Part shown: one piece after another, positions 1 to 64,000 of the stretch
Layout of the letters: each line of letters opens with the position of its first letter
Numbering within the stretch: position 1 is the stretch's first letter
Source: Hymenobacter negativus
GTDB taxonomy: Bacteria; Bacteroidota; Bacteroidia; Cytophagales; Hymenobacteraceae
DNA: 64,000 bases
Direction of reading: 5' to 3'
Assembly: GCF_016056375.1 (NCBI RefSeq)
Contig: NZ_JAEDAE010000008.1
Span: forward strand, 1 to 64,000
Notes under the pieces: model-generated
What the model saw: the letters and a program-made list of their open reading frames with translations, nothing else
Databases searched by the model: none
What the model was told of the DNA's origin: nothing
Program-made: the position numbers and the translations under genes

Positions 1-1
1 G

Positions 2-61
2 GGCGGTCTGCTGAACGGTGGCCTGGGCGGAATGCTCGGCGGCTTGTTTGGCGGCCGTTAG
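2..61 (+). CDS. C-terminal end of a Gly/Leu-rich protein (partial)
   Basis: Only the last 19 codons are inside the window, ending in TAG at 59-61. The residues are almost all Gly and Leu with one Met, one Asn, one Phe and a final Arg (GGMLGGLFGGR at the end). Gly-rich tails of this kind are common on small Bacteroidota proteins, but the family cannot be told from this fragment. The 5' end lies beyond the left edge. Confidence 0.5.
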   Translation, partial: GGLLNGGLGGMLGGLFGGR

Positions 62-109
62 GCACGCGAATTCGCCCGGTTTTACCGGATTTTGTGGGCG
101 AATCAGTGG

Positions 110-1228
110 TTAGGGTTTGGCCACCGGGGCCGCCACCACGGGCGCGCCGGCAAACAGGCCGCCGTGCTGCTCCACCACTTCGATGATGCTGTAATTAAGG
201 TCTTCTTTTACGTTGAGGTACTCATCGTAGCTGGTGGTTTCCACAAAGTATTGCACGGTGACTTCCTTGCCGGCGGGCGTAAGGGCGTTGAATTTCATCT
301 GCACGTCCTGGGTCACGAGTGGATGGGCCTGCATGGCCACCACGGCATCCGCAATGATGGCGTGGAGCTGGGCACTGGTGGTTTTCTGGTCGAAGGTGAG
401 GGTGAAGCCCACGCGACGCGAGGTGCGCAGCGAAAGGTTATCCAGCGGCTTGTCAATCATGCTTTTGTTGGGCACGGTAACGTAGCTTTTTTCGGCGGTG
501 CGCAGGCGGGTGCTGCGAAAGCCAATTTTCTCCACGGTGCCGCTCACGTCGCCGGCCGTCACAAGGTCGCCCACGCCGAAGGGCTGGTCGAGGAAGATGG
601 TAAACGAGGCGATGAGGTTTTCGAGGCTTTCCTTGGCCGCGAAGGCCACCGCTAGCCCACCAATACCCAAGCCGCCGATGAGGGCCGTGACATTCACCCC
701 AAACACCTGTCCCAGCGCCACCAGCACCGCGATGATGATGAAAAATACCTTCAGCAGGTCCTTGGCAAAGGGCAGAAACTGGTTGTCGAGGCGGGTGGGA
801 CTGCTGGCGGTTTCGCGCAGTGCAGCCCGGCGGGCCATCACCAGCAGGGCAAAATCGACGAGGCGCAGGGCCACCCGCGCCGCCGCCACAATGAAGGCCA
901 GCGTCAGGGTTCGCAACAGCACCACCTCGTGCCAAGGCAGTTCGCCCGGACCGGCCGTGGGGCTGTGCGGGTACGTGAGCGTGGCCCCAGCCAGTTCCAG
1001 CGTCACGAGCAGCAGCAGCGTGGACAGCGGCTGGATAAGCAGGTCGTGCAGCTCTTCTTCCGTAACGCCGGCGGTGTAGCGCTTGGTGAGCGAAAACAGC
1101 AGCTTGCTGAGCAAACGCGAAAACAGCCGCCGGAATGCGCTACCTACCAACAGAATGAGTACCGCAATGAGGTATTGCCCGAGGGTATTGCCTAGGATTT
1201 GGTAATCAAGAAAGGCGGGTAAAGTCAT
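110..1228 (-). CDS. MscS-family small-conductance mechanosensitive channel
   Basis: A 372-residue inner-membrane protein expected to open under membrane tension and release solutes during hypo-osmotic shock. Hydrophobic segments lie near residues 12-32, 64-84, 104-131 and 157-177. They are followed by the Gly/Ala-rich pore helix of the MscS family (about 180-211; GGLGIGGLAVAFAAKESLEN) and the beta domain (FGVGDLV, GTVEKIGFRSTRLRT, VPNKSM). The C-terminal cytoplasmic domain follows and ends in an Ala/Pro/Val tail. It starts with ATG, and no convincing promoter is seen. Its upstream spacer holds an inverted repeat (1285-1383), so it is probably not tightly coupled to the permease gene upstream. 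The family call is secure; the exact subtype is not. Confidence 0.9.
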   Translation of the reverse strand: MTLPAFLDYQILGNTLGQYLIAVLILLVGSAFRRLFSRLLSKLLFSLTKRYTAGVTEEELHDLLIQPLSTLLLLVTLELAGATLTYPHSPTAGPGELPWHEVVLLRTLTLAFIVAAARVALRLVDFALLVMARRAALRETASSPTRLDNQFLPFAKDLLKVFFIIIAVLVALGQVFGVNVTALIGGLGIGGLAVAFAAKESLENLIASFTIFLDQPFGVGDLVTAGDVSGTVEKIGFRSTRLRTAEKSYVTVPNKSMIDKPLDNLSLRTSRRVGFTLTFDQKTTSAQLHAIIADAVVAMQAHPLVTQDVQMKFNALTPAGKEVTVQYFVETTSYDEYLNVKEDLNYSIIEVVEQHGGLFAGAPVVAAPVAKP

Positions 1229-1284
1229 GCAATAGCTCTGGTAACAGAGCGGTTTGATTTGGTAATGAACGTCATGAAAAAACA

Positions 1285-1383
1285 GTCATGCTGAGCGGAG
1301 CCGAAGCATCTCTACCGCAATACCATTCCTTACGATTAGGATTAGTTGCGCGGTAGAGATGCTTCGGCTGCGCTCAGCATGAC
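1285..1383. repeat. Long inverted repeat, GTCATGCTGAGC family
   Basis: Left arm 1285-1318 begins GTCATGCTGAGCGGAGCC. Right arm 1349-1383 is its reverse complement with about one mismatch. The loop is about 30 nt. It lies between two genes on the same strand. It shares the GTCAT start and GAGCGnAGC core with the repeats at 2749, 43028, 49581 and 58509. Confidence 0.85.
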
Positions 1384-1400
1384 GTTCTTCTTATTATCCC

Positions 1401-2663
1401 CTATTTGGCTCGAATGGCAATTACTGGGTCCAAATTCGCCGCCAGCACGGCGGGCACAATGCCGGCAATGATGCCAATGCCCACTGAAATAAGCAGCCCC
1501 AGCACCACCCGCGCCGCCGACATGGTGAGCGGCAGGGCATCCTGCGGAATCAGCGTCACAAGCCAGACCAGGAAGATGCCGGCCGCCCCCCCAATCAGGC
1601 ACAGAAACACGGCTTCAAACAGAAATTGAAACAGAATGAAGAAGTTCTTCGCCCCCAACGACTTCTGAATCCCGATGATATTGGTGCGCTCGCGCACGCT
1701 CACAAACATGATGTTGGCAATGCCGAAGCCGCCCACCAATATAGCAAACGAGCCAATGACGCCGCCCACCAGGCCGATGACGCTGAACAGCTTGCCCACG
1801 GCCGAGGCAATCATCTCGGGGCGGTTCAGGGCGAAATTGTCTTCCTCGCGGGGCTTGAGGCCGCGAATGTTGCGCATCACGCCGCGCATTTCGTATTCCA
1901 GGTCGAGCAGGCCCACGTCTTCGTCGCGCCCTTTTACGGCGATGGTAGCGCTGGGGCCGCCGCCAAAACCGGTGGTACTGAGCGCGAACATCTTGGTGAA
2001 CATCCCAAACGGGATGATGCAGTTGGCATCGTTGCTGGAGATAGTGATAAGCTTTTTGCCTTCCTTTTCCATCACGCCAATCACGGTGAAGGTCTGGCCG
2101 CGCGCCTTGAACTGACTGCCCAGCGCATTGCCATGCGGAAACAGGTTTTCGGCGATGGTAGCCCCGATAATGGCCACGGGCCGGGCGGCATCCATTTCCT
2201 GCACGGTGAAGTAGCGGCCTTCCTTGATGGGCACGTTGCTTACCACGCGAAAATCGTAGCTCACGCCCTGCAGCACGCAGTCGGCTACCGAGTTAGAGCC
2301 GGCTTTAAAGGTGTTGCCGCTGTTGGCGGCGAAGAGGGCGATGCCTTTGTTGTTCGGCCCGAGCTGCCGGCGCAGCTGCTGGTACTCGCGGGGCGTGGGT
2401 ACGGGGCGCTGGAAATACTTCCACCACGGAAAATCCGAATCGAAGGCAAACGGCCACTTTGAGACGTAGATAATCTTGTCGCCCACAAAGTCGAGGCTGC
2501 TGCGCACGTTGGCTTCCAGCGAGTCGACGATGGTGAAAACGGCGATGATAGCGAAGATGCCAACCGTGACGCCCAGCAGCGACAGCACGGTACGCAACAG
2601 GTTGGATTTGAGAGCGTCCCAGGCAAAGAGAAAGCTTTCGAGGGTGAGGCGCAGATTCAGCAT
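1401..2663 (-). CDS. ABC transporter permease, MacB/FtsX type
   Basis: A 420-residue inner-membrane permease. The N-terminal helix (about 24-46, RTVLSLLGVTVGIFAIIAVF) is followed by a large periplasmic MacB-like core domain (about 50-285). The C-terminal FtsX domain has three helices (FAILVGGFGIANIMFVSV, a segment near LFEAVFLCLIGGAAGIFLVW, and a final segment ending in VLAANLDPVIAIRAK). This is the topology of MacB/LolC-type mechanotransmission transporters, which move lipoproteins, peptides or drugs rather than importing nutrients. No ATPase gene lies next to it, so the nucleotide-binding partner must be encoded elsewhere. The substrate is unknown. Confidence 0.88.
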   Translation of the reverse strand: MLNLRLTLESFLFAWDALKSNLLRTVLSLLGVTVGIFAIIAVFTIVDSLEANVRSSLDFVGDKIIYVSKWPFAFDSDFPWWKYFQRPVPTPREYQQLRRQLGPNNKGIALFAANSGNTFKAGSNSVADCVLQGVSYDFRVVSNVPIKEGRYFTVQEMDAARPVAIIGATIAENLFPHGNALGSQFKARGQTFTVIGVMEKEGKKLITISSNDANCIIPFGMFTKMFALSTTGFGGGPSATIAVKGRDEDVGLLDLEYEMRGVMRNIRGLKPREEDNFALNRPEMIASAVGKLFSVIGLVGGVIGSFAILVGGFGIANIMFVSVRERTNIIGIQKSLGAKNFFILFQFLFEAVFLCLIGGAAGIFLVWLVTLIPQDALPLTMSAARVVLGLLISVGIGIIAGIVPAVLAANLDPVIAIRAK

Positions 2664-2748
2664 AAGGGCGGGCGGACACGGATAAAGCAGCTTCCGACCC
2701 CAAAAGACGGAAACCGGCGGGGAAGTTGCGCCCTTCCGTTGTGTGTGT

Positions 2749-2850
2749 TGTCATCCTGAGCGTAGCGAAGGACCTTATCACGCCTGAACTACCTAAACTA
2801 CCGCAGGCCGCTCAGGCGTGATAAGGTCCTTCGCTACGCTCAGGATGACA
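2749..2850. repeat. Perfect 39-bp inverted repeat, TGTCATCCTGAGC family
   Basis: Left arm 2749-2787 and right arm 2812-2850 are exact reverse complements; the loop is 24 nt. Arms begin TGTCATCCTGAGCGTAGCG and carry AAGGACCTTATCACGCC. It lies in the divergent spacer between the ABC permease gene and queA, upstream of the queA promoter. Read as protein it gives the HPERSEG-type peptide well known from spurious gene calls. Confidence 0.9.
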
Positions 2851-2905
2851 GATGAATAAGTGGCTACTGTTTTCACCAAAAAAAACGAAATCCAAATAAA
2901 AGCCG

Positions 2906-2913
2906 TACTTTTG
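2906..2913 (+). promoter_or_regulatory. Bacteroidota -7 promoter element for queA
   Basis: TACTTTTG matches the Bacteroidota -7 consensus TAnnTTTG, 39 nt before the ATG at 2953. It places the transcript start downstream of an apparent in-frame extension beginning at 2860, so that longer start is unlikely. No clear -33 TTG partner is seen. Confidence 0.55.
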
Positions 2914-2952
2914 CCTCCCCAAAATTCCGTATCTTCCCCCAATTACTGCCCT

Positions 2953-4008
2953 ATGGCGATGAAATTGCACGAGTTCAAATTTGAACTCCCTGAGGAGCTG
3001 GTGGCATTGCACCCCGCCCGCAACCGTGACGAAAGCCGCCTGATGGTGGTGCACCGCGCCACCGGCCAGATTGAGCACCGCAACTTTAAGGATATTCTCG
3101 ACTATTTCAACGAGGGCGATGTAATGGTGTTCAACGACACCAAGGTTTTTCCGGCCCGCCTGTATGGCAACAAGGAGAAAACCGGCGCTAAAATCGAAGT
3201 GTTTCTGCTGCGCGAGCTGAACAAGGAGCTGCGCCTGTGGGACGTGCTGGTAGACCCCGCCCGCAAAATCCGCGTGGGCAACAAACTGTATTTCGGCGAG
3301 TCGGATATGGTGGCCGAGGTGATTGACAACACCACGTCGCGCGGCCGCACCATCAAGTTCCTATTCGATGGCACCGACGAGGAATTCCGCAAAGCGCTGT
3401 ACGAGCTGGGCGAAACCCCGATTCCAAAAGAAGTTATCAACCGCGAAACCGAACCCGCCGACAAGGAGCGGTACCAGACCATCTACGCCGAGCACATTGG
3501 CGCGGTGGCGGCCCCTTCGGCCGGCCTGCACTTCACCCGCGAAGTGATGAAGCGCATGGAAATCAAGGGCGTGGAGCCGGCTTTTGTGACGCTGCACGTG
3601 GGCCTGGGCACCTTCCGCACGGTGGACGTGGAAGACCTGACCAAGCACAAAATGGATTCGGAGAACTTCATCGTGACGGCCCCGGCCTGCGAAGTGGTGA
3701 ACAAGGCGCTTGATGCCAAGAAAAAGGTGTGCGCCGTAGGCACCACCACCATCCGCGCCATGGAGGCGTCGGTGTCGGCCAATGCCCGCATGAAGCCCAC
3801 GCAGGGCTGGATTGACCGGTTCATATTCCCGCCCCACGACTTCAAAATTGCCAACTGCATGCTCACCAACTTCCACATGCCGGAAAGCACGCTTATCATG
3901 CTGGCGTCGGCCTTCGCCGGCTACCCGCTGCTGATGGAAGCCTACAAGGAAGCCATCAAGGAGAAGTATAAGTTCTTCAGCTACGGCGATGCCATGCTGA
4001 TTCTGTAG
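2953..4008 (+). CDS. queA: S-adenosylmethionine:tRNA ribosyltransferase-isomerase
   Basis: QueA transfers and isomerises the ribosyl group of S-adenosylmethionine onto 7-aminomethyl-7-deazaguanine in tRNA, giving epoxyqueuosine. The 351-residue product has family hallmarks throughout: [21 protein letters not shown] near the start, [47 protein letters not shown], and [19 protein letters not shown] near the end. The ATG at 2953 (or 2959) puts the family N-terminus at residue 1. The reading frame stays open back to 2860, but that stretch overlaps the promoter and gives residues foreign to the family. Other queuosine genes are not nearby. A terminator follows at 4093. Confidence 0.95.
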
Positions 4009-4014
4009 GTTTGA

Positions 4015-4229
4015 GGGGCTTGGGGACTTCGGGACTTGGTTTTCGTTCTTGTCTCATTTGTCACTCAAGCCTATTCATTCTCTAGCTTTTGAGCGTCGGC
4101 ATTCCTTCGGGAATGTCGACGCTTTTTTTGTTTGAACTTCGCATCGATGAAACTGAAGCGCTCCAGTACCCAGGCATCCAAGCCACTCCCCATCCAAGCC
4201 CCCAAGTCCCCAGGCTCCCAAGTCCCCAG
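4015..4229. repeat. Inverted repeat of AAGTCCC-type units flanking the queA terminator
   Basis: Left copy 4015-4039 contains GGGGACTTCGGGACTTGG. The right side, about 4166-4229, contains CCAAGCCCCCAAGTCCCCAG plus a second AAGTCCCCAG unit, complementary to the left. The right side lies inside the beginning of ispD and is translated. Confidence 0.65.
4093..4129 (+). terminator. Rho-independent terminator after queA
   Basis: A 13-bp stem (4093-4105 with 4110-4122, one mismatch), a short TTCG-type loop, and a run of seven T. It lies between the queA stop and the ispD start, so ispD probably has its own promoter. Confidence 0.8.
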
Positions 4230-4893
4230 ATTTGCTATTCTGGTGGCGGGCGGCAGCGGCACGCGCATGGGGGCCGACCGGCCCAAGCAGTTTCTGCTGT
4301 TGCGCGGCGAGCCGGTGCTGCTGCACACGCTGCGCCGCTTTGCCGAGCCGGCGCTGGGCGTGACAGACATTGTGGTGGTGCTGCCGGCCGACCAGCTCGA
4401 TACCTGGCAGGCGCTGTGCGCGCAATTCAGCGTAAACATTCCGCACCGGCTGGTGGCGGGTGGGGCCACCCGCTGGGCCTCGGTGAAGGCCGGCCTGGCT
4501 TCTTTGAAAGCCCACGCCGAGGGCCTGGTGGCGGTGCACGACGGCGTGCGCCCGCTGGTGTCGCGGCAGGTAGTGGAGCGCACCTATACGGCGGCGGCCA
4601 CGCACGCCGCCGCCGCCGCCGCCGTGATGCCCAAGGACTCCGTGCGGCTGGTGTCGGCGCACGGCTCGGCGGCGCAGAACCGGAGCCGCCTGCGCCTGAT
4701 GCAAACGCCTCAGACGTTTGAAATCGACCTGCTGCGCCGGGCCTACGCCATGCCCGAGCTGGCCAGCTTCACCGACGATGCGACGGTGGTGGACGACCTG
4801 TGCCGCGTGCAGCTGGTAGACGGCGACTACCGCAACCTGAAAATTACCACGCCCGAAGATTTGGTGGTGGCGGAGGCGCTGCTGGCGCAATAG
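4147..4893 (+). CDS. ispD: 2-C-methyl-D-erythritol 4-phosphate cytidylyltransferase
   Basis: IspD joins CTP to methylerythritol phosphate in the non-mevalonate isoprenoid pathway. Motifs: the nucleotide-binding loop VAGGSGTRMG (33-42) with PKQFL after it, LVAGGATRWASV, VAVHDGVRPLVS, MQTPQTFE, FTDDATVV and the C-terminal NLKITTPEDL. At 248 residues it is about 20 longer than typical IspD. The extra length is an N-terminal tail (residues 1-28, rich in Pro, Ser and Lys) whose DNA is one side of the inverted repeat at 4015-4229. ATG 4147 is the first ATG in frame; a TTG at 4132 is possible but directly abuts the terminator. No start codon lies after the tail and before the nucleotide loop, so the repeat appears to be translated. 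Confidence 0.93.
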   Translation: MKLKRSSTQASKPLPIQAPKSPGSQVPRFAILVAGGSGTRMGADRPKQFLLLRGEPVLLHTLRRFAEPALGVTDIVVVLPADQLDTWQALCAQFSVNIPHRLVAGGATRWASVKAGLASLKAHAEGLVAVHDGVRPLVSRQVVERTYTAAATHAAAAAAVMPKDSVRLVSAHGSAAQNRSRLRLMQTPQTFEIDLLRRAYAMPELASFTDDATVVDDLCRVQLVDGDYRNLKITTPEDLVVAEALLAQ

Positions 4894-4937
4894 CAGCTGA
4901 TGATGCTGGTGCGTGAACGGCAGCAGTATTCACACCA

Positions 4938-4969
4938 AAAAGGCCCGTTCAAAGCTGGACGGGCCTTTT
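4938..4969. terminator. Bidirectional terminator between ispD and the T9SS cargo gene
   Basis: A perfect 11-bp stem (AAAAGGCCCGT with ACGGGCCTTTT) around a 10-nt loop, with A and T runs on both sides. It suits the two converging genes. Confidence 0.8.
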
Positions 4970-4990
4970 CTGTAGCAAGTGCCGAGCTAT

Positions 4991-7465
4991 TTATTTGACG
5001 AGGCTGACGTGGTTGGTTTTGGTTTTGCCATCGGCTACCACCCGGTACGTGTAGATGCCGGTGGCCAATGACTCTCCTTTGAGCTTTACCGAACGGGTTT
5101 CGCCCCCTACCACTTCGCCATCAAAAAGCGTGGCCACCGCCACCCCAATGGCGTTGTAGACCTGCACAACCACGTGCCCCGACTTAGGCACCGAGAAATT
5201 AATGGTGGCATCCCGGTTGGTAGGGTTGGGGTAGGCTTCCGTCTGGATGCTCTGCTGCAAGACGGCCGCAGTAGCGGTCGAGCCTGCTGCTACCCGGCCA
5301 GCCGAAGCCGGGCAACTTTCGGCCTGACCACCACAAATGGTTGCGGCTGAAATGCACCCTCCGGCAGCCGCCGAAGCCGTAGCGGTAATGCTGAACCCTT
5401 TGCCGGCACGCAGCACAAAAACCAACGGCCCCGCGCTATAGGTAGTGCTTTGAGGATTTGCGCCGTCGGATTCCGTCAACAGGTACGTGGTGCCTACCAC
5501 GGGGCTGCAAACCGTGAGGGTAGGCGAGGTGAGCGTGCCGCATAGTGTAGCTTCCTGAATAGTTACCGTGGGCCCGGCAGGTTTGGCATTTACCGTCACG
5601 GCCACGTCGCTGGTGGCGGCAGTACACACCGGGTTGGCCGAGCTGGTCACGGTCAGGCGCAGGGTCACGGTGCCGCTGCCTCCGCTTACCGCAACGGTCG
5701 GCGCGTAAGTACCGCCGTTGGTGATATTCACCGTCAGGCTACTGGGGTTGCTCTGCACAGCCCACGAGGGCGTACCGTTGCTGCCCGAGCCCGATAGAGC
5801 GAAGGCGTTGCCTGCTTCGACAGCACACTGCGCTGCTGGCGCGGTTCCCGCACTAGCCGTCGGAACCGGCTTCACCGTCACGGCTACATCGCTGGTCGCG
5901 GTACCGCAGGAAGGCGTAGCGCCGCTGGTCACAGTCAGGCGCAGGGTCACGGTGCCGGTGCCCCCTCTTACCGCAACGGTGGGGGCATAGGTGCCGCCGC
6001 TGGCGATGCTCACCGTCAGGTTGTTCGGGTTGCTCTGCACGGCCCAGGAGGGCGTACCGTTGCTGCCCGAACCGGCGAGCAAAAAGGAGTTGCCGGCCGT
6101 GACGGCGCATTGAGTGGCCGGTGCCGTGCCGGCGTTAGCCGTGGGGTTGGCATTTACGGTTACCACTACATCGTCGGGGGGCGACGAGCAGGTGGCCCCC
6201 ACTTTTGTCACTGTGAGCGTGTAGGTGGTGGTGGCGCCGGGACTCACCGAAACCTGAGCCGTGGTGGCAAAAGGAGCCGCATTGCCTATGGCCCAGGAAT
6301 AAGTGTAGCCCGACACGGCCGGGGTGCCAATGGTAGTAGAGCCACCGGCGCAAATGGCTTTGTCCGGGCCGGCATCAGCCGTCACGTTTATCTTGAGGTC
6401 CAGCGGAATGGGCTCCACGAAATCCGTCATGTTAGCCGACGAGGACTGGGATGATTTCGTGACCACCCACAGCGTTGAGATTTTCCCCACGCAGGTGGTT
6501 TGCACATTTCTGTACACGGCGGAAATATCGACGGCCACCTCCGCAAACAAATTGGTGTCATAGGACGAGCCTCCAAATGGTGCGTAGGGCACATTGCTCA
6601 GCACCACGCCGTTGGTGCGGCCAAAAGCAGCCCCAGCCGGCGGAGCCTGAATCTGCACCCACGTAAATGCCCCCGCCACCGACCGCCACTCCTCGTAGTA
6701 GAGGTTGGGCACGGTGCCGCCGTTCACAAACTCGGCCGTGATTTGAATATCCCCCACCGTGCGCCCGCCGTCCGGGCCCGCGCTGGTGAAGGAACCGTTG
6801 GTATTGCGGACCAGCGTTTTTTGCAGAAACTGGAAAGCCAGAAAGCTGTTGCCTTCCTTGGTGGCCCGGTCGCCGGCCATCATCACCCACGTGTCGCCGG
6901 CCAGGGTGCCCGGTCCCGTAGCAACTGCCGATTCCTCGATGAACACCAGGGCGTTATTGATGTCGTTTTTGGAAGGGTTCGGTCCCCCGGTTTTCCAGGT
7001 CACCGCCGTGTTGGGGTTCGAATCAATCTTGCTCCCACCCGAAAAGATGTCGTCTGTAGCCCCGTAAGAGTCTGTTTTATGAATCACCCGCTTCGGATTG
7101 GCAGTGGCGGGCACGGTGCCACTGGCCGACAGCACGCCGCCATACCCAGCGGCCGTTAGTGGGTTCGGCAGCCAGTCTCCGGCATTTGTGTAGCTAGCAT
7201 CATCCCCAAAATAGGCGGTCAGGTCACCGTCAATCCCAAATCCGTTTGTCGCGGGTGTTGGCCGGGAGTTGGGGATGGGCACCGGGGCCACCCCTGGCGG
7301 CACGGCATTTTGGGCAAAAGCGCCAGTACTTAGCAGCAGCGCCGCAAATAGCACTCCGGCCGGGTGCCACAACTTCCAGCCCGGAAGAGCCAGAAAGCGA
7401 AGGAAACGAACGAGGAAGCTTGATTGGGCAAGCGAACGAGCAAGGGCGTGATAAGCGAGTTTCAT
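4991..7465 (-). CDS. Secreted T9SS cargo protein with duplicated Ig-like modules
   Basis: An 824-residue extracellular protein. The long basic N-terminus and hydrophobic stretch (37-50) form a signal peptide, with likely cleavage after GAFA at residue 51. The first 350 residues resemble the start of other large Bacteroidota surface proteins, but I cannot assign a function. After about residue 365 come repeat modules. Two of about 95 residues (435-530 and 530-625) are near-copies, sharing CAV, GSGSNGTPSWAVQSNP, GGTYAPTVAV and GTVTLRLTVTS. The last 80 residues (AYPNPTNRDATINFSVP ... GIYTYRVVADG) are a type A T9SS sorting domain, which directs export across the outer membrane and anchoring or release. 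No T9SS machinery gene is nearby. The gene is preceded by a long non-coding spacer. Confidence 0.88.
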   Translation of the reverse strand: MKLAYHALARSLAQSSFLVRFLRFLALPGWKLWHPAGVLFAALLLSTGAFAQNAVPPGVAPVPIPNSRPTPATNGFGIDGDLTAYFGDDASYTNAGDWLPNPLTAAGYGGVLSASGTVPATANPKRVIHKTDSYGATDDIFSGGSKIDSNPNTAVTWKTGGPNPSKNDINNALVFIEESAVATGPGTLAGDTWVMMAGDRATKEGNSFLAFQFLQKTLVRNTNGSFTSAGPDGGRTVGDIQITAEFVNGGTVPNLYYEEWRSVAGAFTWVQIQAPPAGAAFGRTNGVVLSNVPYAPFGGSSYDTNLFAEVAVDISAVYRNVQTTCVGKISTLWVVTKSSQSSSANMTDFVEPIPLDLKINVTADAGPDKAICAGGSTTIGTPAVSGYTYSWAIGNAAPFATTAQVSVSPGATTTYTLTVTKVGATCSSPPDDVVVTVNANPTANAGTAPATQCAVTAGNSFLLAGSGSNGTPSWAVQSNPNNLTVSIASGGTYAPTVAVRGGTGTVTLRLTVTSGATPSCGTATSDVAVTVKPVPTASAGTAPAAQCAVEAGNAFALSGSGSNGTPSWAVQSNPSSLTVNITNGGTYAPTVAVSGGSGTVTLRLTVTSSANPVCTAATSDVAVTVNAKPAGPTVTIQEATLCGTLTSPTLTVCSPVVGTTYLLTESDGANPQSTTYSAGPLVFVLRAGKGFSITATASAAAGGCISAATICGGQAESCPASAGRVAAGSTATAAVLQQSIQTEAYPNPTNRDATINFSVPKSGHVVVQVYNAIGVAVATLFDGEVVGGETRSVKLKGESLATGIYTYRVVADGKTKTNHVSLVK

Positions 7466-8353
7466 GGGTGCGCAGGTAAAGGTGAATTGTTGACAGCAAC
7501 AGCGCGAACGGACCGCAAAGCGGCCAACCCGGGCCTCCAGTGGAGAGCCGCAGGTGAAGCGAGACCAGAAAGCGGAGACAGTAGTCTGCCATTGCCTGGC
7601 TATTGGCCAGGAGAAAACCCCGTCAATCAGAAAGGGGGCTCCTTACCAGAATGCCACCCGGCGCGCTAAAGCGGCAAGTGGGCCGGCAAGCAGCGGCGAT
7701 GTAATAAAGCTGTTGCTGATGCCCATATCAGCAAAGCGTTGGAATGACCGCCCGTGGGCTCAGGCAGTACGCGGAGGGCACAAGCATGGCTCCCAGCACA
7801 GGAGGACAGTCATGCTTTATTATTAATATTTAAATGTATATATTAATTTTGTTAATAAACATTATATTTGATTTTATTATTAAATTTTTTAATAAATCCA
7901 TGTCAAATACTTTAGCCCTAGTTTCAATCATCTGTGCACATTAATGAGTAAAACACATCTGTATGAGGCAAATATAACTAGCAGCCAAGCGACCTCACCG
8001 AAATATAACAACCTTATGTATAACACATTAAACTAACATAGCCTGTATTCCATACTTCTCTTACCAATGGGGCCAGCAGCGAAGGCGGTTCGGCCAGGAA
8101 ACAGATACAACCGCAGGGATGGCGCTCAGCCTCACTTTTGTATTTAGTGAGCACTCGATTGTGTTTGAGGGCTGCAATATCCAAATCGCATTGGACTGGC
8201 AGTGTTCCGGACTGCACCTGTGTAGCACTGCGCCCGCACTCCCCGAGCCTTGCGGCCGCTGATGCGCCTACCCGGCGGGCATAAAAAAAGGCAGCCCGTG
8301 GGCTGCCTTTTTTTATGCTTGAATGCTTGACCAGTCGGTTTGCCAAAAGGCGC
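7466..8353. other. 888-bp spacer, no convincing gene, with an AT-rich island at 7813-8040
   Basis: The part next to the T9SS cargo gene (7466-7800) is GC-rich and non-coding. It holds a small hairpin near 7602-7618 (CCTGGC-tatt-GGCCAGG). The middle (7813-8040) is strikingly AT-rich, with runs such as TTATTATTAATATTTAAATG. An open frame on the minus strand (8014-8385) shows no recognisable family and crosses a terminator, so I do not call it. The island resembles the one before the second T9SS cargo gene (39575-39830). Confidence 0.6.
8283..8314. terminator. Terminator after the lipoprotein gene at 8354
   Basis: A perfect stem AAAAAAAGGCAGCCC / GGGCTGCCTTTTTTT around a 2-nt centre, about 40 nt past the stop of the minus-strand lipoprotein gene. 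The T runs make it functional on either strand. Confidence 0.75.
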
Positions 8354-9193
8354 TTACCGCAGGGCGATGGTTTTGGTATGACCATTCACGGTTACAGTAG
8401 CCACGTTGTCGCAGGTGCCAGTGCCGTAGTCCAGCGTCATGGTCTTGCTGTTGGTGTTGGTGATGCCAATGGTGCCCTGCACGAAATATTTGGGGCAGTC
8501 GGCGCGCTTGATGAGCGGGTTCTGGATGGTAGCGGTGTAGCCCACGTTTTTGCGGTTGGTGCCGGTGGCCGCGCCCGTTACGCTGTACACATCGTCCGAA
8601 ACCTGCGGGGTATTGTAGCCTTCCTTGCAAGTAAACGTCCAGTTGGCCGTCCAGGAGTGGGTGCCGCCGTTGTTGGCCCGGATAATGCTGGCACTGTCGA
8701 CAGCCACGGTGAACGAGCCCGCGCCGATGTCGGTGAAGGTACGGCGGGCGGTGTGCTGGTTATCGTTCACGAAATAGTTGCGGCGGGTAACGACGGCGCC
8801 GGCCGTGCGGCGGTTTACATCGGAGGTGAAGCGCACCAGGATTTTGCCCCGGCGGTAGCGCCCATCCACGCACAGGCAATTGGTGGTGCCAAAGTCGATG
8901 GTGAGGGTCTTGGTGTTGAAGTCGTAGCTGCGGGTGGCGCAGTTGCCAAAGCGGTTTTTGAAGTCGTTTTCGCCAATCAGGTAGGCCGAGCCCTGGGTCT
9001 GGGCATCAACGGGGCCCGCCATTTGGAAGGCTTCCGAGCTCATGGCCGTTTCGGAGTTGTCGTCGCTGCGGTCCTCGGCCGTGGTAATGTCGTCGGAAGG
9101 CGTGGCGTCGTTGTTGCGGTTGCAGCTGGCGGTGAGCAGCGCGCCGCTGGCGAGGCAGGCAAAGGCGAGTGAACGGAGAGAAAGGGTACGCAT
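8354..9193 (-). CDS. Exported lipoprotein, function unknown
   Basis: A 279-residue predicted lipoprotein: signal sequence with lipobox LTASC (Cys 24), then an acidic Asn/Asp/Thr linker (25-60). The body is beta-rich with two similar halves. Each contains a stretch resembling YDFNTKTLTIDFGT-NCLC or KTMTLDYGTGTCDN. Paired cysteines recur (FGNCATRS, NCLCVDG, FTCKEG, ADCPKYF, TGTCDN), suggesting disulfides outside the cytoplasm. The ATG at 9193 is chosen because it begins the signal peptide; the frame is open further upstream but gives no sensible N-terminus. I do not recognise the family. It is divergent from the first DUF4142 gene. Confidence 0.8.
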   Translation of the reverse strand: MRTLSLRSLAFACLASGALLTASCNRNNDATPSDDITTAEDRSDDNSETAMSSEAFQMAGPVDAQTQGSAYLIGENDFKNRFGNCATRSYDFNTKTLTIDFGTTNCLCVDGRYRRGKILVRFTSDVNRRTAGAVVTRRNYFVNDNQHTARRTFTDIGAGSFTVAVDSASIIRANNGGTHSWTANWTFTCKEGYNTPQVSDDVYSVTGAATGTNRKNVGYTATIQNPLIKRADCPKYFVQGTIGITNTNSKTMTLDYGTGTCDNVATVTVNGHTKTIALR

Positions 9194-9383
9194 GACGGTG
9201 AGAGAAAAAGTAAGTATATGAATGGGAATGTTGAACGGCGGTTGTGGTCGGTTGGAAGCAAAGGTGCTGTGCAGGTTTAACCCAGCCGTAAAAAAACTTC
9301 TCGCGGCCCGCAAAAAACCCAGCCCGGGGGGAGTCGTATAGCTGACGTATTGGGCCATATGGCTTATTCCCAACTTATTTACC

Positions 9384-9992
9384 ATGCGGCCCTCCCCTCT
9401 TCTCTCCAGGCCACTGCGGCTGTTTAAATGGGCGGCCGTGGCGCTGCCGCTGCTGGCAGCCTGCTCATCGGGCGACGGCAGCAACGATGCCGTGGACGCG
9501 GCCATGGCCCAGAACGAAAAGAAAATTGACGCCGCCGACATCACCAAAAAGCAGGAGGCCGACGCTGAATTTCTGGTAAAAAGCACCAGCAATGCCCTGC
9601 TCGAAGTAGAGCTGGGCAAGCTGGCGCAGGCCCGCGCCACCTCCCCCACCGTGCGCAGTTACGGGGCCCGCCTAGTGCCGCAGCGGCTGGAGCTGCTGGG
9701 TACCCTCCGCGCCCTGGCCGCTGCCAAGGGCCTGACTGTGCCCGCCGCCCTCGGCGACGACGAGCAGGAAGCCTACCACGAGGCCAGCACCCAGGCCGGC
9801 ACCCAGATTGACAAGCACCTGATGGCGCTGCTGGTGAAAGCCCAGAAGCAGGACGAGGACGCCTTCGACGATATGAGCGACGATGCCTACGACGGCGACA
9901 TTCGCGGTTTTGCGGCCAAATTCCACGACCCGGTGCAGGAACAGCTTGATGCGGCCAAAGAGACGGCCGACGTAGCCAAAAAGCTACCCTAA
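9384..9992 (+). CDS. DUF4142 lipoprotein, copy 1
   Basis: A 202-residue predicted lipoprotein (lipobox LLAAC, Cys 27) with an acidic linker. It is followed by a helical DUF4142 domain (about 54-200): DAEFLVKSTSNALLEVELGK, SPTVRSYGARLV, GLTVPAALGDDEQEAY, and a final helix with RGFAAKFHDPVQEQLD. DUF4142 proteins are predicted four-helix, ferritin-like envelope proteins without a settled function. This copy has lost some family residues; for example RLVPQR stands where the other copies have MVADHTK and MIADHTK. It is the first of three tandem paralogues on this strand, separated by 76 and 234 nt. Confidence 0.85.
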   Translation: MRPSPLLSRPLRLFKWAAVALPLLAACSSGDGSNDAVDAAMAQNEKKIDAADITKKQEADAEFLVKSTSNALLEVELGKLAQARATSPTVRSYGARLVPQRLELLGTLRALAAAKGLTVPAALGDDEQEAYHEASTQAGTQIDKHLMALLVKAQKQDEDAFDDMSDDAYDGDIRGFAAKFHDPVQEQLDAAKETADVAKKLP

Positions 9993-10068
9993 GCGGCGGT
10001 TTTTCAGCAAATTTTCATCAGTGCGGAATCATCTTACCGCATTCAGTTCACCAACCCATCCTCTTGCC

Positions 10069-10671
10069 ATGAAACGCTCGTTCATCGCCCTGCTCAGTGC
10101 TGCTACGCTGCTCATTAGCGCCGCCGGCTGCAATTCTAACGACTCCGTGAAAGAAGCCCAAAAAGTTAACGAAGTGAAAGCCGACAGTGCCACGGCCAAC
10201 ACCGACATGGGCAAAATTGAGGAAAAAGGCATGGACTACGACTCCAAGTTCATGACCAAGGCCGCCAGCGGTGGCATGCTCGAAGTAGAAATGGGCAAGC
10301 AGGTGGCGGCCCGCGCCGTGACGCCCGAAGCTAAGAAATACGCCCAGCAAATGGTGGCCGACCATACCAAAGGCAATGCCGAACTGATGGCCCTGGCCGC
10401 CAAAAAGAACATTACCCTGCCCACCACCCTCGGCGATGACCACCAGAAAGTGTTGAAAGATGTGGTGGAAGAAAAAGGCGTGAAAATGGACCAGGAGTAT
10501 ATGAAGGAGATGCTGAAGGACCACGAGGAAGATGTGAAGGAGTACACCGATGCCTCTATCAAAGCCGCCGATCCCGATATCAAAGCCTTCGCCGCCAAAA
10601 CCGTCCCGATGCTGAAAATGCACCTCGATATGGTAACCAAAATGAAGCTAACGGTGGACGCGGCTAAGTAG
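10069..10671 (+). CDS. DUF4142 lipoprotein, copy 2
   Basis: A 200-residue predicted lipoprotein (Cys 21 after LISAAG) with a Lys/Glu/Asp-rich linker. Its full DUF4142 domain has YDSKFMTKAASGGMLEVEMG, AVTPEAKKYAQQMVADHTK, NITLPTTLGDDHQK, YMKEMLKDHEEDVKEY and KAFAAKTVPMLKMHLDM. It is much closer to the family consensus than copy 1. ATG 10069 starts a clean signal peptide; a GTG at 10021 in frame would add an unlikely leader. A strong terminator follows, so copies 1 and 2 may form one unit with copy 3 separate. Confidence 0.9.
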   Translation: MKRSFIALLSAATLLISAAGCNSNDSVKEAQKVNEVKADSATANTDMGKIEEKGMDYDSKFMTKAASGGMLEVEMGKQVAARAVTPEAKKYAQQMVADHTKGNAELMALAAKKNITLPTTLGDDHQKVLKDVVEEKGVKMDQEYMKEMLKDHEEDVKEYTDASIKAADPDIKAFAAKTVPMLKMHLDMVTKMKLTVDAAK

Positions 10672-10701
10672 CTTTCCGCCCGGTATTTGCCTTCGGCAAT
10701 C

Positions 10702-10736
10702 AGCCCGTTCCGGTTTTCCGGAACGGGCTTTTTTGT
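10702..10736 (+). terminator. Rho-independent terminator after DUF4142 copy 2
   Basis: A 12-bp perfect stem (AGCCCGTTCCGG / CCGGAACGGGCT), TTTT loop and a T-rich tail. Confidence 0.85.
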
Positions 10737-10905
10737 TTTTTTCGAACGCTACTTTATTGACATTCAACAGATGAGCTTAGTCGTAAAATAGCATTGGGGA
10801 TGTAACATCTGCTGCTGAATCTTGCGTACTGCCTGTATTGCTGGTGCTTCTTAATGCTGGTTTGTTCTTCCGTTTTACGTTCCAATCACCCATTTCTTCA
10901 ACATT

Positions 10906-11568
10906 ATGAAACGCTCCCTTCTTCCGCTGCTGGCCTCGGGCCTGCTCACGCTGGCCGCCTGCGGCGACGCCAACAAATCGACCACCGAAAGCAGCACCGA
11001 CAGCAACATGGCCAACACGCCCGCTGCCGGGGCCGACACTTCTGCCGCGGCCACGCCCGCATCGGGCGACAGCAGCGCTATGAGCGGCTCGATGGGCGGC
11101 GCGGCCAAGGCCGACCCCAACGGCCCGACCGGCCCTCACAAAGACGACAAGGAATTCATGATGACGGCCGCCCACAGCGACCAAAATGAGATTCAGCAAA
11201 GCAAAATGGCTTTGGCTAAGGGCGTGACCGGTATGGCCAAGGAAATGGCCAACAAGATGATTGCCGACCACACCAAATCGACGGCCGACCTGAAAAAGAT
11301 TGCCGCCAAAAAGGGCGTGACCCTGCCCACCGACATGGACGCCGAGCACAAGGCAATGGCCCCGGCCATGGAAAAGCTGTCCGGCAAAGAGTTTGAGGCC
11401 AAGTACATTTCGCAGATGCAGACCGACCACCAGAAGACGGCCAACACCATGGCCGCCCACGAAAAAATGACCCAGGACGCTGACCTGAAAGCTTTCATCG
11501 GCAAAACCCTGCCCGTGGTGGAGCAACACCTGGGCATGGCCAAACAAAGTTCGGACATGAAGATGTAG
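10906..11568 (+). CDS. DUF4142 lipoprotein, copy 3
   Basis: A 220-residue predicted lipoprotein (lipobox LAAC, Cys 19). It has a longer Ser/Thr/Ala/Gly-rich linker (20-80), then DUF4142: KDDKEFMMTAAHSDQNEIQQ, MANKMIADHTKSTADLKKIA, GVTLPTDMDAEHKAM, YISQMQTDHQKTANTM, DADLKAFIGKTLPVVEQHL. It is clearly homologous to copy 2. The 234-nt gap upstream, with a terminator at its start, suggests an independent promoter, though I see no clear TAnnTTTG box. Confidence 0.9.
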   Translation: MKRSLLPLLASGLLTLAACGDANKSTTESSTDSNMANTPAAGADTSAAATPASGDSSAMSGSMGGAAKADPNGPTGPHKDDKEFMMTAAHSDQNEIQQSKMALAKGVTGMAKEMANKMIADHTKSTADLKKIAAKKGVTLPTDMDAEHKAMAPAMEKLSGKEFEAKYISQMQTDHQKTANTMAAHEKMTQDADLKAFIGKTLPVVEQHLGMAKQSSDMKM

Positions 11569-11590
11569 CCCGCTCGGCAACATCAACCCT

Positions 11591-11625
11591 AAGCCCATCT
11601 GCCTGGCGCAGATGGGCTTTTTTTT
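11591..11625 (+). terminator. Rho-independent terminator after DUF4142 copy 3
   Basis: Stem GCCCATCTGC (11593-11602) with GCAGATGGGC (11608-11617), followed by a long T run. Confidence 0.85.
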
Positions 11626-11667
11626 GTTTCTTTCCGCAAAAAACTCCTTAAATCTATATTGATTTTT

Positions 11668-12381
11668 ATGTCGCACGCGCCTGATACTGCCTTCGACCAC
11701 CACGACCGTACCGAGTTTCAGCTTGAGCGCCTCATTCTGTTTTCGGATGCCGTGTTTGCCATTGCCATCACGCTGCTCATCATCGAAATCAAGGTACCCG
11801 AACTGCACGAGCGCACCAACCATGCGGCCTTTGTGTCGCTGCTGCGGCTCATTCCCAAGTTCGTGGGCTTTTTTATCGGCTTCTTTGTGATTGCCACGTA
11901 CTGGGCGGCGCACCACCGCATCTTTCGGTTTGTGCGGCGCTACGACGACGGGCTGATTTGGCTGAACATCTTTTTCCTGCTCAGCATCGTGCTCATGCCC
12001 TTCACCTCGGCCTACTACGGCGAGTACCCGATGCTGCGTGTGCCGTTTGTGCTGTACTGCGCCAGTGTGATGGGCACGGGCTTGCTGCAAATGCTGATGC
12101 AGCGCACGCTGGCCAACCCCAAACGCAACTACGTGTACCCCGAGGCCCTCGCCCACCCCGACCTGGACCTGGGCCGTCCCCTGATTCCGACGGCAGTATT
12201 CGCCCTGGGCATTGTGCTGACTTTGGTGTTTCCTCACTCGTTCATCAGCCGCCCGGTCTTCATACTAATTTTCCCATTCATGATGCTCTACGGCAAGCGC
12301 TATAAGCGCCTGCAACGCGAGTACGAAGCCCGGCAGCCAGTGCACCAAACCCAGCCGGCGCAGCAGGAACAGCTTATTTAG
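11668..12381 (+). CDS. TMEM175-family (DUF1211) potassium channel
   Basis: A 237-residue membrane protein with six hydrophobic segments. The first carries the TMEM175 signature: Arg 21, then FSDAVFAIAIT (25-35), where FSD is the family motif lining the potassium pore. Bacterial members are single-repeat, six-helix proteins that form tetramers and conduct potassium leak current. The ATG at 11668 is preferred to a TTG nine bases upstream. The last 8 bp overlap the stop of the converging gene at 12374. The role in this organism (membrane potential or osmotic balance) is inferred from the family. Confidence 0.88.
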   Translation: MSHAPDTAFDHHDRTEFQLERLILFSDAVFAIAITLLIIEIKVPELHERTNHAAFVSLLRLIPKFVGFFIGFFVIATYWAAHHRIFRFVRRYDDGLIWLNIFFLLSIVLMPFTSAYYGEYPMLRVPFVLYCASVMGTGLLQMLMQRTLANPKRNYVYPEALAHPDLDLGRPLIPTAVFALGIVLTLVFPHSFISRPVFILIFPFMMLYGKRYKRLQREYEARQPVHQTQPAQQEQLI

Positions 12382-12811
12382 CCGCGGGCCCGACGGCGGT
12401 GGCTTCCCATTGCAGCTCGTAGGAGTCGCAGCGCAGGGCGTTGATGTTCATGCGGAAGCGGCCGCTGGCGGTTTTGCCCACAATTTTGCCGCCCAGGTCG
12501 AAGCACCAAGCGGTGGCCCCGCCATTCGGCGGCTCGCAGATACGGCCCGCAATGGTGCCGTTGCTTACGGCAAAGGTGCCCTTGGTGGGGCCGGCCGCGC
12601 CCAGCATTTCCAGCTTCCCGTCGCAGCGCCAGTAGCCCTTGAAAGTGAAGTCGCGAATGGTTTTGCCGTCGGGCGCGAGCACGAAACTCAGGGTATTGCC
12701 TTTGAGGCCGTTACTGAATTTGCCTTCGAAACGGGTGCCAGCCTGGGGCGCGGCGGGGATGTTGGTGGCGCTCAGGAGCGTTAGTAATGGAAACAGTAAC
12801 AATGTTCGCAT
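12374..12811 (-). CDS. Small exported protein, function unknown
   Basis: A 145-residue protein with a signal peptide (1 to about 20, LLLFPLLTLLSA) and a beta-rich body: FEGKFSNGLKGNTLSFVLAPDG, RDFTFKGYWRCDG, GRICEPPNGG, WCFDLGGKIVGKTASGRFRMN, LRCDSYELQWEA. Four cysteines are spaced so that they could form two disulfides outside the cytoplasm. The pattern resembles small lipocalin-like domains, but this is only an impression. The start is the ATG that begins the signal peptide. The stop overlaps the TMEM175 gene stop by 8 bp. Confidence 0.75.
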   Translation of the reverse strand: MRTLLLFPLLTLLSATNIPAAPQAGTRFEGKFSNGLKGNTLSFVLAPDGKTIRDFTFKGYWRCDGKLEMLGAAGPTKGTFAVSNGTIAGRICEPPNGGATAWCFDLGGKIVGKTASGRFRMNINALRCDSYELQWEATAVGPAAK

Positions 12812-12825
12812 AGCTGTGGAAATGA

Positions 12826-12861
12826 AAAGAGGCCGGCAAATAACCATTTGCCGGCCTCTTT
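12826..12861. terminator. Terminator after uvrA
   Basis: A perfect 16-bp stem AAAGAGGCCGGCAAAT / ATTTGCCGGCCTCTTT with a 4-nt loop. It lies just past the uvrA stop and directly upstream of the small exported gene. Confidence 0.85.
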
Positions 12862-12878
12862 CGCAATATCCTTTCCGG

Positions 12879-15800
12879 CTACGCCGTGGCGTATTTGCTC
12901 GTCCGGAGCTCCTCGGCCAGGAAGCGGGCGGTATGGCCCTTGCCAGCCTTGGCCACCTGCTCGGGCGTGCCCTGTGCCACGATGGTGCCGCCGCCCGCGC
13001 CGCCCTCGGGGCCGATGTCGATGACGTGGTCGGCCACCTTAATCAGGTCGAGGTTGTGCTCGATGATGAGGACGGTGTTGCCCTTGTCGGCCAGCTTCTG
13101 AAGCACATCCGCCAAGTGGTTGATATCCTCGAAGTGCAGGCCCGTCGTCGGTTCATCTAGAATGTAGAACGTCTTGCCGGTGTCTTTCTTGCTGAGCTCG
13201 GTGGCCAGCTTCACGCGCTGGGCCTCGCCGCCCGAAAGCGTGGTAGCCTGCTGGCCCAGCGTGAGGTAGCCCAGTCCCACGTCGTTCAGGGTCTTGATTT
13301 TGCGCAAGATGCGGGGTTGGAACTCGAAGAATTCCACGGCCTTTTCCACGGTCATGTCGAGCACGTCGGTGATGGACTTGCCCTTAAAGCGGACTTCCAG
13401 CGTTTCGCGGTTGTAGCGGCGGCCTTTGCAGGTTTCGCAGGGCACGTGTACGTCGGGCAGGAAGTTCATCTCGATGGTGCGGATACCGGCGCCCTCGCAG
13501 GTTTCGCAGCGCCCGCCCTTCACGTTGAAGGAGAAGCGGCCCGGGCCGTAGCCGCGGATTTTGGCCTCCGCCATCTCGCCAAACAGCTGCCGGATTTCGG
13601 TGAACACGCCAGTATACGTGGCTGGGTTCGAGCGCGGCGTGCGGCCGATGGGCGACTGGTCGACTTCAATCACCTTGTCGATGAAGTCCAGTCCTTCGAT
13701 GCTGCCGTAAGCCAGCGGCTCCTTCTTCGAGTTGAAGAAGTGCTGGTTTAGAATCGGGTACAGCGTGTCGTGGATGAGCGTGGACTTGCCCGAGCCCGAC
13801 ACGCCCGTGACGGCCACCAGCTTGCCCAGCGGTACTTTCAGGGTCACGTTTTTCAGGTTGTTGCCTTTGGCGCCCTTCAGCACCAATTCGGTGCCTTCGC
13901 CCTTGCGCTTTTTCTTTTGCAGTTCGATGTGCTTCTGGCCGCTGAGGTACTGCGAAGTGAGCGAGCCGGAGTTGAAAATCTCCTGCGGCGTGCCCGAGGC
14001 CACGATGCTGCCGCCGTGGATGCCCGCGCCGGGGCCAATGTCCAGCACGTGGTCGGCGTGCAGAATCATGTCCTTGTCGTGCTCCACTACGATGACGGAG
14101 TTGCCGATGTCGCGCAGGTGCTGCAGGGCTTTGATGAGACGCTCGTTGTCGCGCTGGTGCAGGCCGATGCTGGGCTCGTCCATAATGTAGAGCACGCCCA
14201 CGAGCTGGGTGCCAATCTGGGTGGCGAGGCGGATGCGCTGGCTTTCGCCGCCGCTCAGCGTCCGCACCGGGCGGTGCAGGTTCAGATAGTCGAGGCCCAC
14301 TTCGAGCAGGAAGCCGATGCGCTTACGAATTTCCTTGAGGAGCTCGCGCGCAATCACATTCTGGCGTTCCGTCAGCCGGTCTTCCAAGCCCACAAACCAC
14401 TGCGCCAGCTCGTTAAGGTCCATCACCGACAGCTCGCCGATGTGCTTGCCGTCCATCTTGAAGTGCAGGCTTTCCTTTTTGAGGCGGAAACCCTGGCACT
14501 CGGGGCAGGGCTGAGCCTGCGCGTACTGCGCAATCCACTCCCGGATGCTGTCCGATTCAGAATCCATCTGCCGACGCAGGAAGGGAATAATGCCCTCGAA
14601 CGGCTCAGTGAAGGCACCTTTGCCACTGTCGGCTTCGTCCTCCGAGATGCCGTGGAGCAGGCGTTTCAGCAGTTCCTCGGGCAGCTTCTCAATGGCAGTG
14701 TTCAGGGTGGCTTTGTTCTTCTTGAGGATGAGCGAGAGCTGCTGGAAAATCCAGATGTCGCGGTACTCGCCCAGCGGCGCGATGCCGCCCCGGCTGATGC
14801 TCAGCTTGCGGTCGGGCAGCACGGCGTCCTCGGTGATTTCCTGCACCTCGCCTAGGCCGTTGCAGGTGGGGCACGCGCCGTAGGGCGAGTTGAACGAGAA
14901 CGTGTTGGGCGCCGGGTCGTCGTAAGCAATGCCGGTGGCCGGGTCCATCAAAAAGCGCGAAAAGAACTGCGGCTGAGCTTTCTTGGCGTCGGGGTCGAGC
15001 ACCAGCATGGTGCCCTTGCCGTGCGTGAGGGCGTTCTGCACCGAGCCCGAGAGGCGGAACCGGTCTTCCTCCTTCACGATGAGCCGGTCGATGACGATTT
15101 CGATATCGTGGATTTTGTAGCGGTCCACCTGCATCTTGGGCGTGATGTCGAGGATTTCACCGTCGACGCGCACCTTGGCGAAGCCCAGCTTGGCAATCTT
15201 CTGGAAATCTTCGCGGTAGTGGCCCTTGCGGCCCTTTACCACCGGCGCCAGCACCACCAGCTTCTTGCCGTCGAAGTGCTTGAGGATGTAATTGATAATC
15301 TGGTCATCGCTCTGCCGAATCATCTTCTTGCCAGTGGCGTAGCTGAATGCCTCAGCGGTACGCGCATAGAGCAGGCGCAGGAAGTCGTAAATCTCGGTGA
15401 TGGTGCCCACCGTGGAGCGCGGGTTGCGCGAGGTCGTCTTCTGCTCGATGCTGATAACCGGCGACAGGCCCTCAATCTTGTCCACGTCGGGCCGCTCCAG
15501 CCCGCCCATGAAGCTGCGGGCGTAGGCCGAAAACGTCTCCATGTAGCGCCGCTGCCCCTCGGCATAAATAGTATCGAACGCCAGGCTGCTCTTGCCCGAA
15601 CCCGAGATGCCCGTGAACACCACCAGCCGGTTGCGCGGAATCTGCACGCTCACGTTCTTGAGGTTGTGCTCGCGCGCGCCATACACTTCAATGAAAGGCG
15701 CATCGATGTGATGGGCCGCGCCATTGGCGGCGGTGGCCGTGGTGGGGGGCAGCGTCTCGGGCGTCTGGTGTTGCAGAGCTACTGCTACACTAGCCGGGTT

Positions 15801-15950
15801 GGGCTGGGTGGCAGCTGCAGCTTCCGGCTCGGTGAGGGCGCCAGCAAGCTGCTTTTTCAGCGCGGCGCCGTTGGCAACTGGTTTTTTCTTAGCGGGAGCG
15901 GCGGCTTTAGGAGCTTGGGCAACCGGGGTAGCAGTGGATTTTTTGGCCAT
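12879..15950 (-). CDS. uvrA: Excinuclease ABC subunit A with an N-terminal low-complexity tail
   Basis: UvrA is the damage-recognition ATPase of nucleotide excision repair. The 1023-residue product has both ABC modules: Walker [10 protein letters not shown] (114-122), later GVSGSGKST, two signature motifs ([12 protein letters not shown] and [12 protein letters not shown]), and Walker B ([25 protein letters not shown]). The C-terminal zinc module is intact ([10 protein letters not shown] ... [15 protein letters not shown]). The first zinc module keeps only its second cysteine pair ([10 protein letters not shown]); where E. coli has the first CxxC the sequence reads [10 protein letters not shown]. 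Residues 1-85 are an Ala/Lys/Pro-rich tail absent from typical UvrA. A TACCTTTA box (15975-15982) stands 24 nt before the ATG. Confidence 0.97.
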
Positions 15951-15974
15951 TCAGGAACGCAGCGAATAAGTGCG

Positions 15975-15982
15975 TAAAGGTA
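15975..15982 (-). promoter_or_regulatory. -7 promoter element for uvrA
   Basis: TACCTTTA on the minus strand, one mismatch from TAnnTTTG, 24 nt before the uvrA ATG. I see no SOS-type operator. Confidence 0.5.
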
Positions 15983-16176
15983 CGTAGATGGGGCGCCGAA
16001 GGCTAATCGCAAAGGCAACTTTGCCAGCTGAATTAGCTTTCGATGAGCTTGGAGCGTCGGGGTACAACAGCGCAACGCCTGCATTTGTCCCCGGCATTCT
16101 GACCGAAAATAAACCGGCGACGATTACGGGCATTTGGGCGACGTTTTTAGCCATTGAAGCTACCCTTTTGGGCACA

Positions 16177-16193
16177 TTGGCACTTGCCTTGCA
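16177..16193 (+). promoter_or_regulatory. Sigma-54-type -24/-12 promoter
   Basis: TTGGCAC-TTGCC-TTGCA fits the RpoN consensus YTGGCACGnnnnTTGCW at every fixed position but one (T for G), with correct GG-to-GC spacing. It ends 58 nt before the ATG at 16252. It lies in the 301-bp spacer between uvrA and the first Tyr-rich gene, and rpoN is encoded 5 kb away. A weaker TACCCTTTTG string at 16161 is an alternative sigma-A-type box. Confidence 0.6.
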
Positions 16194-16251
16194 TCTATCA
16201 GGCAGCAGCGCCGTTAGTGGCCTGTTAACCCATTTTATTCAACCACTTAGC

Positions 16252-16995
16252 ATGAAACCCCTCGCAAAATTTGTTGGCGCAGCCCTGGTGGGTGTGTTTG
16301 CCCTGTTGGTCACGCCGGCCGCACAGGCGCAGGTGGGGGTGAATATTAATATTGGCACCCCCGCCTGGGGGCCGCAGGTTCCCTACGGCACGCAGTATTA
16401 TTACATCCCCGAGATTGACGGCTACTACGACCTCTACAACCAGCAATACATTGTTTACCAAGATGGTTACTGGGTGCCTCTGCCCGAACTGTATGGCTAC
16501 GACCCCTACCAGTTCCATCCTGTCATAGTAGACTACCGGGGCCCGCAGCCCTGGCTGCAGATTGGCTATTACCGCCAGCACTATGCCTACCAACCCTACC
16601 GCAACTACGGCCCTGGCCGGGGCTACTATAACGGCGGCTATGGCTACGGCCCCAGCTACGGCCGCTCCCGCTACGACAACCGCGGCGGCTACTCCTACGG
16701 CGACCGTGACCGTGATAACCGTGGCGGTTACCCCAACGGCCGCAACTACGGCGACCACGACCGCGACGACCATGGCGGCTACCGGGGCAACGACAACCAC
16801 GGCCAGTACCCCGGCGGCGGCTACAACACCCCGCGCGGAAATTCCATACCGCAGCAGGGCGGTGGCGGCTACAACCCCGGCCAGGGTAATCACGGGGGCT
16901 TTGGTGGCGGCCAGGGCCAGCAGGGCGGTGGCCAGGGCAACAACGGCCGCAGCAATGGTGGCGGCAACCACGGCGGCGGCCGCGGCCGTGACTAG
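16252..16995 (+). CDS. Exported Tyr/Gly-rich protein, tandem family member 1
   Basis: A 247-residue exported protein with a signal peptide (cleavage near AQA, residue 26). The conserved core (27-110) is VNINIGTPAWGPQVP, YYYIPEIDGYYDLYNQQYIVY, WVPLPELYGYDPYQFHPVIVDYRG. A long low-complexity tail (about 115-247) rich in Tyr, Gly, Asn, Arg and Asp follows. The core is shared with the next two genes. I do not recognise a named family. The tail resembles flexible surface or matrix proteins, but no enzymatic motif is visible. The frame is open upstream to 15988, yet the signal peptide and the promoter fix the start at 16252. Confidence 0.82.
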   Translation: MKPLAKFVGAALVGVFALLVTPAAQAQVGVNINIGTPAWGPQVPYGTQYYYIPEIDGYYDLYNQQYIVYQDGYWVPLPELYGYDPYQFHPVIVDYRGPQPWLQIGYYRQHYAYQPYRNYGPGRGYYNGGYGYGPSYGRSRYDNRGGYSYGDRDRDNRGGYPNGRNYGDHDRDDHGGYRGNDNHGQYPGGGYNTPRGNSIPQQGGGGYNPGQGNHGGFGGGQGQQGGGQGNNGRSNGGGNHGGGRGRD

Positions 16996-17102
16996 CTGTG
17001 GTGTGCACCAACGCTCAACCCCTGTTACGGACTGCCAGTATAAGGCATCCGGTGCTGGCCACAGCGCCGGATGCGACAATTCTCACGCTTAAGTCCTTCA
17101 TT

Positions 17103-17546
17103 ATGAAAATGCTTCCCACCCTCCTCTGCGCCGCTGTGCTTGGAGGCATCTCTTTGCTTGCCGCACCGGCGGCGCAGGCCCAGATTAACGTCAACATCAA
17201 CACGGCGCCGCCCGTGGTGGTGGGCGCGCCGGCCGATGCCCAATACTACTACGTGCCCGAAATCAACGGCTACTATGATGTGCCGGCCCGCCGCTACGTG
17301 GTGCAGCGCAATGGCAAATGGGCGCGGGTAGAACGCATCGACGGCTACGACCCGCGCAACTTCCACCCGCAGTACATCGAGTACCGCGGCGCCGAGCCCT
17401 GGACCTACCGGGGCGGCAACCCACACGGCCTGCCGCCCGGCCAAGCCAAGAAAATGTACCGCGACGATGACCACCACGACGGCGACCATCGTGGCGACCA
17501 CGACGACCATGGCAAGGGCCATGGAAAAGGCAAAGGCAAGCACTAA
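17103..17546 (+). CDS. Exported protein, tandem family member 2
   Basis: A 147-residue exported protein with a signal peptide ending near AQA. Its core matches members 1 and 3 (VNINTAPPVVVG, YYYVPEINGYYDVPARRYVVQ, GYDPRNFHPQYIEYRG). A motif LPPGQAKKMYR, shared with member 3, is followed by a His/Asp/Gly/Lys tail that could bind metal (inference from composition only). It lies 107 nt after member 1 without a clear promoter, so it may be read through from member 1. A terminator follows. Confidence 0.8.
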   Translation: MKMLPTLLCAAVLGGISLLAAPAAQAQINVNINTAPPVVVGAPADAQYYYVPEINGYYDVPARRYVVQRNGKWARVERIDGYDPRNFHPQYIEYRGAEPWTYRGGNPHGLPPGQAKKMYRDDDHHDGDHRGDHDDHGKGHGKGKGKH

Positions 17547-17570
17547 GCCACCGCACGTCGGCGAAGCCCC

Positions 17571-17592
17571 GCCCCACCGGTGGGGCTTTTTG
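17571..17592 (+). terminator. Terminator after tandem family member 2
   Basis: GCCCCACC / GGTGGGGC stem at 17571-17586 with almost no loop, then TTTTT. Confidence 0.65.
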
Positions 17593-17604
17593 CTGCAGCA
17601 GGGT

Positions 17605-17620
17605 TTGGCATCTTCCTTGT
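17605..17620 (+). promoter_or_regulatory. Weak sigma-54-like element before family member 3
   Basis: TTGGCATCTTCCTTGT has the same 10-base spacing between the TGG and TTG blocks as the element at 16177, but the -12 GC is GT. It ends 43 nt before the ATG at 17664. Its value lies in matching the element before member 1. Confidence 0.35.
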
Positions 17621-17663
17621 GAACAGAGACGTATTACCTTATCGTTTTATTTTGTAAAAAGCC

Positions 17664-18158
17664 ATGAATTTCCTCCCTAAAACCCTGTGCGTGGCGCTGG
17701 TCAGCTTGTTTGCGCTGGCTATGGCCCCGGCCGCCAAAGCCCAGGTCAACGTGAACGTGAACGTAGGCCAGCCCGCCTGGGGGCCGCCCGTACCTCAGGG
17801 CACGCAGTTCTATTACATCCCCGAAATCGACGGCTACTACGACCTGTATGCCCAGCAGTACATCGTGTTTCGCAACGGCCAATGGGTACCCGTAGCCGTA
17901 ATGGATGGCTACGACCCCTACCAGTTCCACCCCGTTGTGCTCGACTACCGGGGCCGTGAGCCCTGGGTGTACGTGGGCGCGCACCGCGACCGCTACCCCC
18001 GCCGCGTAGTGGTGGTGCAGCCCCGGCCGGTCATTGTGCGCCAGCACGGTTTGCCCCCCGGCCAGGCCAAAAAGCTCTACCGGGAAGGCTACCGTGAAGG
18101 CCGGCAAGATGACCGCGGCCACGGCAATGGCCACGGGCGTGGCCATGGACGCGACTAA
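17664..18158 (+). CDS. Exported protein, tandem family member 3
   Basis: A 164-residue exported protein with a signal peptide ending near AKA. Its core is nearly the same as member 1 (VGQPAWGPPVPQGTQFYYIP, EIDGYYDLYAQQYIVFRNGQ, MDGYDPYQFHPVVLDYRG). It then has a basic segment (HRDRYPRRVVVVQPRP), LPPGQAKKLYREGYREG as in member 2, and a short Gly/His/Arg/Asp tail. It thus combines features of members 1 and 2, as expected for tandem duplication followed by tail divergence. Function unknown. Confidence 0.82.
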   Translation: MNFLPKTLCVALVSLFALAMAPAAKAQVNVNVNVGQPAWGPPVPQGTQFYYIPEIDGYYDLYAQQYIVFRNGQWVPVAVMDGYDPYQFHPVVLDYRGREPWVYVGAHRDRYPRRVVVVQPRPVIVRQHGLPPGQAKKLYREGYREGRQDDRGHGNGHGRGHGRD

Positions 18159-18182
18159 GCGAATTTTTATTCACTGAAAACT

Positions 18183-18215
18183 AAAAAAGGCTGCCCGCAC
18201 GGGTAGCCTTTTTTA
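18183..18215. terminator. Bidirectional terminator
   Basis: Stem AAAAAAGGCTGCCC with GGGTAGCCTTTTTT (one mismatch) and a GCAC loop, between convergent genes. Confidence 0.75.
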
Positions 18216-18230
18216 GTTGAAATCTCAGCT

Positions 18231-19868
18231 TCACCCAGCACTTCCGGCCAGCGCGGCCCAATCGGTTTCGGGGCTGATGCCAGTTGGGCTGGGCATCTTA
18301 TTTTGGCTGAACAACTCCGTAATGTAAAGCATGGCCGTATCGCGACCCATGCCAGCCACGGCCGTAATTTTGCCCGCCAGCACGTAAAAAGCCAGGAAAT
18401 CCTGCTTCGCCACTTCGCCGTGGTAGAGGATGGCGTCCCAGTGCTCGGCGTGGCCTGCGTAGCGCAGGCTCTTGCCATACTGCTGCGTCCAGAAGAAGGG
18501 GGCGGCGGTGAATTCCTGTTGCTGGCCCAGCATGTTACGGGCGGCTATCTGGCCGTGCTGCTGGGCCAGGCGCCAGTGCTCAATGCGCGTGGGCGCGCCA
18601 GCGGCGGCTAGCGGGAAGCGGGCGATATCGCCGGCGGCGTACACGTTTTTGGCGGCCCGCAGCTGCGCATCAACGGGCAAGCTGCCGTCTTTTCCCAAGG
18701 CGAAAACATCCTTGAGGAAATCGGTGGCCGGGCGCACGCCCACGCCCAGCACCACGGCCTCGGCGGGAAGGATTTGGCCCGTTTTCAACTGCACGCCGCT
18801 CACGGAGCCGCCTTCGCCCAGCAGGGCCGTTACCTCGGCTTCGACTTCAAACTTCACGCCTTTTCCCTCGTGCAACTGGCGGAACATTTGCCCGATTTCC
18901 GGCCCCAGCACCCGCTCAAATGGCACTTTATCCTGCGCCACCACGGTCACCTGCCGCGTTTCGCTGATGAGGCTACTCGCCGCTTCCATCCCAATAAAGC
19001 TGGAGCCGATGACGACGACCTGCTTCGCGTCTTTGGTGGCTTTCAGGATGGCATCCGCGTCGGCCCGGGTGCGGAGGGTATGCACGCCGGCCAGGTCGTG
19101 GCCCGGCAGTTTGGGGAGTTTGTTAGGCGTGCCGCCGAGGGCCAGCAGCAACTGGTCGTAGCGCAGCGGCGGGCGGTTTTCAAGCTGGACTTCCTGCCGG
19201 TCCACATCCAGGCCGGTGGCGCGGGTATTTAGCAGCAGCTCAATGCGCTGCTGCTGGTAGAAATCCGGCTGACGCAGGGGCAGCGCGGCCGGCTGGGCCT
19301 TGCCCGCTAGGTAAGCTTTGCTGAGCTTGGTGCGGTCGTAAGGCGCATTTTCATCGGCCGAAATCAATACCAGTCGGCCCTGAAAGCCTTCCCTGCGCAA
19401 CGCTTGAGCCGCAAACTGGCCCGCTGCCCCGCCGCCGATGATGACGAACGTGCGCGCATCGGCCGGGGCCGGAGCAGCGGGCGCGGGCGGAGTGCCGCCC
19501 ACTTCGGCGGTAGGCGTTGCGTCGGGCTTATCAGTGCTGGCGGGTGGGCTTTCCGGCAGTTGCACCAGAATGCGGCCGCCGGCCTCGCGCACAGCAAAAG
19601 TGGGCAGGTCGTCGAGGGCCGGCGGCTCGCAGAGGTGGCCGTTTTCAACCTTGAAGCAGGCGTGGTGCCAAGGGCAAATCAGCTTCCCTCTTACCACGTT
19701 GCCCTTTTCCAGCGGCGCGCCGTAGTGCGGGCAGTGCGCGGCCAAGGCACGCACCTGGCCCTGCTGGCGGGTGAGCAGCACCGGTGGGCCATCGTTGGGC
19801 GTGGGAAAGGCTTTGAGGCCGCCCTCGGGCAGGCTGGCGGAGTCGGTGAGGTCGATTTCGGGAAGCAT
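18231..19868 (-). CDS. Rieske ferredoxin-FAD/NAD(P)H oxidoreductase fusion, AIF-like
   Basis: A 545-residue fusion. The N-terminal Rieske [2Fe-2S] domain (1-105) has both cluster ligand pairs, CPH at 46-48 and CPWH at 65-68. A Pro/Ala/Thr linker (about 110-150) leads to a pyridine-nucleotide-disulphide reductase domain: FAD loop VIIGGGAAGQFAAQALRREG, PYDRTKLSKAYLAG, NAD loop VVVIGSSFIGMEAASSL, and the second FAD motif VYAAGDIARFP. This is the layout of AIFM3-like proteins and of ferredoxin reductases of dioxygenase systems. No oxygenase is nearby, so the electron acceptor is unknown. The ATG at 19868 is preferred to a TTG at 19898. Confidence 0.9.
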   Translation of the reverse strand: MLPEIDLTDSASLPEGGLKAFPTPNDGPPVLLTRQQGQVRALAAHCPHYGAPLEKGNVVRGKLICPWHHACFKVENGHLCEPPALDDLPTFAVREAGGRILVQLPESPPASTDKPDATPTAEVGGTPPAPAAPAPADARTFVIIGGGAAGQFAAQALRREGFQGRLVLISADENAPYDRTKLSKAYLAGKAQPAALPLRQPDFYQQQRIELLLNTRATGLDVDRQEVQLENRPPLRYDQLLLALGGTPNKLPKLPGHDLAGVHTLRTRADADAILKATKDAKQVVVIGSSFIGMEAASSLISETRQVTVVAQDKVPFERVLGPEIGQMFRQLHEGKGVKFEVEAEVTALLGEGGSVSGVQLKTGQILPAEAVVLGVGVRPATDFLKDVFALGKDGSLPVDAQLRAAKNVYAAGDIARFPLAAAGAPTRIEHWRLAQQHGQIAARNMLGQQQEFTAAPFFWTQQYGKSLRYAGHAEHWDAILYHGEVAKQDFLAFYVLAGKITAVAGMGRDTAMLYITELFSQNKMPSPTGISPETDWAALAGSAG

Positions 19869-19933
19869 ACGCGGCAAAGGGTTGGTGCCAGGTAGCAACG
19901 GGCTGCGGGCTGGTGGGGTTAATAATGCACAAA

Positions 19934-19960
19934 AAAAGCGACCCCGGTGGAGTCGCTTTT
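19934..19960 (-). terminator. Terminator after asnS
   Basis: Stem AAAAGCGAC / GTCGCTTTT with a 9-nt loop, followed on the minus strand by a T run. Confidence 0.7.
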
Positions 19961-19989
19961 CTGCAATTCAATACCCGTAAGCACCGGGC

Positions 19990-21384
19990 TTAGAACGCCG
20001 CGTTCTTGGGGTAGCGCGGGAAGGGAATCACGTCGCGGATGTTGCTCATGCCGGTCACGAACAGCACCAGACGCTCGAAGCCCAGGCCGAAGCCGGCGTG
20101 CGGGGCGCTGCCGAAGCGGCGCGTGTCGAGGTACCAGTCGAGGTCTTCGGCGGGCACGTGCATCTCGGCCATGCGGGTGGTGAGCTTGGTGTAGTCCTCC
20201 TCGCGCTGCGAGCCGCCGATGATTTCACCGATGCCGGGAAACAGCACGTCCATGGCGCGCACGGTGCGGCCGTCGTCGTCCAGCTTCATGTAGAAAGCCT
20301 TGATATCCTTCGGGTAGTTGGTTAGGATGACGGGCTTTTTGAAGTGTTTCTCCACCAGGTACCGCTCGTGCTCCGACTGCAAATCGGTGCCCCAGTCAAC
20401 TGGGAATTCGAACTTCTGCTTGGCCGATTTCAGGATTTCCACGGCCTCGGTGTAGGTGAGGCGCTGGAAGGCATTGTCCACCACGAAATTGAGGCGCGAG
20501 AGCAGCTCCTTGTCGTACTGCTCGTTGAGGAAGGCGAGGTCGTCGGCGCAGTTGGCCAGGGCATAGCGCACCAGGCTTTGGAGGAAGTCCTCGGCCAGGT
20601 CCATGTTTTCTTCGAGCTCGTTGAAGGCTACTTCGGGCTCAATCATCCAGAACTCGGCCAAGTGACGGGCGGTGTTGGAGTTTTCGGCCCGGAACGTGGG
20701 GCCGAAGGTATAGATGCTGCCCAGCGCCATGGCGGCCAGTTCGCCTTCGAGCTGGCCCGACACGGTGAGATTGGTCTGCTTGCCGAAGAAGTCCTGGGTG
20801 AAGTCCACGGAGCCATCCTCGGTGCGAGGCGGGTGCTCGGGGGGCAGCGTGGTCACGCGGAACATCTGACCCGCGCCCTCGGCATCGGAACCGGTGATGA
20901 TGGGCGTGTGCACGTAGTAGAAGCCGTGGTCGTTGAAATACTGATGCACGGCGAAGGCCAGCGCGTGCCGGATGCGCAGCACCGCGCCAAACGTGTTGGT
21001 GCGCGGGCGCAGGTGGGCGATGTCGCGCAGGTGCTCCAGCGAAGTGGCTTTCTTTTGTAGCGGGTAGGCTTCGGCATCGGCCGCGCCCAGAACGGTGACT
21101 TCGGTAGCCTGGATTTCCACGGCCTGGCCTTTGCCCTGCGAGGCCACCAGTTTGCCACGGATGGCCACAGCGGCGCCGTTGCTCACGTCTTTGAGGCTTT
21201 CCTCGGGGAAATTCCCGGCATCGGCCACGGCCTGGATGGTGTGGATGGTGGAGCCGTCGTTCACGATGATGAACTGCACGTACTTGTTGCCGCGGCGGGA
21301 GCGAACCCAGCCTTTGACGAGAACTTCGCGGTCAAGGTCCTGGCTGGCCAGGAGCTCTTTGACGGTGGACCGTTTGAGGGACAT
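19990..21384 (-). CDS. asnS: Asparaginyl-tRNA synthetase
   Basis: A class IIb aminoacyl-tRNA synthetase that charges tRNA-Asn; 464 residues, the usual length. The N-terminal OB-fold anticodon-binding domain ([19 protein letters not shown]) is followed by the catalytic domain: [56 protein letters not shown] (motif 2), and motif 3 [17 protein letters not shown]. The start [12 protein letters not shown] matches the family N-terminus. A near-consensus promoter box lies 26 nt upstream. It is divergent from rpoN. Confidence 0.97.
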
Positions 21385-21410
21385 AACTTGCGGGGAAGCG
21401 GATGAATCGG

Positions 21411-21418
21411 CAAAGGTA
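21411..21418 (-). promoter_or_regulatory. -7 promoter element for asnS
   Basis: TACCTTTG, an exact TAnnTTTG match, on the minus strand 26 nt before the asnS ATG. Confidence 0.6.
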
Positions 21419-21525
21419 GGCCGATTAGGCGGTAGCACGGAACGCCGTGCGGACTTTGTAAGGCGGGCCACACCAACTTTTCATGCCAAACTTTAGTAAA
21501 ATTGACCTCCGCCGCCCGCTTTCCG

Positions 21526-21533
21526 TACTTTCG
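21526..21533 (+). promoter_or_regulatory. -7 promoter element for rpoN, almost touching the ATG
   Basis: TACTTTCG, one mismatch to TAnnTTTG, with TTG at 21502-21504 as a possible -33 element 21 nt upstream. Only 5 nt separate the box from the rpoN ATG, so the transcript would begin about at the start codon. Confidence 0.5.
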
Positions 21534-21538
21534 TTATT

Positions 21539-23125
21539 ATGCAACGCCTCGACTTAAAACAGCTCCTTTCGCAAAAGCTTAGCCCGCAGCAGATTCAATT
21601 TATCAAGCTGCTGCAAATCCCGACGGCGGAGCTGGAGACGCGCATCAAGGAGGAGATGGAGGTGAACCCGGCGCTGGAAGAAGACGAGCCCGACGACGCC
21701 GAAGAGCTGGACCGCGACGATGAAGACTCGGACGACGACGACCCGGACGCCAGTCTCGACAACGACGAAAACACGCTGGATGAGGACTTTGACGACCGCG
21801 GCAGCAACGATGAGGAAACGGCCGAAGAAATGCCTGAGCCCGACCTGGCGGCCAAAGAAGACCTGGCCTCGACCGACGACTCCCCCGACAACACCGACCT
21901 CGACCTGAGCGACTACCTGAACGACGACGAAATAGCGGGCTACAAGATGCAGGGCGACGGCCCCGGCGAGGAAGAAGAGCGCGACACGCCCTTGGCCGAC
22001 ACCAGCGGCTCGCTCCTGGATTCGCTGCTCGACCAGCTGCATTTTGCCGATTTGGACGAGCGGCAGGAGGCCATCGGTCAGCAGCTCATCGGCTCGATTG
22101 ACGGCGACGGCTATATCCGGCGCGACCTCTCGGCCATTGCCAACGACCTGGCCTTTAGTCAGAACCTGGAAGTGACCGTGCCCGAGATTGAGGCCGTGCT
22201 GCGCGTGGTGCAGCAGTTCGACCCGCCCGGCATTGCCGCCCGCGACCTGCCCGAGTGCTTGCTGCTACAGCTAGAGCGCCGCCCGCAGGACGAAAACACG
22301 GTGAACGCCGAGCGCATTCTTACCGACACGTTTGAGGAGTTCAGCAAGAAGCACTACCCGCGCATTCAGCAAAAGCTGGACCTGGAAGACGACGAGCTAA
22401 AAGAGGCCATTAACCTCATTCTCAAGCTGAACCCTAAACCGGGCGGCAGCGGCCCCAGCGGCCTGGGCAAGACGCAGTACCTGATGCCGGACTTCATCCT
22501 GACCAACGACAACGGCGTCTTCAACCTGACCCTGAACGCCCGCAACGCCCCCGAGCTGCGCGTGAGCCCGGCCTATACCGAGATGTTCCGGACCTACGAC
22601 AAGGCGGCCAAGAAGGACACCAAAATGAAGGAGGCCGTGACCTTTGTGAAGCAGAAGCTGGACTCGGCCAAGTGGTTTATCGACGCTATCCGGCAGCGGC
22701 AGAACACGCTGCTGCGCACCATGAACGCCATTGTGGAGCTGCAGCGCGACTTCTTTGCCGAGGGCGACGAAGGCAAGCTCAAGCCGATGATTCTGAAGGA
22801 CATTGCCACCCGCATTGGCATGGACATTTCGACAGTGAGCCGGGTGGCGAACTCGAAATCCATCCAGACGGAGTTCGGGATTTATCCCTTGAAATACTTT
22901 TTCTCCGAGGGCATTGCCACCGATTCGGGCGAGGACGCCAGCAGCCGCGAGGTGAAAAGCATTTTGAAAGACCTCATTGGCAAGGAAAGCAAAGAGCGGC
23001 CGCTAAGCGACGACAAGCTGGAAAAAATGCTTAATGCGCGGGGCTACAACATTGCCCGCCGCACGGTGGCCAAGTACCGCGAACAGCTGAACATTCCGGT
23101 GGCCAGACTGCGCAAGGAGCTGTAA
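21539..23125 (+). CDS. rpoN: RNA polymerase sigma-54 factor
   Basis: Sigma-54 directs polymerase to -24/-12 promoters and needs an ATP-dependent enhancer-binding activator. The 528-residue product starts with the Gln/Leu-rich region I (LKQLLSQKLSPQQIQFIKLLQIP). A long, very acidic region II (about 40-150) follows. Then come the core-binding domain, the HTH (ATRIGMDISTVSRVANSKSI) and the RpoN box (ARRTVAKYREQLNIPVARLRKEL). All key parts are intact. No sigma-54 activator gene is in the window. One strong and one weak -24/-12 element lie upstream of the Tyr-rich genes at 16252 and 17664. Confidence 0.96.
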   Translation: MQRLDLKQLLSQKLSPQQIQFIKLLQIPTAELETRIKEEMEVNPALEEDEPDDAEELDRDDEDSDDDDPDASLDNDENTLDEDFDDRGSNDEETAEEMPEPDLAAKEDLASTDDSPDNTDLDLSDYLNDDEIAGYKMQGDGPGEEEERDTPLADTSGSLLDSLLDQLHFADLDERQEAIGQQLIGSIDGDGYIRRDLSAIANDLAFSQNLEVTVPEIEAVLRVVQQFDPPGIAARDLPECLLLQLERRPQDENTVNAERILTDTFEEFSKKHYPRIQQKLDLEDDELKEAINLILKLNPKPGGSGPSGLGKTQYLMPDFILTNDNGVFNLTLNARNAPELRVSPAYTEMFRTYDKAAKKDTKMKEAVTFVKQKLDSAKWFIDAIRQRQNTLLRTMNAIVELQRDFFAEGDEGKLKPMILKDIATRIGMDISTVSRVANSKSIQTEFGIYPLKYFFSEGIATDSGEDASSREVKSILKDLIGKESKERPLSDDKLEKMLNARGYNIARRTVAKYREQLNIPVARLRKEL

Positions 23126-23269
23126 GCCACCGCCAGCCTGTGGGCAAAACTGTCAGTTGAGAGAGTAGAAAAGGCGAGTTGCTGTACCTTTCCGGTAAAG
23201 ATTGGGTTTCCGTGCCCGGACGGCAGTGCATTGCCGGATGCGGCGGCCCTTCTTCTGCTCTCCTGACCC

Positions 23270-26059
23270 ATGAAAACCGAACTTCCCAACGACCCGGCCG
23301 AATTGCGCGCCCTGCTGCTGGCCGAGCGCGCCCGCCGCGAGCAGGCCGAGGCCACGGTTGAGCAGCTGCGCTTTGCCAGCCGCATGCCCGAGCTCAACCC
23401 CAATCCCGTGCTGCGCGTGAGCGCCACCGGCCAGCTGCTGATGGCCAACCCCGCCGCCGGGTTGTTGGCCGAGGAAATGCGGGGCACCGGCCCTTCGCGG
23501 ATACGGCCGCAGCTGGTGAACGCCGCCGTGCAGTGCCTGCGCACCGGCGAACTAGCGCAGCAGGAAATAGTGGCCAACGACCAGAACTACCTGCTCTTCG
23601 CGGTGCCGGTGGTGGAGGAGGGTTGTGCCATGCTTTACCTCACCGACATTACGGCGCAGCGGCAGGCCAAACAGCAAATGCGGGAGCAATTTGCCTTCTA
23701 CGAGTCCATCATGGCCCACCTGCCGGCCGTGGTGACGGTGCTCGACCCCGACCAGCGCTACCGCTACGTGAACGCCTACGCCGAACCCGACGCGGACCAG
23801 CGCCAGGCCCGCATCGGCCGCACCTTTGCCGACCATTGCGCCAAGCACGGCCTGCCCGAGGAACTGGCGGCCCGCCGTTACCGCCTGTTTGCGCGCGCCG
23901 TGCAAACCCGAACCACGGTGAGCTGGGAAGAGCGCTGGCCCGATACCGCCGCCGACACCCATCGCAACTGGCTGTGCTACTACCAGCCCGTGTTTGGGAA
24001 CGACGAAGTGCTACACCACGTGATTTGCTACGGCCTCGACATCAGCAACCTGCGCCAGGCTGAGGCCCGCACCCGCGAGAGCGAAGCCGCCGCCGAGGCC
24101 CAGCAGCTATTTACCAACCTGGTGCTCGACCTCAACCCCAACCTCATCTGGGTGCGCGATGCGCAGGGACGCACCGTGTTTGAAAACGGGGAGATGCGCG
24201 CCCAGCGCCGCCACATTGCCGAAGTGGCGGGGGCGGTGTCGATGGAGGCAGCCATGAGCAAGGAAGAAATTCAGGCGGCGGTGCTGGCCGACCAAACGGT
24301 GCTTCATACCGGCCAGCCGCTCACCAGCCTGCTCTCGGTGAAGCTGGCCGACGGCGAGATGCGCTGGTACCAAACCGTGCGCTGCCCGCTGGTACTGCCC
24401 GACGGCACGGCCCAGGTGCTGGGCGTGAGCACGGATATTTCGGCCCTGAAAAACGCCCAGCACGCGGCCGAAGCCGCCGCCACGGCCCGCGAGAACTTCC
24501 TGGCCAACATGAGCCACGAAATCCGCACGCCGCTCAACGGGGTGCTGGGCATGACCAGCCTGCTGGCCAAAACCGGCCTCGACGAACAGCAGCGTAATTA
24601 CACCGCGGTGATTCAGCACTCGGGCCGGCACTTGCTGAACGTGGTGAACGACGTGCTCGACATGGCCAAAATCACTTCCGGCAACCTGGAGCTGGAAAAA
24701 GCGGCCTTCAACCTCTGCGACTCGATGGCCAGCGCCAGCCAGCCCCTGGTGATGCAGGCCGAGGAGAAGGGCATTCGGGTGGTGGGCACCATGCTGCGGG
24801 ATTCATGCCCCCACCCCTGGGTACTGGGCGACTCCTACCGCCTCAACCAGGTGCTCATTAACTTGCTTTCCAATGCCATCAAGTTCACGCCGGTGGGCGG
24901 CACCGTGACAGTGGGCGGTTACTACGTGAGCGAAACCGAGGACACGCTCACCACCGAGTTCCGGGTGACGGACACCGGCATCGGCATTGCCGAAGACAAG
25001 CTGGAAAGCATCTTTAAAGAGTTCACCCAGGCCTATGCCGACACCACGCGGCAGTTTGGAGGCACGGGCCTGGGCCTGAGCATCAGCCGGGCGCTGGTAG
25101 CCCAGATGGGCGGGCAGCTCACGGTGCAGAGCGAGCCCGGCAAGGGCAGCTCCTTCGCCTTCCGCACCACCCTGCCCAAGGCCGATGCCGCTGCCCGGCA
25201 GGCGGCCCTGGCACCGCTGGCACCAGTGCAGGAAGCGGCCGTGCGCGGGGCCCGCGTGCTGTTGGTGGAAGATAACGCCGTGAACCGCGAAGTGGCCCAG
25301 CTGCTGCTGGAGGCCCACGGCGTGACGGTAGACGAGGCCGCCAGCGGCCTCGAAGCCCTGGAGTTGTTCGAAATAAACCGCTACGACGTGGTGCTGATGG
25401 ATATTCAGATGCCCGGCATGAACGGGCTCGAAGCCACGGCCCGCATCCGCGCCCACGCCGATGCGCGGCGAGCGGCCACGCCCATTCTGGCCCTTACGGC
25501 CAACGCCTTCCGGGCCGATGCCGAAAAGTACCACGCCGCCGGCATGAACGACACGCTGCCCAAGCCCTTCGACGAAGCTGAGCTGCTGAGCAAACTGGCC
25601 TCTTTGATTGCCGGAGTACCCGGGCCGCTGGTAGACGTGAAACCCGCCACGGCTGCCCCAGTCGCTACGGCCGCGGTGCCCCCGCTGCCCGCTACTGCAG
25701 CGGCTCCGGGTGCCGTACCCGCCGCTGCACTCTTCGACCTGGCCCTGCTGCACCAAACGGCCCACGGCAATGCCACGTTTATCAACCGGATTCTGACTTC
25801 CTTCCACACCAACACGCCCACCAGCGTGGCCGACCTGCACACCGCCCTGGCCGCCGCCGACTGGGCTGCCGCCGCCGCCGTGGCCCACAAGCTGCGGCCG
25901 TCGCTCAAGCTCATCGGGGCCGGGCAGCTGGGACCGGTGATGGAAGTGCTGGAAAGCAAAACCGGCACCGATGCCGCCCGCCGCGAAGCCGCCGAGGCGC
26001 TAGCGGCCGGCCTCACCGAATTGCTAGCCGTTTTGCCAACGGCAGTGCCCGTGGCCTAA
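23270..26059 (+). CDS. PAS hybrid histidine kinase with receiver and HPt domains
   Basis: A 929-residue cytosolic phosphorelay kinase; no transmembrane segment is visible. A coiled coil (about 8-40) leads to PAS-type sensor regions (about 40-390). The kinase follows with the H-box FLANMSHEIRTPLNGVLG (His 416), N-box NQVLINLLSNAIKFT, and G-boxes DTGIGIAEDKL and GGTGLGLSIS. The receiver domain (about 658-780) has Asp 711 in LMDIQMPGMNG and a conserved LPKPF lysine. An Ala/Pro/Val linker leads to a C-terminal HPt domain with AHKLRPS (His 873). It can thus pass phosphate His-Asp-His within one chain. The final output regulator is not encoded next to it. The signal is unknown. Confidence 0.93.
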   Translation: MKTELPNDPAELRALLLAERARREQAEATVEQLRFASRMPELNPNPVLRVSATGQLLMANPAAGLLAEEMRGTGPSRIRPQLVNAAVQCLRTGELAQQEIVANDQNYLLFAVPVVEEGCAMLYLTDITAQRQAKQQMREQFAFYESIMAHLPAVVTVLDPDQRYRYVNAYAEPDADQRQARIGRTFADHCAKHGLPEELAARRYRLFARAVQTRTTVSWEERWPDTAADTHRNWLCYYQPVFGNDEVLHHVICYGLDISNLRQAEARTRESEAAAEAQQLFTNLVLDLNPNLIWVRDAQGRTVFENGEMRAQRRHIAEVAGAVSMEAAMSKEEIQAAVLADQTVLHTGQPLTSLLSVKLADGEMRWYQTVRCPLVLPDGTAQVLGVSTDISALKNAQHAAEAAATARENFLANMSHEIRTPLNGVLGMTSLLAKTGLDEQQRNYTAVIQHSGRHLLNVVNDVLDMAKITSGNLELEKAAFNLCDSMASASQPLVMQAEEKGIRVVGTMLRDSCPHPWVLGDSYRLNQVLINLLSNAIKFTPVGGTVTVGGYYVSETEDTLTTEFRVTDTGIGIAEDKLESIFKEFTQAYADTTRQFGGTGLGLSISRALVAQMGGQLTVQSEPGKGSSFAFRTTLPKADAAARQAALAPLAPVQEAAVRGARVLLVEDNAVNREVAQLLLEAHGVTVDEAASGLEALELFEINRYDVVLMDIQMPGMNGLEATARIRAHADARRAATPILALTANAFRADAEKYHAAGMNDTLPKPFDEAELLSKLASLIAGVPGPLVDVKPATAAPVATAAVPPLPATAAAPGAVPAAALFDLALLHQTAHGNATFINRILTSFHTNTPTSVADLHTALAAADWAAAAAVAHKLRPSLKLIGAGQLGPVMEVLESKTGTDAARREAAEALAAGLTELLAVLPTAVPVA

Positions 26060-26110
26060 TGCAAACGCCCCTGCTACTTCCGTAGCTGGGCGTTTGCATT
26101 AGGCCACGGG
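26048..26110. repeat. Perfect 23-bp inverted repeat overlapping a stop codon
   Basis: Arms 26048-26070 and 26088-26110 are exact complements. The loop holds a second small stem (GCTAC-ttcc-GTAGC), giving one long hairpin of about 63 nt. The left arm includes the last two codons and TAA of the hybrid kinase gene. No T run follows on either strand, so it is not a standard rho-independent terminator. The neighbour at 26127 converges on it. Confidence 0.85.
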
Positions 26111-26126
26111 CAGGTGCAAAGCAACG

Positions 26127-28217
26127 TTACCGCCGCCCTACCCGCCACTCGGCCGCCAGCTCGAAATACGGCAGCACCCGGCGCGTCTCCTGAGCCAAAT
26201 CCGCAGCCGTATAGCTGCTGCCCGAGAAGGCCCCTTTGCCCAGCGAGTAGGCCGAGTACGTGCGCAGCCACTGCAGCCAGATGCTGGCCGTGAGGCTGAA
26301 GCCGGCCGTGGCGCGGCGCTCCACTGCCACCTCCGGCCCCTGCTGCCGCGTGATGCCGTGCAGGTAAATCAGCTGCGAGGCCGGCCCGGTGGGGTTGTCG
26401 AGTTGCAGGGCGGCGCGGCCGTAGTTGCGCTGCTCCAGCAGGCGGTAGCCCAGGCGCAGGCTGGTGCTGCCGCGCTTGCCAACCCAGCTCTGCCGCCCGC
26501 CGATGGACAGGTCGTGCGTCACGCTGGTATCGAGCGGGCTCTCGCGGAAGCGCGTCCAGTCGAGCTGGCCCACGCGGTTTTCGCGGCGCTGGTAGTCAGC
26601 CAGCAGCAGCAGGCGGGGCCGCAACTGGTAGCTGATGCTCTGGGACTGTTCCAGCACGCGGCTGGCGCGGTTGCGGGCCTGCTCGGCAGCTTGGTCGCGC
26701 ACTTGATAGCTTACCCAGAGGTGGTAGTTCGAGCGGATGCTCCACTTGCCAGGTGCCCAGGTGAAGCCCGGCTCCCAGTGCAGCAGGTGGTCTACATAGT
26801 TCTCGGCGCTCTGGCTGGCCCGGATGAAAACCGTTTGGCGGTACTCGCCTGCCACTCCCAGCGAGGTGCGGAAGGCCCCGGCCCAGCGGCCCGTCCAGGT
26901 GAGGCGCAGCAGGTGCTGGGCTTCGTCGCGGGTTTGCTGGTTGTCTTTGCTGGGCGCGTCCACGCGCAACAGCTGGGCCGTGCCCAGCATCGCCAGCGCG
27001 TGGCGCGGACTGGGCAGCCAGGTCAGATTGCCCAGCCACAGGATGGTTTGTTCTTTGATATCTTTCACCTGCTCGCGGGCCAGCGCGGCGGCCAGACGCG
27101 GCACGCTCAGAAAGCGGGAGTTTTCGAGGAAATACGACCGGGTGCGCTCTCGGTAATTGAAGCTGATGGACGACTGCAGCTTGGGCCGGGCAAAGCGCAG
27201 CTCCTGGCGGGTGTCCAGCTCGCGCTGGCGGTAGCCCACGTCCTGCAAGGTATCGGCCCGCTCGCCCAGCCGCCGGTACCGAAATGCCCGGTTGGGCAAC
27301 AGCAAGCTGTTGTCTGAGCGCAACGTGGCAAACTCATTAATCCGATAAGAAGCCCCCGCCTGCACCGCCACCGTATCGGACTGAATGCGCTGCACCGAGC
27401 CCAGCAGGTAGTCTTCGGCGCGGTTGGTGCGGTAGCCCACGCGGCCCTGCACCACCAGCGGCGCACCTTCCAGCAAGGCCTGCTCGCCGGCCGCCTCGGC
27501 CACCAGCCGCTGCATGGTGCGCGGCCCCAGGCGGGCGCGCGTGCCCAGCACGCGCACCGCCAGCGGCGCGGCGGCAGGCCCATTGAGGAAGTACAGCGCC
27601 GCCGCATCAAAGCCCAGGGCGAAGCCCGCGTCCTCGCGGCCGTTGCGGCGGTCGGTGGCCAGGCCGCCCAGCAGCGTGAGGCGCATTTGGCTCAGCGTAT
27701 CGGTGCCGGAGCCGGCGCGCAGGCGGCGCTGGTAGCCCAGGCGGCCCAGCCACAGGCCGGTGCGGGTGGCATTGGCCCGGCTTTGGTCGTAGTGGAGCTG
27801 CTGGCCCAGCTGCCAGTGGTTGGCCGCGTCCAGGGTAAATACGTCGGCCACGTCGGCCCCGTAGTCTTCCCGCACGAAAGGCGGCGTGCCCCGCGAGTCG
27901 TAAATCATGTCGGTGCCTACGCGGTAGCGCAGCTGCTGGCGCGCACCCAGCCGCAGGTAGCCCCGCGCGCCGCTGGTCTGCACGAAGGTGCTTACGCCCA
28001 CCCGCCGCGCCCGGGCCACCAGCAGCAGCGCCGTATCGGCCCCGGCCGGCCGCAGGCCGCGAAATACCGGCCCAAATGCGGTAGCGCCCACCAATACCTG
28101 CGCCCGCCCCGCCAGCGGCAGTAGCGCCAGCAACACCAGCAGTCCGGCCACGCGCCAGCCTGCCGCCGCGCTCCGCGCTACGGTTGCCCTACCCGCCGAA
28201 AACCACTGGATTACCAC
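26127..28217 (-). CDS. Large outer-membrane beta-barrel-like protein, function unknown
   Basis: A 696-residue protein with a signal peptide (Ala/Leu-rich, ending near GRAQ at residue 40). Many amphipathic beta segments with alternating aromatic and polar residues follow (QLHYDQSRANATRTGLWLG, SSISFNYRERTRSYFLENS, SIRSNYHLWVSYQVRD, TSLRLGYRLLEQRNYGRA). It ends in WRVGRR rather than a terminal Phe. The composition suits an outer-membrane barrel. I see no TonB box, plug or enzyme motif. The start is GTG at 28217 because no ATG is available before the signal peptide. It is divergent, across 184 nt, from the PorE-like gene. Confidence 0.75.
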   Translation of the reverse strand: MVIQWFSAGRATVARSAAAGWRVAGLLVLLALLPLAGRAQVLVGATAFGPVFRGLRPAGADTALLLVARARRVGVSTFVQTSGARGYLRLGARQQLRYRVGTDMIYDSRGTPPFVREDYGADVADVFTLDAANHWQLGQQLHYDQSRANATRTGLWLGRLGYQRRLRAGSGTDTLSQMRLTLLGGLATDRRNGREDAGFALGFDAAALYFLNGPAAAPLAVRVLGTRARLGPRTMQRLVAEAAGEQALLEGAPLVVQGRVGYRTNRAEDYLLGSVQRIQSDTVAVQAGASYRINEFATLRSDNSLLLPNRAFRYRRLGERADTLQDVGYRQRELDTRQELRFARPKLQSSISFNYRERTRSYFLENSRFLSVPRLAAALAREQVKDIKEQTILWLGNLTWLPSPRHALAMLGTAQLLRVDAPSKDNQQTRDEAQHLLRLTWTGRWAGAFRTSLGVAGEYRQTVFIRASQSAENYVDHLLHWEPGFTWAPGKWSIRSNYHLWVSYQVRDQAAEQARNRASRVLEQSQSISYQLRPRLLLLADYQRRENRVGQLDWTRFRESPLDTSVTHDLSIGGRQSWVGKRGSTSLRLGYRLLEQRNYGRAALQLDNPTGPASQLIYLHGITRQQGPEVAVERRATAGFSLTASIWLQWLRTYSAYSLGKGAFSGSSYTAADLAQETRRVLPYFELAAEWRVGRR

Positions 28218-28350
28218 GTTTGCCCGGCCCCCGACTTATTGCCTCGGCGGGCCGAAGCGGGAAGGTAATACACGGCGCGGCCTGGCCCCGAAAATAGTTT
28301 TTCGTTAGGTTAGCTGTCGAAACGCTGGCCCGTCCCCGGCCGCGCTGATG

Positions 28351-28358
28351 TAAATTTG
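28351..28358 (+). promoter_or_regulatory. -7 promoter element for the PorE-like gene
   Basis: TAAATTTG, an exact TAnnTTTG match, 43 nt before the ATG at 28402. Confidence 0.5.
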
Positions 28359-28401
28359 CCCGGGGCCCTCCTGCCACTTCGCCTTTTCTACTATCGTTAC
28401 C

Positions 28402-30480
28402 ATGAATAATTATCCTATGAAACGCTTGCGGACAACCGTGCCGGTTGCGCTGGGCTTGCTGGCTGCTACGGCGGCCCAGGCCCAGCACGTGCAATGGGCG
28501 GCCCGCCTGGTGGCCGTGTCGTCGCAGAAATCCGAAGGCAAAGACCCCTTCTCCCCTTCGCAGGTGCTGGGCGTACCCAATGCCCTGCCGTTGGGCCAAA
28601 TCAGCAACGATGCCTGGATTCCGCGCAAGGAAGGGCCCAATGAGTTTATTGAAGTGCGGTTTGCGCGCTCGGTGGCGGCCCAGCAGGTTACCATTGTCGA
28701 GAACTTCAACCCCGGCTCCATCACCAAAGTCGAGCTGGTGGATACCAAGGGCGTGCACCACGAAGTGTATTCCAACGACAACCCCGGCCCCTTGCCCGAG
28801 CCCTCCCGCACGCTGGAAGTGAAGTTCCCGGCCGCCGAGTACCGCACCCTGGGCGTGGTGGTGCGCATGAATACGGCCAAAGTCGAAGGCATCAACCAGA
28901 TTGACGCCATCGGCATCGCCGACGTGGTGTCGACGATGGTAAAGCAGGCCTTCACCGGCGAAAAAGGCCCCGATGCCGTGAAGTCAACGCAGTTCGATTC
29001 GGCACTGGTGAACCTGGGACCGAACGTGAACACCCGCTACGTCGAAACCCACCCGGTCATCTCGCCCAATGGCCGCACGCTGTACTTCGCCCGCGAAAGC
29101 AACCCCGACAACGTGGGCGGCAGCCGCGACCCGCAGGACGTTTTCGCCTCGGCCCTGCTGAGCGGTAAAAACAAAACCTGGGGCCTGGCCAAAAACGTGG
29201 GCGGCCCCGTGAACACCCCCGACGACCCCAACGGCATCGCCTCGGTATCGGCCAACGGCCAGAACGCCATTCTCATCAACATCTACAACCGCGACGGCAC
29301 CATGGACCCGCTCGGGTGCAGCCTCACCAAACACACCCGCATGGGCTGGACGCAACCGGTGCCGCAGGTTATCAAGGAGTTCGTGAACCTCGATAAGGAG
29401 CACGTCGACTTCTTCCTGGCCACCTCGGGCAAGGCCCTGCTCATGGCTGTGGAGCGCCCCGACGGCATGGGTGGGCAGGACCTCTTCGTGAGCTTCCCGG
29501 TGCCCGAAATGAACAACACCTGGACCAAGCCCAAGAACCTGGGCCCGAACGTGAATACGGCCAAATCGGACTTCGCCCCCTTCCTAGCCGCCGACGAAAA
29601 AACCCTCTACTTCGCCAGCGAGGGCCGGGGCGGCTACGGCAAGTCGGACATCTTTTACAGCAAGCGCCTCGACGATACCTGGACCAACTGGAGCCCGCCC
29701 CGCAACCTGGGTCCGGTGGTGAACTCGCCCGATTTTGACGCCTACTACACCATCTCGGCCGCCGGCCAGGATGCTTATCTGGTATCGTCGCGCAATGGCA
29801 CCAATGGCTCCAAAGACATTTTCCGCATCTCGCTGGCTCCCGCCTTCCAGCCCGAAGTGGTGACGCTGGTGACCGGCAAAGTGCTGGACGTGAACACCGG
29901 CAAGCCCATCCGGGCCATCATTCACTACGAAAACCTGCTCACGGGCGAGGAAATCGGTGTGGCCGAAACCGACCCGGTGGACGGCTCCTACACCATTGTG
30001 CTGCCCAGCGGCGTGCAATACGGCTACCGCGCCGAGGCCAAAGGCTACATCGCCGAAAACGCCAACCTCGACGTGACGACCAAGGACAAATATTCCGAGC
30101 AGAAGCAGGACTTGTTCCTAGTGCCCTTCAACGTGGGCCAGACGGTGAAGCTTAACAACATCTTCTTCCAGCAGAGCAAGTACTACCTCACCACCAACTC
30201 CTACCCCGAGCTGCTGCGCCTCATCCGCATCATGAAGGATTATCCGACGGTGGAAATCAAACTCTCGGGCCACACCGACAACCAAGGTGACCCCGCCTTG
30301 AACCTCAAGCTGAGCCAGGACCGCGTGAACGAGGTAAAGAAATACCTCGGCAGCCACGGCATCAAGGCCGAGCGGGTAACCACCGAAGGCTTCGGCGACA
30401 CCAAGCCCATTGCCAGCAACGACCAGGAAGAAACCCGCGCCAAAAACCGCCGCGTGGAGTTCACCATCACCAAGAAATAG
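28402..30480 (+). CDS. PD40 beta-propeller / regulatory-like / OmpA-domain envelope protein (PorE-like)
   Basis: A 692-residue exported protein. After the signal peptide (ending near AQAQ, residue 31) comes a discoidin-like beta domain (about 32-175; FIEVRFARSVAAQQVTIVEN). Next are PD40-type propeller repeats (about 195-490; ISPNGRTLYFARES, LAADEKTLYFASEGRGGYGKSDIF), then a carboxypeptidase-regulatory-like domain (about 491-570; VTGKVLDVNTGKPIRAIIHY). The C-terminal OmpA peptidoglycan-binding domain follows (about 580-692; LSGHTDNQGDP ... LSQDRVNEVKKYL ... NRRVEFT). PorE of the T9SS has TPR, propeller, regulatory and OmpA domains; here the TPR is replaced. A role tethering an outer-membrane machine to the cell wall is inferred. 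ATG 28417 is an alternative start. Confidence 0.88.
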   Translation: MNNYPMKRLRTTVPVALGLLAATAAQAQHVQWAARLVAVSSQKSEGKDPFSPSQVLGVPNALPLGQISNDAWIPRKEGPNEFIEVRFARSVAAQQVTIVENFNPGSITKVELVDTKGVHHEVYSNDNPGPLPEPSRTLEVKFPAAEYRTLGVVVRMNTAKVEGINQIDAIGIADVVSTMVKQAFTGEKGPDAVKSTQFDSALVNLGPNVNTRYVETHPVISPNGRTLYFARESNPDNVGGSRDPQDVFASALLSGKNKTWGLAKNVGGPVNTPDDPNGIASVSANGQNAILINIYNRDGTMDPLGCSLTKHTRMGWTQPVPQVIKEFVNLDKEHVDFFLATSGKALLMAVERPDGMGGQDLFVSFPVPEMNNTWTKPKNLGPNVNTAKSDFAPFLAADEKTLYFASEGRGGYGKSDIFYSKRLDDTWTNWSPPRNLGPVVNSPDFDAYYTISAAGQDAYLVSSRNGTNGSKDIFRISLAPAFQPEVVTLVTGKVLDVNTGKPIRAIIHYENLLTGEEIGVAETDPVDGSYTIVLPSGVQYGYRAEAKGYIAENANLDVTTKDKYSEQKQDLFLVPFNVGQTVKLNNIFFQQSKYYLTTNSYPELLRLIRIMKDYPTVEIKLSGHTDNQGDPALNLKLSQDRVNEVKKYLGSHGIKAERVTTEGFGDTKPIASNDQEETRAKNRRVEFTITKK

Positions 30481-30500
30481 CCCCGGCACCGCCGGAATGC

Positions 30501-30537
30501 AAAAAAGCCCCGGCACGCACTGTGTCGGGGCTTTTTT
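30501..30537. terminator. Bidirectional terminator
   Basis: Stem AAAAAAGCCCCG / CGGGGCTTTTTT with a GC-rich loop, between the convergent genes ending at 30480 and 30553. Confidence 0.85.
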
Positions 30538-30552
30538 ATCTTAAAAATGCTG

Positions 30553-30981
30553 CTATTGCCGCGCTTTGCCGGCCGCGCCCACGAAGGAGTCCAGGCGGCC
30601 TTCGGAGCTTTCCAAGCCCACAATTTCCATGAGTTCCTGGAAGTATTCGGCCACCTGCTGGCGGTCGGTGGCAGTCTCGGTGAGCGGGGCTACCCGGGCC
30701 AGGCCGTTGTCGAGGCACTTGAGGTAGGCCTCCTTGGTGGGCTGCTCCTTGGTCACGCGCAGGAAATCATCGGCCGAGATAACGAGGTAGCGGTTGAGGT
30801 CGGGGCGCACTTCGGCGTGGGCCTTGGTGGCTTTGCCAACCTTGGCCACTTCCGCTTTAGTGAGTTCTTTCAGGTCTTCGAGTTGGGTGATGGCCTGGGC
30901 TGGCACCTGGATTTTGCCCGTCTGGGCATTGGCGGCCAGGGTGCCCAGCGTCAGCAGGCCAGCTAGTATGGCATGTTTCAT
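30553..30981 (-). CDS. Small exported helical protein, function unknown
   Basis: A 142-residue protein with a clean signal peptide (1-19, ending ANA). The mature part is helical and charged: ITQLEDLKELTKAEVAKV, PDLNRYLVISADDFLRVTKE, TKEAYLKCLDNGLARV, DRQQVAEYFQELMEIVGLES. It has one cysteine. I do not recognise the family; a periplasmic location is inferred from the signal peptide. It is preceded by an inverted repeat at 31113-31192. Confidence 0.75.
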   Translation of the reverse strand: MKHAILAGLLTLGTLAANAQTGKIQVPAQAITQLEDLKELTKAEVAKVGKATKAHAEVRPDLNRYLVISADDFLRVTKEQPTKEAYLKCLDNGLARVAPLTETATDRQQVAEYFQELMEIVGLESSEGRLDSFVGAAGKARQ

Positions 30982-31112
30982 AGTAATGCGGTAAATGTTA
31001 TGGAAAGATTACGAAAAGGCTAAATCGAGGCTATCAAGCACGATAATTCTCTCCGAAGGTACTAGCGGGCAGGCACATTATCCTCTTCAGGCCGACAGCC
31101 GGACCAAAAAAA

Positions 31113-31192
31113 TGTCATTCCGACGCAGGAGGAATCTGAGTAAAATCATTGTTCAACGACCTCACTCAGATTCCTCCTGCGTCGGAATGACA
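31113..31192. repeat. Perfect 29-bp inverted repeat, TGTCATTCCGAC family
   Basis: Arms 31113-31141 and 31164-31192 are exact complements with a 22-nt loop. They read TGTCATTCCGACGCAGGAGG then AATCTGAGT. The same family recurs at 48483-48561. Confidence 0.9.
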
Positions 31193-31217
31193 ACTCAGGA
31201 ATAGCAACTAACCCAAC

Positions 31218-32693
31218 CTAGTAGGCGCGGGCGAAGTAGGCGCGGCGCGGGCTGGGCTTGCCCGTCACCATGCAGACGCCTTCTTCGTCGGCTTCGTTCA
31301 GGGGCAGGCAGCGCACGGTGGCTTTGGTTTCTTCCTTGATGCGCTCCTCGGTTTCGGAGGTGCCGTCGTAGTGCGCCAGCAGGAAGCCAGGTTCCTCGTC
31401 CAGCATCCGCTTGAACTCGTCGTAGCTGTCCACGCGGGTGGTGTGGGCGGCGCGGAAGGTCTTGGCGCGCTCGTAAATATTGGTTTGGATATCGGTCAGC
31501 AGCTGGTCTACGCTGGCTACGATGTCAGCCAGGGGCAGGCTCATTTTCTCCTTGGTGTCGCGGCGCACCACTTCCACCATGCCGGCGTCGAGGTCGCGCG
31601 CGCCGATGGCCAGGCGCACGGGCACGCCCTTCAGCTCCCACTCGGCAAACTTGAAGCCGGGGCGCTCGGTATCGCGCGCGTCCAGCTTCACCGAAATGCC
31701 GCGGGCAATCAAACCCATCTGAATGGGCTTGATGCGCTCCAGCAGCGCGTCGAGCTCGCCGGTTTTGTAGATGGGCACGATAACTACCTGGATAGGCGCC
31801 AGCTTGGGCGGCAGCACCAGGCCCTCATCGTCGGAGTGGGCCATGATGAGGGCCCCCATCAGGCGCGTGCTCACGCCCCAGCTGGTGCCCCACACGTGCT
31901 CGCGCACGCCTTCTTTATTTGAGAACTGCACATCAAATGCCTTGGCAAAATTCTGGCCCAGGAAGTGGCTGGTGCCAGCCTGCAGCGCCTTGCCATCCTG
32001 CATCAGCGCCTCAATGCAATAGGTGTCCTCGGCCCCGGCGAAACGCTCGTTGGGGGTTTTCACGCCTTTCACCACGGGCAGCGCCATGTGCTCCTCGGCG
32101 AACTCGGCGTACACGTCCAGCATCTGGCGCGTTTCGGCCACGGCTTCTTCGGCGGTGGCGTGGGCGGTGTGGCCCTCTTGCCACAGGAACTCGGCGGTGC
32201 GCAGAAACAGGCGGGTGCGCATTTCCCAGCGTACCACGTTGGCCCACTGGTTGATGAGCAGCGGCAGGTCGCGGTAGCTCTGCACCCAATTTTTGTAAGT
32301 ATTCCAGATGATGGCCTCTGAGGTGGGGCGCACCACCAGCTCTTCTTCCAGCTTGGCGTTGGGGTCCACGCGCAGCTTGCCGGGCTTGTCGGGGTCGGTC
32401 TGGAGGCGGTAGTGTGTCACCACGGCACACTCTTTGGCGAAGCCTTCGGCATTTTTTTCCTCGGCTTCGAACAGGCTTTTGGGTACGAAGAGCGGGAAGT
32501 AGGCGTTTTCGTGGCCGGTACGCTTGAACATATCGTCCAGCTGGCGCTGCATTTTTTCCCAAATGGCGTAGCCGTAGGGTTTAATGACCATGCAGCCGCG
32601 CACGGCCGAGTTTTCGGCCAGACCGGCGCGCTTCACTAACTCATTGTACCAAAGCGAATAATCTTCCTGGCGGGTAGGCAACTTTTTACTCAT
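31218..32693 (-). CDS. proS: Prolyl-tRNA synthetase, eukaryote/archaeon-like type
   Basis: It charges tRNA-Pro. The 491-residue product is the shorter type without the bacterial editing insertion. Landmarks: [84 protein letters not shown], and the C-terminal domain ending in [18 protein letters not shown] with a terminal Tyr, typical of this type. ATG 32693 gives [11 protein letters not shown] 32702, three codons earlier, is equally possible. No strong promoter box is seen upstream. Confidence 0.96.
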
Positions 32694-32942
32694 GGGAGGC
32701 ATCTTAGGGGTAATTGAAAAAGTTCCCAGATTTGGTACAGGATTTGAATTGACCTTGGGGCACCGTTTCGGGGTCAAATTACGTTATTAAAGTGCGGACC
32801 TCCTTGCGGAAGCGCTTTGCACGCGGAGTGGCAGCGAGCAGCCTATCCTCCAATATTCTTCGTTGGCTTAGCCCTGATTTCGAACCGCTTCATCCTGCTT
32901 CCACCGTATAGTCCGTTACTTTACAGAAAGCCTTCCCATCCT

Positions 32943-32950
32943 TACCTTTT
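32943..32950 (+). promoter_or_regulatory. Possible -7 element next to the ATG at 32957
   Basis: TACCTTTT, one mismatch from TAnnTTTG, separated from the ATG by 6 nt. It follows the short-spacing pattern of several other genes here. Confidence 0.35.
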
Positions 32951-32956
32951 TTCATC

Positions 32957-34435
32957 ATGAAAAACCTGCTCACCGCTTGTTTGCCCGCTTTGGCCCTGTT
33001 TGCGCTGGGCGGCTGCGCGGGTACTTCGGCCCTCACTTCGTCGGAAGACGACGGGGTCTATTATTCTTCCAAAGACCGCACCACGGCCGTGGTCAGCACC
33101 GCGCCAGCGCCGGCCGCCAATAACGAGGAGGCCAATCCGGACTACAACGGCGGCTCCACCAGCTCGTCCTCGGCCCGGCAGAACAGCTCCGGTTCCGACC
33201 AGTATTACGACAATACCTACACCTACATGCGGGGTGTGCCGGGCTACGGCTCGTCGAGCTACTACGGCCCGGGGCTGAGCTCATATTCGCCCTATAGCCC
33301 TTACACCAGCCTGGGCTACTATGGCGGCTACGCTTATGGCGGTGGGGCCTGCGGCTTTTCGCCGTATGCCTACGGCGGCTACGACCCGTTTTATAGCTCG
33401 TTCTACAGCCCCTTTGGTTACGGATATGGCTACGGGTACGGTTACCGCTCGGGCCTGAGTATCAGCTTAGGGTTTGGCCGCTCGTTTGGATATGGTGGCT
33501 ACGGCGGCTACTATGGGTACAGTCCGTTTGGCTACGGCTACAGCCCGTATGGTTACGGCTATAGCCCCTTCGGCTACGGCGGTTACGGTGGCTATGACCC
33601 TTATTACTACAGCAGCCCTTACTACGGCGGGTATTATGGCCGGGGCGGCTACTACGGCAGCGTTTACAACGGCGGCGGCTTCAACAACAATGGTGTTAAC
33701 AGCGGCCCAGGTACTGTTCGGACTTATGGCCACCGCAACGACCGGGCTTCGGACGGGCGGTATTCTTCGGGTACCGCGGGCGCTGTGCCCGGCACTGCTA
33801 CTCCCGGCACGGCAAATGGCGGCGGCCGTGGTCGCAGCACCGAGCGAGTTATGTCGAACACCCCGGAATCGATGCCCGTGAGCACTGCCGATGCCGTGGG
33901 GCGCACCCGTAGCGAAGCCGTTTCGGCATCGCCGGCTACTCAACCCATGCGCGCCAACGATTCCTACAACCAGCCCCGGAGCATGGATGACAAGCCGCGC
34001 TACCGTAACATGGACACGCAGCCCGCCTTAGGCGCTCGCCCGGAGCAGGGCCAGATTACGGGTGATAATAGCCGGGGCCGCATGCGTACCGCCGAGGAGG
34101 CCATGCCGCAGGGCAACGGCCAGATGCAGCCAACCGCTGCGCCGCAGGATGGTCAGCGCCGGCGCGGGGGTTTCTTTCAGAATGTGTTTGGCGAGCCAAT
34201 CAACAACGGCGGCGGTCAGGCGGCCGAGCAGTCGCGCCAGCGCACGTATGACCAGTCGCAGCAACAACGCACCTACGACCAGCCCCGGCAGCGCACCTAT
34301 GAGCAGCCTCAGCAGCGTGCTTACGAGCAGCCGCAGCAGCGTACCTATAGCCAGCCCTCATATTCTGCCCCATCGGCTCCTTCCTATGGCGGGGGCGGCG
34401 GTGGGGGCGGTGGCGGCCACCGGGGCCGCGACTAA
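32957..34435 (+). CDS. Gly/Tyr-rich surface lipoprotein with Gln-Arg-Thr-Tyr repeats
   Basis: A 492-residue predicted lipoprotein (lipobox LGGC, Cys 20) with the SSEDDGVYYSSKD motif common just after the anchor in Bacteroidota lipoproteins. Residues about 90-235 are extremely Tyr/Gly-rich (YGYGYSPFGYGGYGGYDPYY). The middle is Arg/Ser/Asn-rich. Near the C-terminus a unit like Y(D/E)QPQQRT repeats about six times, followed by a poly-Gly stretch and HRGRD at the end. Such composition suggests a disordered, sticky surface protein; no domain is recognised. The OmpP1-like gene follows after 77 nt. Confidence 0.78.
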   Translation: MKNLLTACLPALALFALGGCAGTSALTSSEDDGVYYSSKDRTTAVVSTAPAPAANNEEANPDYNGGSTSSSSARQNSSGSDQYYDNTYTYMRGVPGYGSSSYYGPGLSSYSPYSPYTSLGYYGGYAYGGGACGFSPYAYGGYDPFYSSFYSPFGYGYGYGYGYRSGLSISLGFGRSFGYGGYGGYYGYSPFGYGYSPYGYGYSPFGYGGYGGYDPYYYSSPYYGGYYGRGGYYGSVYNGGGFNNNGVNSGPGTVRTYGHRNDRASDGRYSSGTAGAVPGTATPGTANGGGRGRSTERVMSNTPESMPVSTADAVGRTRSEAVSASPATQPMRANDSYNQPRSMDDKPRYRNMDTQPALGARPEQGQITGDNSRGRMRTAEEAMPQGNGQMQPTAAPQDGQRRRGGFFQNVFGEPINNGGGQAAEQSRQRTYDQSQQQRTYDQPRQRTYEQPQQRAYEQPQQRTYSQPSYSAPSAPSYGGGGGGGGGGHRGRD

Positions 34436-34471
34436 CTGCTAAGCTGTATTTCTGCAAAATATTTCCCAAGT

Positions 34472-34500
34472 GAGCCGGCCCTTCGGCTGGCTCCTTTTCT
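34472..34500 (+). terminator. Weak terminator-like hairpin
   Basis: GAGCCGGCC-cttc-GGCTGGCTC with G-T pairs, then a T-rich tail. It could attenuate read-through into the next gene. Confidence 0.35.
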
Positions 34501-34512
34501 TCCACCCCACCC

Positions 34513-36081
34513 ATGAAAAAACGGATAATCTGGCTTAGCCTGGCCCTCGTAGCAGGGCAGGCAGGCCACGCCTTTGCCCAAGATGCCAGCGATGCGCTGC
34601 GCTATTCCCGCCTGCAATTTGGAGGGCCGGCCCGGACGCAGGGCATTGGTGGGGCCAACGTAGCCCTAGGAGCCGATTTTGGTAACCTCACCAGCAACCC
34701 GGCCGGCCTGGGCATGTATCAGAAATCAGAGGTGCATTTCACGCCCGGCATCGGCATCGGCCAGAGCGATGCCCGCATCGACGGCGGCACCACTGCTTCG
34801 CAAAGCGCGGAGAAAAACAGCCTGCACGTGGCCAGCCTGGGCGGGGTATTCACTACCCGCCGCCCAGACAATGACCAGACATCTGATTGGCGGGGCGGAG
34901 CTTTTGCTCTGGGTTTCAGCCGGGTGGCTGACTTTAATTCGGCGTCGAGCTATCAGGGCACAATCAACAACAATCAGTCGTACCTCTCGCGCCTGCAGCC
35001 CGCCGCCGATGCGGCCCGGGGTGCCACCGCCTTTGCCGACCTGGACAAGCAGGCCAGCTCCGGCACGTACACCTCCAACCTGGGGCTGGCTTACGGAGCT
35101 TATCTGGCCAACATCCGCAGCTCCCGTGCTGGAGCTGATTCGGCCGTGGTGCTGCGCAAGCAGGGCAACGCCCTTACCCAGGGTGAAACGCTGACCACTT
35201 CGGGCTCGATTTCGCAGTTCGATATTGGCTACGGGGCCAACTACCGCGACCGGCTGTACATCGGCGGCGCCATCGGCATTGTGAGTTCCAACTATACCCA
35301 GCTGCGCACGCTCACCGAGGCCGACAATGACCCCAACACCCACTTCAACAGCCTGACCAGCAATAGTCAGCTCAAGACCTCGGGCAAAGGATTTAACGCC
35401 CGCGTTGGGCTTATCTACCGTGCATTGGACAACCTGCGGGTGGGAGCTTCGGTGCAGACGCCCACGTTTATGCAGCTGACCGACACGTACAGCGAAACTC
35501 TGACGGCGAACTACAGTGCGCAGGGCACCGACCGCGTCCCCAGCGACCTCCCGGTTGGGGATTATTCGGTGTCGCTGCCCGTTAACGACTACGCCTATAC
35601 CATCACCACCCCGTTCCGGGCCAATGGCGGGGTGGCGTACACGCTCGGCAAGCACGGGTTTCTGACCGGCGATATCGAGTACGTGGGCTACGGACAGGCA
35701 CGCCTGCACAACGACTCGCAGAATGCCAACGGCGATAATTACTCTTTCGCCACCGAAAACAGCGACATCCAGGCCCGCTACAAAAACACGGTTAACCTGC
35801 GTTTCGGGGCCGAGGGCCGCTTCGACGTATTCCGGCTGCGGCTGGGCTACGCCCGCTACGGCGACCCGTACAAAGCCGACACCAACAACGAGCGGTTGCA
35901 AAGTTTCTACACGGCGGGGGCCGGCCTGCGCCAGGGCAATTTCTTCCTGGACGCAGCAGTGGTGTACACCACCGTCGACCAGCTTTACACGCCCTATTCT
36001 CTCAACAACGGCTTGCAGCCCGTCATCAAAGTGAACGGCAACCGCTACACCACCAATATCACGGCAGGCATCACCTTCTAG
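34513..36081 (+). CDS. OmpP1/FadL-like outer-membrane protein
   Basis: A 522-residue outer-membrane protein with a signal peptide (1-22, ending AFA). The N-terminus has the family's SRLQFGGPARTQGIGGANVALGADFGNLTSNPAGLGMY, where the NPAGL stretch is the FadL/TodX hallmark. Barrel strands follow (FDIGYGANYRDRLYIGGAIG, RVGLIYRALDNLRVGASVQTP, FRANGGVAYTLGKHGFLTGD, VNLRFGAEGRFDVFRLRLGY) up to NITAGITF with a terminal Phe typical of barrels. FadL relatives carry hydrophobic molecules across the outer membrane; the cargo here is unknown. A strong terminator follows. Confidence 0.87.
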   Translation: MKKRIIWLSLALVAGQAGHAFAQDASDALRYSRLQFGGPARTQGIGGANVALGADFGNLTSNPAGLGMYQKSEVHFTPGIGIGQSDARIDGGTTASQSAEKNSLHVASLGGVFTTRRPDNDQTSDWRGGAFALGFSRVADFNSASSYQGTINNNQSYLSRLQPAADAARGATAFADLDKQASSGTYTSNLGLAYGAYLANIRSSRAGADSAVVLRKQGNALTQGETLTTSGSISQFDIGYGANYRDRLYIGGAIGIVSSNYTQLRTLTEADNDPNTHFNSLTSNSQLKTSGKGFNARVGLIYRALDNLRVGASVQTPTFMQLTDTYSETLTANYSAQGTDRVPSDLPVGDYSVSLPVNDYAYTITTPFRANGGVAYTLGKHGFLTGDIEYVGYGQARLHNDSQNANGDNYSFATENSDIQARYKNTVNLRFGAEGRFDVFRLRLGYARYGDPYKADTNNERLQSFYTAGAGLRQGNFFLDAAVVYTTVDQLYTPYSLNNGLQPVIKVNGNRYTTNITAGITF

Positions 36082-36101
36082 CCGAAGCCTAGATACTGAA
36101 T

Positions 36102-36137
36102 AAAAAGGGCTGCCCCATACCGGGGCAGCCCTTTTTT
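36102..36137. terminator. Bidirectional terminator
   Basis: A 15-bp stem AAAAAGGGCTGCCCC / GGGGCAGCCCTTTTT with an ATACC-type loop and T run, between convergent genes. Confidence 0.9.
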
Positions 36138-36154
36138 CTATTTTATAACGGCTG

Positions 36155-37177
36155 CTATTTCTGCACGCGCACGGTGCAGGTAAGCACCGGAGCCGAACCC
36201 AGTACGAGGTCGGAAACGAGCAGCAGGCCGTAGCGGTCCGTAGTACCGTCGGTAATTTTGAAGGACAGCACCTGGCCTTTTTTCAGCGGGCCGGTATAGA
36301 AGGCGTTGGTGCCAAAGTCCTTATTGGTGGTATAGCCCGCCTGAAAATCAGCCGCCGCGGCTGCCATAAACTGGTCACTGTTCAGCGCGGTAGCGTGCAG
36401 GCCGGTAACGTGCCGCTTGGTCCAGATGGCGGGTAGTCGGCACACCGCCGTATCGATATTGGCGGGTGCCACCAGCCCAACGGTATTTCCCGTGCCGCCG
36501 GCCACGCAAATCAGGTCCACCAAGTCTTGGTTGGCCTCCACGGAGCGCTCCTGGTTCAGCACCGCGTACTTGGGCAACAGCAGGCCGTATTGCAGGTTGA
36601 GGAACACCCGGCTGCGGTCGCGCACGCCCCGGGCTACTACGGCCCGGCGCGGCACCGGCCGCATCACCGCGGTGAAGCTGTGCAATACCACCGCCGAATC
36701 GGCTTTGCGGGCCGTGAGGCGGTAGGCGCGGCTAGCCGAGGCTCCGGCTACGTCGGTGGCCGTGTACTGCCACAGCTCAGCGCCGGAGGTGGCCCGCGCC
36801 GCAAACTGATTGACAAACAGCGTTTCGCTGATGGCGTGGCCGTTGGCATTGCCGGCCCGGGGCTCAATCAGCGAATCGAGGTAGATGATTTCCTTCTTAT
36901 CCGGCGCGTTTTTGGCGGGGTCGTATGAAGACAGGGGCACCGGGTAGATGATGGGCGTAATACCAGGCTCGTAAGTGACCTTGATGGTCAGGCGCTTGAG
37001 CGCATTGTCGTTGCCCACGGCGTACACCCGAGTCGTGAGTGTATCGTTCGGCTGCACCGTTTTGTTGCTGGAAGTCAGCGCGGAAATACCAACAAAGTCG
37101 AGTTGAACCGGCCGGGCCGTTTTGGAGCAGGCGGCCAGCAGCACGGGCAGGCAAAGCAGCAGGAATCGAAAACGCAT
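36155..37177 (-). CDS. Exported lipoprotein, function unknown
   Basis: A 340-residue predicted lipoprotein (lipobox LLAAC, Cys 17). The first half looks like an Ig-type beta sandwich (NDTLTTRVYAVGNDNALKRL, TIKVTYEPGITPIIYPVPLS, AELWQYTATDVAGASASRAY). The second half (about 185-340) is beta/alpha with RVFLNLQYGLLLPKYAVL, VDLICVAGGTGNTVGLVAP and KKGQVLSFKITDGTTDRYGLLLVSDL. The overall plan resembles Bacteroidota lipoproteins with an Ig-like domain, but I cannot assign it. Its promoter box is only 4 nt from the ATG. Confidence 0.75.
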   Translation of the reverse strand: MRFRFLLLCLPVLLAACSKTARPVQLDFVGISALTSSNKTVQPNDTLTTRVYAVGNDNALKRLTIKVTYEPGITPIIYPVPLSSYDPAKNAPDKKEIIYLDSLIEPRAGNANGHAISETLFVNQFAARATSGAELWQYTATDVAGASASRAYRLTARKADSAVVLHSFTAVMRPVPRRAVVARGVRDRSRVFLNLQYGLLLPKYAVLNQERSVEANQDLVDLICVAGGTGNTVGLVAPANIDTAVCRLPAIWTKRHVTGLHATALNSDQFMAAAAADFQAGYTTNKDFGTNAFYTGPLKKGQVLSFKITDGTTDRYGLLLVSDLVLGSAPVLTCTVRVQK

Positions 37178-37181
37178 AATG

Positions 37182-37189
37182 CAAAGGTA
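37182..37189 (-). promoter_or_regulatory. -7 promoter element 4 nt before the lipoprotein ATG
   Basis: Reads TACCTTTG-CATT-ATG on the minus strand. Exact TAnnTTTG match; predicts a leaderless transcript. Confidence 0.6.
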
Positions 37190-37228
37190 ACGGGAGCCGG
37201 GCCCCGCAACCTTGCGGCCGGCTCCTAC

Positions 37229-37236
37229 TACCTTTA
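37229..37236 (+). promoter_or_regulatory. Possible -7 element for the DPP-IV gene
   Basis: TACCTTTA, one mismatch from consensus, 43 nt before the ATG at 37280. Confidence 0.4.
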
Positions 37237-37279
37237 ACGTTCCGTTGCCGACCTTATTTCGATTTTGTTTTTATCGCCT

Positions 37280-39514
37280 ATGCGCTTACGCTTTTTCGCG
37301 CTGGCGGCCCTGCTGGCCGCCAATGGTCCGGCCCTGGTGCCGGGCCTCGCTCCTACCCTCGCCCACGCTCAGCAGAAGCTGCCCCTCACCTTAGAAGACA
37401 TCTGGGCCAAGCCCACGTTCCGCTCGGCCTCGGTGCCGGGCTTCAACTGGATGAATGACGGCCGCTACTACTCGGCCCTGGAAAACGGCAGCTTGGTGCA
37501 GTACGAGGTGACCACCGGCAAAGCTGTGCAAACCTTGGTAGCGGCCGCCGAATTGCAGCTGGCCGGCGCACCGCTCAACGTGGACGGCTACTCCTTCAAC
37601 GCCAACGAGCAGAAAATCCTGTTTACCACGGGCACCGAGCCCATCTACCGCCGCAGCGCCCGCGCCAGCTACTACGTGTTCGACCGCGGCAGCAAGAAGC
37701 TGACGCCGCTGAGCGCCGGCGGCAAGCAGGGCTACGCCACCTTCTCACCCGATGGGCAGCGCGTGGCCTTCATCCGCGACAACAACGTATTCGTGACCGA
37801 CCTGGCCACGATGCAGGAAACCGCCGTGACGACCAACGGTGTAAAAAACAATATCATCAACGGCTCAGCCGACTGGGTGTACGAAGAGGAATTTGGCTTT
37901 GCGCAGGGCTTTTTCTGGTCGCCGGATAGCCGGCAGATTGCCTTCTATACCTTCGATGAAAGCCAGGTGCCCGAGTACGACATGCAGGAATGGGGCGGGC
38001 TTTATCCCAAGGAATACCGTTTCAAATATCCCAAGGCCGGCGAGAAAAACTCGGTGGTGAGCGTGAGCAGCTACGACGTGGCCAGCGGCAAAACCACCCG
38101 GATGGACCTGGGGCCGGTGGCCGACCAGTACATCCCGCGCCTGATGTGGACGCGCGTACCCAACACGGTGAGCATCCAGCGTCTGAACCGCTTGCAGAAC
38201 AAACTCGAAATCCTGCACGGCGACGTGACCACCGGCAAAACCAAAGTGGTGCTCACGGACACTAACCCTGCCTACGTCGAAATCAACGACGATTTGAACT
38301 ACCTCGAAGGCGGCAAGCAATTCCTGTTCACCAGCGAGAAGGACGGCTACCAGCACCTCTACCTGCACGACATGGACGGCAAGCCGGTGCGGCAGCTCAC
38401 GAAGGGCAACTGGGAAATCTCGGCCATCAACGGCTTCGACCCCCAAACCGGCTACGTGTACTACACCAGCACCGAAGGCTCGGCCCTGCAGCGCCACCTC
38501 TACCGCGTGAACCTGAGCGGCAAGGGCAAGCAGCGCATCAGCGAAGCCGGCCCGGGCACCGACGTGGTGAACATAAGCCCCGACACGAAGTACTTCCTGA
38601 ACGTGCACTCCTCGGCGGGTGTGCCCACGGTGAGCAGCCTGCGTGAGGGCAGCACCGGCAAGCTGGTGAAAACACTAGAAGACAACGCCAAGCTCAAGCA
38701 AACCCTGACGCAGTACGACCTCGGCAAGCTCGAATTCCTGACCTTCAAAACCAGCGAAGGTGTGGAGCTGAACGCCTGGATGATTAAGCCCAGCAACTTC
38801 GACCCCGCCAAGAAATATCCCGTGCTGATGCACGTGTACGGCGGCCCCAGCTTCGGCACCAGCAGCACCCAGACGGTGCTCGACAACACTGGCGGCGGCA
38901 CGGCCCTCACCAACTACCTCTGGCACCAGATGCTGGCCGAGAAGGGCTACATCGTGGTTTCGGTAGAAAACCGGGGCACCTCGGGCCGGGGCTCGGCCTT
39001 CCGCAAGGCAACGTACGCCAACCTGGGCAAGCTCGAAACCATCGACCAGGGCGAGGGCGCGAAGTACCTGGCCACGCTGCCTTACGTGGACAAATCGCGC
39101 ATCGGCATCTGGGGTTGGAGCTACGGCGGCTACATGACCTCGCTGGCCATGACCAAAAACGCCGACCTCTTCAAGATGGGCATCGCCGTGGCCCCGGTCA
39201 CGAACTGGCGCTACTACGACACCGTGTACACGGAGCGCTATCTGAAAACACCCCAGGAAAACCCCGGCGGCTACGACGACAACTCGCCCGTGCAGTTTGC
39301 CCAGAACCTGCGCGGCAAGTTCCTGCTGGTGCACGGCACCGGCGACGACAACGTGCACTTCCAGAACTCCATCGCCTTCGTAGATGCCCTCATCAAGGCC
39401 AATAAGGACTACCAGACGCTGTACTACCCTAACCGCAACCACGGCATCTCGGGCGGCAACACCCGCCTGCACCTTTATCGCCAGATGACGAATTTCGTGC
39501 TGCAGAACCTATAA
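37280..39514 (+). CDS. Dipeptidyl-peptidase IV, family S9
   Basis: An exported serine peptidase that removes X-Pro dipeptides from peptide N-termini; 744 residues. It has a signal peptide (to about residue 32, AHAQ), then an N-terminal beta-propeller (about 40-480) with the double-Glu substrate clamp in VYEEEFGFAQGFFWSPDS. The C-terminal alpha/beta-hydrolase follows: nucleophile in GWSYGGYMTS (Ser 614), acid in GTGDDNVHFQN (Asp 689/690) and His 721 in NRNHGISGG. In related organisms this enzyme works on peptides in the periplasm; it carries no T9SS sorting domain. The ATG at 37280 begins the signal peptide, so the TTG at 37265 is rejected. Confidence 0.95.
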   Translation: MRLRFFALAALLAANGPALVPGLAPTLAHAQQKLPLTLEDIWAKPTFRSASVPGFNWMNDGRYYSALENGSLVQYEVTTGKAVQTLVAAAELQLAGAPLNVDGYSFNANEQKILFTTGTEPIYRRSARASYYVFDRGSKKLTPLSAGGKQGYATFSPDGQRVAFIRDNNVFVTDLATMQETAVTTNGVKNNIINGSADWVYEEEFGFAQGFFWSPDSRQIAFYTFDESQVPEYDMQEWGGLYPKEYRFKYPKAGEKNSVVSVSSYDVASGKTTRMDLGPVADQYIPRLMWTRVPNTVSIQRLNRLQNKLEILHGDVTTGKTKVVLTDTNPAYVEINDDLNYLEGGKQFLFTSEKDGYQHLYLHDMDGKPVRQLTKGNWEISAINGFDPQTGYVYYTSTEGSALQRHLYRVNLSGKGKQRISEAGPGTDVVNISPDTKYFLNVHSSAGVPTVSSLREGSTGKLVKTLEDNAKLKQTLTQYDLGKLEFLTFKTSEGVELNAWMIKPSNFDPAKKYPVLMHVYGGPSFGTSSTQTVLDNTGGGTALTNYLWHQMLAEKGYIVVSVENRGTSGRGSAFRKATYANLGKLETIDQGEGAKYLATLPYVDKSRIGIWGWSYGGYMTSLAMTKNADLFKMGIAVAPVTNWRYYDTVYTERYLKTPQENPGGYDDNSPVQFAQNLRGKFLLVHGTGDDNVHFQNSIAFVDALIKANKDYQTLYYPNRNHGISGGNTRLHLYRQMTNFVLQNL

Positions 39515-39537
39515 TACCGGTTCTGCTCATCCTATCT

Positions 39538-39573
39538 AAAGGCCGACCTGAAATATCAGGTCGGCCTTTTTGT
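39538..39573 (+). terminator. Rho-independent terminator after the DPP-IV gene
   Basis: A perfect 14-bp stem AAAGGCCGACCTGA / TCAGGTCGGCCTTT, AATA loop, T run. Confidence 0.9.
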
Positions 39574-39798
39574 ATTCATTCAGACATAATAAATGGGAAA
39601 TATTTGCATTTTTTAATGATTTTATTTAAGACCATAAATTCCCAGGCCCACACCACTGCACTGACTGGCAAGCACATAAAATCAAATAATTGAATAATCA
39701 TTCGTATGCCATTGCTATAGTAACAAATCAAATAATTTATTTTATATAAATCTTCTAATACGGTACAATTAAGACAATTTTTTAATAAAAAATTGACA

Positions 39799-39806
39799 TA
39801 TTTTTG
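39799..39806 (+). promoter_or_regulatory. -7 promoter element for the second T9SS cargo gene
   Basis: TATTTTTG, an exact TAnnTTTG match, 66 nt before the ATG at 39873, at the edge of the AT-rich island. Confidence 0.5.
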
Positions 39807-39872
39807 AACCTTCTAAAACACGGGGCCTATTGATTGAGGCCTCACACTCCTAACCTCTCAACTTTTACTGCT

Positions 39873-40955
39873 ATGCGACACTATTACGTCAACACCCTTT
39901 TACTAATCGGAATTGCCGTGAGCACGGTCACCTCTGTGTTCGCTCAAACGCCGGTTGTCCCATCTGTTTCGGCTGTTGCAAAAGACCTGACTGCAGTCAT
40001 TACTCCGGCCCAGCCTGTGGCAGTAGTAAACGCTCAACAACTCAATAATGGCAGTTCGGTCACTTGCGGCGCACCATCCTATCAGATACTGAAAGATGGG
40101 CCCGTTGCCGGCTCGGTTTACGGTGCCGCCTATGAGTATTATACGCTCTCCATGACGGCCCCTGCTGGCACGACGTTTACTTCCATCGATTTTGCCAGCT
40201 ACGGACTGCCAATCCCTGGGCTCGATGAGAATTTTGGGCTACCGACTACTGGCTATGCCCTTGGTTCCTGCGATGCTGCTAACAGTGTGGACGTTGTAGG
40301 CTCGTACCTGCTTGGCCAAAATAGCGCTGCCATTCCGGCTGTAAATGCTACTTTCGGCATCGACCCTTGTGGCGTAGCCAAACGGCTTTACGCAAAAGCT
40401 TCGTACATTAATGGTACGCCTGCAAGCTCACTTGCCTTCACCGCGGCGGGTACTTACCCCGTAGTGCTCGTCGTGCAGGATGGCTGTGGCACGAGCATCG
40501 CCCGGGCTACAGTGACCGTAATAGATGCCCGGTGCGGCAACAAAAACAACAAGGTTAACCTGTGCCACAACGGCCAGCAAATTTGCATAGGAGAAGTGGA
40601 TGTGCCTTCTCACCTGGCTCATGGAGACAGCTACGGAGAATGCCGCACAAACTTCTCACCTGCCGCGGCTAAGGTTGCGGCTTCTGCCGCCGACATGGTG
40701 GTGCAGGCTTTGCCTAACCCCACCACCGATGGCCAGTTTCAGGTGCACGTGCAGGCAGCCTCGACCGGCCCAGTACAGGTAAACTTATTTGATATGCAGG
40801 GCCACCTCGTCAGTCAGCTCTACAATGGCCGCATGGAACTTGGTGAGCAGCGCGACTTCGCCATTGACCGCCCCGATATGGTGAAAGGCCTCTACCTGGT
40901 GCGCGTAGAGAATGGCACCCAAGCTCGTTCGCTTCGGATTGAGGTGCAGAAGTAA
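39873..40955 (+). CDS. Secreted T9SS cargo protein, function unknown
   Basis: A 360-residue extracellular protein. The signal peptide ends near VFAQ (residue 22). The body has beta-rich stretches (YEYYTLSMTAPAGTTFTSID, FASYGLPIPGLDENFGLPTT) and an Ig/PKD-like segment (LAFTAAGTYPVVLVVQDGCG). A Cys/His-containing segment (VNLCHNGQQICIGEVDVPSH, LAHGDSYGEC) resembles the short CHNG-type domain seen near the end of other Bacteroidota secreted proteins. The last 75 residues (LPNPTTDGQFQVHV ... GLYLVRVENG ... RIEVQK) are a type A sorting domain. The frame is open 13 codons further upstream, but the signal peptide fixes the ATG at 39873. Confidence 0.87.
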   Translation: MRHYYVNTLLLIGIAVSTVTSVFAQTPVVPSVSAVAKDLTAVITPAQPVAVVNAQQLNNGSSVTCGAPSYQILKDGPVAGSVYGAAYEYYTLSMTAPAGTTFTSIDFASYGLPIPGLDENFGLPTTGYALGSCDAANSVDVVGSYLLGQNSAAIPAVNATFGIDPCGVAKRLYAKASYINGTPASSLAFTAAGTYPVVLVVQDGCGTSIARATVTVIDARCGNKNNKVNLCHNGQQICIGEVDVPSHLAHGDSYGECRTNFSPAAAKVAASAADMVVQALPNPTTDGQFQVHVQAASTGPVQVNLFDMQGHLVSQLYNGRMELGEQRDFAIDRPDMVKGLYLVRVENGTQARSLRIEVQK

Positions 40956-40979
40956 GACCGCCCCGAACATAACATCACG

Positions 40980-41022
40980 CCAAAAGAAAAGCCCTGGCTT
41001 ATGAGCCAGGGCTTTTCTTTTG
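40980..41022. terminator. Bidirectional terminator
   Basis: A 20-bp stem from CCAAAAGAAAAGCCCTGGCT to its complement with a very short loop, between the T9SS cargo gene and prmC, which converge. Confidence 0.9.
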
Positions 41023-41060
41023 GCCATCTGACAAGAAGGGTCTCGGAATTATTCCCAACC

Positions 41061-41918
41061 TTACCGCCGGATGCCGCGCACTACCCGCGCCTTGCCGAAC
41101 ATATCGGGCAGCACGCGCACGTCCTCAAAGTCCTCCGGCGTGAGTAAGGAAGCCGTTTCAGCCCCCAGGGCTTCATTGATTTCCAGGTAAATGCTTCCGC
41201 CGGCGCGTAGCAGTACCCGCCCCACTTCGGCCAGCCGGCGGTAGAATAGCAGCGGGTCCGCATCGGGCACGAACAGCGCGGTGCCGGGCTCCCAGGCCAG
41301 CACGTTGTCACGCATTCCGGGCCGCTCGCTTTCGCGCACGTAGGGCGGGTTGCTCACCAGCACATCCAGCGAGCCGGAGGCAATTCCCTGGGGTAAGCTA
41401 GTCAGAATATCAAGCTGCTCGAATGTCACCTGCGGCGCATAGCGGGCCGCATTGCGCTGGGCCACGCTCAGCGCTTCGGCCGAAATATCTACGGCCAGCA
41501 CCTCGGCAGCGGGCAGCAGGCGGGCCAGCGCCAGCGCCAGGCAGCCCGAGCCCGTGCCCACGTCGAGCACGCGCAAGCCCACCCGGCTGGCCTGCTCCTG
41601 CTTGATGAGATACACCAACTCTTCGGTTTCGGGGCGCGGAATGAGGGTGGCGGGCGTCACTTCCAGCTCCATTTCGGCAAAGTGGGCAGTGCCTAGCACG
41701 TACTGCACCGGCTCGTGGGCCAGCAGGCGCGCCAATAGCAGCTCCAGCGCCGCTTCTGCGCCTTCAGCAACAGGCTTTTGGGCGTCCATCATGCGCTTTA
41801 GGGCATCCATTTGCAACAGGTGCTCCGCCACCAGAGCCGCGATGGCCTGCGCTTCGGGCTGGGCATAGATGGCTTGTAGCGCCGTGGTAATTGAGTCGGT
41901 GAATTGGCGAACGTTCAT
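41061..41918 (-). CDS. prmC: Peptide chain release factor N5-glutamine methyltransferase
   Basis: PrmC methylates the Gln of the GGQ motif in release factors, using S-adenosylmethionine. The 285-residue product has the helical N-terminal domain (HEPVQYVLGTAHFAEMELEV), then TLIPRPETEELV, the SAM loop VLDVGTGSGCLALALA, and the catalytic NPPY in VSNPPYVRESERPGM. The start MNVRQFTDSI is fixed by the promoter box 5 nt upstream; the frame is open further but would run into ribD. It is divergent from ribD with 55 bp between the two ATGs. Confidence 0.94.
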   Translation of the reverse strand: MNVRQFTDSITTALQAIYAQPEAQAIAALVAEHLLQMDALKRMMDAQKPVAEGAEAALELLLARLLAHEPVQYVLGTAHFAEMELEVTPATLIPRPETEELVYLIKQEQASRVGLRVLDVGTGSGCLALALARLLPAAEVLAVDISAEALSVAQRNAARYAPQVTFEQLDILTSLPQGIASGSLDVLVSNPPYVRESERPGMRDNVLAWEPGTALFVPDADPLLFYRRLAEVGRVLLRAGGSIYLEINEALGAETASLLTPEDFEDVRVLPDMFGKARVVRGIRR

Positions 41919-41923
41919 TGCGG

Positions 41924-41931
41924 CAAAGGTA
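41924..41931 (-). promoter_or_regulatory. -7 promoter element 5 nt before the prmC ATG
   Basis: Reads TACCTTTG-CCGCA-ATG on the minus strand. An exact consensus match that predicts a leaderless mRNA. Confidence 0.6.
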
Positions 41932-41960
41932 GCGCCGCGCCCCAGCGGCGGCCCGGCGCT

Positions 41961-41968
41961 TACCTTCG
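41961..41968 (+). promoter_or_regulatory. -7 promoter element 5 nt before the ribD ATG
   Basis: Reads TACCTTCG-CGCCC-ATG. One mismatch from TAnnTTTG; with the prmC box it gives two back-to-back promoters in a 55-bp spacer. Confidence 0.55.
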
Positions 41969-41973
41969 CGCCC

Positions 41974-43008
41974 ATGGAAAACGATGATGCCCTGTTCATG
42001 CGCCGCGCCCTCGATTTGGCACTGCTTGGCACCGGCCACGCCCGGCCCAATCCCCTGGTCGGCTGCGTGGTCACGCACGAAGGCCGCATCATCGGCGAAG
42101 GCTGGCACCAGCAATACGGTGGCCCCCATGCCGAAGTAAACGCTCTGGCCGCCGTAGAAGACCAGGAAATGTTGAAGAAAAGCCGCGTCTACGTGACGCT
42201 GGAGCCCTGCGCCCACCACGGCAAAACCCCGCCCTGTGCCGATTTGCTTATCGCCAAAGGCGTGCCCGAGGTGGTGATTTGCAACGAGGACCCCTTTCCA
42301 CTGGTAGCGGGCCGCGGCATCGAGAAGCTGCGTGCCGCCGGCGTGCACGTCGAAACCGGCCTGCTGGGCGAGGAAGGCCGCTGGCTGAACCGGCGTTTTT
42401 TCACTTTTCACGAGAAAAAACGCCCTTATCTGGTGCTGAAATGGGCCGAAACGGCCGATGGTTTTCTGGCCGGCCGCTACTTTCAGCCGGTGCAAATCAG
42501 CTGCCCGCAGGCGGGGCTGCTCACGCACAAGTGGCGCACCGAGGAGCAGGGCATCTTGGTGGGCACGCGCACGGCCCTGCACGACAACCCTCGCCTGAGC
42601 GCCCGCGACTGGCCCGGTGCCCAGCCCACCCGCCTTGTCATCGACAAAAACCTGAGCCTGCCGCCCACCCATCATTTGCTCGACGGCTCGCAGCCCACCC
42701 TTATATACACCTACCGCCAGCCCTACCACAAGGCCAACCTCGACCTCGTGCACCTGTCCGAGGCCGACGACCTCATGCCCCAGGTGATGGCCGACCTCTA
42801 CGAGCGCCAAATCCAATCGGTGCTGGTGGAAGGTGGCCCCACGGTGCTCAACGCGCTGATAAACGCCGGCATATGGGACGAAATTCGGGTCTTTCGCTCG
42901 CCCATGAAGCTGGGCCAGGGCATTGCCGCCCCACGCCTGGGCCACGGCGGCCTGCGCAGCGTCGAAAACGTTGGGACCGATGAGCTGTTCTGGTACGTGA
43001 ACCAGTAA
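41974..43008 (+). CDS. ribD: Bifunctional riboflavin biosynthesis deaminase/reductase
   Basis: RibD carries out the second and third steps of riboflavin synthesis: deamination of the pyrimidine and reduction of its ribosyl side chain. The 344-residue product has the zinc deaminase domain (1-145; HAEVNAL and PCAHHGKTPPCADLL hold the zinc ligands). The NADPH reductase domain follows (150-344; LKWAETADGFLAG, VLVEGGPTVLNALINAGIWDE). Other riboflavin genes are not nearby. The start is the ATG just after the promoter box; it also matches the family start (MENDDALFMRRALDLA). Confidence 0.95.
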   Translation: MENDDALFMRRALDLALLGTGHARPNPLVGCVVTHEGRIIGEGWHQQYGGPHAEVNALAAVEDQEMLKKSRVYVTLEPCAHHGKTPPCADLLIAKGVPEVVICNEDPFPLVAGRGIEKLRAAGVHVETGLLGEEGRWLNRRFFTFHEKKRPYLVLKWAETADGFLAGRYFQPVQISCPQAGLLTHKWRTEEQGILVGTRTALHDNPRLSARDWPGAQPTRLVIDKNLSLPPTHHLLDGSQPTLIYTYRQPYHKANLDLVHLSEADDLMPQVMADLYERQIQSVLVEGGPTVLNALINAGIWDEIRVFRSPMKLGQGIAAPRLGHGGLRSVENVGTDELFWYVNQ

Positions 43009-43027
43009 GTTTTTCTATTTCACGCCG

Positions 43028-43127
43028 GTCATCCTTAGCTTGCGAAGGACCATATTACCGCTGCATGGTTAGCAGCAAATTCAAAAGTGAGAACGTGATA
43101 AAGTCCTTCGCTGCGCTCAGGGTGACC
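43028..43127. repeat. Imperfect inverted repeat, GTCATCCTGAGC family
   Basis: Left part starts GGTCATCCTTAGCTTGCGAA; right part (about 43091-43127) is an imperfect complement carrying AAGTCCTTCGCTGCGCTCAG. It is a decayed copy of the 2749 family, between ribD and the sulfoxide reductase gene. Confidence 0.75.
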
Positions 43128-43160
43128 GGACTCTGCAAGCAATTAATAACTGAAAATACC

Positions 43161-43643
43161 ATGGCCGAAACCCTCGCCCTCGACACCACGCTCACCAAAG
43201 CCGAGCAATACCGGCAGCTGCTGCCCCAAATCGAAGCCCTCACCACCGGCGAGCCCGACCTCACCGCCAACCTGGCCAACACGGCTGCCGCACTACGCCA
43301 GGCATTCGGCTTTTTCTGGGTCGGCTTCTACCTGGTGAAAGGCGATGAGCTGGTTCTTGGCCCGTTCCAGGGCCCGATTGCTTGCACGCGCATTCGCCAT
43401 AGCAAGGGCGTGTGCGGGGCCAGCTGGGCACAAGCCACAACCATCCTCGTACCCGACGTGGAGGCCTTCCCCGGCCACATCGCCTGCAGCTCCGATTCGA
43501 AATCAGAAATCGTGGTGCCCATCCTCAAAAACGGCCAAGTCGTGGCCGTGCTCGATGTAGACAGCGACCAGCTCAACGACTTCGACCACGACGACCAGGC
43601 GGCACTGGAGCAGCTGATGACGCTGGCCGCACAATGGTTCTGA
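43161..43643 (+). CDS. Free methionine-(R)-sulfoxide reductase, GAF domain
   Basis: A 160-residue single GAF-domain enzyme that repairs free methionine-R-sulfoxide. Features: FFWVGFYLVKGDELVLGPFQG and the three redox cysteines of the family in IACTRIRHSKG, GVCGASW and HIACSSDSKSEIVVP, then VLDVDSDQLNDFDHDDQ. The ATG at 43161 starts MAETLALDTT; the open frame before it comes from the repeat at 43028-43127 and is rejected. An inverted repeat begins directly after its TGA. Confidence 0.92.
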   Translation: MAETLALDTTLTKAEQYRQLLPQIEALTTGEPDLTANLANTAAALRQAFGFFWVGFYLVKGDELVLGPFQGPIACTRIRHSKGVCGASWAQATTILVPDVEAFPGHIACSSDSKSEIVVPILKNGQVVAVLDVDSDQLNDFDHDDQAALEQLMTLAAQWF

Positions 43644-43805
43644 ACCACGGATTCATCCGGATTTTTCGGATTGCACGGATTTCGTAGACGAACCAACTAA
43701 ACAACAAAAAGGCCACCGCGAGGTGGCCTTTTTTACTTAAAGCGTTTGCCGTAAGTGACGTTCACAAAATCCGTGCAATCCGAAAAATCCGGATGAATCC
43801 GTGGT
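43644..43805. repeat. Perfect 39-bp inverted repeat spanning two stop codons
   Basis: Arms 43644-43682 and 43767-43805 are exact complements (ACCACGGATTCATCC ..., then TTGCACGGATTT). The left arm begins at the base after the reductase TGA; the right arm ends on the first base of the psd stop codon (read on the plus strand). A terminator hairpin sits in the loop. Confidence 0.92.
43706..43734. terminator. Bidirectional terminator inside the repeat loop
   Basis: AAAAAGGCCACC / GGTGGCCTTTTT stem with a 4-nt loop; serves the reductase gene and psd, which converge. Confidence 0.85.
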
Positions 43806-44467
43806 CAGACCTTCAGCTGGCAAATTACCGTTTCGCCACCTTTCACCTTCTGGCCCAGCTCCACTTTCACTTCGGTGTCAACTGGCACGAATACATCGAC
43901 GCGCGAGCCGAACTTAATGAAGCCAAACTCCTCGCCCTGGCTCACTTCGTCGCCCTCGTTCACGTACCACACAATGCGGCGGGCCATGGCCCCGGCAATC
44001 TGCCGGAAAAGCACCAGCGGGCCGGCATCGGACTCCACCACCACGGTGGTGCGCTCGTTCTGGGTGCTGCTTTTGGGGTGCCAGGCCACCAGGTAGTTAC
44101 CGGGATGGTACTTAAAGTACTTCACCAGGCCCGAAATGGGGTTGCGCGTAACGTGCACGTTGATGGGCGACATGAAGATGCTGATTTGCTTGCGCTCATC
44201 TTCAAAATATTCAGGCTCGAATACGTTTTCAATCACCACCACCTTGCCATCGGCCGGAGCCAGCAGCAGGTCTTCGTGGGTAAACAGGTGCCGGAACGGG
44301 CTCCGGAAAAACTGAAGAATCAGCAGAAAGATGATGACCGTGGCCCCGGCAAAGAGCCGGTTCACCAAATCCTGGCCCCGATTGAACTGAAACATGAGCA
44401 AATTGAGCGCCAGCAAAATCAGCAGCGTAACGAACAGAATGCGTCGTCCTTCTTTGTGAATCTTCAT
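43805..44467 (-). CDS. psd: Phosphatidylserine decarboxylase family protein
   Basis: It makes phosphatidylethanolamine from phosphatidylserine. The 220-residue product is the short, archaeal/Bacteroidota-type proenzyme. It has two N-terminal hydrophobic helices (about 10-30 and 38-53), LLLAPADGKVVVIENV, SIFMSPINVHVTRNPISG, GNYLVAWHPKSSTQNERTTV, and the self-cleavage site FGSR in GFIKFGSRVDVFVP. Cleavage at Gly-Ser yields the pyruvoyl group. The gene for phosphatidylserine synthase is not in the window; cdsA lies 2 kb away on the same strand. Confidence 0.92.
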   Translation of the reverse strand: MKIHKEGRRILFVTLLILLALNLLMFQFNRGQDLVNRLFAGATVIIFLLILQFFRSPFRHLFTHEDLLLAPADGKVVVIENVFEPEYFEDERKQISIFMSPINVHVTRNPISGLVKYFKYHPGNYLVAWHPKSSTQNERTTVVVESDAGPLVLFRQIAGAMARRIVWYVNEGDEVSQGEEFGFIKFGSRVDVFVPVDTEVKVELGQKVKGGETVICQLKV

Positions 44468-44629
44468 ATAGCACGGCTTGAAACGAACGCCCCGGCGTGG
44501 CTTGCGCCGTCCTTCGGTTCAGGAATTCGGTTTCAGATGAAAAAGCTACTCAGCCGCGCAGAACCGGGCCGACTGATGAGGTAAACGGTGTAAACGGAAT
44601 ATCCGGGCAAAGGTCGGTACAGAAATCAG

Positions 44630-44659
44630 AAAGGCACGAACCGAGCGGCCCGTGCCTTT
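44630..44659. other. Hairpin in the psd-gdhA spacer
   Basis: AAAGGCACG with CGTGCCTTT around a 12-nt loop, downstream of gdhA and upstream of psd. The 260-nt spacer otherwise holds only the gdhA terminator and a weak -7-like box for psd near 44608 (GACCTTTG on the minus strand). Confidence 0.5.
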
Positions 44660-44675
44660 CCAGCAAGCAAGTACG

Positions 44676-44704
44676 GAAGAACGCCGAATAAATCTGCGTT
44701 CTTC
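44676..44704 (-). terminator. Terminator-like hairpin after gdhA
   Basis: GAAGAACGC / GCGTTCTTC stem with an 11-nt AT-rich loop, 24 nt past the gdhA stop. Confidence 0.5.
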
Positions 44705-44727
44705 GCAAAATCTAGCTAACTATTTGA

Positions 44728-46014
44728 TTAGAAGCCGCCGCGGAACTTATACGTCTGGGCTACTTTGTCGATGCTCACCACGTAGGCGGCGATGCGCATC
44801 GGAATTTTATATTTCTGGCTGGTCTGGTACACCTTCTCGAAGGCGTCGTTCATGATGCGGTCGGCGCGCTCGGTCACCATTTCCTCGGTCCACTTGAAGC
44901 CCTGGCGGTTCTGTACCCACTCGAAGTACGACACGGTCACGCCGCCCGAGTTGGCCAGAATATCCGGCACCACGAGGATGCCCTTCTCGTTGATAATCGG
45001 GTCGGCCGAGGCCGACGTGGGACCGTTGGCACCCTCCACGATGAGCTTGGCCTTAATGTCGCGGGCGTTGTGCTCGGTGATGACGTCTTCCACGGCGGCG
45101 GGCACCAGCACGTCCACGTCGGAGGTCAGCAGGTCGTCGGCGTCCATAGTGGTGGCGCCGGTGAAGCCTTCGAGGCGGCCGTTGTGGGCATTTTTGTAGG
45201 CAATGGCTTCGTCGATGTTGATGCCATCGGCGTTCCAGTAAGCGCCCGAAATGTCGCTCACGGCTTTAATTTTCAAGCCTTTATCGAAGAGCAGCTTGGC
45301 GGCCCAGGAGCCTACGTTGCCGAAGCCCTGCACGGCGGCCGATACGTCGGTCGGCTTCAGGTTCAGCTTTTTCAGCGCGGCCAGGGTCGACACCATTACG
45401 CCGCGGCCGGTGGCCTCGGTGCGGCCCAGCGAGCCGCCCATTACCAGGGGCTTGCCGGTGACCACGGCGGGCGAAGTGGCGCCTACCGTCTTCGAGAATT
45501 CGTCCATCAGCCAGGCCATTTCGCGGGGGCCGGTGCCCATGTCGGGGGCCGGAATGTCACGGTCGGGGCCAAACACGTCTTTCAGGGCCAGCGTGTAGGC
45601 GCGGGTGAGGCGCTCGAGCTCGCCGGGGCTCATGGTGGTGGGGTCGCAGATGATGCCGCCCTTGGCACCGCCGTAGGGGATATCAACCACGGCGCACTTC
45701 CAGGTCATCCAGGCTGCGAGGGCTTTCACCTCGTCGATGTGCACGTGCTTGTCGTAGCGGATGCCGCCTTTGCTCGGGCCGAGGATGGTGTTGTGAATCA
45801 CGCGGTAGCCTTCGAATACGCGCAGCTTGCCGTCGTCCATCGTCACGGGCAGGTTCACGATGACCTGCTTATCGGGGGCTTTGAGCACGTTGTAGGTTTC
45901 GTCGTCGAGGCCGAGGATTTCGGCCGCGATGTTGAAACGCGACATCATGGATTCGAGCGGGTTTTCGCGGTCCATTATCGGAGCCGGCTCCTTGTACACA
46001 GTGTGAGCTGCCAT
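44728..46014 (-). CDS. gdhA: Glutamate dehydrogenase (Glu/Leu/Phe/Val family)
   Basis: It links glutamate and 2-oxoglutarate plus ammonia. The 428-residue product shows GPSKGGIRYDKHVHIDEVKALA, MTWKCAVVDIPYGGAKGGI with the catalytic Lys, APDMGTGPREMAWLMDEF, and the nucleotide-binding fold VQGFGNVGSWAAKLL. It ends SIDKVAQTYKFRGGF. The closest class is the hexameric NAD- or dual-cofactor type; cofactor choice cannot be settled by eye. The ATG at 46014 starts MAAHTVYKEPAP; the open frame beyond it overlaps the promoter. Confidence 0.95.
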   Translation of the reverse strand: MAAHTVYKEPAPIMDRENPLESMMSRFNIAAEILGLDDETYNVLKAPDKQVIVNLPVTMDDGKLRVFEGYRVIHNTILGPSKGGIRYDKHVHIDEVKALAAWMTWKCAVVDIPYGGAKGGIICDPTTMSPGELERLTRAYTLALKDVFGPDRDIPAPDMGTGPREMAWLMDEFSKTVGATSPAVVTGKPLVMGGSLGRTEATGRGVMVSTLAALKKLNLKPTDVSAAVQGFGNVGSWAAKLLFDKGLKIKAVSDISGAYWNADGINIDEAIAYKNAHNGRLEGFTGATTMDADDLLTSDVDVLVPAAVEDVITEHNARDIKAKLIVEGANGPTSASADPIINEKGILVVPDILANSGGVTVSYFEWVQNRQGFKWTEEMVTERADRIMNDAFEKVYQTSQKYKIPMRIAAYVVSIDKVAQTYKFRGGF

Positions 46015-46071
46015 TCGGGAAGGGGGTTTAGGAGTGTGGTTGGGTGGGAATATGAGTACGGTTTCGCGCCG

Positions 46072-46079
46072 CAAAGGTA
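46072..46079 (-). promoter_or_regulatory. -7 promoter element for gdhA
   Basis: TACCTTTG on the minus strand, exact consensus, 57 nt before the ATG. Confidence 0.6.
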
Positions 46080-46136
46080 TTGCTTTTGGCAAGATGACGC
46101 AGGCAAAGCTTCCCAAACGTTTGGGAAAACATTAAC

Positions 46137-46336
46137 CGCCTGTCATTGCGAGTGGAGCGCAGCGCAACGCGGCAATCTGTCCTGTCATAACCAGAAACGC
46201 TCTTTTAACAGAAAGCCCCGATACTTTGCAGTGTCGGGGCTTTCTGTTAAAAGAGCGTTTGTCACATCTCAGGGTTGGTCGCATTCAGAGGACGGATTGC
46301 CGCGTTGCGCTGCGCTCCACTCGCAATGACAGGCGG
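46137..46336. repeat. Nested inverted repeat, TGTCATTGCGAG family
   Basis: Outer arms of about 47 nt (46137-46183 and 46289-46336) are near-perfect complements containing TGTCATTGCGAGTGGAGCGC and ACGCGGCAATC. Inside lies a second, separate 28-bp hairpin (46194-46260). The outer right arm ends on the base before the cdsA stop codon. Confidence 0.88.
46194..46260. terminator. Long hairpin, probable terminator after cdsA
   Basis: About 28 bp of stem beginning AAACGCTCTTTTAACAGAAA and including AGCCCCGA / TCGGGGCT, loop about 10 nt. It lies inside the outer repeat arms. It is too long for a minimal terminator, but its position past cdsA fits that role. Confidence 0.55.
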
Positions 46337-47407
46337 CTACCCCGCCAGCAGCTGCAGCAGCGCCAGCACCGGCAGCACCAGCAGAAACGCGTCAAACCTA
46401 TCGAGCAGGCCGCCGTGGCCGGGCATAATGCTGCCCGAGTCCTTCACCCCCACGCTGCGCTTGAGCATGGACTCGGCCAAATCGCCAAGAGGCGCGAACA
46501 CGGCCACCACGCCGGCCGCCACGAGACGGTGCATGAGGGGCATGTCGGGCAGCATGTAGCCGATGGCCCAGCCCACCAGCAGGGTCATGGCGAAGCCGCC
46601 GGCCCAGCCTTCCCAGGTTTTGCCGGGCGAGATTTGGGGAGCCAGCTTGTGCTTGCCAATGGCCCGGCCCACGGCGTACGCGCCGATATCGGAAGCCCAG
46701 ATGAGGAAGAGCAGGGCGAAGACGCGGCGGTAGTCGTAGCCCCCTGGTTTGAAGGCAAGGACAATAAGTGCCGTCATTGGCACACTGATATAGAGCAACC
46801 CGGTAATGGCGGCGCCCATGTTTGCGAAAGGTTGACTGTACTTGGGCCAAAGAAACATTTCGCGAATCAGCAGAATCACCGTTGTTGCGGTGAGCAGCGC
46901 GCCTGGAATGGCGAACAATGTCAGCCAGGTTTGCGACTGCCAAAAGGATGCCGTGATGTGTTCCGCGAGTTTATTTCCTTCGGGTGAACCGTCCGTTTTG
47001 GCCAGCGAAATGATGCTGTCGCCCATCAGGTAGTAAGTACCGAATAAAACGCTCCCAAACAGCGCTAAACTCACCCCCACCCCAATCCACGTAGCCGGCG
47101 CGTAGCCGCCCGCCCGCATCATGCGGTAGAACTCCCAGAGCATGATGGCCTGCACGGCGGCGAAGAACAGCCCGAACGTGAAGGGGCTGAACCAGACGCT
47201 GCCCAGCAGCAGCACGGCTCCGATGACGCCCCAGATGACGCGCAGGCGCAGGTTGCTGGGGCCGGCGGGCGCAGCGGTAGTTTCGGGAGTGGCGGCAGGA
47301 ATGGTCTGAGGCGTAGAGTCGGGCAAAGTAGGAAGGGATGTAGAGACGCATAATTGCGTCTCGTCGTTGGGATTGGTATTTATAAAGGTGCCGTTACGGA
47401 CGTTCAA
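46337..47407 (-). CDS. cdsA: Phosphatidate cytidylyltransferase
   Basis: It makes CDP-diacylglycerol, the precursor of all phospholipids. The 356-residue membrane protein has about eight hydrophobic segments and the family signature near the C-terminus (ISPGKTWEGWAGGF, FAPLGDLAESMLKRSVGVKD, MPGHGGLLDRFDAFLLVLPV). No ATG precedes the first membrane helix. The only usable codon is TTG at 47407, giving an N-terminal tail of about 50 residues rich in Thr, Pro and Ala. Part of that tail (NPNDETQLCVST) is encoded by one arm of the repeat at 47340-47469. The start is therefore uncertain. A CPBP protease gene lies directly upstream. Confidence 0.9.
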   Translation of the reverse strand: MNVRNGTFINTNPNDETQLCVSTSLPTLPDSTPQTIPAATPETTAAPAGPSNLRLRVIWGVIGAVLLLGSVWFSPFTFGLFFAAVQAIMLWEFYRMMRAGGYAPATWIGVGVSLALFGSVLFGTYYLMGDSIISLAKTDGSPEGNKLAEHITASFWQSQTWLTLFAIPGALLTATTVILLIREMFLWPKYSQPFANMGAAITGLLYISVPMTALIVLAFKPGGYDYRRVFALLFLIWASDIGAYAVGRAIGKHKLAPQISPGKTWEGWAGGFAMTLLVGWAIGYMLPDMPLMHRLVAAGVVAVFAPLGDLAESMLKRSVGVKDSGSIMPGHGGLLDRFDAFLLVLPVLALLQLLAG

Positions 47408-47469
47408 CGCAAGCCGTTCAACCTAAAGGTCAGCGGAGCTAACGCCGAGACGCAGTTATGCGTCTTTAC
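47340..47469. repeat. Inverted repeat, GTAGAGACGCA family, with both arms inside genes
   Basis: Left arm 47340-47367 (GTAGAGACGCATAATTGCGT...) lies in the cdsA N-terminal codons. Right arm 47445-47469 supplies the last codons and TAA of the CPBP protease gene. Each arm is itself a small hairpin (GAGACGCA / TGCGTCTC). The family recurs at 59675-59768. Confidence 0.8.
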
Positions 47470-48436
47470 CGCGCACGGCTACGCCCTCGCTGCTGAGGGT
47501 GAGCATGGCGGTGGGCGCGGCCGGGGCCGTGAAGTGCCGGTGCAGCACGTAGAGCAGGCCGGCTGAGAGCAGCGCCGAAGGAATTACCAGCGCCCAGGGC
47601 AGGGCATCGGTCGAGTCGGGGTCGAAGCCCCAGCCGAACTGGCCGCGCTGGGCCAGGTAGAGGATGAACAGCTGGAAGGCATTTTGGGTGAAGTGCGCGG
47701 CCATGCTCACCAGGATATTGCCGCTCCAGAGGTACAGGTACCCCAGCACCAGCCCCAGCACGAAGCGCGGCACGAACCCGAAAAACTGAAAGTGAATGGC
47801 CGAAAAAATGGCCGCGCCCAGCCACACGCCCACGTGCGGCGAAAACCAGCGCACCAGGTTGCGCTGAATCACGCCCCGAAACACCAGTTCCTCGGCCACG
47901 GCCGGCACCAGCCCAATCACCAGCACGCCCACCCAAAACCGCTCGAACGAATTAAATTTCGTGAGAAACTTGGTGAGCACGGCGGCCTTATCCTCACTGG
48001 CTCGCGCCCACACCTCAAACCCGTGCATACTGGCCGGGAAATGCGCCCCCGCGTTCCAGGCAATGATGGTGGACATGAACGGCAGTGTCACAATAATCAG
48101 CACCGCCACCACCAGCAGCCACCACGCCGCCCCCAGCCGACGCGGGCTGAAATACTCGGCCCAGCCGTAGCCCAACGCCGAGGCCAGCGCCACCGCCCCA
48201 CCCGCCAACGCACAGAACAGGAGCACGCCCTGCATCATCATCAGCAGGCTCCAGCCCTGTGGGTAGGCGGTGGGGTTCAGCACGGCCCGCTGCATTTCGG
48301 GTATCGACAGGCCAAAGCCCCACTGCGCCCAGGCGAAGATGATGGCATAGCCCACGCAGGCCCCCGCCACCATAAAGGCCAGCAGCAGCAGGATTTGCAG
48401 GCCGGGGTGTAGCGTGCGGGGTAGGAAACCTTTCAT
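47456..48436 (-). CDS. CPBP-family intramembrane glutamic endopeptidase
   Basis: A 326-residue membrane protein with about eight hydrophobic segments. The CPBP/Abi signature is present: VAEELVFRGVIQRN, with the catalytic Glu pair and Arg, then the His motifs AAIFSAIHFQFFGFVPRFVLG and AAHFTQNAFQL. Such proteases process lipidated or membrane proteins; substrates are unknown. The ATG at 48436 gives MKGFLPRTL; an upstream start four codons earlier is possible. The last residues (VRGKDA) and the stop lie in the repeat at 47340-47469. Its position just before cdsA suggests co-transcription. Confidence 0.9.
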   Translation of the reverse strand: MKGFLPRTLHPGLQILLLLAFMVAGACVGYAIIFAWAQWGFGLSIPEMQRAVLNPTAYPQGWSLLMMMQGVLLFCALAGGAVALASALGYGWAEYFSPRRLGAAWWLLVVAVLIIVTLPFMSTIIAWNAGAHFPASMHGFEVWARASEDKAAVLTKFLTKFNSFERFWVGVLVIGLVPAVAEELVFRGVIQRNLVRWFSPHVGVWLGAAIFSAIHFQFFGFVPRFVLGLVLGYLYLWSGNILVSMAAHFTQNAFQLFILYLAQRGQFGWGFDPDSTDALPWALVIPSALLSAGLLYVLHRHFTAPAAPTAMLTLSSEGVAVRGKDA

Positions 48437-48482
48437 AGCGGAGTGCAAGTTGGGAAGGGCGTAAATTTGCGTAAATCTAACG

Positions 48483-48561
48483 TGTCATTCCGACCGAAGG
48501 GAGGAATCTGGGAAATCTGCCAGTGGCCAAGCTCAGATTCCTCCCTTCGGTCGGAATGACA
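48483..48561. repeat. Perfect 28-bp inverted repeat, TGTCATTCCGAC family
   Basis: Arms 48483-48510 and 48534-48561 (TGTCATTCCGACCGAAGGGA then GGAATCTG) with a 23-nt loop. The right arm ends in GGAATGACA, whose ATG at 48556 is a candidate start codon of the next gene. Confidence 0.9.
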
Positions 48562-49569
48562 ACTATCGCATCTCTCGTGGTCAACATAGGTCCCAACATT
48601 CAGCTTCCCGATTTTCCGCTCCTGCTCGCGCCCATGGAGGACGTGAGCGACCCGCCCTTCCGCGCCGTGTGCAAGGCCCATGGGGCCGATTTGATGTACA
48701 CCGAGTTCATCTCATCAGAAGGCCTGATTCGGGCGGCGGCCAAAAGCCGCAAGAAGCTGGACATCTTCGATTATGAGCGGCCCATCGGCATCCAGCTTTT
48801 TGGCTCCGATGTGGAGACGATGGGCGAGTGCGCCGCCATCAGCACCGAAGCCGGGCCCGATTTGATTGACATCAATTACGGCTGCCCGGTGAAGCAGGTG
48901 GCCTGTCGGGGCGCGGGCGCGGCCCTGCTCCAGGACATCCCCAAGATGGTGGCCATGACGGCTTCGGTGGTGAAGCACACCCACCTGCCCGTGACCGTGA
49001 AAACCCGCCTGGGCTGGGACGAAGGCACCAAAAACGTGGAAGAAGTGGCCGAGCGCCTGCAGGACGTGGGCATCGCGGCCCTCACCGTGCACGGCCGCAC
49101 CCGCGCCCAACTCTACAAGGGCGAGGCCGACTGGCGCCTCATCGCCAAAATCAAGGACAACCCGCGCATTCACATTCCCATTTTCGGCAACGGCGACATC
49201 GACTCGCCCGAAAAAGCCCTCGAATACAAGAACCGCTACGGCGTGGACGGCGTGATGATTGGCCGGGCCAGCATTGGCTACCCCTGGATTTTCCGCGAGG
49301 TGAAGCACTTTGTGAAGACCGGCGAATTGCTGGCCCCGCCCACCCTAGAAGAGCGCGTGGCCGCCTGCCAGATGCACTTCGACCGTAGCATTGAATGGAA
49401 AGGGCCGAAGGTGGGCATCTTTGAGATGCGCCGCCACTACGCCCACTATTTCCGCGGCCTGGAAGGGGCCAAGCAGTGGCGCACCAGCCTGGTGAATGCC
49501 GAAACCTCGGCCGACGTGCTGGAGATTTTGCAGGAAATTGCCAGCAGCAACGCCGTGCTGGTGGGGTAG
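48556..49569 (+). CDS. dusB: tRNA-dihydrouridine synthase
   Basis: A flavoprotein that reduces specific uridines in tRNA. The 337-residue product shows LPDFPLLLAPMEDVSDPPFR, GIQLFGSDVETM, DINYGCPVKQVACRGAGAAL with the catalytic Cys, VTVKTRLGWDEGT, LTVHGRTRAQLYKGEADW, IFGNGDIDSPEKALEY and GVDGVMIGRASIGYPWIF. It is a DusB-type enzyme by its overall pattern. ATG 48556 lies in the end of an inverted repeat. GTG 48577, which gives VVNIGPNIQLPDF, would match the usual family N-terminus better. Confidence 0.9.
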   Translation: MTTIASLVVNIGPNIQLPDFPLLLAPMEDVSDPPFRAVCKAHGADLMYTEFISSEGLIRAAAKSRKKLDIFDYERPIGIQLFGSDVETMGECAAISTEAGPDLIDINYGCPVKQVACRGAGAALLQDIPKMVAMTASVVKHTHLPVTVKTRLGWDEGTKNVEEVAERLQDVGIAALTVHGRTRAQLYKGEADWRLIAKIKDNPRIHIPIFGNGDIDSPEKALEYKNRYGVDGVMIGRASIGYPWIFREVKHFVKTGELLAPPTLEERVAACQMHFDRSIEWKGPKVGIFEMRRHYAHYFRGLEGAKQWRTSLVNAETSADVLEILQEIASSNAVLVG

Positions 49570-49580
49570 CACATCTGTCA

Positions 49581-49703
49581 ACGCCTGTCGTCCTGAGCGC
49601 AGCAAAGGACCTTACCACGCCTGACCGAGTTTGCAGCAATCAGCTCTACTGCAAGCCGTTCTTTAGTGATAAGGTCCTTCGCTGCGCTCAGGACGACAGG
49701 CGT
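49581..49703. repeat. Inverted repeat, GTCNTCCTGAGC family
   Basis: Left arm 49581-49618 (ACGCCTGTCGTCCTGAGCGC ...), right arm 49666-49703, near-perfect complements with two or three mismatches; loop about 47 nt. Same family as 2749. Confidence 0.85.
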
Positions 49704-49757
49704 GTTGCATGATAACCTGTTTACTGCCGTTCCTTTGCCTGCCCCGTATTCCCGTTC

Positions 49758-50960
49758 ATGCTTCCGATTTACAGTCAAAAAACCCGCATCAAAATTCTGG
49801 TGGCCGTGCTGGCGCTGCTCATTGGAGCGGCCACGGTCATCTACACCAACCTGCTGGTGCAGCGCGTGTCGGAACGGGAGCAGCAGCAGATTCAGCTGTA
49901 CGCCAAGGCACTACAATTCATCATCAACTCAGAAACGGACACCAATACGTTTGTTTTCAACGAGATTATCAGCGGCAATACCACGATTCCGGTTCTGCTC
50001 ACCGACGGTACCAACGTGGTAAGCGCCAAAAACGTGGCCATGCCGAAGGGCATTTCCCCCGCCGACTCAGTGGCGCGGCTCGGGGCTGAGCTAGCGCTGA
50101 TGAAGAAGCAACATCCACCTATTTTGGTGAAATTCGGCGGCGAGCAGGTAAACTACATCTACTACCGCGACTCGCAGTTGCTGCGGCAGCTGCGCACCTA
50201 TCCGCTGGTGCAGCTGGTGGTGATTGGCTGCCTGGCCGTCATTGCGTATTTCGCGTTCAGCGCGTCGCGTCGGGCCGAGCAAAACCGCGTGTGGGTGGGC
50301 CTGGCCAAAGAAACGGCCCACCAATTGGGCACGCCCCTCAGCAGCCTGGTGGGCTGGCAAAGCTACCTGCGCGAGAGCGACCGGTTCCGCAGCGAGCCCA
50401 TTGTAGACGAGCTGGGTAAGGATATTAGGCGGCTGGAAATCATCACGGAGCGCTTCTCCAACATTGGCTCGGTACCGGTGATGAAGGATGAAAACCTGTA
50501 CCAGACCACCCGCAACGCCATCGAGTACCTGCAAAGCCGAGTGTCGAAAAAGGTCGTCTTCAAGATTGAAACCGACCTGCCGATGGACACCCCCGCCCGC
50601 ATCAACGTGCCGCTGTTCGACTGGGTCATCGAAAACATCTGCAAAAACGCCGTAGATGCCATGGAAGGCCGCGGTTCCATCACGCTACACCTGCGCCGCG
50701 TGCGCACCCGCCGCACCTGGTACCGACGCGGCGCCCCGCCCCGCCAGGTCGCCATCGACATCACCGACACGGGCAAGGGCATCCCCAAAAACAAGCTCGA
50801 AACCGTGTTTATGCCCGGCTTCACCACCAAGAAGCGCGGCTGGGGCCTGGGCCTGGCGCTGGCCAAACGCATCATTGAGAATTACCACGAAGGCAAGCTC
50901 TTTGTGAAATGGAGCGAGGTGGGGCGCGGCACGACTTTTAGAGTGGTGTTGAATCAGTAG
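49758..50960 (+). CDS. Membrane sensor histidine kinase with HQLGTP-type H-box
   Basis: A 400-residue kinase. Helices at about 12-32 and 151-171 flank a periplasmic domain of about 118 residues with no recognised fold. The H-box is AKETAHQLGTPLSSLVGW (His 188), a variant form common in Bacteroidota. Next are N-box WVIENICKNAVDAMEG and G-boxes DTGKGIPKNKLETVFMPGFT and RGWGLGLALAKRI. HAMP is absent. No response regulator is adjacent, so it is an orphan. The signal is unknown. Confidence 0.92.
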   Translation: MLPIYSQKTRIKILVAVLALLIGAATVIYTNLLVQRVSEREQQQIQLYAKALQFIINSETDTNTFVFNEIISGNTTIPVLLTDGTNVVSAKNVAMPKGISPADSVARLGAELALMKKQHPPILVKFGGEQVNYIYYRDSQLLRQLRTYPLVQLVVIGCLAVIAYFAFSASRRAEQNRVWVGLAKETAHQLGTPLSSLVGWQSYLRESDRFRSEPIVDELGKDIRRLEIITERFSNIGSVPVMKDENLYQTTRNAIEYLQSRVSKKVVFKIETDLPMDTPARINVPLFDWVIENICKNAVDAMEGRGSITLHLRRVRTRRTWYRRGAPPRQVAIDITDTGKGIPKNKLETVFMPGFTTKKRGWGLGLALAKRIIENYHEGKLFVKWSEVGRGTTFRVVLNQ

Positions 50961-50978
50961 TGGCCTAACGTAGGGAAT

Positions 50979-51080
50979 CTCACCCCCGACCCCTTTCCTT
51001 AGGGAGAGGGGAGTCAAGGCGGCATAACCATATCCAATCGTCAGCCTCCCCCTCTCCCAGGTAGAGGGGGCCGGGGGTGA
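50979..51080. repeat. Inverted repeat, CTCACCCCCGRCCCC family
   Basis: Left arm 50979-51013 (CTCACCCCCGACCCC ..., AGGGAGAGGGGAG) and right arm about 51043-51080 are imperfect complements with a loop of about 30 nt, between two convergent genes. The same family lies at 62307-62482. Confidence 0.8.
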
Positions 51081-51089
51081 ATTTTACGC

Positions 51090-52151
51090 CTACCGATTCG
51101 TAATCTCCACATACGCCTTGCCCGTCACGGGCTGGCCATTGTGGGTGCCTTTCACGCGGCACATTCCCTCCCAGTAATACATGGTGAAGGCGTGGAAAAA
51201 CCGTAGGGCCAACTCCTGCTGCGGCACCAGCGGCTCCACCGTGAGGTCGTAGCCCTTGCCGGGAACCTGAACGCGCCAAGTGGCGGGGTATTTCTTTTTG
51301 GAGGTGGGGCTGGTCCAGTACGTGAGGGGCGTGAGCTGGAAATCGGGGCCGGAGAGGTGCACGCTGGGGCCGGTAGCGCCGCTGAAGGTGCCGTTATTGA
51401 GTTTCTGACCAGTGGCGGAGTTGCGCAGGGTGTTCAGCATAAATTCCTCTTGAGGCTGGTCGAGCTGGATGCTGAGCCAGTCCCAGCCCACGTTTTTGTC
51501 CACGATGCTGGTGCAGTTCCACTGCCGGTCGTACCACAGTTCGCCGGCTACCTGGCGGGTTTTGCCGGCTACCGTGAGCGTGCCGGTGGTGGCCAAGCGC
51601 GGAAAGGAATAGTAGCCGGCCAGGATGCCGTTGCCATAGTTTTCGTAGCCGGTGCCGCTGTGCAGCACTACGTCGCGCGTAGGCTTGGTGACGAGGTCGA
51701 GGGCGTAGCCGGCATTGGCCTTGCCGGTGAGGGCAGCTTGCAGGTGGTAGGCCCCCTCCTGCCCGTCAAACTTCCAGGTTTCGCCGCGCTGGTGCTCGCG
51801 CAGCCGCAGCGGCAGCGAGTCGGTGAGTAGCACGGGCAGCCGGCCCAGCTTATAGTCGAAGTGGAATTTCTGGCCCTGTGGGTCGGTGAGGGCCACGTTC
51901 ACCATCTGCCAGTCCTGGCGGCCGTCTTTCAGGTTGAAGTGGAAGAAAACGTATTCCACACCGAAATCTTCGCCGGTGGCCTGGTCGCGCAGGTGGCCGG
52001 TGAGGTACCACCATTCCAGCGAGTTTTTGGGGTGCACGGCTTCCTCGTGGGGTAGCTCGGCGCGGGTAGCAGTGGGATTGAAGCGGGTGGTGGGACGCGG
52101 GGCGGCACACGCCGCCAGCAGGCAAAGGAGGGCAACACACAAAACTTTCAT
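51090..52151 (-). CDS. CrtC/AttH-family lipocalin-like lipoprotein
   Basis: A 353-residue predicted lipoprotein (lipobox LLAAC, Cys 15). Family hallmarks: NSLEWWYLTGHLRDQATGED and GVEYVFFHFNLKDG near the start, ELWYDRQWNCTS and GWDWLSIQLDQPQEEFMLN in the middle, and the closing YWEGMCRVKG ... GKAYVEIT. This family includes carotenoid 1,2-hydratase and AttH-type proteins with two lipocalin-like barrels that bind hydrophobic ligands. No carotenoid genes are nearby, so hydratase activity is only a possibility. A TACCTTCT box lies 8 nt upstream of the ATG. Confidence 0.87.
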   Translation of the reverse strand: MKVLCVALLCLLAACAAPRPTTRFNPTATRAELPHEEAVHPKNSLEWWYLTGHLRDQATGEDFGVEYVFFHFNLKDGRQDWQMVNVALTDPQGQKFHFDYKLGRLPVLLTDSLPLRLREHQRGETWKFDGQEGAYHLQAALTGKANAGYALDLVTKPTRDVVLHSGTGYENYGNGILAGYYSFPRLATTGTLTVAGKTRQVAGELWYDRQWNCTSIVDKNVGWDWLSIQLDQPQEEFMLNTLRNSATGQKLNNGTFSGATGPSVHLSGPDFQLTPLTYWTSPTSKKKYPATWRVQVPGKGYDLTVEPLVPQQELALRFFHAFTMYYWEGMCRVKGTHNGQPVTGKAYVEITNR

Positions 52152-52159
52152 ACCCTTTT

Positions 52160-52167
52160 AGAAGGTA
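52160..52167 (-). promoter_or_regulatory. Possible -7 element for the CrtC/AttH gene
   Basis: TACCTTCT on the minus strand, two mismatches to TAnnTTTG, 8 nt before the ATG. Confidence 0.35.
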
Positions 52168-52195
52168 TTTTGGGGCAGAAAGGTTTGCTAAATAC

Positions 52196-52912
52196 TCAGC
52201 GGAACATTCCCATTGTGTGGCGCGAGGGCTTGTGCCGCTTTTGCAACCGAAGCAGGTACGGCTGGTTGCTGACCTTGTCAATCGGAGCCGTCGCATATTG
52301 GTAGTGCAAACCCAGGCGCGAAAAAACTGTCACCTGGATAGCGGTAGTAGAATCCAACGCTTCTGGCGCTACTACAAACCGAAAACTACCCTTTGCGTCC
52401 GTTGTCGCAACTACTTCTTGGAAGGCATTTTCCGAATCTAGGCTGACTTCCAAACCACCCACGGGGCTTCCATGCTGATTGACAACGGTGCCGCTAATAG
52501 TAATGAGTTCGGTGACATTGTTTACCTCTTTCCGCTGTTGCGTTGCAGAATCGGCGGCTTCTAGCACCGGCCCGGCCACCTGGCGCTGTATCGGGCCGGC
52601 TGTACTGATTGCTTGAGCATGGCCCGCAGGCACTGCCACCGCGCCGAAGCCCAATAAGGCTGCGGTAGCAGCCAACCCGCGCCGCCAGCCTGCCACCGGC
52701 CGAGTCGGCAGCAGCAACTGGCAGTTCAACTGTCCATTGCGGAAACGCCCACACGATATGGCCGGATACTACCGCAGATAAGTCAGGATTTCCGCATCGC
52801 TCATGCGGGTGAAATCGGCTACAGTCTCCTGACAACTGGCACAATAGCGGCCGGCGGCAGTAGGTGCCATTGCATCCCATTTTTCGCGGCAGGGCTTCGA
52901 AATAGAAATCAT
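52196..52912 (-). pseudogene. CxxC-TM-regulatory-like protein, broken by an in-frame TAG
   Basis: Read from ATG 52912 this gene encodes the same N-terminal module as its two upstream paralogues: PCREKW, AAGRYCASCQETVADFTRMS, DAEILTYLR. Codon 48 is TAG (52769-52771), and the frame continues with homologous sequence (YPAISCGRFRNGQL), a membrane helix (GLAATAALLGFGAVAV) and a carboxypeptidase-regulatory-like domain (ISGTVVNQHGSPVGGLEV) to the natural stop. Full length would be 238 residues. A CAG-to-TAG change is the simplest explanation. The remaining downstream frame has no ATG at its start (TTG at 52729). It may be a recent pseudogene, a readthrough gene or a sequencing error. Confidence 0.85.
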
Positions 52913-52959
52913 AGCGTCAGACGTTGAGACTTAGCTTTTGTCTGCTGGTGAAGCTGAAG

Positions 52960-53667
52960 CTACTTCTGCGGCGGGGCCACGGGCGGCTCGGGCATGCGGA
53001 TTTTGCCCATTACCTTGCCCCGGTTCGGCACCGAGTCCAGGTGCACGGCCAGCGCGGCGGGCTGGGGCGTGGCCTTCAAGTTGAGCACTACATCCTTCGG
53101 CTGAAAATCAAACGGACTGCCCAGGAATTTCAGCGTCACACTGCCACCGGCAATGGGTGCCCAGTCGCGGGCCATCACCAACTCGAAATTGCCCTTCTCG
53201 TCGGTGGTGGTGCCGAATTGGGTGTCGTTTATCAGCACCCGCACGCCGGCTACGGCGGGGCCGCTAGCGCCGTCCAGCACCTGGCCGCGAATGATGATTT
53301 GGCGCGCCGGGGCGGTGGCTGGGTCGGTAGCTACGGTGGCGGTAGTGGGCACGGGCGGCTGCTGGGGCGGCTTGGTGGCGCACGACGTGGCCGACTGCCA
53401 GCCCAGCAACGCCAACCCGGCCAGCAGCCAGCGCCGCCAGCGCGTGGCCGGAGCCGCCGGGGCCAGCTGCGTGGCATTAGTTAGGGCGCATACGCGCCGG
53501 CCGCCCTGCCGAGCCATGAAGGCCAGGATTTCGGCGTCGCTCATACGGGTGAAATCCACCACTTCGGTGGCGCAGGCGGCGCAGTGGCGGCCGGCGGCGG
53601 TGGGCGACATATTGGCCCAGGGCTGAGCGCAAGGCTGCGGAATGGAAATGCGGGGGAGAGTAGCCAT
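52960..53667 (-). CDS. CxxC-TM-regulatory-like protein, middle paralogue
   Basis: A 235-residue protein with a short cytoplasmic head: PQPCAQPW, TAAGRHCAACATEVVDFTRM, SDAEILAFMARQGGRRVC. A single helix follows (about 75-93), then an Ala/Thr/Pro linker and a carboxypeptidase-regulatory-like beta domain (IIRGQVLDGASGPAVAGVRV, LINDTQFGTTTDEKGNFELV). The head has a Cys-x-x-Cys pair plus an earlier Cys, likely a small metal or redox site. The final 60 residues are not assigned. It is one of three tandem copies; no function is known to me. The promoter box is 4 nt from the ATG. Confidence 0.82.
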   Translation of the reverse strand: MATLPRISIPQPCAQPWANMSPTAAGRHCAACATEVVDFTRMSDAEILAFMARQGGRRVCALTNATQLAPAAPATRWRRWLLAGLALLGWQSATSCATKPPQQPPVPTTATVATDPATAPARQIIIRGQVLDGASGPAVAGVRVLINDTQFGTTTDEKGNFELVMARDWAPIAGGSVTLKFLGSPFDFQPKDVVLNLKATPQPAALAVHLDSVPNRGKVMGKIRMPEPPVAPPQK

Positions 53668-53671
53668 GCGG

Positions 53672-53679
53672 CTAAAGTA
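53672..53679 (-). promoter_or_regulatory. -7 promoter element 4 nt before the ATG at 53667
   Basis: Reads TACTTTAG-CCGC-ATG on the minus strand; one mismatch to TAnnTTTG. Predicts a leaderless transcript. Confidence 0.5.
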
Positions 53680-53717
53680 GCAGTTTTGGGGAAAGCAGCG
53701 GGCAGTTGGCTTTAGTA

Positions 53718-54581
53718 TCAGTTGCCGCGAAAGGGCCGGGTGAGCCAGTATTTGCCCCAGTAATACAAGGCGCGTGGGTGCCAGGGAGCAGGCGGACGTA
53801 CTGGAATATACATTTCCATTCCGCCCAATACCTGGGTATCCAACTGCATTATTATCAGCTGACCTGTTCCTCCATAACGCACCAATCTTTCTTCCGTAAC
53901 AAAACCGACACTGCTGAATACAAGCACTATGTCTTTATTCGATAGTGCTTGCGGAACAGCCAGGACAAAGCTGCCATCCGCCACGGTAGATGTGCCCGTC
54001 GTAGTGCCTTTTATCAGCACCGTAACACCTGGAATGCTTTCGTGCGCCCTGGCATCGATAACAGTTCCTCGCAATGCAACCGGCACGGCGGCTAATGAGT
54101 CGAGGTGCGTCGAAGAATCATCTAACATTGCAGGCGCACCCATTGTAACCTGCTGCTCCTTCGTAGCGGAGTCACGCAACGGCGCGCTTTTTTCCTCACC
54201 CACCGGCGCGGAGGGCACCGGACCGCCCCAGTAGTGGGCGCGCCACTCGGCCGGTGCTTGCGCGTTTGCCTCCGTGCCGCTTCCCTCCCGCAGGCCCCAC
54301 AGCGCCACGGCCGCCGCCAGCCAGGCCCGCCACCGCGCCGTTGGGGCAACCGGGACGGCGCGCTGCAACGGCCGTTCCAGCTGCCCCGCCGCGAAGCGCC
54401 CGCAAATGCGGGGGCTCGCGGCACCGGCCAAGTAGGCCAGGATTTCGGCATCGGTTTTTAGGGTGAAGTCGACTACTGTCTGAGCGCAGGCGGCACAGTG
54501 GCGGCCGGTGGCGGTGGGCGTCATCGAGGCCCAGTTTTCGTGGCAGGGCTGCGGAATGTGGATGGAGCGGGCAGGGCGCAT
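53718..54581 (-). CDS. CxxC-TM-regulatory-like protein, upstream paralogue
   Basis: A 287-residue protein with the same layout: head IHIPQPCHENWASMTPTA, GRHCAACAQTVVDFTLKTDA, EILAYLAGAASPRICGRF. A membrane helix follows (about 83-98), then a Pro/Ser-rich linker and a regulatory-like beta domain (ALRGTVIDARAHESIPGVTV, LIKGTTTGTSTVADGSFVLA). A basic Trp/Tyr-rich C-terminal tail ends in WGKYWLTRPFRGN. It is the first of the three tandem copies. The shared head shows that the two other genes are true relatives. Confidence 0.82.
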   Translation of the reverse strand: MRPARSIHIPQPCHENWASMTPTATGRHCAACAQTVVDFTLKTDAEILAYLAGAASPRICGRFAAGQLERPLQRAVPVAPTARWRAWLAAAVALWGLREGSGTEANAQAPAEWRAHYWGGPVPSAPVGEEKSAPLRDSATKEQQVTMGAPAMLDDSSTHLDSLAAVPVALRGTVIDARAHESIPGVTVLIKGTTTGTSTVADGSFVLAVPQALSNKDIVLVFSSVGFVTEERLVRYGGTGQLIIMQLDTQVLGGMEMYIPVRPPAPWHPRALYYWGKYWLTRPFRGN

Positions 54582-54695
54582 GGGCTGACGAGCAAAAGCG
54601 GTTTCTTACCCGATGCCTGCCCCGGCGGCATTGCACACGCCGGTGGCCAAAACCTTGTATCTTAGTCATCGCTCCTTCCACCTAGCCTCTCCGCC

Positions 54696-55217
54696 ATGTT
54701 CCGCACGCCACGCCTCGCGCCCCTGGCGCTCCTGCTTCTGCCCTTGCTAAGCCATGCCCAGACGCGCTCTGCCGCACTCGGGCTGGAAATTCCGGCTCCG
54801 GCCCCGCCCACGAAGGGGCATTTCCTCTCAGGGGCCTACGTGGTAGGCAACTACACGCCGCTACCTACTGCTTCCGGCTACGGCTACGCCATGCAGCCCT
54901 ACCTGCGCTACCAGCTGGGCAGCAGCGCCACGGGCCGGCCGCGCCCATTCGTGCAATACACCTTCGTGCCCTACCGCCTGCAAGGCCCCGGCACCGGCAT
55001 GCTCTATAACCCCGATGCCCTCCCTACTAACACAGGCTTTTCCCCGCTGGCGCAGCGTCCCGTTCCTTTTGGAGGCTACGGCGGCACCAGCAATTACGGC
55101 GGACTGGGCGCTTTTTCGGTGGGCATTCCGATGCAGATTGGGCGCGGCTCGGCCGTGCTGAACATCGGCGGCTCGCTGGTCGAAAGCGCGTTTATGCAGT
55201 CGCTGCATCCGAGGTAG
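54696..55217 (+). CDS. Exported protein, function unknown
   Basis: A 173-residue protein with a signal peptide (1-21, ending SHAQ). The mature part has beta-like segments (HFLSGAYVVGNYTPLP, YGYAMQPYLRYQLGS, FVQYTFVPYRLQG) and a Gly/Ser-rich end (GGYGGTSNYGGLGAFSVGIP, GRGSAVLNIGGSLV). The pattern suggests a small barrel or a piece of one. It is divergent from the triplet above and 73 nt before the permease gene. I do not recognise the family. Confidence 0.7.
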   Translation: MFRTPRLAPLALLLLPLLSHAQTRSAALGLEIPAPAPPTKGHFLSGAYVVGNYTPLPTASGYGYAMQPYLRYQLGSSATGRPRPFVQYTFVPYRLQGPGTGMLYNPDALPTNTGFSPLAQRPVPFGGYGGTSNYGGLGAFSVGIPMQIGRGSAVLNIGGSLVESAFMQSLHPR

Positions 55218-55290
55218 GCGGGGCCGCGCGGGCCGCAACCCGCGCCGGGGCGTTATCTTTTGCCCCTCAAACCCGCCCTCCCACCTTAGC

Positions 55291-57075
55291 ATGAGTTCTG
55301 AAAAGTCGCTTTTCCGCCGCAAAACCATCGCGGCCATTCTGCAAAACCCACCCGCCGACCACGAAGGCCACGCCGCCCCTGGCGGCCTGGCCCGTCACCT
55401 CACTGTGCGCGACCTCACGGCGCTGGGCATCGCGGCCATCATCGGGGCCGGCATTTTCAGCACCATCGGCAAGGCCAGTCTGGACGGTGGCCCGGCGGTG
55501 TCGCTGCTGTTTGTTTTTACGGCCATTGCCTGCGCTTTTTCGGCGCTGTGCTATGCGCAGTTTGCGGCCACCATTCCGGTTTCGGGCTCGGCTTATACTT
55601 ACGCCTATGCCTCGTTTGGCGAATTGGCGGCCTGGATTATCGGCTGGGCCTTGATAATGGAATACGCGGTGGGCAACATCGTGGTGGCCATTTCGTGGTC
55701 CGATTACTTCACCGGATTGCTCGATGGCGTCGGGATTCACATCCCGCTCTGGCTTACGATGGGTACCCAAACCGGCCATGCCGGCTACGAGGCCGTGCAA
55801 ACGCTGGTGCAAAGCGGCAAAACGCTGACTGAGGCCATGGCTGCCGTCTCGCCGGCCCAGCTCGACGGCTACAAGGCCTGGATGCAGGCCCCAGCCCTGA
55901 CCGACGGCTTCCATCTGGTGGTCGACCTGCCCGCCTTCCTTATCACCGTGGCCATCACGGCGCTGGTGTACGTGGGCATCAAGGAAAGCAAAAACGCCTC
56001 CAACCTACTGGTGTTGTTGAAGTTGATAATCGTCTTCATCGTGATTGTGGTGGGCGCGTTCTACGTGCAGCCGGCCAACTGGACGCCCTTCGCCCCCAAC
56101 GGCGTGGGCGGCGTGCTGAAGGGCGTGTCGGCGGTATTCTTCGCCTACATCGGCTTCGATGCCATTTCGACCACGGCCGAAGAGTGCAAGAACCCGCAGC
56201 GCGACCTGCCCAAGGCCATGATGTACGCCCTCATCATCTGCACGGTGCTGTATGTCATTATCACGCTGGTGCTTACGGGCATGGTTTCCTACAAAGAGCT
56301 GGGAGTGGGCGACCCGTTGTCGTTTGTGTTTGCCAAAGTGGGCTTGTCGCGTCTATCAGGCTTGGTAGCCGTGAGTGCGGTGTTTGCCATGGCCTCGGTG
56401 CTGCTGGTGTTTCAGCTGGGCCAGCCGCGCATCTGGCTGACTATGAGCCGCGACGGCCTGCTGCCCACGGTGTTTTCCAAGATTCACCCGCGCTTCCATA
56501 CTCCCTCGTTTGCCACCATCGTCACGGGTTTTTTCGTGGCGGTGCCGGCCCTCATTCTGAACATGGATTTAGTGGTCGACCTCACCAGCATCGGCACGCT
56601 GTTCGCGTTTGCGCTGGTGTGCGGCGGCATTCTCATCATCGACCCCTACGGCCGCTCGGAGGCCCGCTTCAAGGTGCCGTACATCAACGGGCAGTGGCTG
56701 GTGCCGCTCATTCTGGCCATCGGCGCCTTCCTGATTGTGCGCTACAATGCGGCCAGCAACCACGAGTTCATGCTCGACGTCACCGGCGCGCGCGGCTGGA
56801 TTGCCCACGATGCGCTGAGCGGCAAGGTCACGGGCGGCTTCGCCCACCAGATTCCGACGCTGGTGTTCTTCCTGTTCTGCATCGGCCTGTCAGTGCTCTC
56901 GTTCCGCAAAAAACTGTCGTTGCTGCCCACTCTGGGCCTGCTCATCAACCTGTATCTGATGACCGAGCTGGGCATTAGCAACTGGACGCTGTTTTTCGTG
57001 TGGCTGCTGATTGGCTTGGCCGTATATTTCGGCTACGGCTACAAAAATTCGAAGCTGAACCGGATAGCGGCGTAA
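55291..57075 (+). CDS. APC-family amino acid permease
   Basis: A 594-residue inner-membrane permease with about 12 to 14 hydrophobic segments. The first helices carry the amino-acid/polyamine/organocation signature: VRDLTALGIAAIIGAGIFST, then VSLLFVFTAIACAFSALCYA and IPVSGSAYTYAYASFGELAA. Later AVFFAYIGFDAISTTAEECKNPQRDLP is typical of cationic-amino-acid transporters of this class. An extra hydrophilic loop (about 155-210) makes it longer than average. Substrate cannot be read from sequence. A TATCTTTT box lies about 32 nt upstream of the ATG. The next gene follows after 49 nt. Confidence 0.92.
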   Translation: MSSEKSLFRRKTIAAILQNPPADHEGHAAPGGLARHLTVRDLTALGIAAIIGAGIFSTIGKASLDGGPAVSLLFVFTAIACAFSALCYAQFAATIPVSGSAYTYAYASFGELAAWIIGWALIMEYAVGNIVVAISWSDYFTGLLDGVGIHIPLWLTMGTQTGHAGYEAVQTLVQSGKTLTEAMAAVSPAQLDGYKAWMQAPALTDGFHLVVDLPAFLITVAITALVYVGIKESKNASNLLVLLKLIIVFIVIVVGAFYVQPANWTPFAPNGVGGVLKGVSAVFFAYIGFDAISTTAEECKNPQRDLPKAMMYALIICTVLYVIITLVLTGMVSYKELGVGDPLSFVFAKVGLSRLSGLVAVSAVFAMASVLLVFQLGQPRIWLTMSRDGLLPTVFSKIHPRFHTPSFATIVTGFFVAVPALILNMDLVVDLTSIGTLFAFALVCGGILIIDPYGRSEARFKVPYINGQWLVPLILAIGAFLIVRYNAASNHEFMLDVTGARGWIAHDALSGKVTGGFAHQIPTLVFFLFCIGLSVLSFRKKLSLLPTLGLLINLYLMTELGISNWTLFFVWLLIGLAVYFGYGYKNSKLNRIAA

Positions 57076-57124
57076 TTGGTTGCCGGGCAGCCGAAAGTTT
57101 TCACTGGTCTTTCGCCTCAACCTC

Positions 57125-58228
57125 ATGCACCTTTCTGCCGACACTTTTCAGCACCTGCTCGATAGCAACCCCCAAACGTTTTTTGCCTACGACATCGCCG
57201 CTGGCGAAGTGTGCTACGTGAGCGCGGCCTACGAAACGCTTTTCCCCGGCTTCCGGTGCGAAGACGTGGACGCCGACCTGCCCCGGCTGCTGAGCTTCCT
57301 GCCCCCCGATGACCAGACTTACGTCCGCCACTGCCTGGGGCAGCTGGCCGCCGGCCACCTCTGCGACGACCTGCTGCTGCGCCTGCAGCCCCGCCTCAAC
57401 GTGCCCATGCGCTGGCTGGCCATGAAGGCGCAACGCAGCACCGCCCCCGATGGCCGCCTGCTGCTGACCGGCACCATCGAGGACGTAACGGTGGAGCAGG
57501 AGTACCTGCGCAACGCCGACAAGTACATGGCCAAGAAGAACACTACGCTCGAAATTCTGTCGCACGACCTGGCCGGTCCGTTCAGCATGCTCCAGCAGCT
57601 GGCCGAATTTCTGGAGGAGAAAACCCAGACCCTGCAAGATGCGCAGGTGCAAAAGATGCTGCGCGTGATGCGCGACACCTGCCGCGACAGCGTCAACCTT
57701 ATCCGCGATTTTGTGGATGGTGAGTTCATGGACTCGGCCGCCGTGCAGCTCAAGCGCACCCGCGTAGACCTGGTGCTGGCCCTGCGCCAGGTGGTGGAAA
57801 CGTACCAGGTGAGCGAGCACTTGGTGGCCAAGCATTTTGAGTTTCGGCCCACGCAGCCCACGCTTTTTGTTGAAATCGACAACAACAAGTTTTTGCAGGT
57901 GATTAACAACCTGATGTCTAACGCCATCAAGTTCACCCGCGAGGGCGGCCACATCACCGTGGGCCTGACCCAGCACCCCAGCCACGTGCTCGTGACCGTG
58001 GCCGACGACGGCATCGGAATTCCGGCCCACCTGCTGCCAGTATTGTTCGACCGCTTCACCCCCGCCCGCCGCCCCGGCCTGCGCGGCGAAAAAACCACCG
58101 GCCTGGGCATGCACATCATCGGAACCATCGTGCGGTTGCACCACGGCCACATCTGGGTGGAAAGCGAGGAAAACGTGGGCACCACGTTTTACATCAAGCT
58201 GCCGGCTACGGCCGGGGCGGCGGGTTGA
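57125..58228 (+). CDS. Soluble PAS-domain sensor histidine kinase
   Basis: A 367-residue cytosolic kinase with no membrane segment. An N-terminal PAS-like domain (about 5-125; FFAYDIAAGEVCYVSAAYET, LLLTGTIEDVTVEQEYLRNA) leads to the H-box LEILSHDLAGPFSMLQQLAE (His 147), N-box FLQVINNLMSNAIKFTREGG, and G-boxes VADDGIGIPAHLLPVLFDRF and TTGLGMHIIGTIVRLH. ATG 57125 starts the PAS domain; an in-frame ATG at 57080, 5 nt after the permease stop, would add 15 residues. No response regulator is adjacent. Confidence 0.9.
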   Translation: MHLSADTFQHLLDSNPQTFFAYDIAAGEVCYVSAAYETLFPGFRCEDVDADLPRLLSFLPPDDQTYVRHCLGQLAAGHLCDDLLLRLQPRLNVPMRWLAMKAQRSTAPDGRLLLTGTIEDVTVEQEYLRNADKYMAKKNTTLEILSHDLAGPFSMLQQLAEFLEEKTQTLQDAQVQKMLRVMRDTCRDSVNLIRDFVDGEFMDSAAVQLKRTRVDLVLALRQVVETYQVSEHLVAKHFEFRPTQPTLFVEIDNNKFLQVINNLMSNAIKFTREGGHITVGLTQHPSHVLVTVADDGIGIPAHLLPVLFDRFTPARRPGLRGEKTTGLGMHIIGTIVRLHHGHIWVESEENVGTTFYIKLPATAGAAG

Positions 58229-58251
58229 TAGTGGGAGGTTTCGTGGGCTAG

Positions 58252-58488
58252 GCCTCCTTTCTCACTCTTCGCCTGCACGGCACCATCCCCGCGGCCACTG
58301 GCCGCGAGCTGGCCGCCGGGCTGCGCCCCAGGCTCCCGCCCGAAGCCGAATTCTGGCAGGCGGGCTGGTTTAACTACGAGGTGCAGGACGAAGCCGAACT
58401 CACCCGCCTGCTGGCCTATGTGCGCGGCAATGCCCGGCAGGCGGGCCTGCCCGCCCGCTTCCAGGAGTGGCCGTATGTAAATGACTGA
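58252..58488 (+). pseudogene. REP-associated tyrosine transposase (RAYT) remnant
   Basis: A 78-codon open stretch with no start codon: it follows a TAG at 58249-58251 and ends in TGA. It begins FLTLRLHGTIPAATG, like the RAYT N-terminus (usually a FxTxRLHGSLP-type string). It then jumps to the RAYT C-terminus: EFWQAGWFNYEVQDEAELTR, LLAYVRGNARQAGLPARFQE, WPYV, matching the usual pattern WQ..Y...V.D..EL.R...Y...N...AGL....EWPY. The catalytic core with the HUH motif and Tyr is missing, so it is internally deleted and inactive. A GTCATCCTGAG-type repeat lies 20 nt downstream. Confidence 0.65.
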
Positions 58489-58508
58489 GCTGGTGGTTTG
58501 CGCATCCC

Positions 58509-58627
58509 TGTCATCCTGAGTGCAGCAAAGGACCTTATCACGGATGGTCCGATTAGATTAACCCGAACCGTTCAGCGGTGACAAGGTCCTTCGTCTTCGC
58601 TTTATGCGCGAAATGCTCAGGATAACA
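58509..58627. repeat. Imperfect inverted repeat, TGTCATCCTGAG family
   Basis: Left end TGTCATCCTGAGTGCAGCAA then AGGACCTTATCACGG; right end about 58577-58627 is its complement. The right arm carries an insertion of about 14 nt (CGTCTTCGCTTTATGCG region). It lies next to the transposase remnant. Confidence 0.8.
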
Positions 58628-58672
58628 AGCCTATTTTCCTAACAGCGTCAACCCTCGCCGCCCGCCCGCGCG

Positions 58673-58680
58673 TACCTTCC
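58673..58680 (+). promoter_or_regulatory. Possible -7 element for the LpxR-like gene
   Basis: TACCTTCC, two mismatches to TAnnTTTG, 7 nt before the ATG at 58688. Confidence 0.35.
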
Positions 58681-58687
58681 ACCGCTT

Positions 58688-59665
58688 ATGCGCCTGCCGA
58701 TACTGCTGCTGTTTCTGGGATTCTGCGGCTTCACGGGCCACGCCGCCCCTGCTCCGGCCGATACGCTGCGGCCCATCAGCCCCAGCAGGCTGCTGCGCTA
58801 CACCTACGCCAACGACCTGTTTTTCCGCACCGATTACTACTTCACGCAGGGCATGACGCTCACGCTGGTGCACCCAATGCTGGCCCGCCTGCCGGTGCGG
58901 CCCCTGCTGGCGGCCGGCCCGCGTGGCAGCATGCAGCAGCACGGCCTCACGCTGCGCTACGATGGGTTTACGCCCCTTCGTATTCAGGACGCGTTTATTC
59001 GGGTGGGCGACCGGCCGTATGCAGCGTATCTGTACGGGTCGTTTTTCCGGGTCAGCAATCAGCCGGCCCGCCACCAGCGCCTGACTACGGCGCTGGAAAT
59101 CGGCTTCATCGGCCCGGCCGCCGGCGGCAAGCAACTCCAAACCGCCATCCACCGCCTCACCGGCAATGCCGAGCCGCGTGGCTGGGATTACCAGATTCGG
59201 AATGCGCCCATCATCGGCTACCGCGTGGCGTTTGAGAAGCAGCTAGCCGCCAATCAGCACGTTGATTTGCTGGGTAATGCCGAAGCCTCCCTCGGCACGC
59301 TGTACACTTATGCCGGCACGGGTTTACGGCTTCGGGCAGGAAAACTCAATCCCTGTTTCGCTGATTTGGCCGTAACTAGTCCGGGCTATAGCGGGAAAGC
59401 GCACTGGCAACTCTACGGCGAAGCCACGCTGACCGGCCGCCTCATTGGCTACGATGCCACCTTGCAGGGCAGCCCTTTCACCAACCGCGACCCGTACACC
59501 CTACACGCCAGCGACGTGGGTCGGGCCATTTTGCGCAGTTCCGGCGGCGTGGTGCTGGCTCACGGCGGGCTGAGCTTTGCTGCCACGGCCACCTGGGTTT
59601 CACCGGAATTCGCAGGCGGCCGCTCGCACCGCTGGGGGCAATTGGGCATGACCGTGGCGTTTTAG
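58688..59665 (+). CDS. LpxR-like lipid A deacylase
   Basis: A 325-residue outer-membrane barrel protein of the DUF2219/LpxR family, which removes the 3'-linked acyl chains of lipid A. It has a signal peptide (1-20), then YTYANDLFFRTDYYFTQGM, holding the conserved Asn-Asp pair (42-43) and the TD..FTxG pattern. RPYAAYLYGSFF and AIHRLTGNAEPRGWDYQI follow, with the conserved active-site His (155). The barrel closes with VAF. LpxR changes how lipid A is seen by host sensors in pathogens; in this organism a role in envelope remodelling is inferred. No lipid A biosynthesis gene is nearby. Confidence 0.87.
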   Translation: MRLPILLLFLGFCGFTGHAAPAPADTLRPISPSRLLRYTYANDLFFRTDYYFTQGMTLTLVHPMLARLPVRPLLAAGPRGSMQQHGLTLRYDGFTPLRIQDAFIRVGDRPYAAYLYGSFFRVSNQPARHQRLTTALEIGFIGPAAGGKQLQTAIHRLTGNAEPRGWDYQIRNAPIIGYRVAFEKQLAANQHVDLLGNAEASLGTLYTYAGTGLRLRAGKLNPCFADLAVTSPGYSGKAHWQLYGEATLTGRLIGYDATLQGSPFTNRDPYTLHASDVGRAILRSSGGVVLAHGGLSFAATATWVSPEFAGGRSHRWGQLGMTVAF

Positions 59666-59674
59666 CCGAGCGTT

Positions 59675-59768
59675 GTAGAGACGCATTGTTGCGTCTCGTC
59701 GTTGAACGGTGTTGATGAACGGTCAGGCGTCGCGGCGCGAATGACGAGACGCAAATACGCATTTCTAC
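59675..59768. repeat. Inverted repeat, GTAGAGACGCA family, covering a stop codon
   Basis: Arms 59675-59700 and 59743-59768 (GTAGAGACGCATTGTTGCG ...); each arm is also a small hairpin. The right arm includes the stop codon of the EamA gene (59765-59767). Second copy of the 47340 family. Confidence 0.85.
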
Positions 59769-60802
59769 CGTGCTCGGTGGATGATGAGCACGCCCGCCAG
59801 AATCACCACCATGCCGGCAAAGTGCCACAGGTTGAACGCCTCGCCGTCGAGCGCGCCCCAGGCCAAGGCCACGATGGGAATCAGGTACGTGCTCGACGAG
59901 GCAAACAGCGCCGTCGATTGCTGAATCAGCCTGTTAAACAACACCATGGCTACGGCGGTGCTCATGGTGGCCAACAGCGCAATGTAGCCAAACGCCGCCC
60001 AGGCCCCTGGCACCGTGGCCAGCTTGTGCAGAAACCCGGTGCCCAGCAGCAGGTACGCCAGCGCCGGCCCGCCGATAAGCAGCAGCAGTACCGACGTGAC
60101 GGCCACCGGAGTCATCGCACTCAGCTTGTGCTTGATAACATTCACACTCAGCCCGTAGCCCATCGTGGCAATCAGAATGTAGATGCCGTACCAGGCATTG
60201 CCCTCGCCGGCGGGCGTGGCATCGCCGCCGCTGCCGCCCAGTTGCAGCATTACCACCGTGCCCACCAGCCCCAGCGTGATGCCCAGCACCCGCAGCCCCG
60301 TTAGGCGCTGCCGAAACAGCAACGCTCCCACCAGCAGCGTGAATACCACCGTGAGGGCATTGAGCACGCCCGCCAGCCCCGAGGCCAGCCGGGTTTCGGC
60401 ATACGCAAACAGAAAGGCTGGTATTAGCGTCCCCACCACTCCGCTCAGTGCCAGCCACTTGAAGCGGCTGCGCTCTACCCGCCGCACGTGGCGCAGGGCA
60501 AACGGCAGCAGCAGCAGCGCGGCCACGCTCACGCGGGTAGCACCCAGCTCCATAGCCGAAAACACCACCAACCCCTTCTTCATCAGAATAAACGACGTGC
60601 CCCAGATGGACGCCAGAACGAGCAGCAGCATCCACGCCACGGGCGAGGTAACGGCCGGCGCGGGTGCGGCCAGCGCCTCAGTCGCTTCGAGGGAGGCCGT
60701 CTCATCGGCCGCGCCCGGCAGCGTGGTTTCGGGCGCAGAAGCAACCCTGGCGGGCGTGGGCACGAGTGAGGAATGAGCGGCGGGTGGGAGTTTCGGCGAC
60801 AT
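59765..60802 (-). CDS. EamA (DMT) family transporter
   Basis: A 345-residue inner-membrane transporter with about ten helices in two EamA repeats (LLVLASIWGTSFILMKKGLV, VVGTLIPAFLFAYAETRLAS, LATMSTAVAMVLFNRLIQQS, YLIPIVALAWGALDGE). An N-terminal tail of about 55 residues rich in Ala, Pro and Thr precedes the first helix. Members move metabolites, nucleotide sugars or amino acids; substrate unknown. The ATG at 60802 is fixed by a consensus promoter box 4 nt upstream; an open frame continuing 32 codons further is rejected for that reason. Confidence 0.9.
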   Translation of the reverse strand: MSPKLPPAAHSSLVPTPARVASAPETTLPGAADETASLEATEALAAPAPAVTSPVAWMLLLVLASIWGTSFILMKKGLVVFSAMELGATRVSVAALLLLPFALRHVRRVERSRFKWLALSGVVGTLIPAFLFAYAETRLASGLAGVLNALTVVFTLLVGALLFRQRLTGLRVLGITLGLVGTVVMLQLGGSGGDATPAGEGNAWYGIYILIATMGYGLSVNVIKHKLSAMTPVAVTSVLLLLIGGPALAYLLLGTGFLHKLATVPGAWAAFGYIALLATMSTAVAMVLFNRLIQQSTALFASSSTYLIPIVALAWGALDGEAFNLWHFAGMVVILAGVLIIHRAR

Positions 60803-60806
60803 GACG

Positions 60807-60814
60807 CAAAGGTA
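60807..60814 (-). promoter_or_regulatory. -7 promoter element 4 nt before the EamA gene ATG
   Basis: Reads TACCTTTG-CGTC-ATG on the minus strand, an exact consensus match; predicts a leaderless transcript. Confidence 0.6.
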
Positions 60815-60868
60815 CAAGCCCACGGTACGGCGGTCGGCGCGCCATGCGGCTCGCTGCGCCCCGGGGCT

Positions 60869-60946
60869 CACCTGATTTTTGTCATTCCGGCCAGACACTT
60901 CCGTTCTGATTGCCTCTGAACGGCCAAAGGCACCTGATATTCGTCA
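60869..60946. other. Direct repeat upstream of hemA
   Basis: CACCTGATTTTTGTCA at 60869-60884 and CACCTGATATTCGTCA at 60931-60946 match at 14 of 16 bases, 62 bp apart, close to six helix turns. They lie between the divergent EamA and hemA genes and could be binding sites for a regulator. Confidence 0.35.
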
Positions 60947-61007
60947 ACTTTCCTTTCGAACCCTACTTATGCCCGGGCTGTTGTGATATCCTACCGAAAT
61001 CCTGCCG

Positions 61008-61015
61008 TAATTTTG
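61008..61015 (+). promoter_or_regulatory. -7 promoter element for hemA
   Basis: TAATTTTG, an exact TAnnTTTG match, 27 nt before the ATG at 61043. Confidence 0.55.
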
Positions 61016-61042
61016 TAGTCCGATTTCGTGTCGATTCCGTCT

Positions 61043-62314
61043 ATGTCGCATCCGTTCAAGGCCGTTAGCCTCTCCTTCAAGAAAGCCCCGCTTGCCATCC
61101 GCGAGTTGCTTTCGCTGGACGAGGCCGCCTGCCGCCGTTTCCTGAATACGCTGCACAATGAGCTGGGCCTTAATGACCTGCTCGTGCTGAGCACCTGCAA
61201 CCGCACCGAGGTGTACTACGCCGCCGAGGACGACCGCAGCCGCGAAATCATCCTCGCCCTGGGCCACCTTAAGGACCGCGCCGACATCGGCCAGTTCCTG
61301 CCCTACTTCGACCTGCTGCCCGACGCCGACGCGGCCGTGCTGCACCTCTTCGAAGTGGCCATGGGCCTTGATGCTCAGGTAGTAGGCGACCTGCAAATCA
61401 GCAACCAGGTGAAAATGGCCTACCAGTGGGCCGCCGATGCCGACGCCGCCGGCCCCTTCCTGCACCGCCTGCTGCACACGGTTTTCTTCACCAACAAGCG
61501 CGTGCAAACCGAAACTAGCTTCCGCGACGGGGCCGCCTCGGTAAGCTACGCCGCCCTGGAGCTGGTGGAAGAGCTGACCGCCGACGTGGCCAACCCCAAA
61601 GTATTGGTGGTGGGCCTGGGCGAAATCGGAGCCGATGTGTGCCGCCACTTGGCCGCCAGCAAAGGCTTCGGCGAAGTGACGCTCTGCAACCGCACCCGCG
61701 CCAAGGCCGAAGAACTGGCCGCCGAGTGCAACATGCGCATCGTGGAATTTGAAGACCTGGTGCCCGCCCTCAAGGAGGCCGATGTCGTCATCTCGTCCAT
61801 CAACCGCGCCGAGCCGTTCTTCACCAGAGAGCTGGCCGAAAACCTCGACGTGCTCAGCTTCAAGTTCCTGATTGACCTGAGCGTACCGCGCAGCATTGCC
61901 GCCGATGTAGAGCAGGTGCCCGGCGTGCTGGTCTACAACATCGACGCCATTCAGAGCAAAGCCTCGGCCGCGCTGCAAACCCGTCTGTTGGCCGTGCCGC
62001 AGGTGCGCGCCATCATTGCCGAAAGTATTGCCGGCCTGAATGACTGGGCGAAGGAAATGATGGTGTCGCCACTCATCCAGAAGATGAAGGCCAACCTCGA
62101 AACCCTCCGTCAGGAGGAGCTCGACCGCTACCAGAAAAAAGCCACCCCCGCCGAAAGCAAGCTCCTTGATGAAGCCACCCGCTCGCTGATGCAGAAGATT
62201 CTGAAGCAGCACGTGCTGCAGCTCAAAACTGCCTGCCGCCGCGACGATGGCGGGCAACTGGTAGAGTTGCTGGGCGAATTGTTCGATTTGGAGAAGACGG
62301 GCGAGGTGGCGTAG
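61043..62314 (+). CDS. hemA: Glutamyl-tRNA reductase
   Basis: First committed step of tetrapyrrole synthesis by the C5 pathway: it reduces glutamyl-tRNA to glutamate-1-semialdehyde with NADPH. The 423-residue product has the catalytic Cys 52 in LSTCNRTEVYYA, VAMGLDAQVVGDLQISNQVK, the NADPH fold LVVGLGEIGADVCRHLA, VTLCNRTRAKAEELA, and a C-terminal dimerisation helix region (LIQKMKANLETLRQEELDR). The ATG at 61043 gives MSHPFKAVSLSFKKAP, matching the family; GTG at 61028 is rejected. Other heme genes are not adjacent. Confidence 0.95.
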   Translation: MSHPFKAVSLSFKKAPLAIRELLSLDEAACRRFLNTLHNELGLNDLLVLSTCNRTEVYYAAEDDRSREIILALGHLKDRADIGQFLPYFDLLPDADAAVLHLFEVAMGLDAQVVGDLQISNQVKMAYQWAADADAAGPFLHRLLHTVFFTNKRVQTETSFRDGAASVSYAALELVEELTADVANPKVLVVGLGEIGADVCRHLAASKGFGEVTLCNRTRAKAEELAAECNMRIVEFEDLVPALKEADVVISSINRAEPFFTRELAENLDVLSFKFLIDLSVPRSIAADVEQVPGVLVYNIDAIQSKASAALQTRLLAVPQVRAIIAESIAGLNDWAKEMMVSPLIQKMKANLETLRQEELDRYQKKATPAESKLLDEATRSLMQKILKQHVLQLKTACRRDDGGQLVELLGELFDLEKTGEVA

Positions 62315-62482
62315 CCTCACCCCCGGCCCCTCTCCCGCGAAGAGGGAGCCTGACGATTTACTGACGAAAAAGGCCCTGAATCATTACAATTCAGGGCCTT
62401 TTTCATTCTTCTTGATGCCGTTGCATGAGTGCCGCCGTGGCTTCCCTCTCCGCAGGAGAGGGGCCGGGGGCGAGGCTACGCC
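62307..62482. repeat. Inverted repeat, CTCACCCCCGGCCCC family, spanning two stop codons
   Basis: Arms 62307-62350 and about 62439-62483. Both begin TGGCGTAGCCTC on their own strand, so each includes the last codon and TAG of the gene entering it (hemA and the oxidoreductase). They continue CCCCCGGCCCCTCTCC. A terminator occupies the loop. Confidence 0.85.
62367..62403. terminator. Bidirectional terminator inside the repeat loop
   Basis: AAAAAGGCCCTGAA / TTCAGGGCCTTTTT, a perfect 14-bp stem with a 9-nt loop. Confidence 0.9.
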
Positions 62483-64000
62483 ATCATCTTCTCTCGTTCC
62501 TTGATGCGCAGGTCGTTGTTGGCTGCGGTGGGCACCACCGTCACCACCACGTATTTCGAGGTGGGTGTGTTGCTCACTTTGGCCACGCTGCCGATGGGTA
62601 CTAGCGGGTTGGCCTCGGGAAAATAGGCGCAGACGTTGCCTTTCGGAATGTCGTAGGGCACGGCCACGAACTTCTCCACGCGCCGTTCTTCGCCTTTGTA
62701 ATGGCTGGTGATGTCGATGAGGTCCTTGGCTTTGAGGCCCCGCGACGCCATGTCGGCTGGGTTCATGAACAGCACGCGGCGCTCGCCGTGGATGCCGCGG
62801 TACCGGTCGTTGTATTCGTAGATAGTGGTGTTGAACTGGTCGTGCGAGCGCACGGTCATCAGAATCAGCTGGTCGGGTGCTACCTCGTACTTCTCCAGCT
62901 CGGTTTTGGTGAAGTGGGCCTTGCCGTCGGGTGTGGTAAACTTTCGTTCGCGCGGGCCATTAGGCAGGTAGAACCCGCCGGGACGCCGCAGTTTCGTATT
63001 GAAATCCTCGAAGCCGGGAATGACGCGCGAAATATGGTCGCGAATGACGTCGTAGTTCTCCGTCATGGCTACCCAATCGGTCCTGGTTTTGTCGCCGAGC
63101 GTGGCAATGGCCGTGCCGCAGATGATGGCCACTTCGCTGAGTTGGTCGCCGGCCAGCGGCACCAGAATGCCTTTGTTCTGACTCACCACGCCCATCGAGT
63201 TTTCGCAGCTGGTCATCTGGTGGCCAGACTTCTGCATGTCGATGTCGACGTGGGCGAAGGTGGGCAGCAGCAGACTGGTTTCGCCGGTGGTGAGGTGGCC
63301 GCGGTTGAGCTTGGTACCCACGAATACGGTGAGCTTCTGCTTGCGCATGGCTTCGGCAATGAGCTCGGTGTCGGGGCCGGCAGCCAGCAGGTTGCCGCCC
63401 AGGCCGAAGTATACCCGGGTCATGCCCAGGTGCATGGCCTTGATGGCTTCCACCACATCAAAGCCGTCCTTGGTGGGCGGGGTGAAGTTGAACTCCTTCT
63501 GCAGCGCGTCCATAAAGGTCTTCGGCATGCGCTCCCAGATGCCCATGGTGCGGTCGCCCTGCACGTTGGAGTGGCCGCGCACCGGGCAGGTGCCCGCACC
63601 GGGCTTGCCGATGGCGCCCTTCATGAGCTGCAGATTCACGATTTCCTGAATGGTCTGCACGCCCTGGCGCTGCTGCGTGACGCCCATGGCCCAGCAGGTG
63701 ATGATTTTCTGCTTATGGGCAATGAGGTTGGCCGCTTCCAGCAGCTGGCCTCGGCTAATGCCGCTAATCTCCTCGATTTCCTCCCAGCTGGTATTGCGGA
63801 TATTCTGCTCGAAATCAGCAAAGCCAACGGTGAATTCGTCGATGAATTTCTTGTCGACTACCTGCCCGGGGTTCATGTCCTCGGCCTCGAACAGATGCTT
63901 CATAATGCCGCGCAATAGCGCCATGTCGCCGTCCACCTTCACTTGCAGAAACACGTCGGTGAGCGGGGTGCCGTCGCCCATCAGCGCGCCCAGCGCCTTC
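62476..64000 (-). CDS. FdhF/YdeP-family molybdopterin oxidoreductase (partial)
   Basis: The last 508 or so residues of a formate-dehydrogenase-like protein; the 5' part lies beyond the right edge. It shows the molybdopterin-guanine-dinucleotide-binding body: KIITCWAMGVTQQRQGVQTI, NLQLMKGAIGKPGAGTCPVR, GHSNVQGDRTMGIWERMP, FVGTKLNRGHLTTGETSLLL, and the C-terminal cofactor domain LMTVRSHDQFNTTIYEYNDR, YRGIHGERRVLFMNPADM. The GHSNVQGDRTMGI pattern is that of the YdeP-type branch, whose substrate is unsettled; formate is not assured. The last codon and stop lie in the repeat at 62307-62482. Confidence 0.9.
   Translation of the reverse strand, partial: KALGALMGDGTPLTDVFLQVKVDGDMALLRGIMKHLFEAEDMNPGQVVDKKFIDEFTVGFADFEQNIRNTSWEEIEEISGISRGQLLEAANLIAHKQKIITCWAMGVTQQRQGVQTIQEIVNLQLMKGAIGKPGAGTCPVRGHSNVQGDRTMGIWERMPKTFMDALQKEFNFTPPTKDGFDVVEAIKAMHLGMTRVYFGLGGNLLAAGPDTELIAEAMRKQKLTVFVGTKLNRGHLTTGETSLLLPTFAHVDIDMQKSGHQMTSCENSMGVVSQNKGILVPLAGDQLSEVAIICGTAIATLGDKTRTDWVAMTENYDVIRDHISRVIPGFEDFNTKLRRPGGFYLPNGPRERKFTTPDGKAHFTKTELEKYEVAPDQLILMTVRSHDQFNTTIYEYNDRYRGIHGERRVLFMNPADMASRGLKAKDLIDITSHYKGEERRVEKFVAVPYDIPKGNVCAYFPEANPLVPIGSVAKVSNTPTSKYVVVTVVPTAANNDLRIKEREKMMA

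Follow-up and report, generated by a model that had tools for sequence, protein, structure and literature searches.

Recognition and cleavage by characterised RAYTs are directed by the tetranucleotide at the foot of the REP and by the bulges in its stem (PMC8266576). REPs are concentrated within 20 bp of the 3' ends of ORFs, and for those of the CGTC type no dedicated transposase was named and the origin was left open (Di Nocera 2013, PMC3733652). Five phyla are reported to contain CGTC-type REPs; in the open-access literature we found no report of a RAYT paired with them. Here we describe the remnant of a RAYT-like gene in a 64,000-nt stretch of Hymenobacter negativus DNA (hereafter the window), the clade of intact genes to which it belongs (clade A), and a family of YGTC-footed repeats (GTCAT repeats) that occurs beside it. 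The explanation that accounts best for the observations as a whole is that the scar and clade A probably represent a present or past multiplier of YGTC-footed REP pairs.

The deleted gene and its intact relatives

A stop-to-stop frame of 78 codons without a start codon occupies positions 58252-58485, followed by a stop at 58486-58488, and its translation reads ASFLTLRLHGTIPAATGRELAAGLRPRLPPEAEFWQ...LLAYVRGNARQAGLPARFQEWPYVND. The initial annotation had seen N- and C-terminal RAYT-like parts joined in this frame, and both its reading and the profile search it proposed were borne out: the 45-residue C-terminal stretch matches NCBIfam NF047646 (REP_Tyr_transpos; 28.8 bits, E 9.5e-7), while a Pfam search of the fragment gave no match. 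Intact homologues (~185-230 aa) were found across 150 genomes of the same family, and query residues 1-24 and 13-76 align to them as separate blocks ~340 bp apart; the fragment therefore stems from an internal deletion rather than from chance. From the frame and the alignments with homologues and an orthologue, the forward-strand N-terminal remnant (ASFLTLRLHGTIPAATGRELAAGLR, without start codon) extends over 58252-58327, with the deletion junction at 58322-58327, where alignment to the orthologue of genome G100 reveals a 6-bp microhomology (TGCGCC); the C-terminal remnant, delimited by frame, profile match and alignment, follows at 58328-58488 on the same strand and retains the W of FWQ, the catalytic Tyr codon and the natural stop TGA. 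Relative to the G100 orthologue, ~303 bp are missing in frame, including the HUH motif. The earlier statement that the HUH/Tyr core was missing was thus half right: the HUH motif alone is lost, and the Tyr of AYVRGN is still encoded at 58417-58419. Differences between the C-terminal remnant and its relatives are mostly synonymous, the same pattern as among the intact genes, so that the deletion looks recent.

The neighbours place the fragment at an old site of the gene. A histidine-kinase-like gene lies on its 5' side (57080-58228, forward strand), and its orthologue stands upstream of an intact clade A RAYT in several relatives; an LpxR-like/DUF2219-like gene, named from sequence alone, lies on its 3' side (58688-59665, forward strand), and in many relatives its orthologue is found 0.1-0.4 kb downstream of an intact clade A RAYT. 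Intact clade A genes at the same position in relatives indicate that the window keeps the former site. Judged from these alignments, the fragment is almost certainly what an in-frame deletion left of a clade A RAYT, as the initial annotation had proposed in calling it a RAYT scar. The clade A gene is dead in this genome, and the GTCAT repeats would persist there as a relic population.

Clades A and B were separated by scanning the genomes with a profile built from intact proteins. Clade A comprises 51 genomes with one copy each, all scoring above 260 bits save one gene split by a stop (stops are present in 3 of the 51), and the genome scan confines it to Hymenobacter, including one Hymenobacteraceae MAG, and Solirubrum, barring remote relatives at 26-29% identity. 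The flanks of distant homologues outside Bacteroidota (L264-L268) were searched and contained no GTCAT REPs. Clade B, taken as 39 loci after weaker B-like matches had been left out, scores 106-147 bits with the clade A profile and occurs in Hymenobacter and one other genus. The sequences show that the clade A gene is largely vertically inherited and single-copy; an IS200/IS605 insertion sequence, which would be mobile and multicopy with characteristic IS ends, was considered and rejected, with one copy per genome, many at a conserved locus, and no shared ends.

In intact clade A proteins, LPNH[AVL]H and FWQ are present and a Tyr occupies the RAYT position; both His of the HUH motif (U, hydrophobic) are invariant in A1, and the Tyr is invariant within YVRGNA, YVQHHA or YLAAHP, as against the usual Y---NP. 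An AF2 model of a clade A protein (mean pLDDT 75) has a Y1 fold that matches IS608 TnpA and TnpA_REP 4ER8 (VIA Z 10.5, rmsd 3.1 over 123 residues); the best 30 Foldseek hits with this model are all Y1-type transposases, 4ER8 among them at E 4.3e-4, and a profile comparison with the 4ER8 sequence gives E 6.6e-4. Four intact clade A proteins score 46-58 bits on NF047646, below its curated cut-off of 80 bits, and we therefore file clade A as a divergent, RAYT-like clade.

A PF01797 search of the source genome gave no match. Besides the scar, contig 12 of this genome carries a single intact RAYT-like gene of more distant kinship (L123), with GTAGAGACGCA...TGCGTCTC REPs on either side. The window, too, contains a second REP family, tagged GTAG (GTAGAGACGCA...TGCGTCTCGTCGTT), at 47340-47368 and at 59675-59703, the latter with an inverted mate at 59740-59777; since these same REPs flank the intact contig 12 gene, a functional mobiliser of this family may remain in the source genome.

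The GTCAT repeats and their position beside genes

Allowing up to 3 mismatches, the family pattern GTCATCCTGAGCGNAGCRAAGGACCTT is found 208 times in the source genome, compared with 0 for the reversed control. In the window and in relatives the repeats follow the layout YGTC-AT-XX(X)-GA-loop-GA-X'X'X'(A). This is a hairpin made imperfect by tandem GA mismatches, in which a stem of 4-5 bp, the GA/GA mismatch and a further 2 bp lead to a 3-nt loop, with a tail that is mostly CTC or CTT. Inverted pairs with the feet outward (97, median outer length 94) were found alongside 56 singles. Stem letters differ between classes yet stay complementary (128/261 vs 41 in shuffles, in a set chosen without regard to the 3' arm), and position -1 is C in 52% and T in 38% of 269 distinct flanks, giving a CGTC or TGTC foot. 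The GTCAT repeats thus belong to the TGTC/CGTC-footed REP superfamily, with a differing stem and loop. By DNA energy rules the stability of single REP hairpins is not unusual. Position -4 is a G in 71% of the repeats, and in 77% of these (148/191) the next base is A or C. The flanks of the repeats are alike in inverted orientation, and a search for direct duplications in them found none. Most apparent empty sites proved to be poor alignments; at one site, three relatives (L124, L066, L058) have a complete REP pair with AAC/GTT flanks, and the matching site of genome G126 (L059) has one chimaeric hairpin, GTCATTCCGAGCCTGCGAGCAATGAC, such as an internal deletion within the pair would leave.

Elsewhere in the window, an intact GTCATCCTGAG pair (2749-2850), folded as a single strand, forms a continuous long hairpin (-52 kcal/mol, z -15), and the repeat analysis located a GTCATGCTGAG pair at 1285-1383 and GTCATTCCGAC pairs at 31114-31191 and 48484-48560. 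A long GTCATTGCGAG pair of the TTGC class at 46142-46330 (or 46133-46339) encloses another near-perfect inverted repeat of 31 nt (46195-46260), and a pair of the CCT class with the variant foot GTCGTCCTGAG lies at 49581-49703. A 47-nt inverted repeat, ACCACGGATTCATCCGGATTTTTCGG..., at 43644-43805 is unlike either the GTCAT or the GTAG family.

The inverted repeat that had been noted close downstream of the fragment is indeed a GTCAT REP pair in inverted orientation (58509-58627); its left REP (58510-58532) starts 22 bp beyond the fragment's stop, and the right arm is degenerate, the inverted mate having been degraded by an ~18-bp insertion. Among clade A loci, a GTCAT repeat lies within 30 bp past the stop in 9/51 (strict) or 10/51 (relaxed), ~20%, whereas such a REP follows 3.4% (strict) or 4.7% (relaxed) of other genes and 0/39 clade B loci; the clade A excess has a naive binomial p of 8e-6, which ignores phylogeny. 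In a comparison of 16 orthogroups (L033-L122), RAYT A ranks third. At the top is a DusB-like tRNA-dihydrouridine synthase gene with a GTCAT REP within 30 bp past its stop in 10/19 genomes (53%), and an ordinary gene that outscores clade A makes adjacency weak evidence. REP adjacency was accordingly rejected as proof of a cognate pairing: it is enriched, yet not distinctive against orthologous genes. The REP beside each RAYT belongs to the genome's dominant class in about half of the cases, which is no signal. There is about an even chance that this REP lies next to the scar by coincidence, left there by repeats settling behind gene ends generally; the frequencies in other genes and in the DusB-like gene, and the published clustering near ORF 3' ends (PMC3733652), speak for this, and the difference between clades A and B, with its uncorrected p value, speaks against it. 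This reading concerns adjacency only and is compatible with clade A as a multiplier of the repeats.

Flanking repeats were also compared between the clades. Two-sided cognate REP flanks (a REPtron) are absent from the 51 clade A loci, and shared repeats around clade A amount to chance matches of 13-16 bp. The search suggested earlier for intact RAYTs flanked by these repeats recovered the intact orthologues in other Hymenobacter but not the two-sided flanks. Most clade B loci have repeated hairpins on both flanks, mostly GTAG-tagged, e.g., AGTAGCGCGAACTTTGTAGTTCGCG.

Repeat copy number and the presence of clade A

GTCAT repeats were counted with three exact patterns, which miss other stem classes. 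Within the same genus, the median count is 280 in 41 genomes with an intact clade A gene, 123.5 in 20 without one and 104 in five with a broken one (intact vs without, MWU p 5e-6). In PGLS over 74 genomes on rpoB trees (a single gene), intact A raises GTCAT repeats by b=+0.89 to +1.10 log2 units, about twofold (p 3e-4 to 2e-5); clade B leaves their number unaffected (b ~0, p 0.59-0.93). For GTAG repeats, it is clade B that has an effect (b ~+1.5, p 2e-5 to 6e-5), and the weak effect of clade A (p 0.02-0.04) vanishes with GTCAT count as a covariate. The effect of A on GTCAT repeats persists when genome size and the count of other RAYTs are entered as covariates (p 4e-4 to 4e-5; one genome-size fit, on the codon-position-1+2 tree with p 1e-40, was numerically implausible and was excluded) and with GTAG count as a covariate (p 5e-4 to 1e-3). 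This double dissociation of A and B on GTCAT and GTAG repeats is the main evidence for the clade A link, and it is a correlation that does not give the direction. From the copy-number correlation, we consider it more likely than not that clade A drives GTCAT copy number.

GTCAT repeats are also found where clade A is missing. Some genomes without clade A hold 100-250 of them (e.g., G044, G145 and G031), and in one genus (g2) they are present without any clade A or B match, which indicates that clade A is not required for their presence. It could be, therefore, that the scar is a RAYT but that other RAYTs or unknown transposases spread the GTCAT repeats, clade A merely surviving in REP-tolerant genomes. 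We regard this as unlikely, although, apart from these genomes, it would agree with a small positive effect of how many other RAYTs a genome has (b 0.14-0.19 per gene, p 0.01-0.03), with the weak clade A effect on GTAG repeats and with the lack of two-sided flanks at clade A loci; against it are the lack of a clade B effect on GTCAT repeats, the survival of the A effect under covariates, and another genus (g3) in which generic RAYTs are common and GTCAT repeats almost absent. It is extremely improbable that the fragment does not derive from a RAYT and is instead a chance frame or a small functional gene: the frame is intact and its synonymous/nonsynonymous pattern resembles that of intact genes, but it has no start codon, has lost HUH and has a clean deletion junction, and intact orthologues occupy the same locus and already refute chance.

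We therefore retain clade A as the probable multiplier. The proposal in the initial annotation that a RAYT spread the repeats gains from the clade- and repeat-specific, phylogeny-corrected association, and it loses from an adjacency that is not distinctive and from repeats that occur without a detectable RAYT. By analogy with the GTAG RAYTs (PMC8266576), the clade A protein would bind the hairpin, with the tandem GA mismatches it contains, in single-stranded form, the YGTC foot would serve the protein as guide, the Tyr would cut near the G at -4, and the REP copies would be rejoined elsewhere, thereby multiplying the repeat; under the guide rule tested on those RAYTs, YGTC should select GA or GC as cleavage dinucleotides. 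That clade A uses the YGTC foot in this way is a tentative suggestion. Its being the dedicated transposase of CGTC-type REPs, with YGTC and not GTAG as the guide tetranucleotide, is a possibility that falls just short of even.

Comparison with known systems

If so, the finding points to a candidate mobiliser for a repeat class that was said to have none in the 2013 survey. Clade A tracking GTCAT count beside clade B tracking GTAG makes the question of REP origin testable with purified proteins, and the broken clade A genes offer a natural set for studying how repeat populations fade.

With the RAYT/TnpA_REP family (NF047646; E. coli 4ER8), clade A shares the HUH and Tyr motifs, FWQ, the Y1 fold, one copy per genome and an association with dimeric repeats of imperfect palindromes; it differs in scoring below the family cut-off, in its three Tyr contexts in place of Y---NP, in the YGTC rather than GTAG foot of its associated repeats, and in the absence of two-sided REP flanks. 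The clade B RAYTs of Hymenobacter occur in the same genomes and belong to the same overall protein family, being found by the clade A profile; unlike clade A, they have repeated hairpins (mostly GTAG) on both sides and predict GTAG, not GTCAT, copy number. TnpA subclass 2.6 (PMC6006769) resembles clade A in its occurrence in Bacteroidetes and its WQ motif, and its repeats are described as atypical secondary structures; its Tyr motif, YIH[QN]NP, is unlike that of clade A. The GTCAT repeats themselves share with the CGTC-tagged REPs (PMC3733652) the CGTC/TGTC foot, the AT at the stem base, and an arrangement as head-to-head dimers that are extragenic and multicopy, whereas the CGTC-type REP has a stem of 8-9 bp, a loop of 4-5 nt and a CCA tail, and the GTCAT repeat has a GA/GA-interrupted stem, a 3-nt loop and CTC/CTT.
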